Positions 1 to 64,000 of a DNA stretch of 64,000 nt are shown piece by piece. Source of the DNA: Cystobacter fuscus (GTDB taxonomy: Bacteria > Myxococcota > Myxococcia > Myxococcales > Myxococcaceae). The number at the start of each line of letters is the position of its first letter. Position 1 is the stretch's first letter. The stretch lies in the NCBI RefSeq assembly GCF_002305875.1, contig NZ_CP022098.1:6758001-6822000 (forward strand), given 5' to 3'. The notes under the pieces are model-generated. The model ran no database searches and had not been told where the DNA came from. It saw nothing but the letters and a program-made list of their open reading frames with translations. Both the position numbers and the translations under genes were made by a program.

Positions 1-1376
1 GTCTGCCGCACCCGCCGGTCTTCCTCGGACAGCCCCACCTCCTTGAGCAGCTCCGGGGACATCTCGCCGCCGTGCGAGCCCGCCACCTTGGCGAGCCGGT
101 CCACCTGATCCAACGACAGCCCGAGCGCCTTGCCCACCTCGCGCAGCGCCAGCCGTCCCCGGTAGCAGATGACCTCGCACACCATGCCCGCACGGTGCCG
201 GCCATGCTTCTCGTAGACGTATTGCAGCACCTCCTCGCGCCGCTCGTGCTCGAAGTCCACGTCGATGTCCGGGGGCTCCTTGCGCTCCATGCTCAGGAAG
301 CGCTCGAAGAGCAGCCCCATGCGCACCGGATCGATCGCCGTGACGCCCAGCGCGTAGCACACCGCCGAGTTGGCCGCGCTCCCGCGCCCCTGGCAGAGGA
401 TGCCCTTGGAGCGCGCGAAGCGGACGATGTCCCAGATGGCCAGGAAGTAGCCCGCGAAGTCCAGGGCGGCGATGAGCTTCAGCTCGTGTTCGATCTGCTT
501 CACTACCTCGGGCGGCACGCCGGAGGGGTAGCGCACCTGGAGCCCCTGGTACGTCAGCTCGCGCAGCCACGTGGACGTCGAGTGTCCCGGAGGGAGATCC
601 TCCTCGGAGAAGTGGTAGCGCAGTCCATCCAGCGTGGCGTGGCAGCGGCCCGCCAGCTCCAGCGTGCGCTCCAGGGCCTCGGGACAATCGGCGAACAGCC
701 GGGCCATCTCCTCGGGCCCCTTGAGCGTGCGCTCCGCGTTGGGCAGGCGCCGCGTGCCGAGCTGTCCCAGCGTCGTCTTGTAGCGGATGGCCGTGAGCAC
801 GTCCTGCAGGGGCTGGCGGGCGCGGTGGTGCGTGTGCACGTCGTTGTGCGCGCACAGCGGCGCGCCCAGCTCCCGCGCGAGGCTCCGGGCCTGGGCCACG
901 CGGGCCTCGTCCCCCGAGGACAGCGTGCGGCACACGCCCACGTAGAAGCGATCGGCGAAGGACTCGGCCAGCGGGGCCACCTGCGCGGTGGGCACCGGGT
1001 ACGGGAGCATCGCCAGGAGCCCCTCGTTGCCCTCGGCCAGCTCGCGCCAGGGCAGGCCCGCCTCGCCCTTGGGGTGCAACATCCGGCTCTTGGAGATGAG
1101 CCGGCTGAGGTGGGCATAGCCACGCGCGTCCTGGGCGTACACCACCACCCGGGGCCCATCCATCAGCGTCAGCTCGCTGGCGAGCACGTACTTGAGGCCC
1201 GCCGCCCGCGCCGCCAGGTGCGCCTTCACCGCGCCATAGAGTCCATCCCCATCCGCCAACGCCACCGCCGCCAGCCCCCGCTCGGCCGCCGAGAGGATCA
1301 ACTCCTCGGGGTGCGAGGCGCCCCGGAGGAACGAGAAGTTCGATCGGCACAGCAGCTCGGCGTACACGCCCGCCAC
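1..1376 (-). CDS. dnaE2: Error-prone DNA polymerase DnaE2 (C-family), 3' part outside the window
   Basis: The minus strand is open from a GTG at 1376 to the window edge, giving about 458 N-terminal residues of a C-family DNA polymerase. An in-frame stop lies seven codons upstream, so the GTG (or another GTG three codons later) is the start. The N-terminus, YAELLCRSNFSFLRGASHPE, is the PHP-domain opening typical of the DnaE2/ImuC type rather than replicative DnaE1. The polymerase-core motif PPDIDVDFEHERR, carrying two of the catalytic aspartates, lies near 285-240 in window coordinates. DnaE2 enzymes carry out mutagenic translesion synthesis, usually with ImuA and ImuB; those partners are not in the window. 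The C-terminal part and any OB domain cannot be judged. Confidence 0.9.
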   Translation of the reverse strand, partial: MAGVYAELLCRSNFSFLRGASHPEELILSAAERGLAAVALADGDGLYGAVKAHLAARAAGLKYVLASELTLMDGPRVVVYAQDARGYAHLSRLISKSRMLHPKGEAGLPWRELAEGNEGLLAMLPYPVPTAQVAPLAESFADRFYVGVCRTLSSGDEARVAQARSLARELGAPLCAHNDVHTHHRARQPLQDVLTAIRYKTTLGQLGTRRLPNAERTLKGPEEMARLFADCPEALERTLELAGRCHATLDGLRYHFSEEDLPPGHSTSTWLRELTYQGLQVRYPSGVPPEVVKQIEHELKLIAALDFAGYFLAIWDIVRFARSKGILCQGRGSAANSAVCYALGVTAIDPVRMGLLFERFLSMERKEPPDIDVDFEHERREEVLQYVYEKHGRHRAGMVCEVICYRGRLALREVGKALGLSLDQVDRLAKVAGSHGGEMSPELLKEVGLSEEDRRVRQ

Positions 1377-1648
1377 CCTACTGAGCAGCCGTTCAGGCGG
1401 AAGGTCCGCCCCAGTAGGTATGGACAGGATACCCGGTGTGTCTCGTCACTTCGGAAGTGGGCCTGGCGGATCCGACTTCCGTTCCACCACCAGAAGACGC
1501 AGCGCCCAATACGCGAGCCATGGGGCGATGAGCAACGCGAGAAAGACGACACCACGAACCCTGATCCCGCGAGCAGCCACGGATGTCGCCAGGACGGCGG
1601 GGCTCGCCGCGGGCAGTCGCATGTGCGTGGACTAGAGTGCCGGTGCCC

Positions 1649-2971
1649 ATGACACTCCGCCATCCCTGGTCTTCCGCCTGCCTGCGCGCCTTCCTGTGGT
1701 TGCTCCTCGCGTCAGGGTGCGCAACGACGCGGGTCGTGAACCTGGACATCGGACAGGGAGCGCCCATCACCTACAAGCCTGTCGACACCCAGCCGATCAA
1801 GATAGAGGGATCGGAGTTCAAGACCGCTGTCGCGCAGCTCGTGCTCGACATGAAGCTGGACCTGGGTCTCGAGTACTCGAAGCAGGGAGACCGACTCTCA
1901 TTGCTCGCGTCCGCCAGCACCGGTGGGATCGTGGACGGAGCTCACGGTCGCACGGTGCCCCCTTCATCTGAGCGGATGTGCCAACAGCAGAGCGATCCGA
2001 AGGGGTGCCTGAGCCTGCTCACAGGTGGAGCCACGAAGGAGCTCGCGGAGCGGCGCATGATGGCGCTCTTCTTCGCCTTCGACACCGTCTGGGACGGGGT
2101 AGAGGAGGCGGTGGGCGACCTGACGAATCCGGCCGCCCTCCGCGCGATGGTTGTATCAATGGTCGGAACCGCGCTCGTCATGCTCGTTGCACCCGAGCCC
2201 ATCACGAAGCTCATCGCGATTGGGCTGACGGCATCCCTGATTGCGTATCTCGGCACCGGTCCCGTGTGGAACCTCGGGCAGGGATTCCTGCGGCTCATGG
2301 AAGAAGCGAAGAACGCCCACGACATCTCGGAACTGGAGGATTCCGGGCACCGTTTCGGGAAGGTGCTCGGGGACAACGGTGCTCGTGTCCTGGTCATCGT
2401 CGCCTTGGCCGCGCTTGGCGGCGAGAACGCCATGGCCGCGCGGGGAGCGAAGATGCCGGGGTTCACTCGAGCGGCTTTGCGAGCGCAAACCGAAGGAGGC
2501 TTCCAGCTATCGGGGGCGCTGGCGGGCGAGGTGCAGTCCATCGCCCTTTCTTCCGCGTCGGTGCTGAACGTCGCGCTCGCTCCGACAGCTGTCGCAGCGG
2601 TTGCGATGGGGCCCGGAAGCGCCATTCAGGGAGATCCCGAGGGCAACATCCACCACATCTGCACGGACAAAAACGAGGTTTCCGAAGCATCGGGTGGCCC
2701 GTGGACACCGCAGTTCGAACGGGTCTTCAATCGGGCCGGTATGACGTTGGACGATCTGGCGAACAGAGTGCGTATCCAATCGCATCAGGGTCCGCACCCA
2801 CGTGAGTACCACGAGGAAGTGCTTCAGCGTATCACCAGCGCCACACAAGGCTGTCGAGGCAAGGCGCAGTGCCGGGCTGCATTGGTGGAAGAGCTGTCGA
2901 AGATCGCCAAAGAACTCTCCACGGCAGGTACCAAGCTGCGTAAGCTCGTCACGAAGAAAGCCGAGGAGTGA
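1649..2971 (+). CDS. SitA-like AHH-nuclease polymorphic toxin lipoprotein
   Basis: 440-aa lipoprotein toxin candidate. The N-terminus has a basic stretch, a hydrophobic core and a lipobox ending LASGC, so it should be exported and lipid-anchored. The middle holds hydrophobic helices. The C-terminus holds an AHH-type HNH-like nuclease domain: a HHICTDKNEV motif (HH at 335-336), then GGPWTPQFE, RAGM and GHxGPHPxEYH-like signatures ending near residue 390. Myxobacterial SitA lipoproteins of this form are handed to neighbouring kin by outer-membrane exchange, and the adjacent SitI protein protects the producer. The immunity gene starts 2 bp after the stop. I chose ATG 1649 because it starts directly at the signal peptide; in-frame GTGs lie just upstream. 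A second toxin with the same AHH module is at 53547-54839. The SitA5 subfamily name is from memory and unverified. Confidence 0.75.
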   Translation: MTLRHPWSSACLRAFLWLLLASGCATTRVVNLDIGQGAPITYKPVDTQPIKIEGSEFKTAVAQLVLDMKLDLGLEYSKQGDRLSLLASASTGGIVDGAHGRTVPPSSERMCQQQSDPKGCLSLLTGGATKELAERRMMALFFAFDTVWDGVEEAVGDLTNPAALRAMVVSMVGTALVMLVAPEPITKLIAIGLTASLIAYLGTGPVWNLGQGFLRLMEEAKNAHDISELEDSGHRFGKVLGDNGARVLVIVALAALGGENAMAARGAKMPGFTRAALRAQTEGGFQLSGALAGEVQSIALSSASVLNVALAPTAVAAVAMGPGSAIQGDPEGNIHHICTDKNEVSEASGGPWTPQFERVFNRAGMTLDDLANRVRIQSHQGPHPREYHEEVLQRITSATQGCRGKAQCRAALVEELSKIAKELSTAGTKLRKLVTKKAEE

Positions 2972-2973
2972 AC

Positions 2974-4221
2974 ATGGAGCAACGCTTCTTTGACTTGTGG
3001 GTCGACGTGTACGTTCCCGGCCGCTGGTATCTCGCAGAGCCTGCTACCTCGTCGGGAGAAGAGATAGAAGACCCGTGGATGTTCTCGGCGGGAAGACCCG
3101 TCGCGGCTCCAGGGCCCCTACGAATCCCCATCTTCAAGCCTGGCAAGCCGCTCGACATCGAGTTTGCCGGCGTGGGCAATACACCCGTTGTCAACGAACG
3201 GGTAGCGTCGGTGTTTCGCGAGATGGCACCGAACGATGTGCAGCTCTTTCCAGTCGAGGTCGAAGGGCAAGCCGACCCCTATTACATCCTGAACGTCACA
3301 CGAGAGATTCGGTGCATCGACGACGCGGCCTGTGAGGAGGTGCAATACTTCACCCAAGACGATGTGCGGTCTGATCTGGCGGGTCAGTATCGATCGGTAA
3401 TGGGCCTGCGCATCGACACGTCGAAGGTCGGAGAGGCCCGCGTGTTCCGGCTTTGGGGCTACTACCATCCGATCATCGTCGATGCGAGCATCAAGGAGGC
3501 TCTGGAACGAACGGGAATTTCGGGAGGCCGGTTCGTTGAGGTCACTGGCCCCAAGGCCGTAGCAACTGGCGGCAATCTGTTGCCCGAGACGCACAAGAAC
3601 CCCGAGCTGCTGCGGCAGGTGGAATCTGCTCGGAAAGCCGCCTTCCGCAATCTTGGGGAGTTGAGTGAGGAAAGTATCACCCCGATTGTTCCGTATGGTG
3701 ATACATGGCCGAGCGCTCGGCAGGCGTGGCGCATCATCCGGCGTCCAAATGGATGGACCTTGTGCGTAAGCGATGGGCTTTCAGATCCGTTCCATGGCAG
3801 CACGGATCCGTCATGCGGCTACGGTCTCGAACTCGCCATCGAAACAGACGAACCTGTCACCGATGATGGGGGATGGACGCTCCTGTTGCTGAGGCGGGTT
3901 TCCGACGAAGTGGCGCAGCACGAGCACTTGAGCAAGGCTCTCTTGAAAGGAGTCTTGTCGATGGAGGTCCCAGGCAAGGACATGCCCGAACCACTCGTGA
4001 CAAGGGATGAACGAGTGGGAGTGTTGCTCGGCGTGGAGGCCACCACGCTGCCCACCTCTTTTCCCACGCCGGCCGGAGATGTTCGCTTGGTGACTGTCAA
4101 GGCACTGCTGCCCAAGGAGTTGGCGTTCCTCCTGGAGCGAGGCAAAGCGGAACTGCTTCGCCGACTTGCGGAAAGTGGCGAGCCACATCTATCTCGCTCG
4201 TGGAGGAAGCCAGTCGTGTGA
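2974..4221 (+). CDS. Two-domain immunity protein (Imm11-type plus SuFu-like C-terminal domain)
   Basis: 415-aa cytoplasmic protein, probable antidote to the toxin just upstream. Residues about 1-190 match the Imm11 (DUF1629) type and align well with the 188-aa immunity protein at 54856-55422 (shared REIRCIDDA-CEEVQY core, GxRID-KVG-AR-FR-WG and RFVEV segments). Residues about 205-415 are an extra domain with a suppressor-of-fused-like pattern: a GLSDPF strand, GYGLELAIET, a central helical stretch, then a TPAGDVRLVTVKALLPKEL segment. SuFu domains are known immunity modules in polymorphic toxin systems. ATG 2974 has GAGGAG five bases upstream and the gene is translationally coupled to the toxin. 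The fusion may give protection against two toxin classes (inference). Confidence 0.72.
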   Translation: MEQRFFDLWVDVYVPGRWYLAEPATSSGEEIEDPWMFSAGRPVAAPGPLRIPIFKPGKPLDIEFAGVGNTPVVNERVASVFREMAPNDVQLFPVEVEGQADPYYILNVTREIRCIDDAACEEVQYFTQDDVRSDLAGQYRSVMGLRIDTSKVGEARVFRLWGYYHPIIVDASIKEALERTGISGGRFVEVTGPKAVATGGNLLPETHKNPELLRQVESARKAAFRNLGELSEESITPIVPYGDTWPSARQAWRIIRRPNGWTLCVSDGLSDPFHGSTDPSCGYGLELAIETDEPVTDDGGWTLLLLRRVSDEVAQHEHLSKALLKGVLSMEVPGKDMPEPLVTRDERVGVLLGVEATTLPTSFPTPAGDVRLVTVKALLPKELAFLLERGKAELLRRLAESGEPHLSRSWRKPVV

Positions 4222-4325
4222 GGCTGCGGCCCCCTTGCTGGGCTTAGGCGACTCAAAGCCCCTGCCCCCTTCCCTGCTTGAGCACAAGCCCGCCCACTCC
4301 GACCCGATGGCCGCCTTTACATGCC

Positions 4326-4355
4326 TTGACAGATATATGCCCCACTCGGCATATA
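4326..4355 (+). promoter_or_regulatory. ArsR-operon promoter overlapped by an 8+8 bp palindromic operator
   Basis: TTGACA at 4326-4331 is a perfect -35 hexamer. CATATA (4350-4355) or TATAAA (4352-4357) serves as -10 after an 18-20 bp spacer. TATATGCC (4334-4341) and GGCATATA (4348-4355) form a perfect inverted repeat with a 6-bp spacer that covers the spacer and -10. A bound ArsR dimer there would block polymerase, the usual autorepression mode. The start codon at 4362 lies about 7 bases past the -10, so the transcript is probably leaderless. Confidence 0.6.
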
Positions 4356-4361
4356 AAGGTC

Positions 4362-4718
4362 ATGATGAGCGCGTTCGAAGTCGTGGCGGAGCCCAACCGC
4401 CGCCGCATCCTGGATCTGCTGCGCGAGGGGCGCCGCCCCGTCGGGGAGTTGGTGGACCGACTCGGGCTGACGCAACCCACCGTGTCCAAGCACCTGCGCG
4501 TGCTCAAGGATGCTCGGCTGGTGGACGTGGAGCAGGACGCCCAGCGGCGGCTCTACCGCCTGCGTCCGGAGCCCCTCTCCGAGCTGGACGACTGGCTCAC
4601 GCCGTACCGCGAACTCTGGTCCCGGCGACTCGATGCGCTCGAGCGCCACCTGGACACCATGGCGGACGACCCGCCCGCCCCCACCCGCCGGAGCCCGGCC
4701 CCAAGGAGGAAGCCATGA
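4362..4718 (+). CDS. ArsR-family winged-helix transcriptional repressor
   Basis: 118-aa helix-turn-helix protein with the compact ArsR/SmtB fold. The recognition region reads LGLTQPTVSKHLRVLKDARLV, preceded by AEPNRRRILDLL. There is no obvious metal-binding cysteine motif, so it belongs to the metal-independent group that is commonly paired with an SRPBCC/AHSA1 gene. That gene follows with a 4-bp ATGA overlap, indicating translational coupling. ATG 4362 follows the -10 box almost directly; a second ATG at 4365 is also possible. The palindrome over its own promoter suggests autoregulation. The C-terminal tail is Pro/Arg-rich and probably disordered. Confidence 0.9.
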   Translation: MMSAFEVVAEPNRRRILDLLREGRRPVGELVDRLGLTQPTVSKHLRVLKDARLVDVEQDAQRRLYRLRPEPLSELDDWLTPYRELWSRRLDALERHLDTMADDPPAPTRRSPAPRRKP

Positions 4719-5539
4719 AGCATGGAACCCTGACGACCCGGGGCGACCGCGTCGAACTCCGGTTCGAGCGTCGTCTCGCCCACCCACCCGAGAAGGTCTG
4801 GCGCGCACTCACCGACGGCCAGGAACTGGCCCACTGGTTCCCCGCGCGCATCGAGGGCGCCCGCCAGAGCGGCGCCGAGCTGCGCTTCTTCTTCGCGGAA
4901 GGCGAGCCGGGCACCGGGAAGATCTCGGTGTTCGATCCGCCGCGCGTCCTCGAATACACGTGGGACGGAGACCTCCTGCGGTGGGAGTTGCACCCCGAGG
5001 GCACGGGCTGCCTGCTCGTCTTCACCACCCTTCCCGGTGACCGCGCCCACGTCGCCCGCGACACCACGGGCTGGCACTTCTGCCTCGACAACCTGGAGGC
5101 GGCGATCGCCGGGAATCCCGCCGCCGGGTTCGACAAGGAGCGCTTCTCCGCGCTCAACGCGGAGTACGCCGCGCGCTTCGGCCTGGGCAGCTTCCCCGCC
5201 TTCATGACGGGCCCGGCCAACCGCGTCGCGGAGGCCTCGCTGCGCCTGCCGGGCGTCGAGTCCTTCGTGTTCAACGGCGCCGATGGCACCCAGCTCACCC
5301 TCTGCCACGCGAGGAGCGACGCGGATACCGGCGAGCACTGGCGGGACTTCGACGAGTATCTCACCGTCCTCGAGGGCTGCTACGTGTTGACCATCAATGG
5401 GATGGAGATCCAGCTCGACGCCGGCCGCGAGTTCGTCGTCCCCAAGGGCGCGCGAATCTCGGGACGGTTCGCCGCTGGTACGCGCACCCTCCATGCCTTC
5501 GGCGGCCGGGGTCTCGAGCGGGCCAGGCCCCAGGTATAG
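4715..5539 (+). CDS. SRPBCC (AHSA1-type) and cupin fusion protein
   Basis: 274-aa cytoplasmic protein with two parts. Residues about 8-145 are an SRPBCC/AHSA1 hydrophobic-pocket domain (FERRLAHPPEKVWRALTD, ELAHWFPARIE, VFDPPRVLEYTW, then a WHFCLDNLEAA helix). Residues about 170-270 are cupin-like: a short beta-barrel with LTVLEGCYVLTINGMEIQLDAGREF and a VVPKG turn. AAGGAGGA at 4703-4710 is a strong ribosome site four bases before the ATG. It is co-transcribed with the upstream ArsR repressor and is therefore likely derepressed when that regulator senses a small ligand. The combination suggests binding or sensing of a small hydrophobic molecule. No catalytic residues are evident and no substrate can be named. 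Confidence 0.8.
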   Translation: MKHGTLTTRGDRVELRFERRLAHPPEKVWRALTDGQELAHWFPARIEGARQSGAELRFFFAEGEPGTGKISVFDPPRVLEYTWDGDLLRWELHPEGTGCLLVFTTLPGDRAHVARDTTGWHFCLDNLEAAIAGNPAAGFDKERFSALNAEYAARFGLGSFPAFMTGPANRVAEASLRLPGVESFVFNGADGTQLTLCHARSDADTGEHWRDFDEYLTVLEGCYVLTINGMEIQLDAGREFVVPKGARISGRFAAGTRTLHAFGGRGLERARPQV

Positions 5540-5646
5540 GGGGGTGCTCCAGGTGTCGTAAAGGACCCAGGAAGGGTGTTCGCGCCTTTCGTTCCCCCTT
5601 CCGAGACACTAAGGTGCCCGCCCCAACGACAGACACTGGAGTGTTC

Positions 5647-6753
5647 ATGCGAAACCCCCGAACCCCGCTCCCGACGCTCGCGCTGCTGACCCTGCTGTCA
5701 TCGGCTGTCACCGCGTGTGGGGGAGGAAGTGGCAACAACAACCCCCCACCCACCGGGCCCCAACCGAACGCGTGCATCAAGCTCGATGTCACCAGCGGGA
5801 CGACCCTCACCGCCCAGGAGGGCAAGGTGGTGGTGAACTTCCGGGTGCTCGACTGCCTGGACAGGCCCCTGGCGAGTCAGGTTCCGTCGAACGCCTTCGA
5901 GATCTTCGAGCGTGACCGCCGCATCTCCTCCGAGAGCCAGTTGAAGATCGTTCCGGAGCCCAAGCATTTCGCCAGCTATTCCGTCCTGCTGCTGGATGTC
6001 AGCGGCAGTATGTCCCAGCAACTTCCGGGACTCGTGGAATCCGCGGCCCGCTTCATCCGCATCCTCATCCCCGAGGGAACCGCCCCGGAGGCCACCGTCC
6101 ATCGCATCGCCATCTATGCCTTCGACGGTGAGATCAAGAAGCTGTCTGACTTCTCCGCGGATGCCAATGCATTGATCGGCACCACGCTCGCGAAGATCCG
6201 CGACGAGCAGAGCTGCAAGGCCAACCTGATCTGCCAGGACTCCCGGACACGTTTGAACGGCGCGCTGAAGCAGGGCATCGACGACGTGAAGGTCGCCCGG
6301 GACGCGGGCAAGAGCGCGGGCCTGGATTTCACCACCGCGAGCGTGGTGCTCTTCACGGACGGCCGCGACACGATCAACGTTCCGACCGAGGCGGAGGCCC
6401 AGGAGGCGGTGAACAAGAGCGATGCGAACATCTTCGCCATCGGCCTCAAGGGCGCCGACATGGACACCCAGAGCGTCAAGAGCCTGCAGGGCTTCGGCAA
6501 GAGTGGCTTCGGGCTGGCCGAGAAGCTCGAGGATCTCGGAAGCAAGTTCGAGTCGATCGCCGGCAACATCCGCAACATCTCCAACAGCTACTTCCAACTG
6601 CGCTACTGCTCGCCGCTGGAGAGCAACCGGAACAAGCTCACCATCAAGGTGAGCCACGAGGGCGTGACCGCGCAGAAGGATTTGACGTTCGACGTCGCCC
6701 GCTCCGTGGGAGGCACCTGCTCGGTGGACAGCGGCGGGACGGGCACCCCGTAA
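5647..6753 (+). CDS. VWA-domain lipoprotein
   Basis: 368-aa predicted lipoprotein. A signal peptide ends at a lipobox (SAVTAC), followed by a Gly/Asn/Pro-rich spacer. Residues about 110-315 form a von Willebrand factor A domain with an intact metal-ion-dependent adhesion site: DVSGSMS with D117, a downstream Thr, and VVLFTDGRDT. The rest is a short beta-rich tail with Cys residues near the C-terminus. VWA lipoproteins are surface or periplasmic metal-dependent protein-binding modules; no partner is visible here. ATG 5647 was chosen because it begins the signal peptide; a GTG or ATG further upstream would add uncharged residues. It is convergent with the giant kinase gene and appears to stand alone. 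Confidence 0.85.
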   Translation: MRNPRTPLPTLALLTLLSSAVTACGGGSGNNNPPPTGPQPNACIKLDVTSGTTLTAQEGKVVVNFRVLDCLDRPLASQVPSNAFEIFERDRRISSESQLKIVPEPKHFASYSVLLLDVSGSMSQQLPGLVESAARFIRILIPEGTAPEATVHRIAIYAFDGEIKKLSDFSADANALIGTTLAKIRDEQSCKANLICQDSRTRLNGALKQGIDDVKVARDAGKSAGLDFTTASVVLFTDGRDTINVPTEAEAQEAVNKSDANIFAIGLKGADMDTQSVKSLQGFGKSGFGLAEKLEDLGSKFESIAGNIRNISNSYFQLRYCSPLESNRNKLTIKVSHEGVTAQKDLTFDVARSVGGTCSVDSGGTGTP

Positions 6754-6783
6754 CGGCCAGCTCCCCGCGTGGGGGGCCCGCCC

Positions 6784-9700
6784 TCAGGACGCGGCGGCCT
6801 CGCGCCGCAGGGGGAGCTCCAGGGTGGCCGTGGCGCCCCTACCGGGGCCCTCGCTGTCCAGCCGGAGGCGGCCCCCCATCAACTGCGCCGCCAGCACGCT
6901 CGAGTGCAGGCCGAAGCCGTGGCCGTCCTTGCGCGTGGTGAAGCCGTGCGAGAAGAGCTTCTCGCGCACCCCCGGCGCGATGCCCATACCGTTGTCCACC
7001 ACCTGGATGCGCGCCACGGCTCCATCCGAGGACAGCCGCACGTGCAGCACCCGCTGGTCCTCGGGCAGCACATCCAGCGCGTTCCTCGCGTTGCTCAGCA
7101 GGTTGATGAGGATCTGCAACACCTTGTGCTTGTCCACCTGCACCTTGGGCAGCACCGCCACCTCGCGGATGATGGACACGCCGTGGCGCTTGAGCGAACC
7201 CATCTGGATGCGCAGGGCGTCGTCTATCAACTGCGCCAGATCGCACTCCACCTCCAGCACCGACGTCTTCGCATACGTCTGCTGCACCTGGACGATGGCG
7301 CGGATGTGCTCGATGTGCCGGGCCATCGTCTCCACGTCGCCCATCAGCTTCTCCTGCTCGCGCAGCAGCTCGGCGGACAGGCTGGCGAGGTAGTCCGGTA
7401 GCTGGACGCCTCGTGGATCCCGGGTGAGGAAGTCCACCAGATCATCGCGGTTGTCCAGCAGCAGGGCCGAGGCCTGTTTCACCCGGCCCACGCGCGAGGA
7501 ACCGACGGACCGCCGCATCAGCTCGACGTTGATGACGGCGCTGGTGAGCACGTTGCCCACGTTGTGCAGCACGTTGGAGGCCACCTCGGTCATCCCCACC
7601 TCACGCGCCGTGTCCACCAGCCGGGCCTGGGCCTCCTTCAACTCGCGCGTGCGATCCTCCACGCGCTGCTCCAGCTCGTCGTTGGCGCGGCGCAGGGCCG
7701 CCTCTCCCTTCTGGATGTCCTCGTACAGCCGCGCGTTCTCGAGGGAGATGGCGGCCTGGGAGGCGATATGGCTCAACAACGCGATGCGGGCCGGACCGAA
7801 GGCGTTGGTGGCCAGATTGTTCTCCAGGTACAGCACCCCGGCGAAGACCTCCTGCCGCATCAACGGCAGGCACAGCACCGAGCGGACCGTACCGCACCGC
7901 AGGTACTCATCCGTCGAGAACGGATGGGGCTGGGTGGCATCGTCGATGCGCACGTGCTCCTGGGTGCGTTTGACATAGGCGATGAGCGTCCACGGCAACT
8001 GCTGGACGGCGCCGTCCGGCGCGGCGCCGGAGACGGCCGCGACCGAGAGGGTGTCGCCGCCAGGCAGCAGCAGGGCACCGCGCTGGGCGCCGGCGTTCTC
8101 GATGGCCACCTGCATCAGGGTGGCCGCCAGCCGCTCCAGCACGATCTCCCGGGAAATGGCCTGCTGGGCCTTCACCACCGTGAGCGCGTCGATCTGGGTG
8201 GAGTCCGTGCTGCTGGTGATGTCCTCGGCGCCGGTGCGCACGGGCGGTGCAAGACCCGGCCACCGGGCATCCATCTGCTGCACCTTGCCCCGGGCGCCCC
8301 AGTGCAGGTACGCCGTCCGGGCCTCGCGCGCGAAGGCCAGGGCCAGGGTGGGTGACTGCCGCGCCCGCCAGAAGTTCGCCGCGAGCTCCGCCGCCATGCC
8401 CACGTAGTGGATGAAGCCGTTCTCGCGGGCGGCGCGAAGGGCCTCTTCGTAGACGCGGTTGGCCGCATCCGTCGGATCCGTGAGGCGGGTCAGCTCGGCG
8501 AACACCATCCGCTCGGGAGCGCGGAAGGTCTCGGGGCAGCTCTCCACCCACTCCACGAGCTGCGCGTGGTGTTGCCGGATCTCCGCCAGGGACTTCTCCC
8601 GTGCCTCCGCCCCCTGCTCCTCGCAGCACGCGGCCAGCGACAGCGCCCGGAAGAGGTGGAAGTCCAGCATGTTGATGCTGATCTTCAAGACCCAGAGCAC
8701 CCCCACCGCCTGATCCGCGGACGCGAGCGCCTCCGCGTAGGCGCCGCACATGTAGCGGGACCGGAGCCGGGTGATGAAATAGGCACTGCGGATGGCGGAC
8801 ATGCGCGTGGACGTGAGGTTCGCCTCGAACGCCTTCTCGTCGAAGCCCTCCCCGCTCAGCGTGTCGAACGAGAGCGAGTTGCCGCGCAACTGCTGCACGT
8901 AGCGTTGATAGACGCGGAGGATGTCCTGTGCATCCACGTTCCCGGCCTTGCGCGCGAAGTCGGCTCGCACGACCGAGTCCTGATAGACGTCGTCCAGGTT
9001 GTTCCCCATGACGATGCGGTTCAGGATGATGGACATGATGCTGTAACAGGCCGTCAGGATCTCACGGGTCTGGACCGAATGATGGAAGGCGCCGAGGGTG
9101 ATCTCCTGGGTGACGGAGAAGGGCTGGCTCCAGTAACTGATGTACTGAAGGCTGTAGAGGACATTGGACCGTCGATGGGACAGGTTGTAGCGCTCGACGA
9201 ACTCGCGGGCGAGCATGCCCAGCGCATAGCCCTCCCGGTATTGCTTGAAGAAGGGGCCGGCCACCACTCCCAACCAGCTGAAGCCGGGCACGGACGACTC
9301 CGTGAAGCCGTGACGCAGGGAGAGGACGACCATCCGGCTCAGGACGATGACGAGCAGGTGGATGTTGGTGAAGTACGCCGGCGCGAAGAGCGAACACAGG
9401 GCGATCATCTTCATCTTCACGTCCGGATCGACCATGGGCGGAAGGTCGATGAGGCTCGCGATGGGACGCGTCCCGAGCAGCGCCCAGACCTCCGCGTAGG
9501 CCTCGGCCGCCTCCTCCTGGGAAGGCTGTGCGGGAATCTCGATGCCCAGCAGGGCCAGACACTCCAGCATGCAGGCACAGGCCTCCTGGATGCGCCCCGT
9601 CCCGACGAAGATGTCATTGCGCACGTGGCAGGCGGCCACCATGTCCGCGAGGGTCCGTGCGCGGGGAGGGAGCTCCTCGGCCAGGCGGCTCGCCTCGGCG

Positions 9701-12072
9701 ACATTGCCGCTCTGCAGCTCGCACGCCGCGCGCTCGAGCCTCACCTTGAAGGCCAGCGAGCCATCCGTCTCCCAGGGCTCTCCGGGGATGAGCGCGAACG
9801 CCTTGGTGAAGTAGATGATGGCGGGACGATGCGCGATGGCGGCCTTGGCCTTCAGGCCCGCCTCCGCGTTCAGCCGCGCCAGGCGGTGGCGCTCCGCGGA
9901 ATCCTGGATGAGCTCCGCCCCGGCGTTGAGCTGGCTCACCACGTCGAAGAGCTGCTCCCGGAGCGCCTCGGGGGTGAGGCTGGCCAGCATCGCCCGGCCG
10001 ATGCGCAGGTGGATGGCCTTCTGCTCCTCCTCGGAGATGAGGGCATGGGCCGCCTGGTGGATGCGATCATGAAGGAAGCGGTACTGCTCCGGGCCGCCGC
10101 GCATCAACAGGCCCTCCTGGAGCGCGGGCCCGAGTCCCTGCTCCACCTCGCCCACGTCTTCCTGTCCGGAGAGGGTGCTCAACATCGACAGGGAGAAGAC
10201 ATGGCCCACGCACGCCGCCAGGCTCAGCAGGCGTTGGACCGACGCGGGCAACTGGCGCAGCTTGCCCACCAGGAAGTCGACGACGTTGTCCGAGTAGCCC
10301 ATGGTCTGGACACGCTCGGCGTCCCAATTCCACCCGCCCTCGGACGTGCGGACCAGCAGCCCGTCGCGGTCCAGCGTCAGCATGAGCTGATTGAGGAAGA
10401 ACGGGTTGCCGCCCGTCTTCTCGCGCACCATCGCCGACAGCGGGGTGACGAGCTCCGGCCCCGCCCCCGGCAGGGCATCCGCGACGAGCTGTCGCACCTG
10501 CTCCAGGCTCAGCGGCTCGAGCTGGAGATCGGTCACCCGGGCGCCTGACTTGCGGACCGCCGCCAACGTCAGCATCAGCGGGTGCTCGGGGCTGACCTCG
10601 TTGTCCCGGTAGGCGCCCAGCAGCAGCAGCGGGGGTGTCTCCGAGTGGGTGAGCAGGTGTTGGAGCAGCTGGAGGCTGGCCAGGTCCGCCCACTGCAAGT
10701 CATCCAGGAACAGCACCAGGGGTTGCTCCGGCGTGGCGAAGACGCCGAGGAACTGAAGGAACACCTGGTTGAAGCGGCTGCGTGACTCGGTGGGCGGCAG
10801 CTCCTCGACTGGCGGCTGTCTGCCCGCGACGAGCTCCAGTTGGGGGACGATGTCCACCAGGAGCTGGCCCTGGTCCCCCCAGGCCGCCTGGAGGCGCTCA
10901 CGCCAGCGGGCCAGCTCCTCGTCGCTGCCGGCCAGCAGCTGCTGCACGAGCCCGCGGAGCGCCTGGGCCAGCGTCGCGTAGGGGATGTCGCGCTGGAACT
11001 GCTCGAACTTGCCGCTCAGGAAGAACCCACGCCGCTGCACCACCGGCTTGTGCAGCTCCTGCACCAGCGAGGACTTGCCGATGCCGGAGTAGCCACGCAC
11101 CAGCATGAGCTCCGCCTGCCCTCCGCGCAGCACCCGCTCGAATCCACCCAGCAGCGTGGAGACCTGGGCCTCGCGTCCATAGAGCCCCTGCGGCAGATGG
11201 AATTGCCGGGGGATGTCCCGGGTGCCCAACGGGAAGGGCTCGAGCGCGCCCTGGCGCAGCCCCTCGCGACACCGATCCAGATCGGCCCAGAGTCCCTCGG
11301 CGCTCTGGTAGCGCTCCTCGGCCGTCTTGGCCAACAGCTTGAGCACGATGGCCGAGACCGCCGGAGGAATGGAGGGCAGCAGCTCGTGGGGTGGCCTGGG
11401 GCGCTGCGTCATGTGGGCGTGGAACCACTCGAGCGCGTCACGTCCCTGGAAGGGACGGCTGCCGGTGAGCAACTCGTAGAGCGTCACGCCCAGCGAGTAG
11501 AAGTCCGTGCGGTAGTCCACCTGGCGGTTCATCCGCCCGGTCTGCTCGGGCGACATGTATGCCAGCGTCCCCTCGATGAGGGGAACGGGAACCGCCTCCA
11601 GGTGCTCGGCCCGCTGGAGCGAGGCCCCTCCGAAGTCGACGAAGCGCAGGCGTCCAGTCGGCTCGATGATGATGTTGCCGGGCTTGATGTCCTTGTGGAT
11701 GACGCCGTGACGGTGGATCTCCCCGAGGTTGGAAGCCAGGGCGAGGGCGAAGTCGAGGAAGCGCGGCAGCGCCATGGGCTGGCCCACGAAGTCAGACAGG
11801 GGCTCGCCCTGGACCTTCTCCATCAGGAGCACGGGGCGATCGAGCACCTGCTCGTGGGAGTAGGGATGGACCACACCGCTCACGGTCCGCAGCCGCTGCA
11901 GGATGCCGAACTCGCGGCGATAGCGCTCGCGCTCGCGTGGGCCCGAGGACGACACGGCGGGCGTCTTGATGATGACCGGCAGGCCATCGGACTCACGCTC
12001 GGCCTGGTAGAGCACGTTCAAGCCCGTGGAGCGAATCGTGCTGAGAATCTTGTAACCTGGAATGTCGAACAT
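6784..12072 (-). CDS. Giant hybrid Ser/Thr kinase, AAA ATPase, GAF and histidine kinase
   Basis: 1762-aa signalling protein. Order: Ser/Thr kinase domain (residues about 1-265; HKDIKPGN catalytic loop in place of HRD, then DFGGA); AAA/NACHT-like ATPase (Walker A GYSGIGKSS near 331, Walker B LFLDDLQWAD); a long TPR-like helical region; a GAF domain near 1290-1430; a coiled coil; a DHp helix with phospho-acceptor H1503 (VLHNVGNVL); and HATPase_c with NLLSNARNAL and the GHGFGLHSS lid. This trifunctional architecture is widespread in myxobacteria. ATG 12072 matches the MFDIPGYKIL start also seen in the truncated relative at 59121-59615; the open frame runs 27 codons further without homology. No response regulator gene is adjacent. 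The inducing signal is unknown. Confidence 0.9.
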   Translation of the reverse strand: MFDIPGYKILSTIRSTGLNVLYQAERESDGLPVIIKTPAVSSSGPRERERYRREFGILQRLRTVSGVVHPYSHEQVLDRPVLLMEKVQGEPLSDFVGQPMALPRFLDFALALASNLGEIHRHGVIHKDIKPGNIIIEPTGRLRFVDFGGASLQRAEHLEAVPVPLIEGTLAYMSPEQTGRMNRQVDYRTDFYSLGVTLYELLTGSRPFQGRDALEWFHAHMTQRPRPPHELLPSIPPAVSAIVLKLLAKTAEERYQSAEGLWADLDRCREGLRQGALEPFPLGTRDIPRQFHLPQGLYGREAQVSTLLGGFERVLRGGQAELMLVRGYSGIGKSSLVQELHKPVVQRRGFFLSGKFEQFQRDIPYATLAQALRGLVQQLLAGSDEELARWRERLQAAWGDQGQLLVDIVPQLELVAGRQPPVEELPPTESRSRFNQVFLQFLGVFATPEQPLVLFLDDLQWADLASLQLLQHLLTHSETPPLLLLGAYRDNEVSPEHPLMLTLAAVRKSGARVTDLQLEPLSLEQVRQLVADALPGAGPELVTPLSAMVREKTGGNPFFLNQLMLTLDRDGLLVRTSEGGWNWDAERVQTMGYSDNVVDFLVGKLRQLPASVQRLLSLAACVGHVFSLSMLSTLSGQEDVGEVEQGLGPALQEGLLMRGGPEQYRFLHDRIHQAAHALISEEEQKAIHLRIGRAMLASLTPEALREQLFDVVSQLNAGAELIQDSAERHRLARLNAEAGLKAKAAIAHRPAIIYFTKAFALIPGEPWETDGSLAFKVRLERAACELQSGNVAEASRLAEELPPRARTLADMVAACHVRNDIFVGTGRIQEACACMLECLALLGIEIPAQPSQEEAAEAYAEVWALLGTRPIASLIDLPPMVDPDVKMKMIALCSLFAPAYFTNIHLLVIVLSRMVVLSLRHGFTESSVPGFSWLGVVAGPFFKQYREGYALGMLAREFVERYNLSHRRSNVLYSLQYISYWSQPFSVTQEITLGAFHHSVQTREILTACYSIMSIILNRIVMGNNLDDVYQDSVVRADFARKAGNVDAQDILRVYQRYVQQLRGNSLSFDTLSGEGFDEKAFEANLTSTRMSAIRSAYFITRLRSRYMCGAYAEALASADQAVGVLWVLKISINMLDFHLFRALSLAACCEEQGAEAREKSLAEIRQHHAQLVEWVESCPETFRAPERMVFAELTRLTDPTDAANRVYEEALRAARENGFIHYVGMAAELAANFWRARQSPTLALAFAREARTAYLHWGARGKVQQMDARWPGLAPPVRTGAEDITSSTDSTQIDALTVVKAQQAISREIVLERLAATLMQVAIENAGAQRGALLLPGGDTLSVAAVSGAAPDGAVQQLPWTLIAYVKRTQEHVRIDDATQPHPFSTDEYLRCGTVRSVLCLPLMRQEVFAGVLYLENNLATNAFGPARIALLSHIASQAAISLENARLYEDIQKGEAALRRANDELEQRVEDRTRELKEAQARLVDTAREVGMTEVASNVLHNVGNVLTSAVINVELMRRSVGSSRVGRVKQASALLLDNRDDLVDFLTRDPRGVQLPDYLASLSAELLREQEKLMGDVETMARHIEHIRAIVQVQQTYAKTSVLEVECDLAQLIDDALRIQMGSLKRHGVSIIREVAVLPKVQVDKHKVLQILINLLSNARNALDVLPEDQRVLHVRLSSDGAVARIQVVDNGMGIAPGVREKLFSHGFTTRKDGHGFGLHSSVLAAQLMGGRLRLDSEGPGRGATATLELPLRREAAAS

Positions 12073-12356
12073 CGTGGCTCGGTCTACGTGCCGCCCCCTC
12101 CAGTGAGGAGCGTACAACCTAACCCTCCCCTCCAGAAACCACACCCACGGCATCCACTACCTGCTCGCTGAGTCCGCCCCGGAGGCATGCGGTCCCCCGT
12201 GTGTCAGGCGAGGAGCGTTCCAGTGTGGCCATGGGCTCCCTTCATGGAAGGCGGCCTGGACGGAAGACATTCCGCGCGGCATCACGAAACGCGCAAGCCC
12301 CCTCCACCCAACCGAACCAGGGCGAGCGGCATGGCGCTTCGTTGGAGGAGACACCC

Positions 12357-12812
12357 ATGGCGGCCAGGAAGAAGCGACAGGCGGAGCGGGGTAAGCCAGT
12401 ACGCCGGGCGGCCGGTGCCGGGGCGCACCGCGTCCCACCGCTCGAGTACGATCCGTTCACCCCGGGTCTCGATCATCCGGAGTGGGTGCGTCAGGGGTTT
12501 CCCACCTACGTCGAGCACGAGCACGAAAGCCTCGCGCGCAGCGTGCGCACGCTCGAGCACCAGGGGCGAGTCATCTCCATCACCACCACGTACGAGGTAC
12601 GTGTCGAGGGGCGTATCGTCTCCCTGCACATGATGGTGGATGAGGAGGGACGGCTCTGGTCCCACCTGTGCCCCTATCTGACCTTCGCGTCGGCCCTGGA
12701 GCTGGTGCGCCACCTGCTCACGCGCATGCCCCACCTGTTCGAGGCGGCGCCACCCGGTCCACACCCGGAGCATGACCCTTCCGCTCATGAGCACACACAC
12801 GGAGGTGCGTGA
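12357..12812 (+). CDS. Small protein with His-rich C-terminal tail, upstream of tyrosinase
   Basis: 151-aa protein not recognised by family. It starts with a basic stretch (MAARKKRQAERGKPVRR), has a compact beta/alpha centre (RTLEHQGRVISITTTYEVRVEGRIVSLHMMVDEEGRLWSH) split here only by description, and ends with a His-rich tail, HPEHDPSAHEHTHGG. GGAGGAG lies six bases before the ATG. Its stop overlaps the tyrosinase start in a TGATG, so the two are translationally coupled. The position and metal-binding tail recall the helper role of MelC1 (copper chaperone for Streptomyces tyrosinase MelC2), but there is no clear sequence similarity. No signal peptide is seen. The copper-delivery role is inference. 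Confidence 0.65.
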   Translation: MAARKKRQAERGKPVRRAAGAGAHRVPPLEYDPFTPGLDHPEWVRQGFPTYVEHEHESLARSVRTLEHQGRVISITTTYEVRVEGRIVSLHMMVDEEGRLWSHLCPYLTFASALELVRHLLTRMPHLFEAAPPGPHPEHDPSAHEHTHGGA

Positions 12813-13741
12813 TGATTCGCCGGAACATCCTCTCGGACGAGGGCGCCAGGCAGCAGTTCATCGACGGGGTGCTGGCGCTCAAGGATCCGGCGCGCTTCCC
12901 CTGGCCGGGGCAGCCGGGACTCTCCATCTATGACTTCTTCGTGGCGTGGCACCACCAGTCGATGATGCTCTTCACGCCCCCCTCGCAGCGGGATCGCAAC
13001 TCGGCCCACTCGGGCCCCGCCTTCCTGCCGTGGCACCGGTACTTCCTGCTGCGGTTCGAGGGGTACCTCATCGACGCGCTCGGCGCCCCCGACTTCCGGC
13101 TGCCCTACTGGGATTGGTCCACGGATGCGGCGCTCTCGGACCCCAGGCTGTCTCCCATCTGGAGCCAGGACGCCATGGGACGCTTCACCAATCCCGGCCT
13201 CTGGCAGGTCCGCGTCGTCCCCGCGGAGCGCGGCCTCACGCGATTGGCGCAGCCACGGCCGCTCGACCGCTCGCTCGGCGTGCTGGGCGCCACGTTGCCA
13301 TCGCGAGACGCGGTCCGCACCGTCCTCCGCGACCAGATCCTATACGACGCCCCTCCCTACAACAGCTCCTCCTCGGGCTTCCGCAACTACCTGGAGGGAT
13401 GGGAGGGACCGGCGCGGATCCACAATGCCGTGCATGTCTGGATTGGCGGCGACATGGCCGACAGCACCTCGCCCAATGATCCCATGTTCTACCTGCACCA
13501 CGGCAACGTGGACCGCGTCTGGCGCGCGTGGCAGCTCCGCTATCCGAACGCCCCCTACGTCCCTCCGCAGAACGCCTCCAACACCCTGGCCTTCCACCGG
13601 ATCGACGATGCCCTCTACTCGGTGTTCCGCGAGACCACGCCCGTCACCCCGCGCGGTGTGCTCGACCCCCTGGCCCTCGGAGCCCCCTTCGGCGCCACCA
13701 ACCACTACGACTACGACTCGCTCACGGACCTGCAGGGCTGA
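12812..13741 (+). CDS. Tyrosinase-family type-3 copper oxidase
   Basis: 309-aa enzyme with both copper sites. CuA: a WHHQSMM segment near residue 47, then GPAFLPWHRYFLLRFE near residue 70. CuB: HNAVHVWIGGDM, then DPMFYLHHGNVDRVW. Tyrosinases hydroxylate monophenols and oxidise o-diphenols to quinones, giving melanin-like pigments; some members act on catechols or peptide tyrosines. There is no signal peptide, so it is cytoplasmic or carried by a partner. ATG 12812 has GGAGG six bases upstream; GTG 12809 is too close to that site. It is coupled to the His-rich protein upstream. Confidence 0.9.
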   Translation: MIRRNILSDEGARQQFIDGVLALKDPARFPWPGQPGLSIYDFFVAWHHQSMMLFTPPSQRDRNSAHSGPAFLPWHRYFLLRFEGYLIDALGAPDFRLPYWDWSTDAALSDPRLSPIWSQDAMGRFTNPGLWQVRVVPAERGLTRLAQPRPLDRSLGVLGATLPSRDAVRTVLRDQILYDAPPYNSSSSGFRNYLEGWEGPARIHNAVHVWIGGDMADSTSPNDPMFYLHHGNVDRVWRAWQLRYPNAPYVPPQNASNTLAFHRIDDALYSVFRETTPVTPRGVLDPLALGAPFGATNHYDYDSLTDLQG

Positions 13742-13792
13742 AGGCACGAGGGACACCCCTCGCGCTTGACAGGCCCGTGGCACGAGCGAAGC

Positions 13793-14950
13793 ATGGGCCT
13801 CTCTTCATCCGGCGTGGGGGAAGGCCCGACGGTGTCCTCGATTCAGCGACGCAGGGGGGTGTACTGGGGCGTCCTGCTGCTCCTCGTGGGGGCAATGGCC
13901 TGCTCCCGGCCGGAGCCTCGGCCCCTCGTTCACGAGGCCTACGTCTGGCAGCGCGACTGGAGCCCGGCGTTGAGCCAGGCGCTCACGGACGCCCCCCGGG
14001 AACTGGGAACGCTCCGGGTGCTGGCGCGCGAGCGCTCGGGAACCCAACGCGCCCCCGTGGACATCGCGGTGGATGTGGACGCCCTGGCCCGCTCGGGCCG
14101 CGAGGTGGTCGCGGTGATGCGCGTGGAGGGCACGGCGCCGCTGGAGGGGGTGTCCCTTCAGGAGGTGGCCGTGCTCGCCCGGGCCTGGCGTGCGCGGGGC
14201 GTGCGCGTGCGCGGCATCGAAATCGATCATGACTGCGCCACCGCGGCCCTCGCCGGGTACGCGGACTGGCTCGAGCGCGAGCGGGTGGTGCTCGGAAACG
14301 AGCTGTCGCTGTCCATCACGGCGCTGCCCACGTGGAGCGGCTCATCTGCCCTGCCCCGGCTCGCCTCCCTGCCCGACGACGTCGTGCTCCAGGTGCACGC
14401 GGTGCGCGCGCCCACGCTCTTCACCGCCGAGCAGGCCCGGGGCTTCGTCGAGGCCTGGGCGCGGGTGACGGACCGGCCCTTCCAGGTGGCGCTGCCCACC
14501 TACCGCGTGCGGCTGCGCGACGGCACGCCCCTGTCCGCGGAGCCTCGCGAGGTGGCCCGCTTCCTCGCCGCGCTGCGGGAGCGGCCCGTGGCGGGAGTCT
14601 CGGGCCTCGTCTGGTTCCGGCTCGGTCACCAGGGAGATACCGAGGCCTGGAGCCTGCCCACGCTCACCGCGGTGGTGCGCGGCGAGCCGCTCGCTCCCCG
14701 TTTCCTGCCGCGTCTGGTGGATGCCGGGGGCGGCACGCTGGACATCGTCCTCGAGAACACGGGCCACGTGGATGCCGAGGCCCCCACGCGGCTCTCCCTT
14801 TCCGGCAGGCTCGAGGTGCTCGACGGCGTGGCGGGTTACTCCGCGCGAGGCACCTCGCTCGTGGCTCGCACGCCTCCCCGCCTGCGCGCCGGCGAGCACC
14901 GCGTCATCGGCTTCGTTCGGGGATCCGAGGTGGCTCTTGCTCTTCCGTGA
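13793..14950 (+). CDS. DUF3142-type predicted lipoprotein
   Basis: About 385 aa. A hydrophobic segment ends at a lipobox-like LLVGAMACS. The protein then resembles DUF3142, which opens with YVWQRDWSPAL and contains a GIEIDHDCA motif reminiscent of TIM-barrel glycoside hydrolases. The C-terminal 100 residues look like an added beta-sandwich. The start is uncertain: ATG 13793 is listed, while GTG 13832 would give a tighter signal peptide. The next gene overlaps its 3' end, so they form an operon. Function is unknown; a surface or periplasmic carbohydrate-related role is only a guess from the fold hint. Confidence 0.7.
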   Translation: MGLSSSGVGEGPTVSSIQRRRGVYWGVLLLLVGAMACSRPEPRPLVHEAYVWQRDWSPALSQALTDAPRELGTLRVLARERSGTQRAPVDIAVDVDALARSGREVVAVMRVEGTAPLEGVSLQEVAVLARAWRARGVRVRGIEIDHDCATAALAGYADWLERERVVLGNELSLSITALPTWSGSSALPRLASLPDDVVLQVHAVRAPTLFTAEQARGFVEAWARVTDRPFQVALPTYRVRLRDGTPLSAEPREVARFLAALRERPVAGVSGLVWFRLGHQGDTEAWSLPTLTAVVRGEPLAPRFLPRLVDAGGGTLDIVLENTGHVDAEAPTRLSLSGRLEVLDGVAGYSARGTSLVARTPPRLRAGEHRVIGFVRGSEVALALP

Positions 14951-16967
14951 GGCGTTGGTCTGTCTGTCCGTATTGGGAGCGTTGACCCTGCCCATCCGCC
15001 CGGCACGGGCATGTGGCCCCCTGTTCCCGCCCTACTTCCTGGAGGACCGGGCCGGAACGCTGTCGGTGTTGCCGTCCGGTGCCTTCTTGATCGAGGCCGG
15101 CCGGCTGGTGCCAAGGCCTCCGGACGCCTTCCAGGTGGTGGAGTCCCAGGAGCCGGAGGGCGCCCGCGTGGGAGGCGGCACCGAGGAGACGGCGCTGTAC
15201 GAGGCCGGTGCCCGAGCCTTCCACGCCGGGAAGTGGGACGAGGCCCGCGAGCGCTTCCAGGACGTGCTCGCCCTGCCCCCGGAGCAGCGCCGCCGCTTCT
15301 CCACCTTCGCCGCCTTCATGTTGGGGCGCATGGCGGAGTCGGCCCCGGAGGCCCACGAGCACTTCGTCGCGGTGCGCGCGCTGGTGCGCGAGGGCTTCGA
15401 GGATCCGCTGGGCCTGGCGGTGGCGAGCCTGGGCGAGGAGGCCCGGCGACACCTGGGCGAGGATGACGCGGCGGCGGTCCGCCTCTACGCGGAGCAGGCG
15501 GCCCATGGCAGCGCGTCGGGCACGACCTCCCTGCTGTTCGTGGCCCGGGCACTCACCCAGGAGGTGACCCGGTTGCGGCGGGCCCTGCACGAGCCCGTGG
15601 TGCAGCGGCTGCTCACCACCTACGCCTGGACCCGGGGTCACGAGGAGATCTGGGCGGAGGACGGGACGACGAGCCACCCACCCGCCCTGGCTCCACTCCT
15701 GGAGGAACTCGCGGCCGTGCCCACGCTGTCGGGCGCGGATCGGCTGGCGGCAACCGCCTGGGGCGAGGGCCGCTTCGATCTGGCCGAGCGCTTCGCCGGA
15801 CGGGAGCGTACCCCGCTCGACGCCTGGGTACGGGCGAAGCTGGCGCTGCGCCGGGGTGACCGGATGGCGGCGGACCAGGGGCTCGCCGAGGCCCGGGAAG
15901 GCTTCCCGTATGAAGAAGACTGGGTGGGAGACCCGTACCGGTACCCGCTGCGGCCCCGGGTGAGGGTGGACGTGGAGCGTGTGTTGCTCGCGTTGCTGCG
16001 CGATGACTTCTCGGGGGCGGCCGAGCACGCGCTGAGCAGCTGCTCCTGGCCGGACCTCGCCTATGTGGCCGAGCGCGTGTTGTCGGTCGAGGAGTTGCAG
16101 CGCCTGGTCGCGACACACGCCTCGGATCCGAAACTCCAATGCCAACCCGAGTCCACCTTCCGTTGGGACGAGACGCGCGTTCCCCCCAAGCTGAGCGAGC
16201 CATTGCACCTGCTGCTCGCGAGGCGCCTGTTGCGCGAGGGACGGGGCGCGGAGGCCCTGGAACACTTCCGGGGGACGCCGTGGGAGGAGCCCGCGCGCCA
16301 ATACGTGGACGCGCTCGACCGGGCCCGCTCCGCGTGGTGGGACGTGGACAAGGCACGCGCGCTCTACACCGCGGCGCGGCTCGCGCGCACCCCGGGCATG
16401 GAGCTGCTGGGCACCGAGGGTGCGCCCGACTGGAGCTGGGTGGAGGGCAACTATGAGCTGGGCACGTGGGTTCCCAGCCTGGAGCGGCCCGAGGATGCGC
16501 CCCCGGTGCATCCCGAGGTGGTCCCCGCGCCGTTGATCACCCCGGCGGAGCGCGGGCGACTGGACGCGCATGTGCCCCCGCACCTCACGCGCTTCCACTA
16601 CCGCTCGACGGCGGCGGACCTCGCCGAACAGGCCGCGGCGCTGGTGCCCGAGCGAAGTCAGGCCTACGCGGCGCTGCTCTGTCATGCCGCGCGCTTCACC
16701 TCGCGCACCGAGCCGGAGCGGGGCCAACGGCTCTGGTGGACCTATGTGCGAAAGGGCGCGCTCTCTCTCGAGCATCCCATCCCGAGCTTCGGCCAGGAAT
16801 GCCCGGAGCCGGACTTCGAGCGGCTGCGCGACCGCGGGCTCTCGTTCCGGTGGGAGAACCCGCGACCGCGCACGCTGGCGGCGGTGGGTGGCTTCCTGAT
16901 GCCCATGCTGGGCATCGTCCTGCTGCGCCGGAGGAAGCGGAGCCTCCGGAGCCCGGACGGCCGTTAG
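14937..16967 (+). CDS. Exported protein of unknown function, TPR-like, C-terminal anchor
   Basis: About 676 aa and not recognised. The N-terminus has a signal peptide ending ARACGP. Residues about 100-150 and later stretches are helical with TPR-like Ala/Arg/Glu patterns (AGKWDEARERFQDVLAL). The C-terminus has a single hydrophobic segment (LAAVGGFLMPMLGIVLL) followed by RRRKR, resembling a membrane or sorting anchor. The start is probably TTG 14937, which gives the signal peptide a positive residue and overlaps the preceding gene by 14 bp; TTG 14955 is the alternative. Its stop overlaps the stop of the convergent hydrolase gene by three bases. It is probably co-expressed with the DUF3142 lipoprotein. 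Confidence 0.7.
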   Translation: MLFREALVCLSVLGALTLPIRPARACGPLFPPYFLEDRAGTLSVLPSGAFLIEAGRLVPRPPDAFQVVESQEPEGARVGGGTEETALYEAGARAFHAGKWDEARERFQDVLALPPEQRRRFSTFAAFMLGRMAESAPEAHEHFVAVRALVREGFEDPLGLAVASLGEEARRHLGEDDAAAVRLYAEQAAHGSASGTTSLLFVARALTQEVTRLRRALHEPVVQRLLTTYAWTRGHEEIWAEDGTTSHPPALAPLLEELAAVPTLSGADRLAATAWGEGRFDLAERFAGRERTPLDAWVRAKLALRRGDRMAADQGLAEAREGFPYEEDWVGDPYRYPLRPRVRVDVERVLLALLRDDFSGAAEHALSSCSWPDLAYVAERVLSVEELQRLVATHASDPKLQCQPESTFRWDETRVPPKLSEPLHLLLARRLLREGRGAEALEHFRGTPWEEPARQYVDALDRARSAWWDVDKARALYTAARLARTPGMELLGTEGAPDWSWVEGNYELGTWVPSLERPEDAPPVHPEVVPAPLITPAERGRLDAHVPPHLTRFHYRSTAADLAEQAAALVPERSQAYAALLCHAARFTSRTEPERGQRLWWTYVRKGALSLEHPIPSFGQECPEPDFERLRDRGLSFRWENPRPRTLAAVGGFLMPMLGIVLLRRRKRSLRSPDGR

Positions 16968-17767
16968 GCCCGCTCGCGCAGGAATTCCTCCAGCGCGGCG
17001 TTGAGCAGCGCGGGCTCCTCGATGGAGGAGGAATGTCCCCCCCGGGGCAGCTTCACCAATCGAGAGCCCGCGATGGCCGCGTGGATGCGCTCGGCCTTGG
17101 CCGGCACGGTCGCCGTGTCCTCGGCGCCCACCACCACCAGCGTGGGCGTCCGGATGCGTGACAGCTCCTCGTACACGCCCCGCCGGCGGACCACGCCATT
17201 CACCGCGCGCCAGATGTCCCGCCGGTTCGCCATCAGCCGCCGCCGCCACTCGGCCCGCTCCGCCGCTCGCGCGGAATCTTCCAGGAACGTGCGGCCGAAC
17301 ATGATGGGCATCACCCGATCCGCCACCCACCGCATGCCGAACCAGCGCGCGACGAAGTTGAGCGCCTTGTAGCGCGGCACGTTCTCCGCGGGCTCCGGGT
17401 CCGCCGAGGTCTCCATGAGGATGAGCGAGCGCAACAGCTCCGGCCGCCGCACGGCCAGCCGCATCCCCACGAAGCCGCCCATGGACAGGCCCGCGAAGTG
17501 GCAGGGCCCCACGCCCAGCTTCTCGATGAGCGCCACCCCGTCCGCGTACACCGTCTCCATGTCCACGGTGTCCACGCGCCACACGTCGCTCTGGCCCTGG
17601 CCCCGATGATCATAGGTGATGCAGCGGTAGCGGTCCCTCAGCGCCGCCACCTGCTTGTCGAACATCCGGCCACTCCACAGCAGGCCATGACTGAACACGA
17701 GGGGCGCGCCCGGCCCCCCCGTGTCCTCGTAATACAAACGGGTACCATTGACGTCCAACCAGGGCAT
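16964..17767 (-). CDS. Alpha/beta hydrolase
   Basis: 267-aa alpha/beta-hydrolase fold enzyme. Features: oxyanion region FSHGLLWSG, nucleophile elbow GLSMGG with S95, acid in VVVGAEDT, and catalytic His in PRGGHSSSIEEP. The overall pattern is closest to 3-oxoadipate enol-lactonase-like or haloalkane-dehalogenase-like esterases; the true substrate cannot be read from sequence. No signal peptide, so cytoplasmic. It lies 24 bp downstream of the SDR gene on the same strand, so the two are likely co-transcribed and may act on related metabolites. Confidence 0.9.
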   Translation of the reverse strand: MPWLDVNGTRLYYEDTGGPGAPLVFSHGLLWSGRMFDKQVAALRDRYRCITYDHRGQGQSDVWRVDTVDMETVYADGVALIEKLGVGPCHFAGLSMGGFVGMRLAVRRPELLRSLILMETSADPEPAENVPRYKALNFVARWFGMRWVADRVMPIMFGRTFLEDSARAAERAEWRRRLMANRRDIWRAVNGVVRRRGVYEELSRIRTPTLVVVGAEDTATVPAKAERIHAAIAGSRLVKLPRGGHSSSIEEPALLNAALEEFLRERA

Positions 17768-17791
17768 GGTGGGGCTCCAGGAGAAAAGGAC

Positions 17792-18559
17792 TCAGGTCGC
17801 GGTGGTGCCACCGTCCACGACGAACTCCGAGCCGGTCATCATCTTGGACTCGTCCGAGGCGAGGTAGAGCACCGCGTAGGCGATGTCATCCGGCTCACCG
17901 AGCGAGCCGAGGGGAATCTTGCGCGCGAGCTTCGCCCGGCTCGCCTGCGGATCACCCATGGCGGTCGCCAGCTTGTCGACCATGGGGGTCTCGATGAACG
18001 TGGGGTGCACGGAGTTGCAGCGGATGCCATAGCCCTTGTACGCGCAGTGCAGCGCCACCGACTTGCTCAGCAGCCGCACGGCCCCCTTGCTCGAGCTGTA
18101 CGCCGGAAACTCGGCCACGCCGACCAGTCCCGCCACCGAGCTGATGTTGATGATGGAGCCCTTCGCGCCGCACTGGCGCATGGCCCGGATGGCATGCTTG
18201 CACCCCAGGAAGACGCCATCCACGTTCACCGCGTGCACGAAGCGCCACTGCTCCAGGGTCATCGCCTCGATGTCCGCCACGGCGCCCACTCCCGCGTTGT
18301 TCACCAGCACGTCCAGCCGGCCGAACGTGGACAACACCTCGTCCACCACCCGCCCCCAGTCCTCCTCGCTCGTGACATCCAGCTTCCACGCGCGCGCCGA
18401 CTCCCCGATCGCCTGGGCCACTTCCCGGGCCCCTTCTTCATTCCGATCGGTGACGGCCACCCGCGCGCCCTCGCGCGCCAGCATCACCGCCATCGCCTTG
18501 CCCAACCCCGACGCCGCCCCCGTCACCAGCACTGCCTTGCCTTCGACCCGGCCTGCCAT
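17792..18559 (-). CDS. Short-chain dehydrogenase/reductase (SDR)
   Basis: 255-aa classical SDR. TGAASGLG is the dinucleotide-binding glycine motif, with an Asp at the end of strand beta2 (VAVTDRN) favouring NAD(H) over NADP(H). NNAG, an active-site Ser (NISSVAG) and YSSSK (Tyr and Lys) complete the catalytic set. The C-terminus ends GSEFVVDGGT as usual. It resembles 3-oxoacyl-reductase and alicyclic-alcohol dehydrogenase types. It leads a two-gene operon with the alpha/beta hydrolase downstream. The physiological alcohol or ketone is unknown. Confidence 0.92.
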   Translation of the reverse strand: MAGRVEGKAVLVTGAASGLGKAMAVMLAREGARVAVTDRNEEGAREVAQAIGESARAWKLDVTSEEDWGRVVDEVLSTFGRLDVLVNNAGVGAVADIEAMTLEQWRFVHAVNVDGVFLGCKHAIRAMRQCGAKGSIINISSVAGLVGVAEFPAYSSSKGAVRLLSKSVALHCAYKGYGIRCNSVHPTFIETPMVDKLATAMGDPQASRAKLARKIPLGSLGEPDDIAYAVLYLASDESKMMTGSEFVVDGGTTAT

Positions 18560-18641
18560 CGTGTATCTCCTCGCGAATCCGCCGCGCAGCCTAACCCCGC
18601 GGGCGCGTTCTCCCCTATCCTTGTAACCAGGGGAGGCACAC

Positions 18642-19106
18642 GTGTCCGTGAGTCTGGATCAGTTGCTGGCGGAGGAAGCCGAGTTGCAGTTCGACCACCT
18701 GGCGCACGAGGACGCGCTCGCGCTGGGGTTGAAGCTGCTCGAGCGCGCGCGACGCGACCGGCTCCCCGTGGTCATCGACGTGGCGCTCGCGGGACTCACC
18801 GTCCTGCACTGCGCCCTTCCCGGCTGCCGCCCGGACAACGAGGACTGGGTGCGGCGCAAGCGCAACACCGTGAGCCGCTTCTGGCACAGCTCGTTCTACA
18901 TGGGGCGCTACTACGCCGCCAAGGGCTCGAGCCTGGCCGACAAGCCGCACATCGACCCTTCCGAGTACGTGGACCACGGGGGCAGCTTCCCCCTGCTGGT
19001 GCGCGGACTCGGATGCGTGGGCAGCATCACCGTGTCCGGACTCGCGCAGGAGGAGGACCACGCGCTGGTGGTCGACGTCCTGCGCGAGTGGCGGGCGGGC
19101 CGCTGA
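18642..19106 (+). CDS. UPF0303 / heme-degrading-domain (GlcG-HbpS-like) protein
   Basis: 154-aa single-domain protein matching the UPF0303 group of the GlcG/HbpS fold. Conserved features are the ELQFDHL and ALALGLKLLERA opening, LPVVIDVALAG, DNEDWVRRKRNTVSRF, and the glycine-rich end GGSFPLLVRGLGCVGSITVSGL followed by EDHALVV, quoted here in pieces. Related proteins bind heme or small ligands; a specific reaction has not been settled for this subgroup. GTG 18642 has a GGGAGG about six bases upstream. It stands alone between divergent and convergent neighbours. Confidence 0.85.
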   Translation: MSVSLDQLLAEEAELQFDHLAHEDALALGLKLLERARRDRLPVVIDVALAGLTVLHCALPGCRPDNEDWVRRKRNTVSRFWHSSFYMGRYYAAKGSSLADKPHIDPSEYVDHGGSFPLLVRGLGCVGSITVSGLAQEEDHALVVDVLREWRAGR

Positions 19107-19112
19107 CGGCGA

Positions 19113-19646
19113 CTACTTCTTGTCGGTCTTCTCGGCGATGACGCCGCACGCCACGCGGCCACCCGAGTTGCCCGCGGGATCCGTGGCGAGATCATCCTGT
19201 CCCGCGTGGATGACGAGGGCCTTGCCCACCACGTCCTGCGCGGAGCCATCGCCGATCTTCCAGGCCTGCTTGGTGAGCTTCAGCGTGCCCCGGCCATCCT
19301 GGCCGATCTCGATGTTGCCCAGGTCGCCCAGGTGGTGACCGGGATCCGCGGAACCATGGCTCACGCCAGCGGGATTCCAGTGGCCCCCGGCGCTCGCGGC
19401 GTCGGCCGCGGTGCAGTCCCCGGTCTGGTGGATGTGAGCGCCGTGCAGGCCCGGGGTGGCGCCAGCGACCTCCAGATCCAGCGTCACCTTGTCACCGGAC
19501 TCGATGAAGGTGGCCTTGCCCGTGGTGAGGCTGTCGCTGCGGCTGTCCAGGGTGGCGATGGCGCTGCGCCCCGTGCCGCACGCGGCGAGCACGAGCACGG
19601 CGGACATCAGGGACACACGGAAGAAGGCAACGGAGGGGTTCTTCAC
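19113..19646 (-). CDS. sodC: Cu/Zn superoxide dismutase, lipoprotein
   Basis: 177-aa exported SodC. The signal peptide ends at a lipobox (LVLAACG), so the enzyme is probably lipid-anchored in the periplasm or outer membrane. The metal ligands are present: HGAHIHQTGDC (Cu His pair and the disulfide Cys), GGHWNP, HHLGDLGN (Zn ligands) and HAGQDDL, with GRVACGVI supplying the second disulfide Cys. It converts superoxide to peroxide and oxygen outside the cytoplasm. Convergent with the UPF0303 gene, six bases between stops. Confidence 0.95.
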   Translation of the reverse strand: MKNPSVAFFRVSLMSAVLVLAACGTGRSAIATLDSRSDSLTTGKATFIESGDKVTLDLEVAGATPGLHGAHIHQTGDCTAADAASAGGHWNPAGVSHGSADPGHHLGDLGNIEIGQDGRGTLKLTKQAWKIGDGSAQDVVGKALVIHAGQDDLATDPAGNSGGRVACGVIAEKTDKK

Positions 19647-19975
19647 GGAGGACTCCTTCCCGCCAGGGAGGCGGGGCGGTGGGTGAAACGGCTGGCCGCC
19701 TAGCTACCCGGCCACACGCGCTCCAGCCATCTGAAAACATGAACATCGTCGTGAGCGTTGTGGGCTGTCGGACGCTTGGTGGAACACCCTGGGGAACGCA
19801 CGAAGGGATTGCGCGAAAAATCCCGGAGGTTTAGTTTGGGCGCGTCGAGCGGTCCGGTGTTCTCCGTCCACGAGGCCTCGTACTCCATTGAAGCTGCACT
19901 CCTGAATCGTCAGCGCTGTCCGTCAGCCACTCCCGGGCCCCTCGTGCGTGCCCGGAACGATTCCGGAGTCCCCTC
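19647..19975. other. Intergenic region upstream of sodC and the ABC-F gene
   Basis: About 330 bp between the divergently transcribed sodC and ABC-F genes. It should hold both promoters, but I see no convincing -35/-10 pair, palindrome or RNA gene. A short AT-richer run (GCGAAAAATCCCGGAGGTTTAG) lies near 19810-19840. Confidence 0.5.
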
Positions 19976-21478
<1,503 letters not shown>

Positions 21479-21643
21479 GGCGCTCACTTCGCATCGCCAC
21501 CCACCGGGCAGCCAATCCTCGCCCTCGCACTTTCGCGGTTCCATGCGCAGGGCCGAGGCCCGTTGAGCTGTTTCCAACCTTGACCAGGGTGTGAAGCCAT
21601 GGGGAGGAAGCAGCTTGGCGACACGGCATCGGCGTGAACTGGT

Positions 21644-22921
21644 GTGCGCATGGATTTGAGAGCTCGAGCCGAGCGGGCGGGCGCCACGATGGAGGACGTC
21701 CTCTCGCTCCTGGAGGCAGCCCAGTTGCTCGCCAGGCTCCGGGAGTTTCGTGAAGTCGCCCAGCGCACATGCTCGGTGGCGAAACGACTCGCGGCGGCCG
21801 ACGGCGCGACCTTCGTGCTGAGCGAGGGCGAGAACGTCTACTACGCCGAGGAGGAGTCTCCCTCCTGTCTCTGGCGGGGACGCCGCTTTCCGGCCTCGGC
21901 GTGCATCTCCGGATGGGCGATCCACCACCATCAGCCCGTGGCGATCCAGGACATCTACGCCGACTCTCGCATTCCCCACGCGGCCTACCGTCCCACCTTC
22001 GTCAAAAGCCTCGCCATCCTGCCCCTGGGCCGCGAGTCGCCCGTCGGCTCGCTGGGCGTCTACTGGGCGCACGAGCACGCGGCGACCGAGCGGGAGATGT
22101 TCCTGCTGGACGTGCTGGCCGAAGCCGCTTCCGCCGCTCTCTCCCACGCCGAGTGCTGGCAACGAGTGGTGCAACTCCAGTCCCGAGAGGCCCCTCCGTC
22201 GGAGACGCCCGGTAGCGGTGAGGACCCCATGCTCACACGGCTCATGCCCATTCTCGCGCATGACCTGAAGAACCCACTGGGGGCCATCTCCCTGGCGGCC
22301 CAGTCGCTGCTGCGGCGAGACGGACTCGAGGAGCGGGAACACACCAACGTGCGGCGAATCCTCTCCAGCGTGACACGCGCGCGCTACCTGGTGGACGAGG
22401 TGCTCGAGTATACCCGCCTCCGGCAGATGGGAGGACTGCGGCTGGACATTGTCTCCACGCGGATGGATGAACTCGCCCGCACGGTCGTCGATGAAACGAG
22501 GAGCGCCTTTCCCCAGCGGCGGATCGAACTCATCTCCGAGCAGACGAGCGGCATGTGGGATCCGCACCGGCTGGCGGAGGCACTGACCAACCTCGTCGGC
22601 AACGCGGTCCAGTATGGCCACCCGGAGACGCCCGTCACGCTCCGGGTCGGGGCCCGGCAGAGCGAGTCCTACGTCGAGGTCCACAACGACGGCCCGCCCA
22701 TTCCCGAGGAACTGCTCCCCTTCATCTTCGAGCCGTTCCGCCGGGGACGTGGCGATGGACGCAACTCGGTGGGGCTGGGGCTCTTCATCGTGGACCAGAT
22801 CATCCGGGCGCACGGCGGGCGCATCCAGGTCTGCTCCCAGCATGGCCTGGGCACCACCTTCACCCTCTGTCTGCCCATGCAACAGATGCAGCCCATCCCC
22901 ATGTGCTCCGAACTCGCCTAG
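21644..22921 (+). CDS. GAF-domain sensor histidine kinase
   Basis: 425-aa cytoplasmic kinase. Residues about 20-180 form a GAF domain (CISGWAIHHHQPVAIQDIY is a typical core). The DHp helix has the phospho-acceptor H206 in ILAHDLKNPLGAI. HATPase_c follows with the N-box ALTNLVGNAVQYG, a G1-like VHNDGPPI, an FEPFRRG F-box and the G2 box VGLGLFI. No membrane segment or receiver domain is present and no response regulator gene is adjacent, so it is an orphan kinase. Start is GTG 21644 or ATG 21650; no clear ribosome site distinguishes them. Confidence 0.9.
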   Translation: MRMDLRARAERAGATMEDVLSLLEAAQLLARLREFREVAQRTCSVAKRLAAADGATFVLSEGENVYYAEEESPSCLWRGRRFPASACISGWAIHHHQPVAIQDIYADSRIPHAAYRPTFVKSLAILPLGRESPVGSLGVYWAHEHAATEREMFLLDVLAEAASAALSHAECWQRVVQLQSREAPPSETPGSGEDPMLTRLMPILAHDLKNPLGAISLAAQSLLRRDGLEEREHTNVRRILSSVTRARYLVDEVLEYTRLRQMGGLRLDIVSTRMDELARTVVDETRSAFPQRRIELISEQTSGMWDPHRLAEALTNLVGNAVQYGHPETPVTLRVGARQSESYVEVHNDGPPIPEELLPFIFEPFRRGRGDGRNSVGLGLFIVDQIIRAHGGRIQVCSQHGLGTTFTLCLPMQQMQPIPMCSELA

Positions 22922-23890
22922 GTGTCCTGGAGACGGGCGAGTAGGCCCACAGTTCCTTTGGCGCTCGAACCAACATCACGAACGAATTCCGCCCGCTTTG
23001 GGTCTTGCTGGGCGATGCGGTACGCTTTCGAGCATTGGCACACTGGAACCTCGGCCCGTACAAGCAGTGGGAGGTTTCCTCTCCCACTGCCCGGGATACT
23101 CCAGCAAACGCGTGGCCGTCATCGCCGAGAGCGCTGTGGCCAGTGTCCAGCAGATGCAACACAATCCTGAATGCCAAGTTCTCCTGCGAAGGAGATACGT
23201 CATTCTCGATCTGAAGCAAGCGCACAGTACAGCCCTGCTTCTTCACGACGTCCCGGCTTCGCCAGATGAGCTCGCCGACAACTGGTGGAGGGCGTTCTCC
23301 AAGTTTTTGTGCGCCCTTGCCCACTCTTCCGGAAAAGACTCGCGAGTCCACACCTCAAGGGCGGACTGGTAGGAAGCAATGGCCTGCCGCAGGTTGTCCT
23401 CCCGGCTGCCGCTCGACCTGGGTGGACTGAATCGAGGAAGCCCCACTCTTGCGAATGATGCTGGCCGCGATCTTGAGGGAACTCTCCAGGTCGGAAGTGA
23501 TGGCTCCGCCCGCGATCATCTTGAGCTGGGAGATGAGCTGTCCTTCGATTTCCGCTGAGTTTTGACTGCTGGTGGTCTGATCGAGCTTCTCGGATTGCTC
23601 GGAACCCTGCCACTTCTGCACATACTCCAGCGCGATCGCCACGGCCCGCAGACTGATCCGTACCTTTTTGCAGAGTTCGGTTTCACGCAGGGGCAACAGT
23701 CTATGGAAGATCGAAAGGGAGAGCGCCCGATCCGTGGTCGCCTCCACCTGTTGCCGGATGTCCGCGAGCAAGGGGAGGAGGGGTTCCCTTCGTTGCTCGG
23801 ACCGTTCATCCTCTTCCGCCACTGCCCTCTGGAGCGCGTCTCCGACCGCATCAACGTTGGAGACGTGCTTGCCCGAAATGGAGGCACCCT
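22919..23890 (-). pseudogene. Decayed TPR-type protein gene, multiple frameshifts
   Basis: Protein-like sequence on the minus strand is spread over several frames. From about 23890 to 23400 one frame reads a helical N-terminal region (residues such as ALSLSIFHRLLPLRETELC and IAASIIRKSGASSIQSTQVE). Near 23400 the frame shifts and another frame continues with a TPR unit, DNLRQAIASYQSALEVWTR then PEEWARAHKNLENALHQL, before a stop at 23243. Further on, a third frame near 23050-22919 reads AYRIAQQDPKRAEFVRDVG to a stop. An in-frame stop precedes the first piece with only a GTG at 23822 available as start. The repeats look like those of myxobacterial TPR proteins that accompany CHAT proteases, but no protease domain is visible. 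Confidence 0.6.
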
Positions 23891-24067
23891 AGCGCAGCAC
23901 CGAGACCGGTCAACGCGGCAGCCCTATCCGCCTCCACCCGGAAGCCCCCCGTGCAGCCGCGCGCGAAGCACCGGCTCCCCCTCCTCGCCGAGGCGCAGGC
24001 CTCCGGGCGGGGCCCCTTACCAGCGCCGCTGCCGGAAGGGAGCCTCGAAGGCCGCGAAGACCTCCTC

Positions 24068-24196
24068 CTACCCGCCCCGGCCCGGAGCGAGCCCCGTGTC
24101 GTAGTTGGGCTCCTGGCCTATCTCCGGCACCTGCTCGGCGTGGACGACCTTGCCGCCCTCGTCGATCACCACCACGCGGGAGTACAAGCCCGCCAG
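24068..24196 (-). pseudogene. tpx: 3' remnant of a thiol peroxidase (tpx) gene
   Basis: A 42-codon tail on the minus strand reads LAGLYSRVVVIDEGGKVVHA, then EQVPEIGQEPNYD, ending at 24068. This matches the C-terminal strand-helix region of Tpx thiol peroxidases (family pattern LxARAVxVxDxxxxVxxxxLVPEIxxEPDY). The catalytic Cys region is absent, so the fragment cannot be active. The upstream side (24197-24258) turns into unrelated sequence. It marks a past deletion next to the lipopeptide locus. Confidence 0.6.
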
Positions 24197-24324
24197 CCTG
24201 GTCACGCCGCTTCCAGGTAGCTCCCCGTTTCCTCCCGGGTTGATGTCTTTCAAACCCAGTGAACTCCGCCCTTCAGGAAGAGATGGACGTCTGGATTGTC
24301 TTGTGCTTCTGGAGGGAGTTGCAC

Positions 24325-26283
24325 ATGAGGAGCGTCGAAGGGGTCCAGGACGGATGGGTGGCTCGGGTGCTGGGACTGGCGCACCTGGAGAGCCCCGAAG
24401 GCAAACAGGTGCGGCTCGAGCGGCGGGCCGCGGCGATGCTGGCATATCTGGGACTGGAGGGGCCCTCGCCGAAGTTCACCGTCGCGAGCCTGCTGTGGCC
24501 CGACTCGCCGCCCACCACCATTCGCGCCAACATGCGCCAGTTGCTGCGCCGCCTGCGCCTGCTGTGCGACGGCGTGGAGCTGGTGGAGGCCACCTCCGAG
24601 CGTCTGGCGACCGTCCCGGGTCTCTGGCTGGACGTCGCCCAGCTCAAGGCGGCGGCCGAGGCCCACGCCCACTCCCGGGTGCTCGAGATCGCGCGGTCCA
24701 CGGGGAGCGGTGCGCTGCTCTCCGGTCTGGAGTTGGAGGACTGCGACGAGCTGTCACGCTGGCTGGACGGCGCGCGCACCGCCGTGGAGGGCTGGGTGCG
24801 CGCCGCGCGCCAGCAGGGCGTCACCCAGGCCATGGCCGGGGGGGACTGGAACACCGCGTCCGCGCTGGTGCACGCCTGGCTGCAACACGAGCCCGAGTCC
24901 GAGCAGGCCGGCCGCCACCTCATCCAGTTGCACTACCTCCAGGGAGACCGTGACGCCGCCCTGGCCGCCTTCGAGCGGCTGCGCGCGACCCTCTCCCGCG
25001 AGCTGGATGTGGACCCCATGCCCGAGACGCTCGCCCTGGTGCGGCAGATCGAGAAGGGCACCGGGGTGAGGCCCCCGCCCCAGGCCGCGCAGGGTGCTCC
25101 CCTGCCCCTCTCCGTGCGGCGCCCACCCGTGCTCGCCGGCCGGGAGGTCGCATGGCGCGAGCTCGAGGAGGGCTTCGCCTCCAGCCAGTTGGTGTTCATC
25201 AGCGGTGAGCCCGGGGTGGGCAAGTCCCGTCTCGTCGAGGAGTTCGCGGCCAGCAAGGGACGGTGGGTGAAGCTCGAGGGGCGCTTCGGGGATCAGGCCA
25301 TTCCCTTCGCCTCGCAGGCCCGCGCCTTCCGGGTCCATATGGCCCACCGGCCCGAGGTGATCCTCCCGGGTTGGGTCCGCACGGAGCTGTCCCGCATCCT
25401 TCCCGAGCTGGGGGGAGAGCGGCCACCACCACTGGCCTCGGAGGCCGACGAGCTGCGCTTCTACGACGCGAACGTGGAGGCCATGCGGCTGTTGATGGCG
25501 GACTACCGCGTCGTCATCACGGATGACGTGCAGTACTGGGACAGTGCCAGCTCCAAGGTGTTCACCTACGCGTTCGAGCGCCTCCTGGATTCGAGCACGG
25601 ACGCGGCCCACGCGCCCCGCTTCATCGACTGCTACCGCCGCGGCGAACTCCCGCCCTACTCCGAGAACAGCGTGCGGCAGTTGGTGGACACGGGACGCGC
25701 GCGCCTCGTCGAGCTCGGTCCGCTCTCCGAGGAACAGGTCCACCAGCTCCTCGCGGGCCTGGAGCTGCCCGGTGCCGAGGCGCACGCCGATGCCCTCGCC
25801 CGCTACACCGGAGGCAATCCCCTCTACATCCTCGAGACGCTCAAGCACCTCATCGAGACGGATGGCCTGCGCAAGGACTGGCCGCACCGCCTTCCCCCGC
25901 CGGGACGGGTGGGCCCCCTGCTCCAGCGCCGCCTGGAGCGGCTCTCGCCCCGAGCCCTCCAGAGCGCCCAGCTCGCCGCCCTGGCGGGCCCCTTCTTCCG
26001 CACCTCCCTCGTGTCCGAGGTGCTCGAGCTGTCCGCCACCGAGCGTCTCGCGGCGCTCGCCGAACTCGAGGCCGCCCAGGTCCTGGTGGGCGAGCGCTTC
26101 AGCCATGATCTGGTGGAAGAGGCGATCCGGGCCAGCGTGTCTCCCATCGCCGCCCGGGAGCTGCATGCGCGGCTCGCCGCCGTCCTCGAGCGCTCCCAGG
26201 CTCCCGCCCAGATCCTCTCCCATCACTGGAGGGAGGCGGGTGAGCTGGAGCGCGCGCGGAGCATCCAGCCCCGGCCGTTGTGA
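24325..26283 (+). CDS. BTAD/AAA transcriptional regulator, candidate controller of the lipopeptide locus
   Basis: 652-aa regulator of the AfsR/SARP-like class. N-terminus: a winged-helix-like region (ARVLGLAHLESPEGKQVRLE, TVASLLWPDS, RANMRQLLRRLRLL). Residues about 100-245: a BTAD helical domain. AAA ATPase: Walker A ISGEPGVGKSRL and Walker B VVITDDVQYWD. ATG 24325 has GGAGGGAG seven bases upstream, better than the open frame start at 24259. Relatives normally carry a long C-terminal TPR region; this one stops soon after HHWREAGELERAR, so it is truncated or a short form. It converges with the megasynthase gene, with 32 bp between stops, and is the only regulator in the locus. Confidence 0.8.
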   Translation: MRSVEGVQDGWVARVLGLAHLESPEGKQVRLERRAAAMLAYLGLEGPSPKFTVASLLWPDSPPTTIRANMRQLLRRLRLLCDGVELVEATSERLATVPGLWLDVAQLKAAAEAHAHSRVLEIARSTGSGALLSGLELEDCDELSRWLDGARTAVEGWVRAARQQGVTQAMAGGDWNTASALVHAWLQHEPESEQAGRHLIQLHYLQGDRDAALAAFERLRATLSRELDVDPMPETLALVRQIEKGTGVRPPPQAAQGAPLPLSVRRPPVLAGREVAWRELEEGFASSQLVFISGEPGVGKSRLVEEFAASKGRWVKLEGRFGDQAIPFASQARAFRVHMAHRPEVILPGWVRTELSRILPELGGERPPPLASEADELRFYDANVEAMRLLMADYRVVITDDVQYWDSASSKVFTYAFERLLDSSTDAAHAPRFIDCYRRGELPPYSENSVRQLVDTGRARLVELGPLSEEQVHQLLAGLELPGAEAHADALARYTGGNPLYILETLKHLIETDGLRKDWPHRLPPPGRVGPLLQRRLERLSPRALQSAQLAALAGPFFRTSLVSEVLELSATERLAALAELEAAQVLVGERFSHDLVEEAIRASVSPIAARELHARLAAVLERSQAPAQILSHHWREAGELERARSIQPRPL

Positions 26284-26315
26284 GGGCGAGGCGGTCCTCG
26301 GGTGCCGCCTGGGGC

Positions 26316-36671
<10,356 letters not shown>

Positions 36672-36738
36672 CAGATCTCTCGTGGATTGAACTGACAACC
36701 CGAGGGGGGAAAACCAACCCTCCCCCCGGGAGAACCCC

Positions 36739-38013
36739 TCACGGGGTGAAGGTGACGGGCAGCGTCTGCGGACCGCGGAAGATGATTTCCTTCATCCACT
36801 CGGTCTCGCCGGGGACGAGCGCCATGTCCGGGAACTCCCGGACGAGCGTGCCGATCGCGATCTGTCCCTCGATGAGCGCCAGGGCCGCACCGAGGCAGTA
36901 GTGGATGCCGCCCGAGAAGGCGAGGTGACGGTTCTCGCGGCGGGTGATGTCGAACGTGTCCGGCTGCTCGAACTGGGCGGGGTCCCGGTTGGCCGCACCC
37001 AGGGAGAAGTAGACCAGATCCCCCGCCGGGATGGTCTGCCCGTGCAGGACGACGTCCTTCTTGGGCACACGCGTGTTGAGCTGCACCGGGCTGTCGTAGC
37101 GGAGGATCTCGTCGATGGCGCCGCGGATGAGCGTGGGATCCTGGCGCAGCCGCTCGAACTCGCTCCGGTGGAGCAGCAGCGCGCGCATGCCGTTGCCGAG
37201 CAGGTTCACCGTCGTCTTCTCGCCCGCGATGAACATCAGCATGCAGACCGAGAGCATCTCGTCCTCGGTCAGCCGGTCGCCCTGGTCGGTGACGGCGATG
37301 AGGCTGCTGATGAGATCGTTCTTCGGGTTCCTGCGGCGCTCGGCGAAGAGCTCGCGGAAGTAGGCGAGGAACTCCTGCGCCACGTTGTTCATCTCCGCGT
37401 ACTGCTCGAGCGAGCGCAGCGGATCGAGCACACGGGACAGGCCGTCGGCCCAGCGGGTCACCGAGGAGTGGGCCTCCTCCGGCACGCCGAGCATGCTGGC
37501 GATCATCGTCACCGCCAGGGGACAGGCCAGGTCATTGACGATGTCCATCCGGCCGGAGCTCCGGACGCGGGCGATCAGCTGATCCACCGTCTCCTGGATG
37601 CGCGGGCGTAGGGACTCGACGGCGGTGGGGGTGAACGAGCGGTTGACCAGGCTGCGCAGCCGGGTGTGATCCGGCGGATCGCACAGCATGAGCCAGCGGC
37701 GCATGGCCGAGGCGAGCGTACGCAGCTCGCCAATCTTCTTGCGCTCGAGGAACGGGCTCTTGCGCTCGATGCGGGTCGGGATGTCGAAGACGCCGAAGTT
37801 GTTGTCCCGCAGCAGAACCTTCACATCCGCGTAGCGGGTGATGATCCACGCTCCCATGATGGTGCGGTGGACGGGTTCTTCCTCCCGCAGCCGCGCGTAG
37901 ACCGGATACGGGTCCGCGTGGAAGGCGGGGTCGAACATGTTGAACTTGATGGAAGAGCGTCTGGGTGTACTCAGTTCCTTGACGTCAACGCTGGGACGCG
38001 CCACTGACTCCAC
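36739..38013 (-). CDS. Cytochrome P450 of the lipopeptide locus
   Basis: 424-aa soluble bacterial P450. Heme ligand C373 lies in FSGGIHYCLGAA. The K-helix has EILRYDSPVQ (ExxR) and the meander region DPAQFEQPDTFDITR is present. The I-helix reads FIAGEKTT, so the usual acidic residue before the conserved Thr is Lys (K266). GTG 38013 has AGGAGG seven bases upstream. It sits 47 bp before the FAAL-ACP gene's end and 67 bp upstream of the megasynthase start, all on the minus strand, so it is in one operon and should oxidise the fatty chain or the finished product. Redox partners are not encoded here. Confidence 0.92.
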   Translation of the reverse strand: MESVARPSVDVKELSTPRRSSIKFNMFDPAFHADPYPVYARLREEEPVHRTIMGAWIITRYADVKVLLRDNNFGVFDIPTRIERKSPFLERKKIGELRTLASAMRRWLMLCDPPDHTRLRSLVNRSFTPTAVESLRPRIQETVDQLIARVRSSGRMDIVNDLACPLAVTMIASMLGVPEEAHSSVTRWADGLSRVLDPLRSLEQYAEMNNVAQEFLAYFRELFAERRRNPKNDLISSLIAVTDQGDRLTEDEMLSVCMLMFIAGEKTTVNLLGNGMRALLLHRSEFERLRQDPTLIRGAIDEILRYDSPVQLNTRVPKKDVVLHGQTIPAGDLVYFSLGAANRDPAQFEQPDTFDITRRENRHLAFSGGIHYCLGAALALIEGQIAIGTLVREFPDMALVPGETEWMKEIIFRGPQTLPVTFTP

Positions 38014-38060
38014 GAATGCACCTCCTGACTTGTCGGGCCTCGCGGCCGTAGAACCTTCGC

Positions 38061-40112
38061 TCAGGCCTTCAGTTCATCGGCCAGGTGGCGGGCGAGGACC
38101 TCCGCGCTCGGGTGCTCCCAGAAGAGGGTGGGCTCGAACTCCCGGCCCAACCATCCCGCCAGCTCACCCGTCAGACTCACGGCCACGGCGGAATCCAGCC
38201 CGTAGCGGGCGAAGGGCGCCTGGACGTCGATCTCCTCGGCGGCGACGCCCAGGTACTGGGCCATGCGGCCGAGCAGCCAGTTCTGGATGGCCTCCTCGGA
38301 GTGGCCATTCGCGGGCGCCTCCGCGGAAGGCGCCTGCTTCGCCTCCGTCTGGAGGTTCTCCACCCACTCGCCCACGGCGTTCAGGGTCTTGTGGAGGAAG
38401 CCGTTGCGGCAGGCATGGCGTTGGATCTTCCCGCTGGACGTCTTGGGGATGCTGCTCGTCTTGATGAGCACCACGGCGTGGACCTGGAGCTCGTGATGCT
38501 CGGAGACGGCCTGGCGGATGCTGCCCACCACCTCGCCCACATCGAGGTCCCGCAGATAGCTGCGCTCGACCTCCTGGACGATGACGAGGCGCTCCTCGTC
38601 CTCCACCTCGACGGAGAACGCGGCGCCGCCGTTGGCCTTGAGGGCCGGGTGGCTCTCCTCCACGGTCTGCTCGATGTCCTGGGGGTAGTGATTGCGGCCG
38701 CGGATGATGATGACGTCCTTGAGGCGGCCGGTGATGACGAACTCCTCGCCCCGGCGGAACGCCAGATCACCCGTGCGCAGGAAGGGTCCCTCGCCCGTGT
38801 CCGCGATGCGGGCCTGGAAGGCCTCCCGCGTCAGCTCCGGCTTGTTCCAGTAGCCCTGGGCGACACTGGCGCTCGACACCCAGACCTCACCCACCCGATC
38901 CTCCGGGCACTCCTTGAGCGAGGCCGGATCCACGACGCGGACCTTCTCGAGCAGGCTGCGGCCGGAAGACACGAGCTCCCGTGCCCCAGTCGCGCTGGCC
39001 GCCACGGCCCCTTCCACCGGCACCACCCTTCCCTCCTCCAGGGCATCCGCCTGGATGGAAAAGAGGCTGGAGTGCTGCGCGGGCACCTTTCCGGAGACCA
39101 GCAGCGTCGTCTCCGCCATGCCATAGCAGGGATGGAGGGAGGTGACGCGCAGACCGTGATCCTTGAAAGCATCCGCGAAGCGCTGGAGCGTGCCAGGGCG
39201 TACGGGCTCGGCGCCGTTGAACGCCACCTCCCAGCTGCTCAAGTCGAGTCCCACCCGCTGCTCGGCGGACACCTTGCGGGCGCACAGCTCGTAGGCGAAG
39301 TTCGGCCCGCCGCTCGTCGTCGCCCGGTAGCGCGAAATCATGTGCAGCCAGCGCGAGGGCTTCTGGATGAACGCCGCCGGAGGCATCAGCACCGACTGGA
39401 TGCCCAGGTAGAGCGGCTGCAACACATTGCCGATGAGCCCCATGTCATGGAACAGCGGCAGCCAGCCGGCGAACACGGTCCGCTCGGTGTGACCGAAGGT
39501 GAGCTGGATCATCCGCTCGTTGTGCAGCACGTTCCCGTGGGACACCATCACGCCCTTGGGCGCGCCCGTCGAGCCCGAGGTGTACTGGAGGAAGGCGAGC
39601 GTATCGGGGCCCACCACCGGCTCCTTCCAGGCGTCCCGCCGCTCCACGGCGATGCCATCCGTCGCGAGCCACCGCAGCGTGCTCAGCTCGGGGACGCGCT
39701 CGAACTGGGTGCCCAGGTTGGACGCGAGCGAGGACGTCGTGAGCACCCACTTCGCGCCCGCGTCCTCGATGACGGTCCGCAGCCGCGTGAGGTTTTGATT
39801 GTTGCGGGGCGGATACGCCGGGACCGCGGTCACCCGCGCGTAGACACAGCCCAGGAACGCGATGATGAAGTCCAGCCCGGGCGGATAGAGGAGCAGCGCC
39901 CGCTGATCCGTCGCTCCCAGCTCCTGGAGCTGCGCGGCCACGGCGCGCACGCGCTGCTCGAGCTGGCCAAACGTCAGGACGCTCGACTCCTTCTCGCCGT
40001 CCTCCAGGAAAACGAAACTCGTCTTGTCGGGCCGGCGCTCGCCGTGGTGCCGAATGAGCTCGATGAGACTATGGAACTGCGCTCCATGGACCGGGTCTGC
40101 GGCCATCGACAC
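38061..40112 (-). CDS. Fatty-acyl-AMP ligase fused to an acyl carrier protein (FAAL-ACP)
   Basis: 683-aa starter-loading enzyme. The adenylation domain has QYTSGSTGAPKGV, GWLPLFHDMGLIG (a FAAL-type motif), GMAETT, LRTGDLAF and a C-terminal GRLKDVIIIRGRNHYPQDIE; it also shows KTSSGKIQR. The ACP follows with phosphopantetheine Ser S641 in YGLDSA. FAALs activate fatty acids as acyl-AMP and pass them to a carrier protein without CoA. It is the first gene of the minus-strand operon and feeds the KS of the megasynthase. Start is GTG 40112 (GGGAG a few bases upstream) or ATG 40106. The chain length accepted cannot be read from sequence. Confidence 0.92.
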   Translation of the reverse strand: MSMAADPVHGAQFHSLIELIRHHGERRPDKTSFVFLEDGEKESSVLTFGQLEQRVRAVAAQLQELGATDQRALLLYPPGLDFIIAFLGCVYARVTAVPAYPPRNNQNLTRLRTVIEDAGAKWVLTTSSLASNLGTQFERVPELSTLRWLATDGIAVERRDAWKEPVVGPDTLAFLQYTSGSTGAPKGVMVSHGNVLHNERMIQLTFGHTERTVFAGWLPLFHDMGLIGNVLQPLYLGIQSVLMPPAAFIQKPSRWLHMISRYRATTSGGPNFAYELCARKVSAEQRVGLDLSSWEVAFNGAEPVRPGTLQRFADAFKDHGLRVTSLHPCYGMAETTLLVSGKVPAQHSSLFSIQADALEEGRVVPVEGAVAASATGARELVSSGRSLLEKVRVVDPASLKECPEDRVGEVWVSSASVAQGYWNKPELTREAFQARIADTGEGPFLRTGDLAFRRGEEFVITGRLKDVIIIRGRNHYPQDIEQTVEESHPALKANGGAAFSVEVEDEERLVIVQEVERSYLRDLDVGEVVGSIRQAVSEHHELQVHAVVLIKTSSIPKTSSGKIQRHACRNGFLHKTLNAVGEWVENLQTEAKQAPSAEAPANGHSEEAIQNWLLGRMAQYLGVAAEEIDVQAPFARYGLDSAVAVSLTGELAGWLGREFEPTLFWEHPSAEVLARHLADELKA

Positions 40113-40247
40113 ACTTCTCCCGCGATGAAGGTTCGTCAGCGTTCAGTTCGCCAGGCGAAGCCTGGGCGGGCAGGGCTCCCAGCAGGTGAATGGAAAGCCG
40201 CCGGGAGGCCTCCCGCTCCACCGATTCTTGCCGCAACCCGACTTGCC

Positions 40248-40303
40248 CTACAGTGAAGGGTTCTACACTGAACGGAATCCGATGACAACAGTCCATCTGT
40301 CAA
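40248..40303 (-). promoter_or_regulatory. Candidate promoter and direct repeats upstream of the FAAL operon
   Basis: On the minus strand TTGACA (40298-40303) is a perfect -35; a weak -10 (GGATTC) follows 17 bases later. A dyad TGACA-N10-TGTCA (40283-40302) overlaps the -35. Further downstream, CTACAGTGAA (40248-40257) and CTACACTGAA (40263-40272) are direct repeats with 15-bp period, a candidate operator, possibly for the BTAD regulator. The exact regulator is inference. Confidence 0.4.
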
Positions 40304-40363
40304 TTTCTCGAAAAACGCGCCCTCACGGGATTGATTTGAGAATCACGGCGGTGGGAGGTGTGC

Positions 40364-41155
40364 TCACCGGGGACGGTTCATCAGGGTGGCGGAGACGCTC
40401 GCGGCGGTGAACCCACCATCGACGGCGAAGTCCTGGCCGGTGATGAAGGAGGACTGGGGGCCGAGGAGGAAGGCGACGAGGCCGGCCACCTCCTCGGGGG
40501 TGCCCACGCGGTTCATCGGGTGGAGCGAGGCGGCGAAGGCGCGCCCCATCCGCTCATTGAGGCGCCAGCCGGCGGTGGCCATTTCGGACTCGATGATCCC
40601 GGGGCTGACCGCGTTGACACGGACGCCCTTCTGTGCGTGCTCGACCGCGACGCATTGGGTGAGCGCGACCAGGGCCGCCTTGGAGGCGCTGTAGGCGGAC
40701 AGTCCTGGCATGGAGCGCGAGGCGCTCACGGACGCACAATTGACGATGGAGCCCCCTCCCCCCGCGAGCATGGCGCGCAGCTCGTACTTCATGCACCAGA
40801 AGGCCCCACGCAGGTTGGTATTGAGGATGGCTTCGTAGTCCTCGGTGGTGGTGTCGAGGAAGGGTTTGGACAGACCGCCGCCCGCGTTGTTGAAGGCGCC
40901 ATCCAGCCGGCCGTAGGTGGAGAGCGCCGTCTCGACGAGCGCCTCGATGTCGCGCTCGACGAGGAGATCGGCGCTGACCCAGGTGGCCTCGCCGCCCCGC
41001 TCCCGGATGCGCGCGATGAGCTCCTGGCCCTGGGCCTCGCGTCTCGCGCTCGCGATGACCTTGGCCCCTTCGTCCGCGAGCGCCAGGGCCGTGGCCCGGC
41101 CGATGCCCGAACTGGCTCCCGTCACGATCACGACCTTGTCCTTCAAACCACCCAT
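40364..41155 (-). CDS. Short-chain dehydrogenase/reductase near the lipopeptide locus
   Basis: 263-aa classical SDR with [19 protein letters not shown] (active Ser) and YSASK. The strand beta2 end reads IASARRE, basic residues that favour NADP(H). It ends [11 protein letters not shown]. It lies 251 bp upstream of the FAAL-ACP gene on the same strand, separated by a probable promoter, so membership in the biosynthetic locus is uncertain. It could reduce a ketone of the product or be an unrelated housekeeping reductase. Confidence 0.88.
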
Positions 41156-41536
41156 GCCGGAACTCCCTGCATCCGAGAGAAATGCACCGGGAGTTCACGC
41201 CCGCGTGCGCGGAAGATCAAGTCCTGGCTGACCGCGGAGACGAGTCGGCTGGGACATGGCGTGAGAGGCGGCGGTAGCAAGGGTGAAACCCAGCGTTCGG
41301 AACGTTCTCATCGTGTGAGGGAATGAAGATACCTGCCGCCGCAGGCAGTGAGCTGGTTGAATCAGGAACGTTGACGCGAGCGGACCAACTGGGAGCGCGC
41401 GTTTCTCAATTCCTGGGGCCCAAGAAGAACTCTGGTCAAGCAACAGTTTTTCTAGTACTCCGGATAATCGGATGTTTCACGGCTTTTTCGGAATCGACAC
41501 GTCTCTGTCTTGAATCACCCTGCCCCAGGTACGACT
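41156..41536. other. Divergent intergenic region before the glucanase gene
   Basis: 381 bp between the SDR and the GH16 lipoprotein. The part nearest the glucanase is AT-richer. GATAAT at 41463-41468 is a fair -10 candidate, but no good -35 is seen. No gene or RNA is apparent. Confidence 0.4.
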
Positions 41537-42904
41537 ATGTCCCCCAAGGTCTTCTCCTCGAAGTTCATGGCAGCCTATTGCCTCGTGGCGCTCTCCGGAT
41601 GTGGGCTGGACGCCCCCGAGACCGAGCCCACCGCGCGGGCCGAAGCGGTCGCGCAAACCCAGTCCGAGCTCGAGTACGACCCGGGCTCCGGATGGAGCCT
41701 CGCGTGGTCGGATGAGTTCGAAGGCACCAGCCTGAACACCGGCAACTGGACCACGCTCAACAGCGATTTCGATCCCGTCACCAACAACTGCAACTTCGGC
41801 ACGGGGGAGATCGAGTATCCCCGGACGCAGAACGTGTCGGTGAGCGGCGGCAAGCTCATCCTCAAGGCCGAGCGCACGGCGGCGACGACGGTGAGTGACA
41901 CCCGGTGTGGCGCCCAGCAGCGCACGCTGTTCTCGGGCCGGTTGCACTCCAAGGGCAAGGTGGAGCGGCGCTACGGCAAGCTCGTGGCGAGCATCAAGGT
42001 GCCCTCGGGCTACGGCATGTGGCCGGCGTTCTGGACGCTGGGCTCCAACGTGCAGAGCGTGGGCTGGCCCTCCAGCGGGGAGATCGACATCCTCGAGTGG
42101 CACTCCAACGAGCCCACGTGGATGAAGTCCGCCAATCACTGGTACAACGGCGGCCAGGCGGACTGGGGCACGGGCCAGAGCGGCGGCTACAACCTGGCCG
42201 ACTCCTTCCACACCTACGAGCTGGAGTGGACCGCCAGCACCATGGTGTTCCGGCTGGATGGCAGGTACGCGGGCACGACGTTCTATCACAACGAGACCGA
42301 GTTCCAGCAGAACCACTACATCATCCTCAACCTGGCCATGGGCGGTAACTGGTATGGCTATCCGGCGGCCAGCAGCATCGCGCTGACGCAGGGCCAGCCG
42401 AAGACCATGGAGGTCGAGTGGGTGCGTTGGTACCAGCAGGGCAGCACCCCGCCCCCCACGAACACCGGGGTCTCCAACGCGAGCTTCGAGTCCGGCCTGG
42501 CCGACTGGACGACCTGGACGCCGAACGGCACCGCCGGCGCGGCCATCAGCGAGACCTACAACGGTGCGCACTCGGGCTCCTACCACCTGACGCACTGGAG
42601 CAACTCGCCCTTCGAGACCTGGACGTACCAGGTGAAGACGGGACTGGCCAACGGCAACTACAAGGTGCGCGCCTGGGTGCGCAAGGGTGGCAACTTCGCC
42701 ATCGCCCGGCTCCAGGGCAAGACGAGCGGCTCGGCCGCGCCGGTCTACACCACGCTCGGCACGTACGGCGGCTGGACGCAGATCGAGACGCCCACCATCA
42801 ACGTCACCGGCGGCTACCTGGAGTTTGGCTTCCACACCCAGGCCACCACGGCGGACGGCGCCAACTTCATCCACATGGATGACGTGGAGCTCGTGAAGCT
42901 CTAA
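41537..42904 (+). CDS. GH16 endo-beta-1,3-glucanase-like lipoprotein with C-terminal CBM
   Basis: 455-aa secreted lipoprotein. The signal peptide ends LVALSGC (lipobox). Residues about 50-290 form a GH16 jelly-roll with the catalytic motif GEIDILEW: nucleophile E182, D184 and acid/base E187. Flanking aromatic residues (GMWPAFWTLG, FHTYELEW) fit the laminarinase subgroup. A TPPPTN linker leads to a second beta-sandwich (about 300-455, opening NASFESGLADW), typical of CBM4/9-like carbohydrate-binding modules. Likely role: degrading beta-1,3-glucans of fungal or algal prey outside the cell. ATG 41537 is chosen over the upstream frame because it starts the signal peptide. Confidence 0.9.
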   Translation: MSPKVFSSKFMAAYCLVALSGCGLDAPETEPTARAEAVAQTQSELEYDPGSGWSLAWSDEFEGTSLNTGNWTTLNSDFDPVTNNCNFGTGEIEYPRTQNVSVSGGKLILKAERTAATTVSDTRCGAQQRTLFSGRLHSKGKVERRYGKLVASIKVPSGYGMWPAFWTLGSNVQSVGWPSSGEIDILEWHSNEPTWMKSANHWYNGGQADWGTGQSGGYNLADSFHTYELEWTASTMVFRLDGRYAGTTFYHNETEFQQNHYIILNLAMGGNWYGYPAASSIALTQGQPKTMEVEWVRWYQQGSTPPPTNTGVSNASFESGLADWTTWTPNGTAGAAISETYNGAHSGSYHLTHWSNSPFETWTYQVKTGLANGNYKVRAWVRKGGNFAIARLQGKTSGSAAPVYTTLGTYGGWTQIETPTINVTGGYLEFGFHTQATTADGANFIHMDDVELVKL

Positions 42905-43019
42905 TCCCAGAGCTTCACCCGATGCTCGGGAGGTGGAGGGTCGTCCTCCTCCACCTCTCTCCTCTTCGCCGCCGATGAGAAGAGCCTTCCGCCTCGATTC
43001 ACGGTGAGGTTGTCGAGGT

Positions 43020-44825
43020 TCACCGTGTGCTTGATGCACGGGGCTCGGGGGATTGCTGGCCGTACAGCGTGGCGTAGAGGCCGCCCCGGGCCATCAGCTC
43101 CGCGTGGGTCCCCCGCTCGACGAGCCGTCCGCCCTCGAGCACCAGGATGAGGTCCGCGTGGCGGATGGTGCTCAGGCGGTGCGCGACGACGATGCTCGTG
43201 CGTCCCGCGAGCAGCGTGGTCAACGCGCGCTGGATGAGGGCCTCCGTGCGCGTGTCGATGTTCGCCGTGGCCTCGTCGAGGATGAGCACCCGCGGATCGG
43301 CGAGCACCGCCCGCGCGAACGACACCAGTTGCCGCTGCCCCTGGCTCAACGTCGTGGAGCCCGGCGCCAGTTGCGTGTCGTAGCCCTGGGGCAGCGCGGT
43401 GATGAAGTCATGCGCGTGCACCGCCCTCGCGGCGGCCTCGATCCGCTCGCGGCTCGCGTCCGGCTGGCCGTAGGCGATGTTCTCCGCGACCGTGCCCGAG
43501 AAGAGCACCGGCTCCTGGAGCACCGTGGCCATCTGCGCGCGCAGGCTCGCCCGCTTGATATGGCGCACGTCCCGCCCGTCCAGCCGCACCACGCCCCCGG
43601 TGACGTCGTAGAAGCGCGGCAACAGGCTCGTCACCGTCGTCTTCCCCGCCCCCGTCGGGCCCACCAGCGCCACCGTCTGCCCCGGCGCCACCTCGAAGCT
43701 CACCTCGTGCAGCACCGGCCGCGCCGCGTCGTACCCGAACGACACCCGCTCGAAGGACAGCCGCCCCGCCGCCCGCTCCAGCTCCACCGCGTCCGGCGCG
43801 TCCTCCGGCTCCCGGGGCTCGTCGAGGATGGCGTAGACGCGCTCGGCGCCCGCGAGCGCCGACTGCATCAGCGTGTAGACCGAGGACGCCAGTTGCAGCG
43901 GCCGGAAGAACTGCTGCGTGTAGAGCAGGAAGGCCGCCACCAGGCCCACGCTCACGTGCCCCTCGAGCACCCGATAGCCGCCATAGCCAATCACCAGCGC
44001 GATGGAGAGCGTGGAGAGCACGTCGATCACCGGCGAGAACGCGGAGGTGATGCCGGTGGCGGACACGTTCGCGTCGCGGTTGGCGGCGTTGCGCGCCCGG
44101 AAGCGCTCGATGTTCACCTCGGTGCGGTTGAACGCCTGGGCCTGCCGCACGCCGCCCAGCTCCTCCTGGAGCCCCGCCGTCACGTCCCCCACCGTCTCGC
44201 GCGTCTTGCGGTAGGCGCGCCGGGCCCGGGCGGCGAAGCCCCAGGTGGTCAGCACCATCACCGGAATGATGGAGAAGCAGGCCAGCGCCAGCGGCACGTC
44301 CAGCGACACCATCGCCACCAGCACGCCCACCAGCCCGAGCACCGAGCCCAGCAACTGCGCGAGCCCCTGCGAGAAGAACTGGCTGAGCAGATCCACGTCC
44401 CCCAGCAGCCGGCTCATCAAGTCGCCCAGGGGCCGCCGGTCCAGATAGGACAGCGGAAGCGTCTGGAGCCGCTCGAAGAGGCGCGCGCGCATCCCGGCGA
44501 GCACGCGCTGTCCCGTCTCGCCGATGCGCAGCGTCTGCTCCCGCTGGGCCACCATGGACACCCCGTAGACGACCAGCAGGAGCGCCAGGTCACGCAGCAG
44601 TCCCCGCTCATTCCGGCCCACGATGTCGTGATCGATGGCGTGGCCCACCAGGTACGGCCCTGCCGCCTGCGCCAGGGCACCCACCACGACGAAGCCCAGG
44701 GCGATGAGCAGCGAGCGGCGATGGGGCCGGGTCTCCCCCAACAACCGCCGCGCCACGGCACCCCGATTCCGGGCGCGCTCATCCTCCAGCTCCGCCATTC
44801 CCCGAAGGTCCGCGGGCCGTCTCAT
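43020..44825 (-). CDS. ABC exporter half, canonical Walker B (heterodimer partner 1)
   Basis: 601-aa fused permease-ATPase (type IV ABC exporter). Six membrane helices occupy about residues 35-330. The ATPase has Walker A GPTGAGKTT, Q-loop LQEP, signature LSQGQRQ (second Gly replaced by Gln), Walker B VLILDEATANID with catalytic Glu, and H-loop AHRLST. The altered signature pairs with the altered Walker B of the neighbour, giving one degenerate and one active ATP site, as in LmrCD and TM287/288-type heterodimers. Start overlaps the partner's stop in ATGA. Substrate unknown. Confidence 0.93.
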   Translation of the reverse strand: MRRPADLRGMAELEDERARNRGAVARRLLGETRPHRRSLLIALGFVVVGALAQAAGPYLVGHAIDHDIVGRNERGLLRDLALLLVVYGVSMVAQREQTLRIGETGQRVLAGMRARLFERLQTLPLSYLDRRPLGDLMSRLLGDVDLLSQFFSQGLAQLLGSVLGLVGVLVAMVSLDVPLALACFSIIPVMVLTTWGFAARARRAYRKTRETVGDVTAGLQEELGGVRQAQAFNRTEVNIERFRARNAANRDANVSATGITSAFSPVIDVLSTLSIALVIGYGGYRVLEGHVSVGLVAAFLLYTQQFFRPLQLASSVYTLMQSALAGAERVYAILDEPREPEDAPDAVELERAAGRLSFERVSFGYDAARPVLHEVSFEVAPGQTVALVGPTGAGKTTVTSLLPRFYDVTGGVVRLDGRDVRHIKRASLRAQMATVLQEPVLFSGTVAENIAYGQPDASRERIEAAARAVHAHDFITALPQGYDTQLAPGSTTLSQGQRQLVSFARAVLADPRVLILDEATANIDTRTEALIQRALTTLLAGRTSIVVAHRLSTIRHADLILVLEGGRLVERGTHAELMARGGLYATLYGQQSPEPRASSTR

Positions 44826-46609
44826 GCGGCCTCCACGGAGTCCGGCTGGAGCTGGGAGCCGAGGATTTCATTGTACAGGGCGCTCGTGGCGAGCAGCTCC
44901 TCGTGGCGTCCCCGGGCGGCCACGCGCCCCTCGTCGAGCACGATGACGAGGTGGGCGTCGCGCACGGTGCTCAGCCGCTGGGCGATGACGATGGCCGTGC
45001 TCCGCGTGGAGCGCATGAGCGCATCGAGCGCCCGGCGGATCTCCGCCTCGGTCCGCGCATCCACCGCCGAGGTGCTGTCATCGAGGATGAGCAGGCGCGG
45101 CTGGGTGAGCAGCGCGCGGGCGATCGCCACGCGCTGGCGCTGTCCGCCCGACAGCCCCACGCCGCGCTCACCCACCACCGTGTCGTAGCCCTGGGGCAGC
45201 GCGGCGATGAACTCCTCCGCCTGGGCCGCCCGCGCCGCCGCCTGCACCTCTTCCAGGGTGGCCTCGGGACGGCCATAGGCGATGTTCTCGCGCAGGGTGC
45301 CCGAGAAGAGCATCGCGTCCTGGAGCACGATGCCCACCTGCGAGCGCAGGCTCGCGAGCGTCACCTCGCGCACGTCATGGCCGTCGAGCAGCACCGTGCC
45401 TCCCGTCACGTCGTAGAAACGGGGAATGAGGTTGATGAGGGTGCTCTTGCCCGAGCCCGTGGTGCCGAGAATCGCCACGAGCTGTCCCGGTTCCACCTCG
45501 AAGCTCACCCCGCGGAGGATCTCCCGCTCGCCCCCCGCGTAGCGGAAGCGCACGTCGCGCAGCTCCACCCGGCCACTCAAGGCGGGCAGCTGCCGGGCCC
45601 CGGGCCTGTCCACCACCTCCACCGCCGTATCGAGCAGCTCGAAGATGCGCACCGCCGACACCCCCGCGCGCGACATCTGCGCGGCGAGGAAGCCGAGCGA
45701 CACGAGCGGCATGAACAGGAAGCCCAGGTAGCTGTTGAACGCGAGCAGCTCGCCCACGCTCAACCGCTCGTGGAAGATGAGCCACCCGCCCAGCCCCACC
45801 ACCACCCAGGTGCCGAGGTTGGCGAACAGGCCCACGCGGGGAAAGTGCGAGGAGATGATGCGGATGAGCTGGAGGTTGTGCTCCAGGAACTCGTCGTTGA
45901 AGCGCCCGTAGCGCGCCGCCTCACGCCCCTCGCCCGAGAACGCTCGCACCACCCGGATGCCGCGCAGACTCTCCTGCAACACCGAGTTGAGCCGTCCGAG
46001 CGTGGCCTGCACCATGCCGAACATCGGAGAGATGCGGCCCATGAACTGGCGGAGCACCCAGAGCACCGGGGCGATGGCCCCCAGTGCCGCGAGCGCGAGC
46101 AGCGGGTGCGTGAGGAACAGCAGCCCCGAGCACCCCACCACCATGAGCAGCGAGGCCACCACCTGCACCACCCCGCCGCCCACGAAGGCGCGCACCTGGT
46201 CCACGTCGTTCGTCAGCCGCGTGAGCAACTGCCCCGTCTGCGCCTGATCGTGGTAGCTGAAGCTCAAGCGCTGCAGCCGCGCGAAGAGCGCGTTGCGTAA
46301 GTCGAACGCCACGCCCTGGGAGGCCCGCTCCGCGAGGTAGCCCTGGAGGAAGTTGAAGAAGCCCCGCACGAGCGCGATGGCCACCAGCCCGCCCACGGCC
46401 GCACGCACCACGGACAGCGCCCCTCGGGCGAGCCCCTCGTCCACGGCCAGTCGCACCATCTGGGGAGCGGCGAGGCTGGCGCCCGAGGCCACCAGCAGCG
46501 ACACGAACGCCCCCACCGTCTCGCCCCGGTAGCGACGCAGATACCCCAGCGCCCGCCACACGGCCCGTCCTCCTCCGGGAGCGTGTGTCATGCCTCGTTT
46601 CTGGTCCAT
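44822..46609 (-). CDS. ABC exporter half, degenerate Walker B (heterodimer partner 2)
   Basis: 595-aa permease-ATPase. Six membrane helices occupy about residues 30-310. Walker A GTTGSGKST, canonical signature LSGGQRQ, Walker B LLILDDSTSAVD with Asp where the catalytic Glu is expected. This is the mirror image of the downstream partner, so the pair forms an asymmetric heterodimer. ATG 46609 has GGGAG directly upstream and is preferred to the longer open frame from 46681. It is the first gene of the two-gene operon and converges on nothing; the DUF481 gene is divergent. Confidence 0.92.
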   Translation of the reverse strand: MDQKRGMTHAPGGGRAVWRALGYLRRYRGETVGAFVSLLVASGASLAAPQMVRLAVDEGLARGALSVVRAAVGGLVAIALVRGFFNFLQGYLAERASQGVAFDLRNALFARLQRLSFSYHDQAQTGQLLTRLTNDVDQVRAFVGGGVVQVVASLLMVVGCSGLLFLTHPLLALAALGAIAPVLWVLRQFMGRISPMFGMVQATLGRLNSVLQESLRGIRVVRAFSGEGREAARYGRFNDEFLEHNLQLIRIISSHFPRVGLFANLGTWVVVGLGGWLIFHERLSVGELLAFNSYLGFLFMPLVSLGFLAAQMSRAGVSAVRIFELLDTAVEVVDRPGARQLPALSGRVELRDVRFRYAGGEREILRGVSFEVEPGQLVAILGTTGSGKSTLINLIPRFYDVTGGTVLLDGHDVREVTLASLRSQVGIVLQDAMLFSGTLRENIAYGRPEATLEEVQAAARAAQAEEFIAALPQGYDTVVGERGVGLSGGQRQRVAIARALLTQPRLLILDDSTSAVDARTEAEIRRALDALMRSTRSTAIVIAQRLSTVRDAHLVIVLDEGRVAARGRHEELLATSALYNEILGSQLQPDSVEAA

Positions 46610-46745
46610 CTCCCGTCTCTCCCGCGGCCCCTCGTGGTGAGTCCCGCCCGGTTGCCTTCGTCGCACTTCCATCCCAGGCATTGCAACCCGGACCCATCCT
46701 GGGCGAAGACTGCGCGCCGTTCAGCCCTCTTCAGGATGTCTCACC

Positions 46746-47744
46746 GTGATTTCCGTCCCAGCCCTGCTGTCCACCTTCCTCCTGCTGCAGACCCCTCCCG
46801 CCGAGACTCCGGCACCCGTCGATGACAAGGCCGCCAGCGAGCAGCGCGCCGCCGCCGCCGCGGATGCCGCCGAGCGCGCCGCCGCCGCCGCCGAGCGCGC
46901 CGCCGCCGCCAACGCCCGCATCACCGAGGCCATCAAGCTGCTCGCCCAGGAGATCTCCCGCGCGGCTCCCGACCTCGCCACGACCGGCCCGGACGGCAAG
47001 CCCGTTCCGCCGCCGCCGCCCAAGCCGGATGTCTGGAACGCCACGGTGGGCCTGGGCCTCATCTTCATCACCGGCAACGCATCCACCGTGACGCTCAACG
47101 GCCTGGCCACCGCGGAGCGCAAGTCGGAGCATTGGATCTACTCCGCCCAGGCCTCGGGCTCGTATGGCGAGAGCCGCGCGCCCACCCTGGAGGGACAGGC
47201 GCAGGCGCCCAACCAGGTGGTGGCGCTCAACGCGGCCCTGCAGTTGCGCGCGGATCACCGCTTCACCCCGCAGATCAGCGGCTACATCCTCGGCCGGGGC
47301 GAGACGGACCACGTGAAGAGCGTGGAGTTCCGGGGCAGCGGCGAAGCGGGTATCGGCGTCATCTGGTGGGACGTGAAGCGCCAGGACGGCAGCGAGTCCT
47401 TCCTGCGCACGGACCTGGCCCTGAGCTACGCGCGCGAGACGCGCTTCCAGTACTACCCCACGCGTACGGATCTCCCGGACGTGTCGCTGGGCGGCCCGCG
47501 CGCCGGCCTGGCCTTCCGCCATGGCATCACCAAGGACGTCGCCTTCGTGGATGAGTTGAGCGTGCTGCCCAGCCTCATCGAGGGCTCGCGACTGCTCGTC
47601 ACCAACCAGGCCCAGCTCAACGTGCGGCTCACCCGGGCGCTCGCCATCGCCACCACCTTCCTCGTGCAGTACGACAGCATGCCCGCGCCGGGAAAATTCC
47701 CCACGGACACCTCGCTGTCGGTGAGCGCCGCGGTGACCTTCTAG
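46746..47744 (+). CDS. DUF481-type outer-membrane beta-barrel protein
   Basis: 332-aa exported protein starting at GTG 46746. A short signal peptide is followed by an Ala/Glu/Arg tract built from near-identical repeats of AERAAAA (46866-46907 in DNA), probably a coiled coil. A Pro-run (PPPPPPKP) leads to about 230 residues of alternating strands ending in Phe, typical of DUF481 barrels. DUF481 proteins are outer-membrane proteins of unsettled function, sometimes salt-induced. Two in-frame upstream reading options exist in other frames but lack homology. Confidence 0.8.
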   Translation: MISVPALLSTFLLLQTPPAETPAPVDDKAASEQRAAAAADAAERAAAAAERAAAANARITEAIKLLAQEISRAAPDLATTGPDGKPVPPPPPKPDVWNATVGLGLIFITGNASTVTLNGLATAERKSEHWIYSAQASGSYGESRAPTLEGQAQAPNQVVALNAALQLRADHRFTPQISGYILGRGETDHVKSVEFRGSGEAGIGVIWWDVKRQDGSESFLRTDLALSYARETRFQYYPTRTDLPDVSLGGPRAGLAFRHGITKDVAFVDELSVLPSLIEGSRLLVTNQAQLNVRLTRALAIATTFLVQYDSMPAPGKFPTDTSLSVSAAVTF

Positions 47745-47825
47745 TCCTTCTGCCTCCTGGCGATTGACTTGAACCATCAGGGATTCTTATCCTCGGGGGC
47801 TCACCCATTCCGCAGGGGAGTCCCC

Positions 47826-47999
47826 ATGACGACGAAGCCCGAGAAGAAGTTCCCTCGCACCGAGATCCTGGATCGGCTGAGCGAGCGCACGCGCAAGGTG
47901 CTCGAGCTGGAGGAGAAGAACCTGGAGAACGTGACGGGAGGCGTCGAGCGTGGAAACGCCTCCATCTACGGCCTGCCGCCCCCGCCGGACCTGCGCTGA
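47826..47999 (+). CDS. Candidate RiPP precursor peptide (57 aa)
   Basis: Small acidic/basic peptide, MTTKPEKKFPRTEILDRL at the start, a charged helical leader (LSERTRKVLELEEKNLENV), a Gly-Gly at 38-39, then an 18-residue C-terminal segment, VERGNASIYGLPPPPDLR. Position 31 bp before a radical SAM/SPASM gene, size, leader charge and the GG boundary all fit a ribosomally made, maturase-modified peptide. Tyr48 is the only aromatic in the tail and a plausible crosslink site. ATG 47826 has GGGGAG five to ten bases upstream. The pattern resembles the 'GDL-motif' peptide class I recall, here with PDL; that link is unverified. No separate protease or exporter gene is adjacent, though the ABC pair lies about 1.2 kb away. 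Confidence 0.65.
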   Translation: MTTKPEKKFPRTEILDRLSERTRKVLELEEKNLENVTGGVERGNASIYGLPPPPDLR

Positions 48000-48029
48000 A
48001 GTCCTCCCCCTGACCGCGCGCTCGCCCCC

Positions 48030-49274
48030 ATGCCTCCGCCCGTCCTGCAACCCCGCACGGCCTATGCCGTGTGGGAACTGACCCTGAAGTGCAACCTCGC
48101 CTGCGGCCACTGCGGCTCGCGCGCGGGCTCCAAGCGCGAGGACGAGCTGTCGCGCGAGGAGGCGATGGACCTGGTCCGCCAGCTCTCCGAGGTGGGGATC
48201 CAGGAAGTCACCATCGAGGGGGGCGAGGCGTTTCTCCGCCCCGACTGGCTCGACATCGCCCGAGCCATCACCGACCACGGCATGCGTTGCACCATGACGA
48301 CGGGCGGCTATGGCCTGTCGCGCGAGACGGCCCGGCGCATGAAGGAGGCGGGCATCTCCCACGTCTCCGTGTCGGTGGACGGACTGGAGGCCACGCATGA
48401 CCGCATCCGTGGTCGGCGTGGCTCCTTCCGCTACTGCTTCGAGACGCTGGGGCACTTTCGCGACGCGGGCCTGCTCTTCAGCGCGAACACGCAGATCAAC
48501 CGGCTGTCCGCCCCCGAGATGCCCGAGCTGTACGAGCGGCTGCGGGACGCGGGGTGCAGCGCCTGGCAGATCCAGATCACCAACCCCATGGGCAACGGCG
48601 GGGACAACGCGTGGATGCTGTTGCAACCCGCGGAGCTGCCGGACCTCTACCGGATGCTGGCGCGCATCGCGGTGCGGGCGCGTGAGGAGGGAAAGCTGGC
48701 GTTGGCGCCCTCCAACAACATCGGCTACTTCGGCCCGTATGACGACCTGCTCTTCGCCAACGTGGGACAGGTGTGGGCCGGGTGCAAGGCGGGGCTGTCG
48801 GTGCTGGGCATCCACGCCGACGGTGGCATCAAGGGCTGCCCCACCCTGCCCACCGAGTACATCGGCGGCAACGTCCGCAAGCAGCCCCTGGCGGACATCC
48901 TCGACTCGCGCGAGCTGACCTTCAACGCCAAGGCGGGCACGGAGGAAGGCACCGCGCACATGTGGGGCTACTGCGGGAGCTGCAAGTACGCCGAGGCGTG
49001 CCGGGGCGGATGCACCCAGATGGCGCATGTGCTCTTCAACCGCAATGGCAACAATCCCTACTGCCACTACCGCACGCTGGAGCTCGCGGGGCGGGGACTG
49101 CGCGAGCGCGTGGTGCGCAGCACGCCGGGTCAGGGCAAGCCCTTCGACCATGGAGTCTTCGAGCTGGTGGAGGAGCCGCTGGAGGCGGCCTGGCCGACGG
49201 AGGACACCCACCACTTCACCTACGCGCGCATCCCGTGGTCCTCGGGTTGGGAGCCCTTCGCCCTGCCCGGATAG
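48030..49274 (+). CDS. Radical SAM/SPASM peptide maturase
   Basis: 414-aa enzyme. The radical SAM cluster motif is C21-xxx-C25-xx-C28 (CNLACGHC). GGEAF (SAM contact) follows. The C-terminal SPASM region has Cys residues in WAGCKAG, GGIKGCPTLP, WGYCGSCKYAEACRGGC and NPYCHYRTLEL, enough for two auxiliary iron-sulfur clusters. SPASM enzymes of this size commonly crosslink residues in ribosomal peptides. The nearest gene upstream is the 57-aa candidate precursor (31 bp gap), and a SHOCT-tailed protein follows 37 bp later. The reaction (cyclophane, thioether or other) cannot be told from sequence. Confidence 0.9.
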   Translation: MPPPVLQPRTAYAVWELTLKCNLACGHCGSRAGSKREDELSREEAMDLVRQLSEVGIQEVTIEGGEAFLRPDWLDIARAITDHGMRCTMTTGGYGLSRETARRMKEAGISHVSVSVDGLEATHDRIRGRRGSFRYCFETLGHFRDAGLLFSANTQINRLSAPEMPELYERLRDAGCSAWQIQITNPMGNGGDNAWMLLQPAELPDLYRMLARIAVRAREEGKLALAPSNNIGYFGPYDDLLFANVGQVWAGCKAGLSVLGIHADGGIKGCPTLPTEYIGGNVRKQPLADILDSRELTFNAKAGTEEGTAHMWGYCGSCKYAEACRGGCTQMAHVLFNRNGNNPYCHYRTLELAGRGLRERVVRSTPGQGKPFDHGVFELVEEPLEAAWPTEDTHHFTYARIPWSSGWEPFALPG

Positions 49275-49310
49275 CCCCCGGTCCGCCCCTCCCCCACTGG
49301 AGTGCCCGTC

Positions 49311-50003
49311 ATGCCGGAGTTGACCTCGGAAGGACACCGCGCCGTCGCGGAGCTGGCCCAGCGGCATGGCGTGAGCGGCGAGGCCGTACGGGTCCTGCTC
49401 GAGGCCCTCGCCGTCGGAGGCGGCACCCAGGCCCAGTTCAACCATCCCGAGCTCGGTGGGCTCGGCCAATGGTCGCAAGGCGGCATGCTCATGGTCGGCA
49501 ACATGTTCGACCACGCCCTGAAGGCCCGCGTCGACGCGCTCTGCGTGGAACTCGCCCGGCGGATGCGCATGGAGCCCCTGCTCGCCCCGGCCACGTCCGG
49601 CGCCTCCTGGTGGCCCGCGGAGTTCGGTGAGCCGACCTCCAGTGGCGCGCAAGGAACTCTGCGCTACGCGTACTTCCCCGACCACCGCCGCCTCGTCATC
49701 CAACGGAGTGGGCAGGTGACGATCCACGACACCGGGGAGCATCGGATCAGCGGCGTCTCCCAGCAGCAAGGCGCCGGCCAGTCGCTCACGCTCACCAGCC
49801 AGTACGGCCCCATCCGCCTCTCCGAGCTCCCCGTGATCGCACCCGCTCCCGTGGGGCCCACGAACCCTCCCGCGATCCCGGCGACCGCTCCCTCCACGGA
49901 CCCCTTGTCGCTGATCGAGCGCCTGGCGGAGTTGCGCGACAAGGGCGCCCTCACCGAGGAAGAGTTCGCGGCCAAGAAGGCGGAGCTGCTGAGCCGCCTG
50001 TAG
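49311..50003 (+). CDS. SHOCT-domain protein of unknown function
   Basis: 230-aa protein. Residues about 1-180 are mixed alpha/beta with no family I recognise (opens ELTSEGHRAVAELAQRHGVS, then a Gly/Trp/Gln-rich segment). The last 30 residues, LIERLAELRDKGALTEEEFAAKKAEL split at this point, form a SHOCT helical hairpin, a short oligomerisation or membrane-associated module. It follows the maturase gene by 37 bp on the same strand, so it may belong to the RiPP operon. ATG 49311 has GGAG eight bases upstream; GTG 49302 overlaps that site. Confidence 0.75.
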   Translation: MPELTSEGHRAVAELAQRHGVSGEAVRVLLEALAVGGGTQAQFNHPELGGLGQWSQGGMLMVGNMFDHALKARVDALCVELARRMRMEPLLAPATSGASWWPAEFGEPTSSGAQGTLRYAYFPDHRRLVIQRSGQVTIHDTGEHRISGVSQQQGAGQSLTLTSQYGPIRLSELPVIAPAPVGPTNPPAIPATAPSTDPLSLIERLAELRDKGALTEEEFAAKKAELLSRL

Positions 50004-50367
50004 CCGCTCCTCCGAGCAGCTTCCGGGATCGGCAGCAGGTGTGCCGGGACAGGGAGAGCTGGACCCGTCCGGCTCCCATGGGTTGCGGAAGAGCCTTTGA
50101 GCAGATACCTTCAGGATGGCACTTGGAGGCGTCTTGTCCCGATCCACCTTCTCGCTCAGAGCATCGATGCCCCGGCGCGGCGCTCAGGGAAGGTGTGTCC
50201 GCAAAACGCCTTGCCCTGGGGGGCGCGCCTCGATGGTGACGGGTTGATCCCACCGCCGACGGCGCTCCGCTCCCCCGCTTCCTAGCAAGACGGCCTTCCC
50301 CCCTCATCACCCCTCTTCCCAAGGGCTTCTGGCGCGCCGTGGTGCGCCAGGGGCTCCGAGGTTCACC
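50004..50367. other. Gap between the SHOCT gene and rnk
   Basis: 364 bp with no complete gene. On the minus strand around 50190-50060 one frame reads a coding-like stretch (IDALSEKVDRDKTPPSAIL, SAQRLFRNPWEPDG) without a start, possibly a gene remnant, unassigned. No clear promoter or RNA. Confidence 0.35.
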
Positions 50368-50817
50368 ATGAACTCACGTCCAGAGATCGAGCAGCGCGTC
50401 ACGACCTCCGCTCCCACCGTGCGAGTCACCGCCGAGGACATGCAGCGCCTGCGGGTGGTGGTGGATCGGCACCTCGACGGCTCCCTGGCGGCCGCGGCCG
50501 AACAGTTGGACGGAGAGCTGGAGCGCGCGGTGGTGGAGCCACAGGACCAGATTCCGCCCGATGTCGTCACCATGAGATCGCGCATCCTCTTCGAGGACCT
50601 GGACACGGGCCGTCGCCGCGAGGCGACCCTGGTCTATCCAGAAGAGGCGGATATCGAACAGTCGAAGCTCTCGGTCCTGGCGCCGGCCGGGTTGGCGGTG
50701 CTGGGTCTCAAGAAGAATGACATCATCGAGTGGCCGTTGCCGAATGCACGCCGTACCCGATTCCGCATCGTGGAGATTCTCTACCAGCCCGAAGCATCCG
50801 GTGACTTCCATCTGTGA
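50368..50817 (+). CDS. rnk: Rnk-like regulator of nucleoside diphosphate kinase (GreA/B C-domain)
   Basis: 149-aa protein with an N-terminal coiled coil (about 20-55) and a GreA/GreB C-terminal FKBP-like domain: a SRILFEDLDTGRRREATLVYP strand pair split at 20, LSVLAPAGLAVLGLKKNDII and a closing ILYQPEASGDFHL. Rnk proteins bind RNA polymerase in competition with Gre factors and affect nucleoside diphosphate kinase. Length and domain order fit the Rnk group rather than GreA, which has a longer acidic coiled coil. Its stop is 20 bp before the next small gene. Confidence 0.85.
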   Translation: MNSRPEIEQRVTTSAPTVRVTAEDMQRLRVVVDRHLDGSLAAAAEQLDGELERAVVEPQDQIPPDVVTMRSRILFEDLDTGRRREATLVYPEEADIEQSKLSVLAPAGLAVLGLKKNDIIEWPLPNARRTRFRIVEILYQPEASGDFHL

Positions 50818-50836
50818 GCGAGGAGGCGGCCAGGCA

Positions 50837-51064
50837 ATGGCAGACAACAATCGCTGGGCGAACCTGGTGAACACCGCCTTCCTCCTGGACCAGGCGCCCA
50901 GGAGCCCAGGTCCGGAGGGACTCCGGCCAGCCCTGGCGATGATCGAGAGCGCGCTCGAGGTGTTTCCCGCGACCGTGGACCCCGTGGAAGACTTCGAGGG
51001 GTATGCCGTGCGCCGGCTGCTCCTGGCGCTCAACGCGGCCCTGTCGGAGAGCGTGCGAAGTTGA
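50837..51064 (+). CDS. 75-aa protein of unknown function
   Basis: Small helical protein, MADNNRWANLVNTAFLLDQ at the start and a Leu/Glu-rich second half (ALAMIESALEVFP, RRLLLALNAALSESV). No family recognised. It follows rnk closely on the same strand and its stop overlaps the TTG that once started the gluconate permease gene. ATG 50837 is preceded by a GGAGG fifteen bases away, a weak ribosome site, so the start is moderately certain. Confidence 0.55.
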   Translation: MADNNRWANLVNTAFLLDQAPRSPGPEGLRPALAMIESALEVFPATVDPVEDFEGYAVRRLLLALNAALSESVRS

Positions 51065-52211
51065 GCCTCGCGGACCTCCGGCTGCTCCTCGCGGCCGTCC
51101 TCGGCATCGCGGCGGCCGTGGGGCTGATTCGCTGGCGCAGGCCAGCCTGAAGCTCACCGGGCCGGCGGGAGCACCGTGGGCGAGCCTGTTCGTGGCAATG
51201 GTGGTTGGCCTGCCCTTGTTCTTCGAGACCGGCCTCGTGCTCCTGCTGCCGATCGTGGTGGCGGCCGCGGCCACCCTGCCCCACAGCTCGAACCCGGACG
51301 CGGCCAGACTCCAGCTCATGCTGCCCGCCCTGACCGGACTGTCCGTCGTTCACGCGCTGGTGCCGCCCCATCCAGGCCCCCTGCTCGCGGTCAACGCGCT
51401 CGGCGCGAACATGGGCCGCACGATGCTCTACGGGATCCTGGTCGCGATCCCGACCGCGATCATCGCCGGTCCGCTCCTGGCGTTCTTCACCTCTCGCGAC
51501 GTCCGGCTCGTGGCGCCTGTCATCGAACGGCATGACCTCACGGTCGCCGCGCCGCCCAAGGCGTCCTCGCTCTGCGTCATCCTGATGCCGGTGGTGCTCA
51601 TCGCGGCGGGGGAGTTGCGCGGGCTGCTGCCGCCGTGGACCGCGTCACGGCTGGGCTGGCTGAGCGCGGTGAGCCATCCGGTGCCCGCGCTCCTGCTCAC
51701 CAACCTCGTCGCCCTGCCGCTGCTCTTCGGGCGCAAGCTGCGCAATCCCCAGGTGCAGGACACGATCTGGACGGAGACGATGAAGTCGGCGGGCGCCATC
51801 CTGCTGTCCATCGGCGCGGGCGGAGCGCTGAAGCAGGTCCTGGTCTCGGCTGGTCTCTCCAACCTCCTGGCGAAGCTGGCCTCGGCCCAGGCCATCTCTC
51901 CGCTCCTGTTGGGCTGGTTGGTCGCGGTGGCGATCCGCCTCGCGACGGGCTCGGCCACCGTGGCGACGATCACCACCGTCGGCGTCATGTCCGGGGTCGT
52001 CACCGCGACGGGAATCGCCCCGGAGTGGGTCGTCCTCGCCATTGGCGCGGGGAGCGTGTTCTTCTCCCACGTCAACGATCCCGGCTTCTGGCTGGTCAAA
52101 AGCTATCTCGGGACGAGTACCCCCGACACGTTCCGCACCTGGTCGATCCTCGAGACCGTGATTTCAGTGGTTGGACTGGTGGCGGTGCTTTGCGCCAGCG
52201 CCGTTCTATGA
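51061..52211 (+). pseudogene. gntP: Broken gluconate:H+ symporter gene (GntP family)
   Basis: Two pieces of one permease in different frames. From TTG 51061 a frame reads the usual N-terminal helix, LSLADLRLLLAAVLGIAAAV, then hits a stop at 51148-51150. From about 51120 a second frame reads ADSLAQASLKLTGPAGAPWA then VVGLPLFFETGLVLLLPIV and continues through the GntP core (PPHPGPL, GRTMLYG, SGLSNLLAKLA, FFSHVNDPGFWLVK) to 52211. Compared with intact GntP proteins (about 440 aa), roughly 70 residues covering helices 2-3 are missing at the junction, with a frame change. The remaining C-terminal frame has no good start. The gene is therefore probably inactive. Confidence 0.65.
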
Positions 52212-52325
52212 TCAGGCGCGAGCGCCGCCTCGCCACGGGCAAGCACGTGCGCGAGTTGCCCATCACCCTGGACAAGCCGCTGTGAGTTGCTAAGGGCTCC
52301 GTACCACCGCGATCGGAGGAGCACG

Positions 52326-53351
<1,026 letters not shown>

Positions 53352-53396
53352 GCAGGGCCGCTCCGGCGGCGGAGGGGGCCGCATCCGCCGCCGGGC

Positions 53397-53483
53397 TCAG
53401 CCCTGGTGGCCCCGGTACCAGGCCACGAGCCGGGGCAGCCCCTGTTCCAGGGGCAAACACGTATCTTCCCGGGTCCAGGTGAC
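53397..53483 (-). pseudogene. C-terminal scrap of an NAD-dependent epimerase-like gene
   Basis: On the minus strand a frame reads VTWTREDT, then PLEQGLPRLVAWYRGHQG and a stop at 53397. This matches the C-terminal helix of sugar-nucleotide epimerases/dehydratases (pattern PLEEGLxxxVAWYR). No further upstream homology is seen before the aldo/keto reductase. A degenerate relative of the same tail occurs near 59750-59790. Confidence 0.35.
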
Positions 53484-53546
53484 GAGGGAGACGGCTCTTC
53501 GGCACGTGATGGCTTGAGGCCCCTGGGCCATGCATGATGTCGGCGC

Positions 53547-54839
53547 ATGAGAACCCGCTCCTGGCAGCGCGCAGTCGTGGCCCTATGGCTCGTTCTGACT
53601 AGTTCGTGTGCCACGTCCCCGGAGGAGATTTCCTCGAGAACTCCAGTGCAGCCGAAGGTGGTGCGGACAAGCGCATTATCCCAAGGCGCGCTGAAGCTCC
53701 ATTTCGAGCCGGTGGCACTGAACCCGGCACTGGAGCAACTGCGGGTGGCGGATGGGCGGGCTGTGCTCGCGGCCTTTCGTGAATCCTTCCCGAGGAAGGA
53801 GGGACGCCGGTTCCGGCTTGTGCGGACTTCCACGGAGCCGGGGCCAGCGGAGTGGGAATTACGGTTGAGGGAGGATTTCGTGTCGCGGTACGGCCCGCCG
53901 CTGCTTCCCCTGCCCGAATCGCTGGAGACAAGCCCCCTTTTCCTAGCCATGAAGCTCTCTCCTCGCTACATGGGCGCGGGCGTGCGTGAGGCCGCGCGGG
54001 AACTGTTCAGCTCACCCATCTTCCTCTCCAGTGTAGTGCTCTCGGTGTCGGTGTACTTCTCGGCATGGCTGCTGCCCGAACCGCTGTTCACCAAAGCCTT
54101 CGCGGCGACACTGACGCTCCGGTTGGCACTGGCAGTGGGGGTACTGGAACTCTCCCGGGTGGCCTGGGCCTGCTTGCAATTGTACCGGGAGGTACAAGCG
54201 GCGAGGACGGTGCAGGAACTGGAGGCGGTGTCAGAACGCTTTGGCAAGGCGATGGGAGGCACGGGGCTGCGAGTGCTAATGGTGGTGGCCAGCATGGGAG
54301 TGGCCAGGGGTCTACCCGAGGTGCCTACAGGCGGACTCGGAGCGTTGCTGCGTGCTCCCCGGTTCGCGTTGCCCAGAGGCATGTCGATGGAAGGCGCGAC
54401 GACGGTGCAGATGATGGCGGATGGCTCCATCGTCGTGACGGGAGTGGCGGCGGGCACGGCGGCCGCCGCAGTGGTCGGTGCCTGCACCGACGGTTCCGAG
54501 GGACAGGGTGGCTATCACTGGCACCACCTCGCCACGAACAAAAATGAAGTCTCGACAGTCTCCGGTGGGCCCTGGACTCCCAGGTTCGAGGAACTCTTCG
54601 CATTGGCAGGGATGAGCCTGGACGCAGCGGAGAACCTCGTCTACCTCAAGGGACACAAAGGTCCACATCCAGAGGAGTACCACAAAGAGGTATTCAGGAG
54701 GCTCAGCCTGGCGACTGAAGACTGTGGAACCACCTCTCAATGCAGGAGCACGCTGCAGCAAGCGCTCCGAAAAGTTGCTGAAGAGGTATGCACTCCGGGC
54801 TCACTCCTTCACCGGCTGGCGACGAAGTCTCCGGACTGA
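53547..54839 (+). CDS. SitA-like AHH-nuclease polymorphic toxin lipoprotein (second copy)
   Basis: 430-aa lipoprotein toxin candidate. Signal peptide ending in a lipobox (LVLTSSCA); a central region with hydrophobic helices near 150-270; a C-terminal AHH nuclease with HWHHLATNKNEV (HH at 326-327), GGPWTPRFE, LAGMSL and KGHKGPHPEEYHKEV. The nuclease domain aligns throughout with the toxin at 1649-2971, while the N-terminal half differs. Delivery by outer-membrane exchange is known for SitA toxins; here it is inference. The immunity gene begins 16 bp after the stop. ATG 53547 starts the signal peptide directly. Confidence 0.78.
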   Translation: MRTRSWQRAVVALWLVLTSSCATSPEEISSRTPVQPKVVRTSALSQGALKLHFEPVALNPALEQLRVADGRAVLAAFRESFPRKEGRRFRLVRTSTEPGPAEWELRLREDFVSRYGPPLLPLPESLETSPLFLAMKLSPRYMGAGVREAARELFSSPIFLSSVVLSVSVYFSAWLLPEPLFTKAFAATLTLRLALAVGVLELSRVAWACLQLYREVQAARTVQELEAVSERFGKAMGGTGLRVLMVVASMGVARGLPEVPTGGLGALLRAPRFALPRGMSMEGATTVQMMADGSIVVTGVAAGTAAAAVVGACTDGSEGQGGYHWHHLATNKNEVSTVSGGPWTPRFEELFALAGMSLDAAENLVYLKGHKGPHPEEYHKEVFRRLSLATEDCGTTSQCRSTLQQALRKVAEEVCTPGSLLHRLATKSPD

Positions 54840-54855
54840 GGACGAAGAGAAAAGC

Positions 54856-55422
54856 ATGCCCAGGTACTTCGAGTTGGAGGATGACATGCGCATCGAGGGA
54901 CGCTGGCACCTACGCCATCCCCTCGATGAGCACGGCCAGAAAATCAATCCCTGGCGGTTCACCAAGAGCCAATGGCTCGAGCCCCAGGGAACCATCCGGT
55001 TCCCCGTGAAGCCCGATGGGCTGACGCTGGACTTCACCGTGGACGCCTTCGGCACCCCCGTGGTCCATGGTCGTATGGTCCAGCTCTTCGAGCGCCTGGG
55101 CATCCAAGAGGTGCAATTCCTACCCGCACAAATCGAGGGCCACATGGGGCCCTTTTTCATCCTCAATACATTGCGCACCATCCGCTGCATCGACGACGCC
55201 CGATGCGAGGAAGTGCAGTATTGGAAGCCGGAGGATGGCCAGCCTGAGAAGGTAGGAAGGTATCGGGTCGTCGCGGGCATGCGCATCGACCCGTTGAAGG
55301 TAGGGGATGCGCGCATCTTCCGCACCTGGGGCTTCTCCCTGGGCCTCATCATCTCCGAGGACCTCAAGCAGGCCATGGAGGCGGAGGGCCTCACCGGCAC
55401 GCGTTTCGTCGAAGTGGCCTAG
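54856..55422 (+). CDS. Imm11-type immunity protein (second copy)
   Basis: 188-aa cytoplasmic protein, likely antidote to the toxin upstream. It aligns with residues 1-190 of the two-domain immunity protein at 2974-4221 (IRCIDDARCEEVQYW, GMRIDPLKVGDARIFRTWG, TRFVEV). It lacks that protein's SuFu-like extension. The stop codon TAG lies inside the CTAG at 55419-55422 that borders an insertion sequence, so the present C-terminus may be set by mobile DNA. ATG 54856 is chosen because homology starts there; the open frame from 54724 overlaps the toxin. Confidence 0.8.
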   Translation: MPRYFELEDDMRIEGRWHLRHPLDEHGQKINPWRFTKSQWLEPQGTIRFPVKPDGLTLDFTVDAFGTPVVHGRMVQLFERLGIQEVQFLPAQIEGHMGPFFILNTLRTIRCIDDARCEEVQYWKPEDGQPEKVGRYRVVAGMRIDPLKVGDARIFRTWGFSLGLIISEDLKQAMEAEGLTGTRFVEVA

Positions 55423-57168
55423 AACACCGACCGATTTGATTTTTTAGTAAAATCAGGGATTTACGTGAGGGGGTGGACAACAGGGGCTGAATTTGATCAG
55501 GTCGGCACATGACCTTAGCCGTCAGTCCGCCGAAGGTGACCGGAGAGATAGCTCGATGGACTCCTCCGCGGGAGTTGAACGAGCAAGAGCAACAGATTGT
55601 CGAACGGATGAGCCGTAACGGCAAGCTGTTCGCTTTTCTGCGTCTGAATCGGCACAAGCTGATGGATGAGGCTTTTCAGGCGGAACTGGCCTCCATGTAC
55701 CGCCAGACAGGAGCAGGGAAAGTGGCTATAGCACCCGGGCTGATGGCAATGGCAATACTCTTACAGGGATACATGGGAGTGTCGGATGCCACCCTGGTGG
55801 AACTGACGGTCTTCGACTTGAGAGTGCAGATGGTGTTGGGCTGGTTGGGTCACAGCGAGCCGGCGTTCTCCCAGGGCTCGTTGTATGAGTTTCGTCAGCG
55901 GCTGATGAGAAACCAAATGGACCGGCGCCTCCTGGAGAAGACAGTCGAGGTGGCGCGGGAACAGAAAGAGTTCGGTGAGCGAAAGCTCAAGACGCTGTTG
56001 CGAGTGGCGATTGACTCAAAGCCACTGGAGGGAGCTGGCCGGGTAGAGGACACCATCAACCTGGTAGGACACGCAGCGCGCAAGGTGATGATGTGCGTGG
56101 CGAAGCTGCTGGGATGTTCCAAGCAGCAGGCCTGCCGAGAGGCGGGTATTCCCTTGTTGTTGGAAAAAAGTATCAAGAAGGGATTGGATGTGGACTGGAG
56201 CGAAGCGGGGCAGAAAAAGAAAGCGCTGCAAGCCCTGCTCGAGCAAGTGGAAAGCATGATGTCCTGGCTAAGAAAGAATCTGGCAGAGGAGATGGAAGAG
56301 GAGCCTTTGAGGGAACACGTTCAGACTCTCGAGCAGATTCGCAAGCAGGACCTGGAGCCGGACCCAGAAGGAGGAGGTGTCCGTGTTCGCCAGCAAGTGG
56401 CGGAAGAGAGACGAGTGTCGGTAGAAGATGGGGAGATGCGTCATGGACGCAAGAGCAAAAGCAAGCGCTTCAACGGATTCAAGCAGCATGTGGCCACGGC
56501 GCTGGACGAAGAACTCATCCTGGCATGTGCTGTGACGCCCGCCAACCGACCCGAAGCGGAGGCAACACCGGCGCTTGAGAAGGACATGGAGAAGCAAGGA
56601 GTGAAGATTGACGAGTTACACATAGACCGGGGGTATATCAACAGCAGTATCGTGGACAGCGTGCTCGAGGAGGGAGGGGAAGTGCTGAGCAAGCCGTGGA
56701 AGGCACGCAATGGGGAGTTGTTCGCGAAGTCAGACTTCAAAATAGATATGCGAAGCCGGACCATCACGTGTCCGGAGGGGAAGACAATGCGCTTCGAACT
56801 GGGAAAGACAGTCGAATTCGCGACAAAGGACTGTGAGACTTGTCCATTGCGCGAGAAATGCACACAAGCCCAGATAGGACAAGGACGGACTGTGGCAATC
56901 AGTGAAGATGAAGCGCTCCAGCACAAGTTGCGCAAATTAATGAAGACACCTGCTGGGCGAGAGCGACTCAGGAAGCGAGTAGGGGTGGAACATCGACAAG
57001 CCCATATAGCGCGACGACAGGGGCGTCGTGCGCGCTATCGGGGCGTGCGTAAGAACGTCTTTGATCTACGACGTGCGGCCAGCATCCAGAATTTGGAGAC
57101 ATGGCAACGCCATCTAGAGTTGTCCCAGCAGCAGGTGGGATGATGTGGTTTTTAAATCGGTCGGTGTT
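55423..57168 (+). mobile_element. Insertion sequence copy 1 (IS1182-like), 1746 bp
   Basis: Ends are perfect 15-bp inverted repeats AACACCGACCGATTT, flanked on both sides by CTAG (55419-55422 and 57169-57172), read here as a 4-bp palindromic target duplication. It holds one intact transposase. The second copy at 57375-59120 has the same length and differs at about five positions, so transposition or duplication was recent. The left CTAG contains the stop codon of the immunity gene. Confidence 0.85.
55509..57143 (+). CDS. IS1182-like transposase, copy 1
   Basis: 544-aa DDE transposase. The N-terminal part resembles DUF772 (LMAMAILLQGYMGVSDATLV). The catalytic core contains RVAIDSKPLEG (first Asp) and ELHIDRGYINS (second Asp region), and the C-terminal part has a Cys cluster CETCPLREKC and a Arg-rich end (RRQGRRARYRGVRK). 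Intact, so the element could be active. Its GC content is lower than that of the neighbouring genes. Family assignment (IS5/IS1182 group) is from motifs and memory. Confidence 0.85.
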   Translation: MTLAVSPPKVTGEIARWTPPRELNEQEQQIVERMSRNGKLFAFLRLNRHKLMDEAFQAELASMYRQTGAGKVAIAPGLMAMAILLQGYMGVSDATLVELTVFDLRVQMVLGWLGHSEPAFSQGSLYEFRQRLMRNQMDRRLLEKTVEVAREQKEFGERKLKTLLRVAIDSKPLEGAGRVEDTINLVGHAARKVMMCVAKLLGCSKQQACREAGIPLLLEKSIKKGLDVDWSEAGQKKKALQALLEQVESMMSWLRKNLAEEMEEEPLREHVQTLEQIRKQDLEPDPEGGGVRVRQQVAEERRVSVEDGEMRHGRKSKSKRFNGFKQHVATALDEELILACAVTPANRPEAEATPALEKDMEKQGVKIDELHIDRGYINSSIVDSVLEEGGEVLSKPWKARNGELFAKSDFKIDMRSRTITCPEGKTMRFELGKTVEFATKDCETCPLREKCTQAQIGQGRTVAISEDEALQHKLRKLMKTPAGRERLRKRVGVEHRQAHIARRQGRRARYRGVRKNVFDLRRAASIQNLETWQRHLELSQQQVG

Positions 57169-57169
57169 C

Positions 57170-57259
57170 TAGTACTACTCGGTCGCTTCCCGAGGAGAGC
57201 CGCGAGCTTCCAAGGGAAAGACCTCCTCGGAGGAAGAGGCAAGTGACCAAGTAGTACTA
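57170..57259. repeat. 90-bp palindrome-ended mini-element (MITE-like) A
   Basis: Imperfect 19-bp inverted repeats (57170-57188 and 57241-57259; 17 of 19 match), TAGTACTACT at the outer end, with TA at both borders as in TA-targeting elements (IS630/mariner type). No coding capacity. Its left end overlaps the CTAG flanking insertion sequence copy 1. Confidence 0.6.
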
Positions 57260-57260
57260 T

Positions 57261-57370
57261 GAGCCTGTCGGAATATTCCCACGACCCACTACATATCGAG
57301 TAGTGCGAGTCGAACGCACCGCTACGGTTGGTATGTAGGACACGTTTTGGGGCGATACTCCGACAAGCTC
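57261..57370. repeat. 110-bp palindrome-ended mini-element (MITE-like) B
   Basis: Inverted repeats GAGCCTGTCGGAATATTCCC (57261-57280) and the complement of 57351-57370 (17 of 20 match). No open frame. It fills the rest of the space between element A and insertion sequence copy 2 and abuts that copy's CTAG. Confidence 0.55.
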
Positions 57371-57374
57371 CTAG

Positions 57375-59120
57375 AACACCGACCGATTTGATTTTTTAGT
57401 AAAATCAAGGATTTACGTGAGGGGGTGGACAACAGGGGCTGAATTTGATCAGGTCGGCACATGACCTTAGCCGTCAGTCCGCCGAAGGTGACCGGAGAGA
57501 TAGCTCGATGGACTCCTCCGCGGGAGTTGAACGAGCAAGAGCAACAGATTGTCGAACGGATGAGCCGTAACGGCAAGCTGTTCGCTTTTCTGCGTCTGAA
57601 TCGGCACAAGCTGATGGATGAGGCTTTTCAGGCGGAACTGGCCTCCATGTACCGCCAGACAGGAGCAGGGAAAGTGGCTATAGCACCCGGGCTGATGGCA
57701 ATGGCAATACTCTTACAGGGATACATGGGAGTGTCGGATGCCACCCTGGTGGAACTGACGGTCTTCGACTTGAGAGTGCAGATGGTGTTGGGCTGGTTGG
57801 GTCACAGCGAGCCGGCGTTCTCCCAGGGCTCGTTGTATGAGTTTCGTCAGCGGCTGATGAGAAACCAAATGGACCGGCGCCTCCTGGAGAAGACAGTCGA
57901 GGTGGCGCGGGAACAGAAAGAGTTCGGTGAGCGAAAGCTCAAGACGCTGTTGCGAGTGGCGATTGACTCAAAGCCACTGGAGGGAGCTGGCCGGGTAGAG
58001 GACACCATCAACCTGGTAGGACACGCAGCGCGCAAGGTGATGATGTGCGTGGCGAAGCTGCTGGGATGTTCCAAGCAGCAGGCCTGCCGAGAGGCGGGTA
58101 TTCCCTTGTTGTTGGAAAAAAGTATCAAGAAGGGATTGGATGTGGACTGGAGCGAAGCGGGGCAGAAAAAGAAAGCGCTGCAAGCCCTGCTCGAGCAAGT
58201 GGAAAGCATGCTGTCCTGGCTAAGAAAGAATCTGGCAGAGGAGATGGAAGAGGAGCCTTTGAGGGAACACGTTCAGACTCTCGAGCAGATTCGCAAGCAG
58301 GACCTGGAGCCGGACCCAGAAGGAGGAGGTGTCCGCGTTCGCCAGCAAGTGGCGGAAGAGAGACGAGTGTCGGTAGAAGATGGGGAGATGCGTCATGGAC
58401 GCAAGAGCAAAAGCAAGCGCTTCAACGGATTCAAGCAGCATGTGGCCACGGCGCTGGACGAAGAACTCATCCTGGCATGTGCTGTGACGCCCGCCAACCG
58501 ACCTGAAGCGGAGGCAACACCGGCGCTTGAGAAGGACATGGAGAAGCAAGGAGTGAAGATTGACGAGTTACACATAGACCGGGGGTATATCAACAGCAGT
58601 ATCGTGGACAGCGTGCTCGAGGAGGGAGGGGAAGTGCTGAGCAAGCCGTGGAAGGCACGCAATGGGGAGTTGTTCGCGAAGTCAGACTTCAAAATAGATA
58701 TGCGAAGCCGGACCATCACGTGTCCGGAGGGGAAGACAATGCGCTTCGAACTGGGAAAGACAGTCGAATTCGCGACAAAGGACTGTGAGACTTGTCCATT
58801 GCGCGAGAAATGTACACAAGCCCAGATAGGACAAGGACGGACTGTGGCAATCAGTGAAGATGAAGCGCTCCAGCACAAGTTGCGCAAATTAATGAAGACA
58901 CCTGCTGGGCGAGAGCGACTCAGGAAGCGAGTAGGGGTGGAACATCGACAAGCCCATATAGCGCGACGACAGGGGCGTCGTGCGCGCTATCGGGGCGTGC
59001 GTAAGAACGTCTTTGATCTACGACGTGCGGCCAGCATCCAGAATTTGGAGACATGGCAACGCCATCTAGAGTTGTCCCAGCAGCAGGTGGGATGATGTGG
59101 TTTTTAAATCGGTCGGTGTT
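57375..59120 (+). mobile_element. Insertion sequence copy 2 (IS1182-like), 1746 bp
   Basis: Same 15-bp inverted ends and same length as copy 1, flanked by CTAG at 57371-57374 and 59121-59124. Direct orientation relative to copy 1, separated by 206 bp. The right CTAG contains the stop codon of the truncated kinase gene. Two direct copies could mobilise or delete the DNA between them. Confidence 0.85.
57461..59095 (+). CDS. IS1182-like transposase, copy 2
   Basis: 544 aa, identical to copy 1 except Met to Leu at one position in the EQVESM(M/L)SWL segment. The other nucleotide differences are silent. All catalytic features described for copy 1 are present. Confidence 0.85.
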   Translation: MTLAVSPPKVTGEIARWTPPRELNEQEQQIVERMSRNGKLFAFLRLNRHKLMDEAFQAELASMYRQTGAGKVAIAPGLMAMAILLQGYMGVSDATLVELTVFDLRVQMVLGWLGHSEPAFSQGSLYEFRQRLMRNQMDRRLLEKTVEVAREQKEFGERKLKTLLRVAIDSKPLEGAGRVEDTINLVGHAARKVMMCVAKLLGCSKQQACREAGIPLLLEKSIKKGLDVDWSEAGQKKKALQALLEQVESMLSWLRKNLAEEMEEEPLREHVQTLEQIRKQDLEPDPEGGGVRVRQQVAEERRVSVEDGEMRHGRKSKSKRFNGFKQHVATALDEELILACAVTPANRPEAEATPALEKDMEKQGVKIDELHIDRGYINSSIVDSVLEEGGEVLSKPWKARNGELFAKSDFKIDMRSRTITCPEGKTMRFELGKTVEFATKDCETCPLREKCTQAQIGQGRTVAISEDEALQHKLRKLMKTPAGRERLRKRVGVEHRQAHIARRQGRRARYRGVRKNVFDLRRAASIQNLETWQRHLELSQQQVG

Positions 59121-59615
59121 CTAGGCGAGTGGAAGCTCCAGCGTGGCCACGGCGCCCTGGCCGAGGCCCGCGCTCTCCAGGGTGAGTCGGCCCTTGAGCA
59201 TCTGCGCCGCCAGTGCGCTCGAGTGCAGCCCGAAGCCGTGGCCGTCCTTGCGCGTGGTGAAGCCGTGGGCGAACAGGCTGTCCATCAGCTCCGGCGCGAT
59301 GCCCACCCCGTCATCCTCCACCTGGATGCGCGCCACGTTGCCCTCGGCCTCCAGCCTCACCCAGAGGTTGCGCTGGCCCTCGGGCACTCCGTCCAGCGCG
59401 TGTTTCGCGTTGCTCAGCAGGTTGATGAGGATCTGCAACACCAGGAGGACGAATTCCCGTCGGTACCGCTCGTTCTCCCTGGAGCCCGGCGAGGGGGACA
59501 TGGGCGTCTTGAGGATGACGGGGACGCCATCGGCCTCGCGCACCGCGTGGAACAGCACGTTCGACCCCGTCGCGCGCAGCGTGCCGAGAATCCTGAAACC
59601 CGGGATGTCCAACAT
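59121..59615 (-). CDS. Internally deleted kinase: kinase N-terminus joined to HATPase domain
   Basis: 164 aa. Residues 1-55 match the first 55 residues of the giant hybrid kinase at 6784-12072 (MLDIPGFRILGTLRATGSNV, VILKTP, ENERYRREF). The sequence then jumps straight into that protein's C-terminal HATPase domain (LQILINLLSNAKHAL, VEDDGVGIAP, then TTRKDGHGFGLHSS). About 1600 residues are missing, yet the frame is kept. There is no catalytic loop, AAA domain or phospho-acceptor His, so it cannot autophosphorylate as a kinase; it could at most bind ATP. The stop lies in the CTAG beside insertion sequence copy 2. It is best read as a deletion derivative of a paralogous kinase, possibly expressed. 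Confidence 0.75.
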   Translation of the reverse strand: MLDIPGFRILGTLRATGSNVLFHAVREADGVPVILKTPMSPSPGSRENERYRREFVLLVLQILINLLSNAKHALDGVPEGQRNLWVRLEAEGNVARIQVEDDGVGIAPELMDSLFAHGFTTRKDGHGFGLHSSALAAQMLKGRLTLESAGLGQGAVATLELPLA

Positions 59616-59933
59616 GAAGAGGTGTCCTCGTGGCGGGAGTCGCTCCTCGGGGAGGCGTGGCGCCAGCAACCGAATCGTATGCCGCCCCAGGTGGAGCGTA
59701 GCGAGAGGTCGTGGTTCACCCCACGTAGGGGCGGCATACTCCGCCAGGCTCAGCCCTCATGGCCCCGGGACCATGAGCGAGCCACCCACGGGCACATCCA
59801 AGGGAAGATCGTTCTCACGGTCGAGTAAGGGCAAGGATCTGAACATCAGGTAGGAGGGCTGCTGCCGGGTGCCAACCGAGCCGTCGGCCGGGCCGGTGTC
59901 CCGGCCCCGCAGGCGATTCAGGCACACCTGTGC
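59616..59933. other. Gap between the deleted kinase and the monooxygenase-like gene
   Basis: 318 bp without a gene. On the minus strand near 59790-59750 one frame reads VARSWSRGHEG and a stop, a degenerate relative of the epimerase-like tail at 53397-53483. No clear promoter. Confidence 0.4.
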
Positions 59934-60275
59934 TCAGCCTGACAACGGCACATTGATCGCAATTCCCTCGCGGCCGGAAATCCACTCGCGCAAGTACTGG
60001 TTGAGTTCCCCATAGAATGACACCGACACCAGATCAGCCACCGCGAAGAGTTCGCGGAGCAGTGAATCCACATGGTTGTTATGCGTTTCGGCCGCGTCAG
60101 CGTCGACGTACTCCTCGATGATCGAATAATGACCGGGCCTCTGCGTGACGAACCACTGGTAGCGCAACGTTCCCGGCTCGGTCGCAGCGGCGGATGCCAA
60201 TGCCCGCGCCACCCGCAGGAACTCTGCCTCTCCGTCGGTTCGTGCTCTGAACTCACATAGCACCAGAAGACTCAT
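59934..60275 (-). CDS. Antibiotic-biosynthesis-monooxygenase (ABM) fold protein
   Basis: 113-aa dimeric ferredoxin-like protein of the ABM/YgiN quinol monooxygenase type: LCEFRARTDGEAEFLRVARA, EPGTLRYQWFVTQRPGHYSI, EEYVDADAAETHNNHVDSL split in pieces. Such proteins oxidise quinols or act as small cofactor-free oxygenases; others are stress proteins. It is a single gene with no operon partner. Intact length for the family. Confidence 0.85.
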   Translation of the reverse strand: MSLLVLCEFRARTDGEAEFLRVARALASAAATEPGTLRYQWFVTQRPGHYSIIEEYVDADAAETHNNHVDSLLRELFAVADLVSVSFYGELNQYLREWISGREGIAINVPLSG

Positions 60276-60364
60276 ACGATTCTCCTCAGCAGATCGCGCT
60301 TCGAGGGTCGGTTTTCGTCATACCACTCGGCAGGCGAGAACAGGGCCCCCACTACGACTGAGGT

Positions 60365-61744
60365 TCACCGTCCTTCCCGGGCCGCGAACGAGGACAGGGC
60401 CCGGACGCCTCGGATGGCGGCGCCGGAGGCGAGCGCCGTCAGCACCAGCAGCCCGAGCAGCGGAGCCAGTGGCAGGGAGGCGCTCGATGGCCGGGGTTCA
60501 TAGCGAGGCAGCCGCTCGAAGTCGGCCCGCTGGAACGGCCGCTCGTGGAACAGGTACGGGTAGTAGAAGTCGCGGAGCCGGGTGTGGAACGCCTCGATGC
60601 CGCGCTGGTAGGCCAGCTGCGCCCGCAGGTCGCTGTCCGCGGCGCGGTGGAGGAACGTCTGGACGGCGGCCGCTGGGAGGAGCCAGCCGAGCCGGGCGGC
60701 CCATTCCTCGCGGGCCGTCAGGCTCTGGCGGTAGTCCGCGACCTCGGCGGCGACCCCGTCATCCCCCACCTCGTGCATGGCGTAGTACCACTTCCAATGG
60801 AAGCGGCCGAGCACCGGCGGCGTGTCGCGCCACTCCGGATGCTTGACGAAGAAGGGCCGGAAGGTCTCCTCCTTGGGAATGTCCCAGGCGCGGTGCACCC
60901 GCTCGCGCTGGGCCAGGGTCAGATCGACGCCCTGGGCCACGGGGATGGCGCGGGAGATGACGGCGTTGGCCAGCGCGGGCGCCAGCAGGGTCAGCGCGAT
61001 CCAACAGGCCATCAACGCCGCGCCATTGGCCGCCGAGCTCCGGCCCCGCGTGGCGACCCCCAGCGCCAGTCCCGACCAGAACGCGGCATAGAGCGCCGCC
61101 GCCAGGGCGATGGCGAGGGTCCCCGCCACCGGGGCCCGGGAGAGCACGGCGCCCACCCCGAACGGGACGAGCAAGGCGCCCAGGACCAGCAGGTAGCGCA
61201 GGAGGCCGCGGCGTCCCCACACCCCGAGACCGGAGGCTGGAAGGGAAACCAGGAGCCGGAGCCGTCCCGCCTCCCGCTCGCCCGACACCAGCTCGTGCAT
61301 CAGGGCGATGATGACCAGCGGCGCCAGGTAGATCAGCACGAAGGCGAAGTCGAAGGCGCCGGGGAGCGCGAGCTCCGGATTCAGGGTCTCGGACTCGTAG
61401 AGCTGCGAGTGCAGGCCCAACAACCGCACGCGCAGGACATAGGGCTGCACGTCCCGCTGGCCGAGCGCCGCGAAGGCCAGGGGCGACGGTGGATCCGTGG
61501 TGAGGTGGAAGGTGTAGTAGGCGGCGGAGCCCGCCTCTGCGCCAGGCTTGCCGTACTCCTGGGTCACCGAGGCCAGGTCCAGTCCCTGCGTGGCCTCCAC
61601 CCGCTCGATGACGGCGGACTGCCGGGCGGTCGCCGCGAGGCCAGCCGCCACGGACAGGGCCGTCAGGAGCAGGAGCAGCACGAGCGCGCCGGCGCTCAAC
61701 GGCGCCCGGAACAACAATCGGAGTTCCGCTGTCCAGGTGCTCAT
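60365..61744 (-). CDS. ABC-2 type permease (DUF3526-like), third gene of operon
   Basis: 459-aa membrane protein. One N-terminal helix, a large periplasmic loop (about 40-140), then five or six helices including LIYLAPLVIIALMHELVSGE with the conserved REAGRLRLL motif that follows it, and a second large loop before the C-terminal helix. ATG 61744 overlaps the previous stop in ATGA. It pairs with the permease at 61741-63177 and the ATPase at 63174-63914. Such three-gene sets are often linked to metal or siderophore uptake genes; none is visible within the window. Confidence 0.85.
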   Translation of the reverse strand: MSTWTAELRLLFRAPLSAGALVLLLLLTALSVAAGLAATARQSAVIERVEATQGLDLASVTQEYGKPGAEAGSAAYYTFHLTTDPPSPLAFAALGQRDVQPYVLRVRLLGLHSQLYESETLNPELALPGAFDFAFVLIYLAPLVIIALMHELVSGEREAGRLRLLVSLPASGLGVWGRRGLLRYLLVLGALLVPFGVGAVLSRAPVAGTLAIALAAALYAAFWSGLALGVATRGRSSAANGAALMACWIALTLLAPALANAVISRAIPVAQGVDLTLAQRERVHRAWDIPKEETFRPFFVKHPEWRDTPPVLGRFHWKWYYAMHEVGDDGVAAEVADYRQSLTAREEWAARLGWLLPAAAVQTFLHRAADSDLRAQLAYQRGIEAFHTRLRDFYYPYLFHERPFQRADFERLPRYEPRPSSASLPLAPLLGLLVLTALASGAAIRGVRALSSFAAREGR

Positions 61745-63177
61745 CGCGAGGCCTCCTCCAGGCGCCGGGCGGCGAGGCCACAGCCGGCGAGCAAGACCGC
61801 CAGCCAGCAGACCAGCACCAGGAGGTTGGCCTGGATCCGCTCGCCCGCGAGCTGGAGCACGTCCGGCTGCCGGTAGGTGAAGCCCGGCAGCGTCTTCCAA
61901 TGCTCGGCGGAGATCCGGGGGTCCGCTCCGGCGTTCTGGTTCGGGATCTTCGTCACCTGCAGGAGGTTGAGCGCCTGGACGAAGGCGTAGCGGTGCCGCT
62001 CCACCTGCTCCAGGAAGTCCTGATGGCTCTCGGTGTCGGTGGCGGCCAGACTCATGGAGAGCTGGCGCACGGCGATGAGCGGGCTGAGCACTCCGAGCTG
62101 GCGCACGAGCTGGTTCTGCGCCGCCTCGCGGGCGAAGGCGTCTCGCGCGTGGCGATCGAACAGCCCGCTCGTCAGGCGCTCGCCCTCCATGCCGACCAGC
62201 CCCGCCCACTGGACTGGAAGGTCCTCGACCTTGTCGACGCCATGGCGGGCGAGGGTCTTCGCCTTGAACTCGGAGAAGTAGGGGTCGTCTGGATTGTGGC
62301 TGTCGCCGATCCGCTTGAGCTCCCGGTGGATCGTCACGTCCGTCTCGATGCGCGTCGGCGTGGGGAGGCGCGCCACCGCGAGCTCGGGAAGGAGCCGGGG
62401 CGCGAGGATGACCACGCCCATCCAGGCCGCGACCAGGACGATCATCGCATCCCGGGCGCGCCGGACCAGCAGCGACACGAGCAGGGCCCCCACCGCCCAG
62501 ATGAACAGGTAGACGAGATAGCCGGACACCAGCAGCAGGCCAGGCACGGGGGGCGCCCAGCCCGCGAGCGCCACGGCCGCCAGCACCAGGAGCGCCGGCG
62601 CGGCGATCGCGGCCACCCCGCCGGCATGGGCCAACAGCTTGCCCGCGGCGAGCTCGGACGGGCGCAGGCCCTGGGCCAGCAGCAGCCGCAGCGTCCCCTG
62701 CTCGCGCTCGCGTGCCACGGCCCCGAAGGCGAGGAAGACGATGAGCAGCGGCGCCAGGGTCTGCAGCACGAAGGCCGGCGTCAACTGGCCGAAGTGCAGC
62801 AGCAGTGAGGACTGCCGCGCCTCGCTGAAGTTGGCGCTGTTCTGCCGGTGGCCTTCCAGGAACACCGTGTTGCCGGTGAAGCCATCCACTCCCGGATCGA
62901 AGAAGGCCAGGGCCGAGAGGGGTCGGAAGACGAACTGTCCGTAGTGCACCATCCGGTGCGGATGGCGGTCCGGCTGGGCGTCGAACGCCTCGTCCGCCGT
63001 GGCCTGGTAGCGGGCCCGGGCCGCCTGCGTGGCCTCGCGCTGCTCCAGGCCCAGGAGGGCGGAGGTCACCAGCAGGGCCACGAGCGTGAGGCTGGCGATC
63101 ACCGCCACCCGGTTGCGCACCAGGGCGCGCCACTCCTCGGCGGCCACCCGGAGCACTTTCGTGTGTCGGAAGCTCAT
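61741..63177 (-). CDS. ABC-2 type permease, second gene of operon
   Basis: 478-aa membrane protein of the same class as its downstream neighbour. A helix at 25-45, a periplasmic loop, then APLLIVFLAFGAVAREREQG (the ABC-2 coupling region), further helices to about 265, a second long loop and a final helix near 460. Start overlaps the ATPase stop in ATGA, so the three genes are translationally coupled. The two permeases would form a heterodimer. Confidence 0.85.
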   Translation of the reverse strand: MSFRHTKVLRVAAEEWRALVRNRVAVIASLTLVALLVTSALLGLEQREATQAARARYQATADEAFDAQPDRHPHRMVHYGQFVFRPLSALAFFDPGVDGFTGNTVFLEGHRQNSANFSEARQSSLLLHFGQLTPAFVLQTLAPLLIVFLAFGAVAREREQGTLRLLLAQGLRPSELAAGKLLAHAGGVAAIAAPALLVLAAVALAGWAPPVPGLLLVSGYLVYLFIWAVGALLVSLLVRRARDAMIVLVAAWMGVVILAPRLLPELAVARLPTPTRIETDVTIHRELKRIGDSHNPDDPYFSEFKAKTLARHGVDKVEDLPVQWAGLVGMEGERLTSGLFDRHARDAFAREAAQNQLVRQLGVLSPLIAVRQLSMSLAATDTESHQDFLEQVERHRYAFVQALNLLQVTKIPNQNAGADPRISAEHWKTLPGFTYRQPDVLQLAGERIQANLLVLVCWLAVLLAGCGLAARRLEEASR

Positions 63178-63914
63178 GCCGCCTCCCCTGCCCGCGCGTA
63201 GCGCTGATGCAAGGCCCGGACGTCGAACCGTTCCGCGCCGGTGGCGGCCAGCTCCTCCTCGAGCCGGCCCTGGGCCAGGAAGCCGATCCGGTCGGCGATC
63301 TCCGCGGCGCTCAGCAGATCATGCGTCACCATCAGGGTGGCGACACCCCGGGAGCGGGCCGTGTCCAGCAGGCGGTTGAAGTCCCCGGTCGCCCGTGGAT
63401 CGAGGCCCGAGGTCGGCTCGTCCAGGAGCAGCACGGGCACGCGCCGGGCGATGGCCAGCGCGATCGCCACCTTCTGGCGCATGCCCTTGGAGAACCCGCC
63501 CACGCGCTTGCCCCACGCCTCGTGCGCCAGGCCGACCGCCTCCAGCGCCGCGTCGATGTCCGACGGCGCGCGCTGCTCGCTCCCCGCGAGGGTCAGGAAG
63601 TAGTCGAGGTTCTCCCGCGCGCTGAGGTGCTCGTAGAGGGCCACGTTCTCGGGGACATAGGCCAGGCGCGACCGCGCGGCCTGGGGATCGGCCGCCACCT
63701 CCTGGCCACACACCCGGGCCCGCCCCGCCGTCGGGCGTACCAGGCCCAGGAAGATGCCGAGCGTCGTCGACTTGCCCGCGCCGTTGCCGCCGAGCAGGGC
63801 GTAGATCCGCCCGGGCTCCACGGTGAAGTTCAGCCCTCGAAGAACGGTCTTCGAGCCATAGCGGTGCTCGAGCCCGACGGCCTCGAGCGCACCGGTGTTC
63901 ACGATGTCGGACAT
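63174..63914 (-). CDS. ABC transporter ATP-binding protein, first gene of operon
   Basis: 246-aa ATPase. Walker A GGNGAGKST, Q-loop YVPENVALYEHL, signature FSKGMRQK (S-K-G in place of S-G-G, usual for ABC-2 exporters), Walker B VLLLDEPTSGLD and H-loop VTHDLLS. It energises the two permeases that follow. ATG 63914 has GGAGAG nearby upstream. The last 86 bp of the window hold no further gene. Confidence 0.92.
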   Translation of the reverse strand: MSDIVNTGALEAVGLEHRYGSKTVLRGLNFTVEPGRIYALLGGNGAGKSTTLGIFLGLVRPTAGRARVCGQEVAADPQAARSRLAYVPENVALYEHLSARENLDYFLTLAGSEQRAPSDIDAALEAVGLAHEAWGKRVGGFSKGMRQKVAIALAIARRVPVLLLDEPTSGLDPRATGDFNRLLDTARSRGVATLMVTHDLLSAAEIADRIGFLAQGRLEEELAATGAERFDVRALHQRYARAGEAA

Positions 63915-64000
63915 GCTCTCCTCGCTCCGAATGAACCGCGACCACTCGCGGTCCCCCCTGTCCCATCACGAGGATTAAATGCAACCCAGTGGCAATTGCA

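Follow-up and report, generated by a model that had tools for sequence, protein, structure and literature searches.

A 57-residue precursor gene and a PlpX-like radical SAM/SPASM maturase form a probable two-gene spliceotide cassette in Cystobacter fuscus

The window, a stretch of 64,000 nucleotides from the 12,349,744-base genome of Cystobacter fuscus, carries on its forward strand a small gene, P0001 (47826-47996, with the TGA stop codon at 47997-47999), whose 57-aa product we regard as a precursor peptide with the translation MTTKPEKKFPRTEILDRLSERTRKVLELEEKNLENVTGG-VERGNASIYGLPPPPDLR. By eye, a GGGGAG stretch precedes its ATG. The leader comprises residues 1-39, with FPRTEI at residues 9-14 and a Gly-Gly at residues 38-39, and is followed by the 18-residue core VERGNASIYGLPPPPDLR, whose single Tyr is residue 48. 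The core sequence NASIYGLPPPPDLR carries an Xaa-Tyr-Gly (XYG) motif, and the predicted splice site Ile47-Tyr48-Gly49 (47964..47972, forward strand) is assigned from this motif and from its conservation in 13 precursors. P0002 (48030..49274, forward strand) starts with an ATG 30 bases past the P0001 stop and encodes a radical SAM/SPASM maturase of 414 aa, the proposed splicease. This arrangement agrees with the preliminary description of the locus, which had placed a 57-aa gene with the same Gly-Gly and the same one-Tyr tail immediately before a maturase. The SHOCT protein gene P0003 follows at 49311-50003 (or from a GTG start at 49302). Downstream of the cassette lies a gene with GreA/GreB-C-terminal and Rnk_N domains (50368-50817), which is also found near it in two other genomes (G001 and G003).

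P0002 contains the motif CNLACGHC (C21, C25 and C28) and seven further cysteines at positions 252, 270, 315, 318, 324, 328 and 345. All ten, comprising a CxxxCxxC motif and the SPASM set, were invariant or at least 90% conserved among 26 aligned sequences, which bears out the earlier claim that the enzyme has a full set of cluster cysteines. The best NCBIfam match was TIGR04103 (nif11-class maturase 3), with 618.1 bits over residues 9-408; we take this family to be identical to IPR026482, the PlpX family. It leads the second-best family, the 'GDL motif peptide-associated' maturases of TIGR03913 (363 bits), by 255 bits; P0002 lies well under the TIGR03913 cut-off of 591.75, and P0001 has no GDL. 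The TIGR04103 equivalog cut-off of 725 bits was not reached either by P0002 or by its paralogue (597.8 bits). P0002 therefore falls short of being filed as a PlpX equivalog, both for its score and for the missing PlpY feature. The AlphaFold model of P0002 had a pLDDT of 88.5, and the best Foldseek E-values were obtained with SkfB (6efn), PqqE (6c8v) and SuiB (5v1q), SkfB being the nearest solved structure by both sequence and Foldseek E-value.

The preliminary description had proposed a RiPP precursor together with its SPASM maturase and had named homologous maturases occurring without the small gene as one observation that would speak against it. Conserved pairs were searched for in 147 genomes of the class, where 12 maturases matched P0002 at 73% identity or higher, followed by the next at 59%. 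A P0001 homologue lay directly upstream of all 12, none of them occurring without the small gene; this pairing and the family match uphold the proposal. Maturases at 59% identity or below lacked a P0001-type leader, and most of them stand next to a different gene that has an XY[G/A] site. That count used a permissive pattern (24/24 and 21/23 rows pass and 2/47 fail), with some matches that look like chance (L071, L156, L157 and L182, the last with a better candidate on the opposite strand); for the motif we therefore rely on the controlled count given below. Clusters common to the 12 loci consisted of the enzyme and its overlapping frames only, and no third conserved gene was seen among ORFs of at least 90 aa within about 4 kb. 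Distinguishable neighbour genes were common only to the three orthologues of the window locus, and no transporter or protease was common to the 12 loci.

Counting the window's own, P0001-type genes were found as 13 copies in 8 of the 147 genomes, from two genera, and 12 of the 13 adjoin a maturase. All copies share the core pattern X-Y-[G/A]-[L/I]-P, in which Tyr and [L/I]-P are present in 13/13, Gly in 11/13 and Ala in 2/13, giving 11 XYG and two XYA precursors. The residue before Tyr is Ile in three, Arg in five, Lys in two, Asp in two and Glu in one. Over eight pairs compared, with few changes per pair and partial non-independence of the pairs, pN/pS ranged from 0.17 to 0.56. The lowest value belongs to the two Tyr-Ala copies, which are counterparts in G000 (the genome of the window) and G003 and differ by 10 synonymous and 5 non-synonymous changes; on this ratio they look maintained. 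For the remaining seven pairs the ratio was 0.29-0.56. With 13 copies, 12 of them beside a maturase, the upstream GGGGAG and these pN/pS values, P0001 is more than a chance ORF.

In the genome of the window the Tyr-Ala copy belongs to a paralogous cassette whose enzyme (G000:C1:11220281-11221519; L002, L025 and L047) is 79% identical to P0002 and whose precursor core, SARYALPPPPPTPPPSDVIKDQL, has Tyr-Ala in place of Tyr-Gly and Arg before the Tyr. The thirteenth precursor, SAEYGLPPPDEDIIKN, is an orphan on contig C402 of G086 (L145 9836-10177), a complete enzyme gene being absent from the roughly 9 kb to each side. A short stretch 16 bases past its stop reads VGIQEVTI-GG and may correspond to the enzyme (tblastn E 0.37). 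The same genome holds two intact enzymes elsewhere, which might act on the orphan precursor in trans.

Double-glycine leaders, which C39 peptidases cleave, carry hydrophobic residues at -12, -7 and -4, Gly-Gly at -2 and -1, and usually Glu at -8. The precursors follow this pattern with [L/I] at -12, L at -7, [V/I] at -4 and GG in 13/13, and Glu at -8 is absent from all 13. P0001 had no Pfam match at E<=1, and thus neither a Nif11 nor a nitrile-hydratase-like leader was recognized.

The available parts of the literature describe PlpX as a member of IPR026482 that, together with PlpY, excises tyramine at Xaa-Tyr-Gly (PMC11002830), and give the XYG splice motif and the splice tags PIRPLYGLPI and PIRPGYGLPI derived from the PlpA2 core (PMC10533398). 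They also report spliceotides as protease inhibitors (PMC10373908, PMC11117315) and treat them under cyanobacteria (PMC8868522). The window resembles the PlpXY system of Pleurocapsa sp. PCC 7319 in that the best family match of P0002 is the presumed PlpX family and in that P0001 has an Xaa-Tyr-Gly core with YGLP, as in the PlpA2-derived tags. It differs in its 39-aa leader, which stands against leaders of Nif11 or nitrile-hydratase type, in having no separate PlpY that we could find, in the score of 618 of 725 bits, and in the Tyr-Ala of one paralogous pair.

Among 292 genomes of the cyanobacterial phylum, 16 TIGR04103 loci scored over the cut-off (L164-L179). The 11 of these loci that were inspected all have an XYG-core precursor immediately upstream of the enzyme, and all four precursors put to Pfam, from three loci, contain a Nif11 domain. 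The Nif11 precursor of L164 ends ...VAIYGLPPRLFLQ. The precursor core ...GGATAGIVGSIWPYMVAIYGLPPRLFLQ has the same layout as the window core ...GGVERGNASIYGLPPPPDLR, and one core of this set reads ...AIYGLPP. These loci thus share with the window an enzyme directly downstream of an XYG precursor, but differ in their Nif11 leaders of about 80 aa and in a small downstream LPRSAW protein.

A maximum likelihood tree built from 77 maturases placed the 5 rows of the window group as sister (96/92, starred) to four enzymes whose neighbours are multi-XYG proteins, within an 18-row group that includes Nif11-type enzymes (88/94, not starred). Proteins with multiple XYG sites adjoin related enzymes at L053, L054, L057 and L066, the four tree sisters, and at L056, L055 and L154. 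Like the window precursor, they carry an [FL]PR motif N-terminal to their XYG sites; they differ in having 2-10 sites each, [LF]PRxxW with Trp and, by eye, no double-glycine leader.

Related enzymes have neighbours with similar motifs more widely. For a control count, 144 loci including the window group were reduced to 77 below 85% identity. The motif YG[LIVMAG]P, picked after some of the loci had already been seen, occurred in a neighbouring ORF at 33 of the 77, against 3 for the mirrored motif, 9 with Phe, 1 with Trp, 9 with His and 1 for Y-D. Tandem YG motifs were present at 17 of the 77 loci versus 0 mirrored, 6 with Phe and 5 with His. Dropping the Pro weakened the contrast (YG[LIVMAG] at 69/77 loci versus 41 mirrored, 58 Phe, 26 Trp, 43 His and 38 Y-S). 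Across the enzyme group as a whole, YG[LIVMAG]P is over-represented among the neighbours.

The partners range from Nif11 peptides through a protein with ten [ML]YGV sites (L080) and a zinc-ribbon/FHA protein (L081) to CYG proteins. By eye, those of L055 and L085 look membrane-anchored, and in some others a lipobox-like site reads CYGMPPC or CYGAP. The genome of the window has a third related enzyme (G000:C1:9334271-9335470), 48% identical to P0002. The divergently oriented gene beside it (L045 1395-3236) has a hydrophobic segment ending TLMACYGMPPC, where the X of XYG would be the lipobox-like Cys; similar CYG partners occur at other Myxococcota loci. CxxC pairs before this site resemble a zinc ribbon, at 14.9 bits, short of the Pfam cut-off of 27.3. 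In Lyngbya, the product of a gene next to a same-group enzyme (L081 5465-6055) has VTVYGAPYFEPAPIYGSPAM between a preceding double zinc ribbon and a following FHA domain, both domains scoring over the Pfam cut-off, and could be a spliced signalling protein. Directly upstream of an enzyme in Eremiobacterota, L080 3050-3967 encodes the ten [ML]YGV sites, mostly within QP[ML]YGVVIDPRPxPEPP-like repeats, and has no Pfam match. Short precursors beside same-group enzymes in Polyangia (L083 3366-3899) and Plesiocystis (L084 3563-3856) end KPWLCPMP[LM]YG[VI]P[ML]P[AT]EL and have a different leader.

We consider it quite likely that P0001 and P0002 constitute a two-gene spliceotide cassette. The gene pair, the family match, the motif and the co-occurrence are observed; the reaction, leader removal, export and activity are proposed as follows. 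P0002 would excise the single Tyr48 from the P0001 backbone as tyramine, with a loss of C8H9NO (135.07 Da). Ile47 would become an alpha-keto-beta-amino residue and an internal ketoamide would be left. A C39 peptidase-transporter encoded elsewhere would then cut after Gly39 and export the 18-mer, with a predicted monoisotopic mass of 1814.96 as compared with 1950.03 unspliced. With Ile in the P1 position and prolines in the tail, this internal ketoamide may inhibit proteases covalently but reversibly. In classical ketoamide inhibitors P1 is the residue that precedes the dicarbonyl, and the X of XYG would therefore set the protease target. Counting against the cassette as a spliceotide system are the score below the cut-off, the failure to find a PlpY, the Tyr-Ala in 2/13 precursors and the location of the C39 genes, of which the genome of the window has six matches, the nearest about 148 kb from the cassette.

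How might such a cassette manage with one enzyme and one peptide? Downstream of the enzyme, 16 of 19 cyanobacterial loci examined encode a small protein resembling LLPRSAWxSQLxYLRxxFRAKKALDRIE, which we take to be PlpY by its size and place. A search for a separate PlpY in the eight pair-holding genomes, using a profile of this protein and of related modules and scoring 150 candidates per genome, gave at best a partial match at E 0.07; in two cyanobacteria that had contributed no query rows, the same profile, whose query is PlpY by this assignment, recovered positives at 9.3e-13 and 1.6e-4. Similar modules are fused N-terminally to substrates, as FPRTAW (L053), FPRASW (L054), FPRTTW (L057), FPRANW (L066 and L036), LPRRAW (L056), LPRKSW (L154) and LPRDRW (L055). 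Comparison of the separate with the fused module profiles scored 25.1, a value reached by none of 300 column shuffles (maximum 16.9), and kinship of the two is supported by this sequence comparison. The window-type leaders, with [FL]PR[TSN]xx, scored 15.7 against the five sister modules (maximum 15.3 in 300 shuffles), and 1 of 300 shuffles reached their score against all eight fused modules. Direct homology of leader and separate PlpY was too weak to retain (13 of 300 shuffles reached the score), and the indirect path through the in-cis modules depends, where the leader is concerned, on its FPR motif. FPRTEI of the window leader may nevertheless be the counterpart of the PlpY-like [LF]PRxxW module, on weak statistics, and the module score together with the weak leader alignments makes a PlpY role of the leader in cis plausible. 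We tentatively extend this to a possibility that we hold to be rather less likely than not to apply in full: the PlpY helix would be built into the substrate as a short leader, one enzyme and a 57-aa peptide would suffice, the splice site would be widened to Xaa-Tyr-Ala, and paralogues would swap P1 (Ile and Arg, with Lys, Asp and Glu in relatives) as a set of ketoamide inhibitors. A conserved helix may already have been published, to judge by the title of Richter 2024 (Chem Sci).

The low family score, the Tyr-Ala cores and the unseen PlpY would also fit a chemistry that has diverged from that of PlpX, with P0002 carrying out another SPASM reaction at the same site, such as epimerisation, cleavage without rejoining or loss of the Tyr side chain. 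We regard this as improbable in view of the motif, gene order and tree group shared with the Nif11-type loci. Somewhat less probable still is the crosslinked core of the preliminary description, a cyclophane or other C-C or C-O bond tying Tyr48 to a nearby residue with a loss of 2 Da. Crosslinking is common among SPASM enzymes, and the P0001 leader is weakly similar to HaaA cyclophane precursors (E 0.019). However, the core has one aromatic residue and its conserved part is Y-[GA]-[LI]-P, and the crosslinking maturases among the 25 families shown scored 89 (StsB), 74 (WgkB), 71 (SkfB) and 58 bits (AlbA) versus 618 for TIGR04103. A HaaA-type cyclophane was rejected at 15.2 bits for NF041708, whose cut-off is 55. 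Ile-Tyr-Gly fits a tyramine-excision site instead, and the expected shift is therefore -135.07 Da rather than -2 Da. The core had been called unusual for a crosslinked peptide, which is explained if it does not serve for crosslinking.

P0003 does contain a SHOCT domain (PF09851, 37.3 bits; cut-off 27). The gene had been suggested as a partner, a role that we rejected: among 96 genomes of the family, 2 yielded a full-length homologue, which accounts for 2 of the 12 loci, and none was found in G001, where the maturase of the orthologous locus shares 97% identity. Its role as a substrate through a QYGPI stretch was rejected along with it. In a further, very improbable reading the small gene encodes a regulator or an immunity peptide, and the enzyme acts on the SHOCT protein, with its QYGPI, or on some other protein; P0003 was found at so few of the loci, while the small gene accompanies 12/12.

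Splicing chemistry is known elsewhere, and the stripped-down arrangement of the spliceotide cassette looks like a variant that is perhaps already listed among the 939 predicted splicease systems of Scott et al. 2022, as quoted in the available part of PMC10533398. The Tyr-Ala paralogue bears directly on the need for Gly after Tyr. If the reading of P0001 and P0002 as a spliceotide cassette is true, a minimal leader encoded in the substrate would be enough for backbone splicing, which would help to install ketoamides in proteins. Myxobacteria would then possess small families of ribosomally made protease inhibitors, and the gene sequence of each would reveal its P1 residue.
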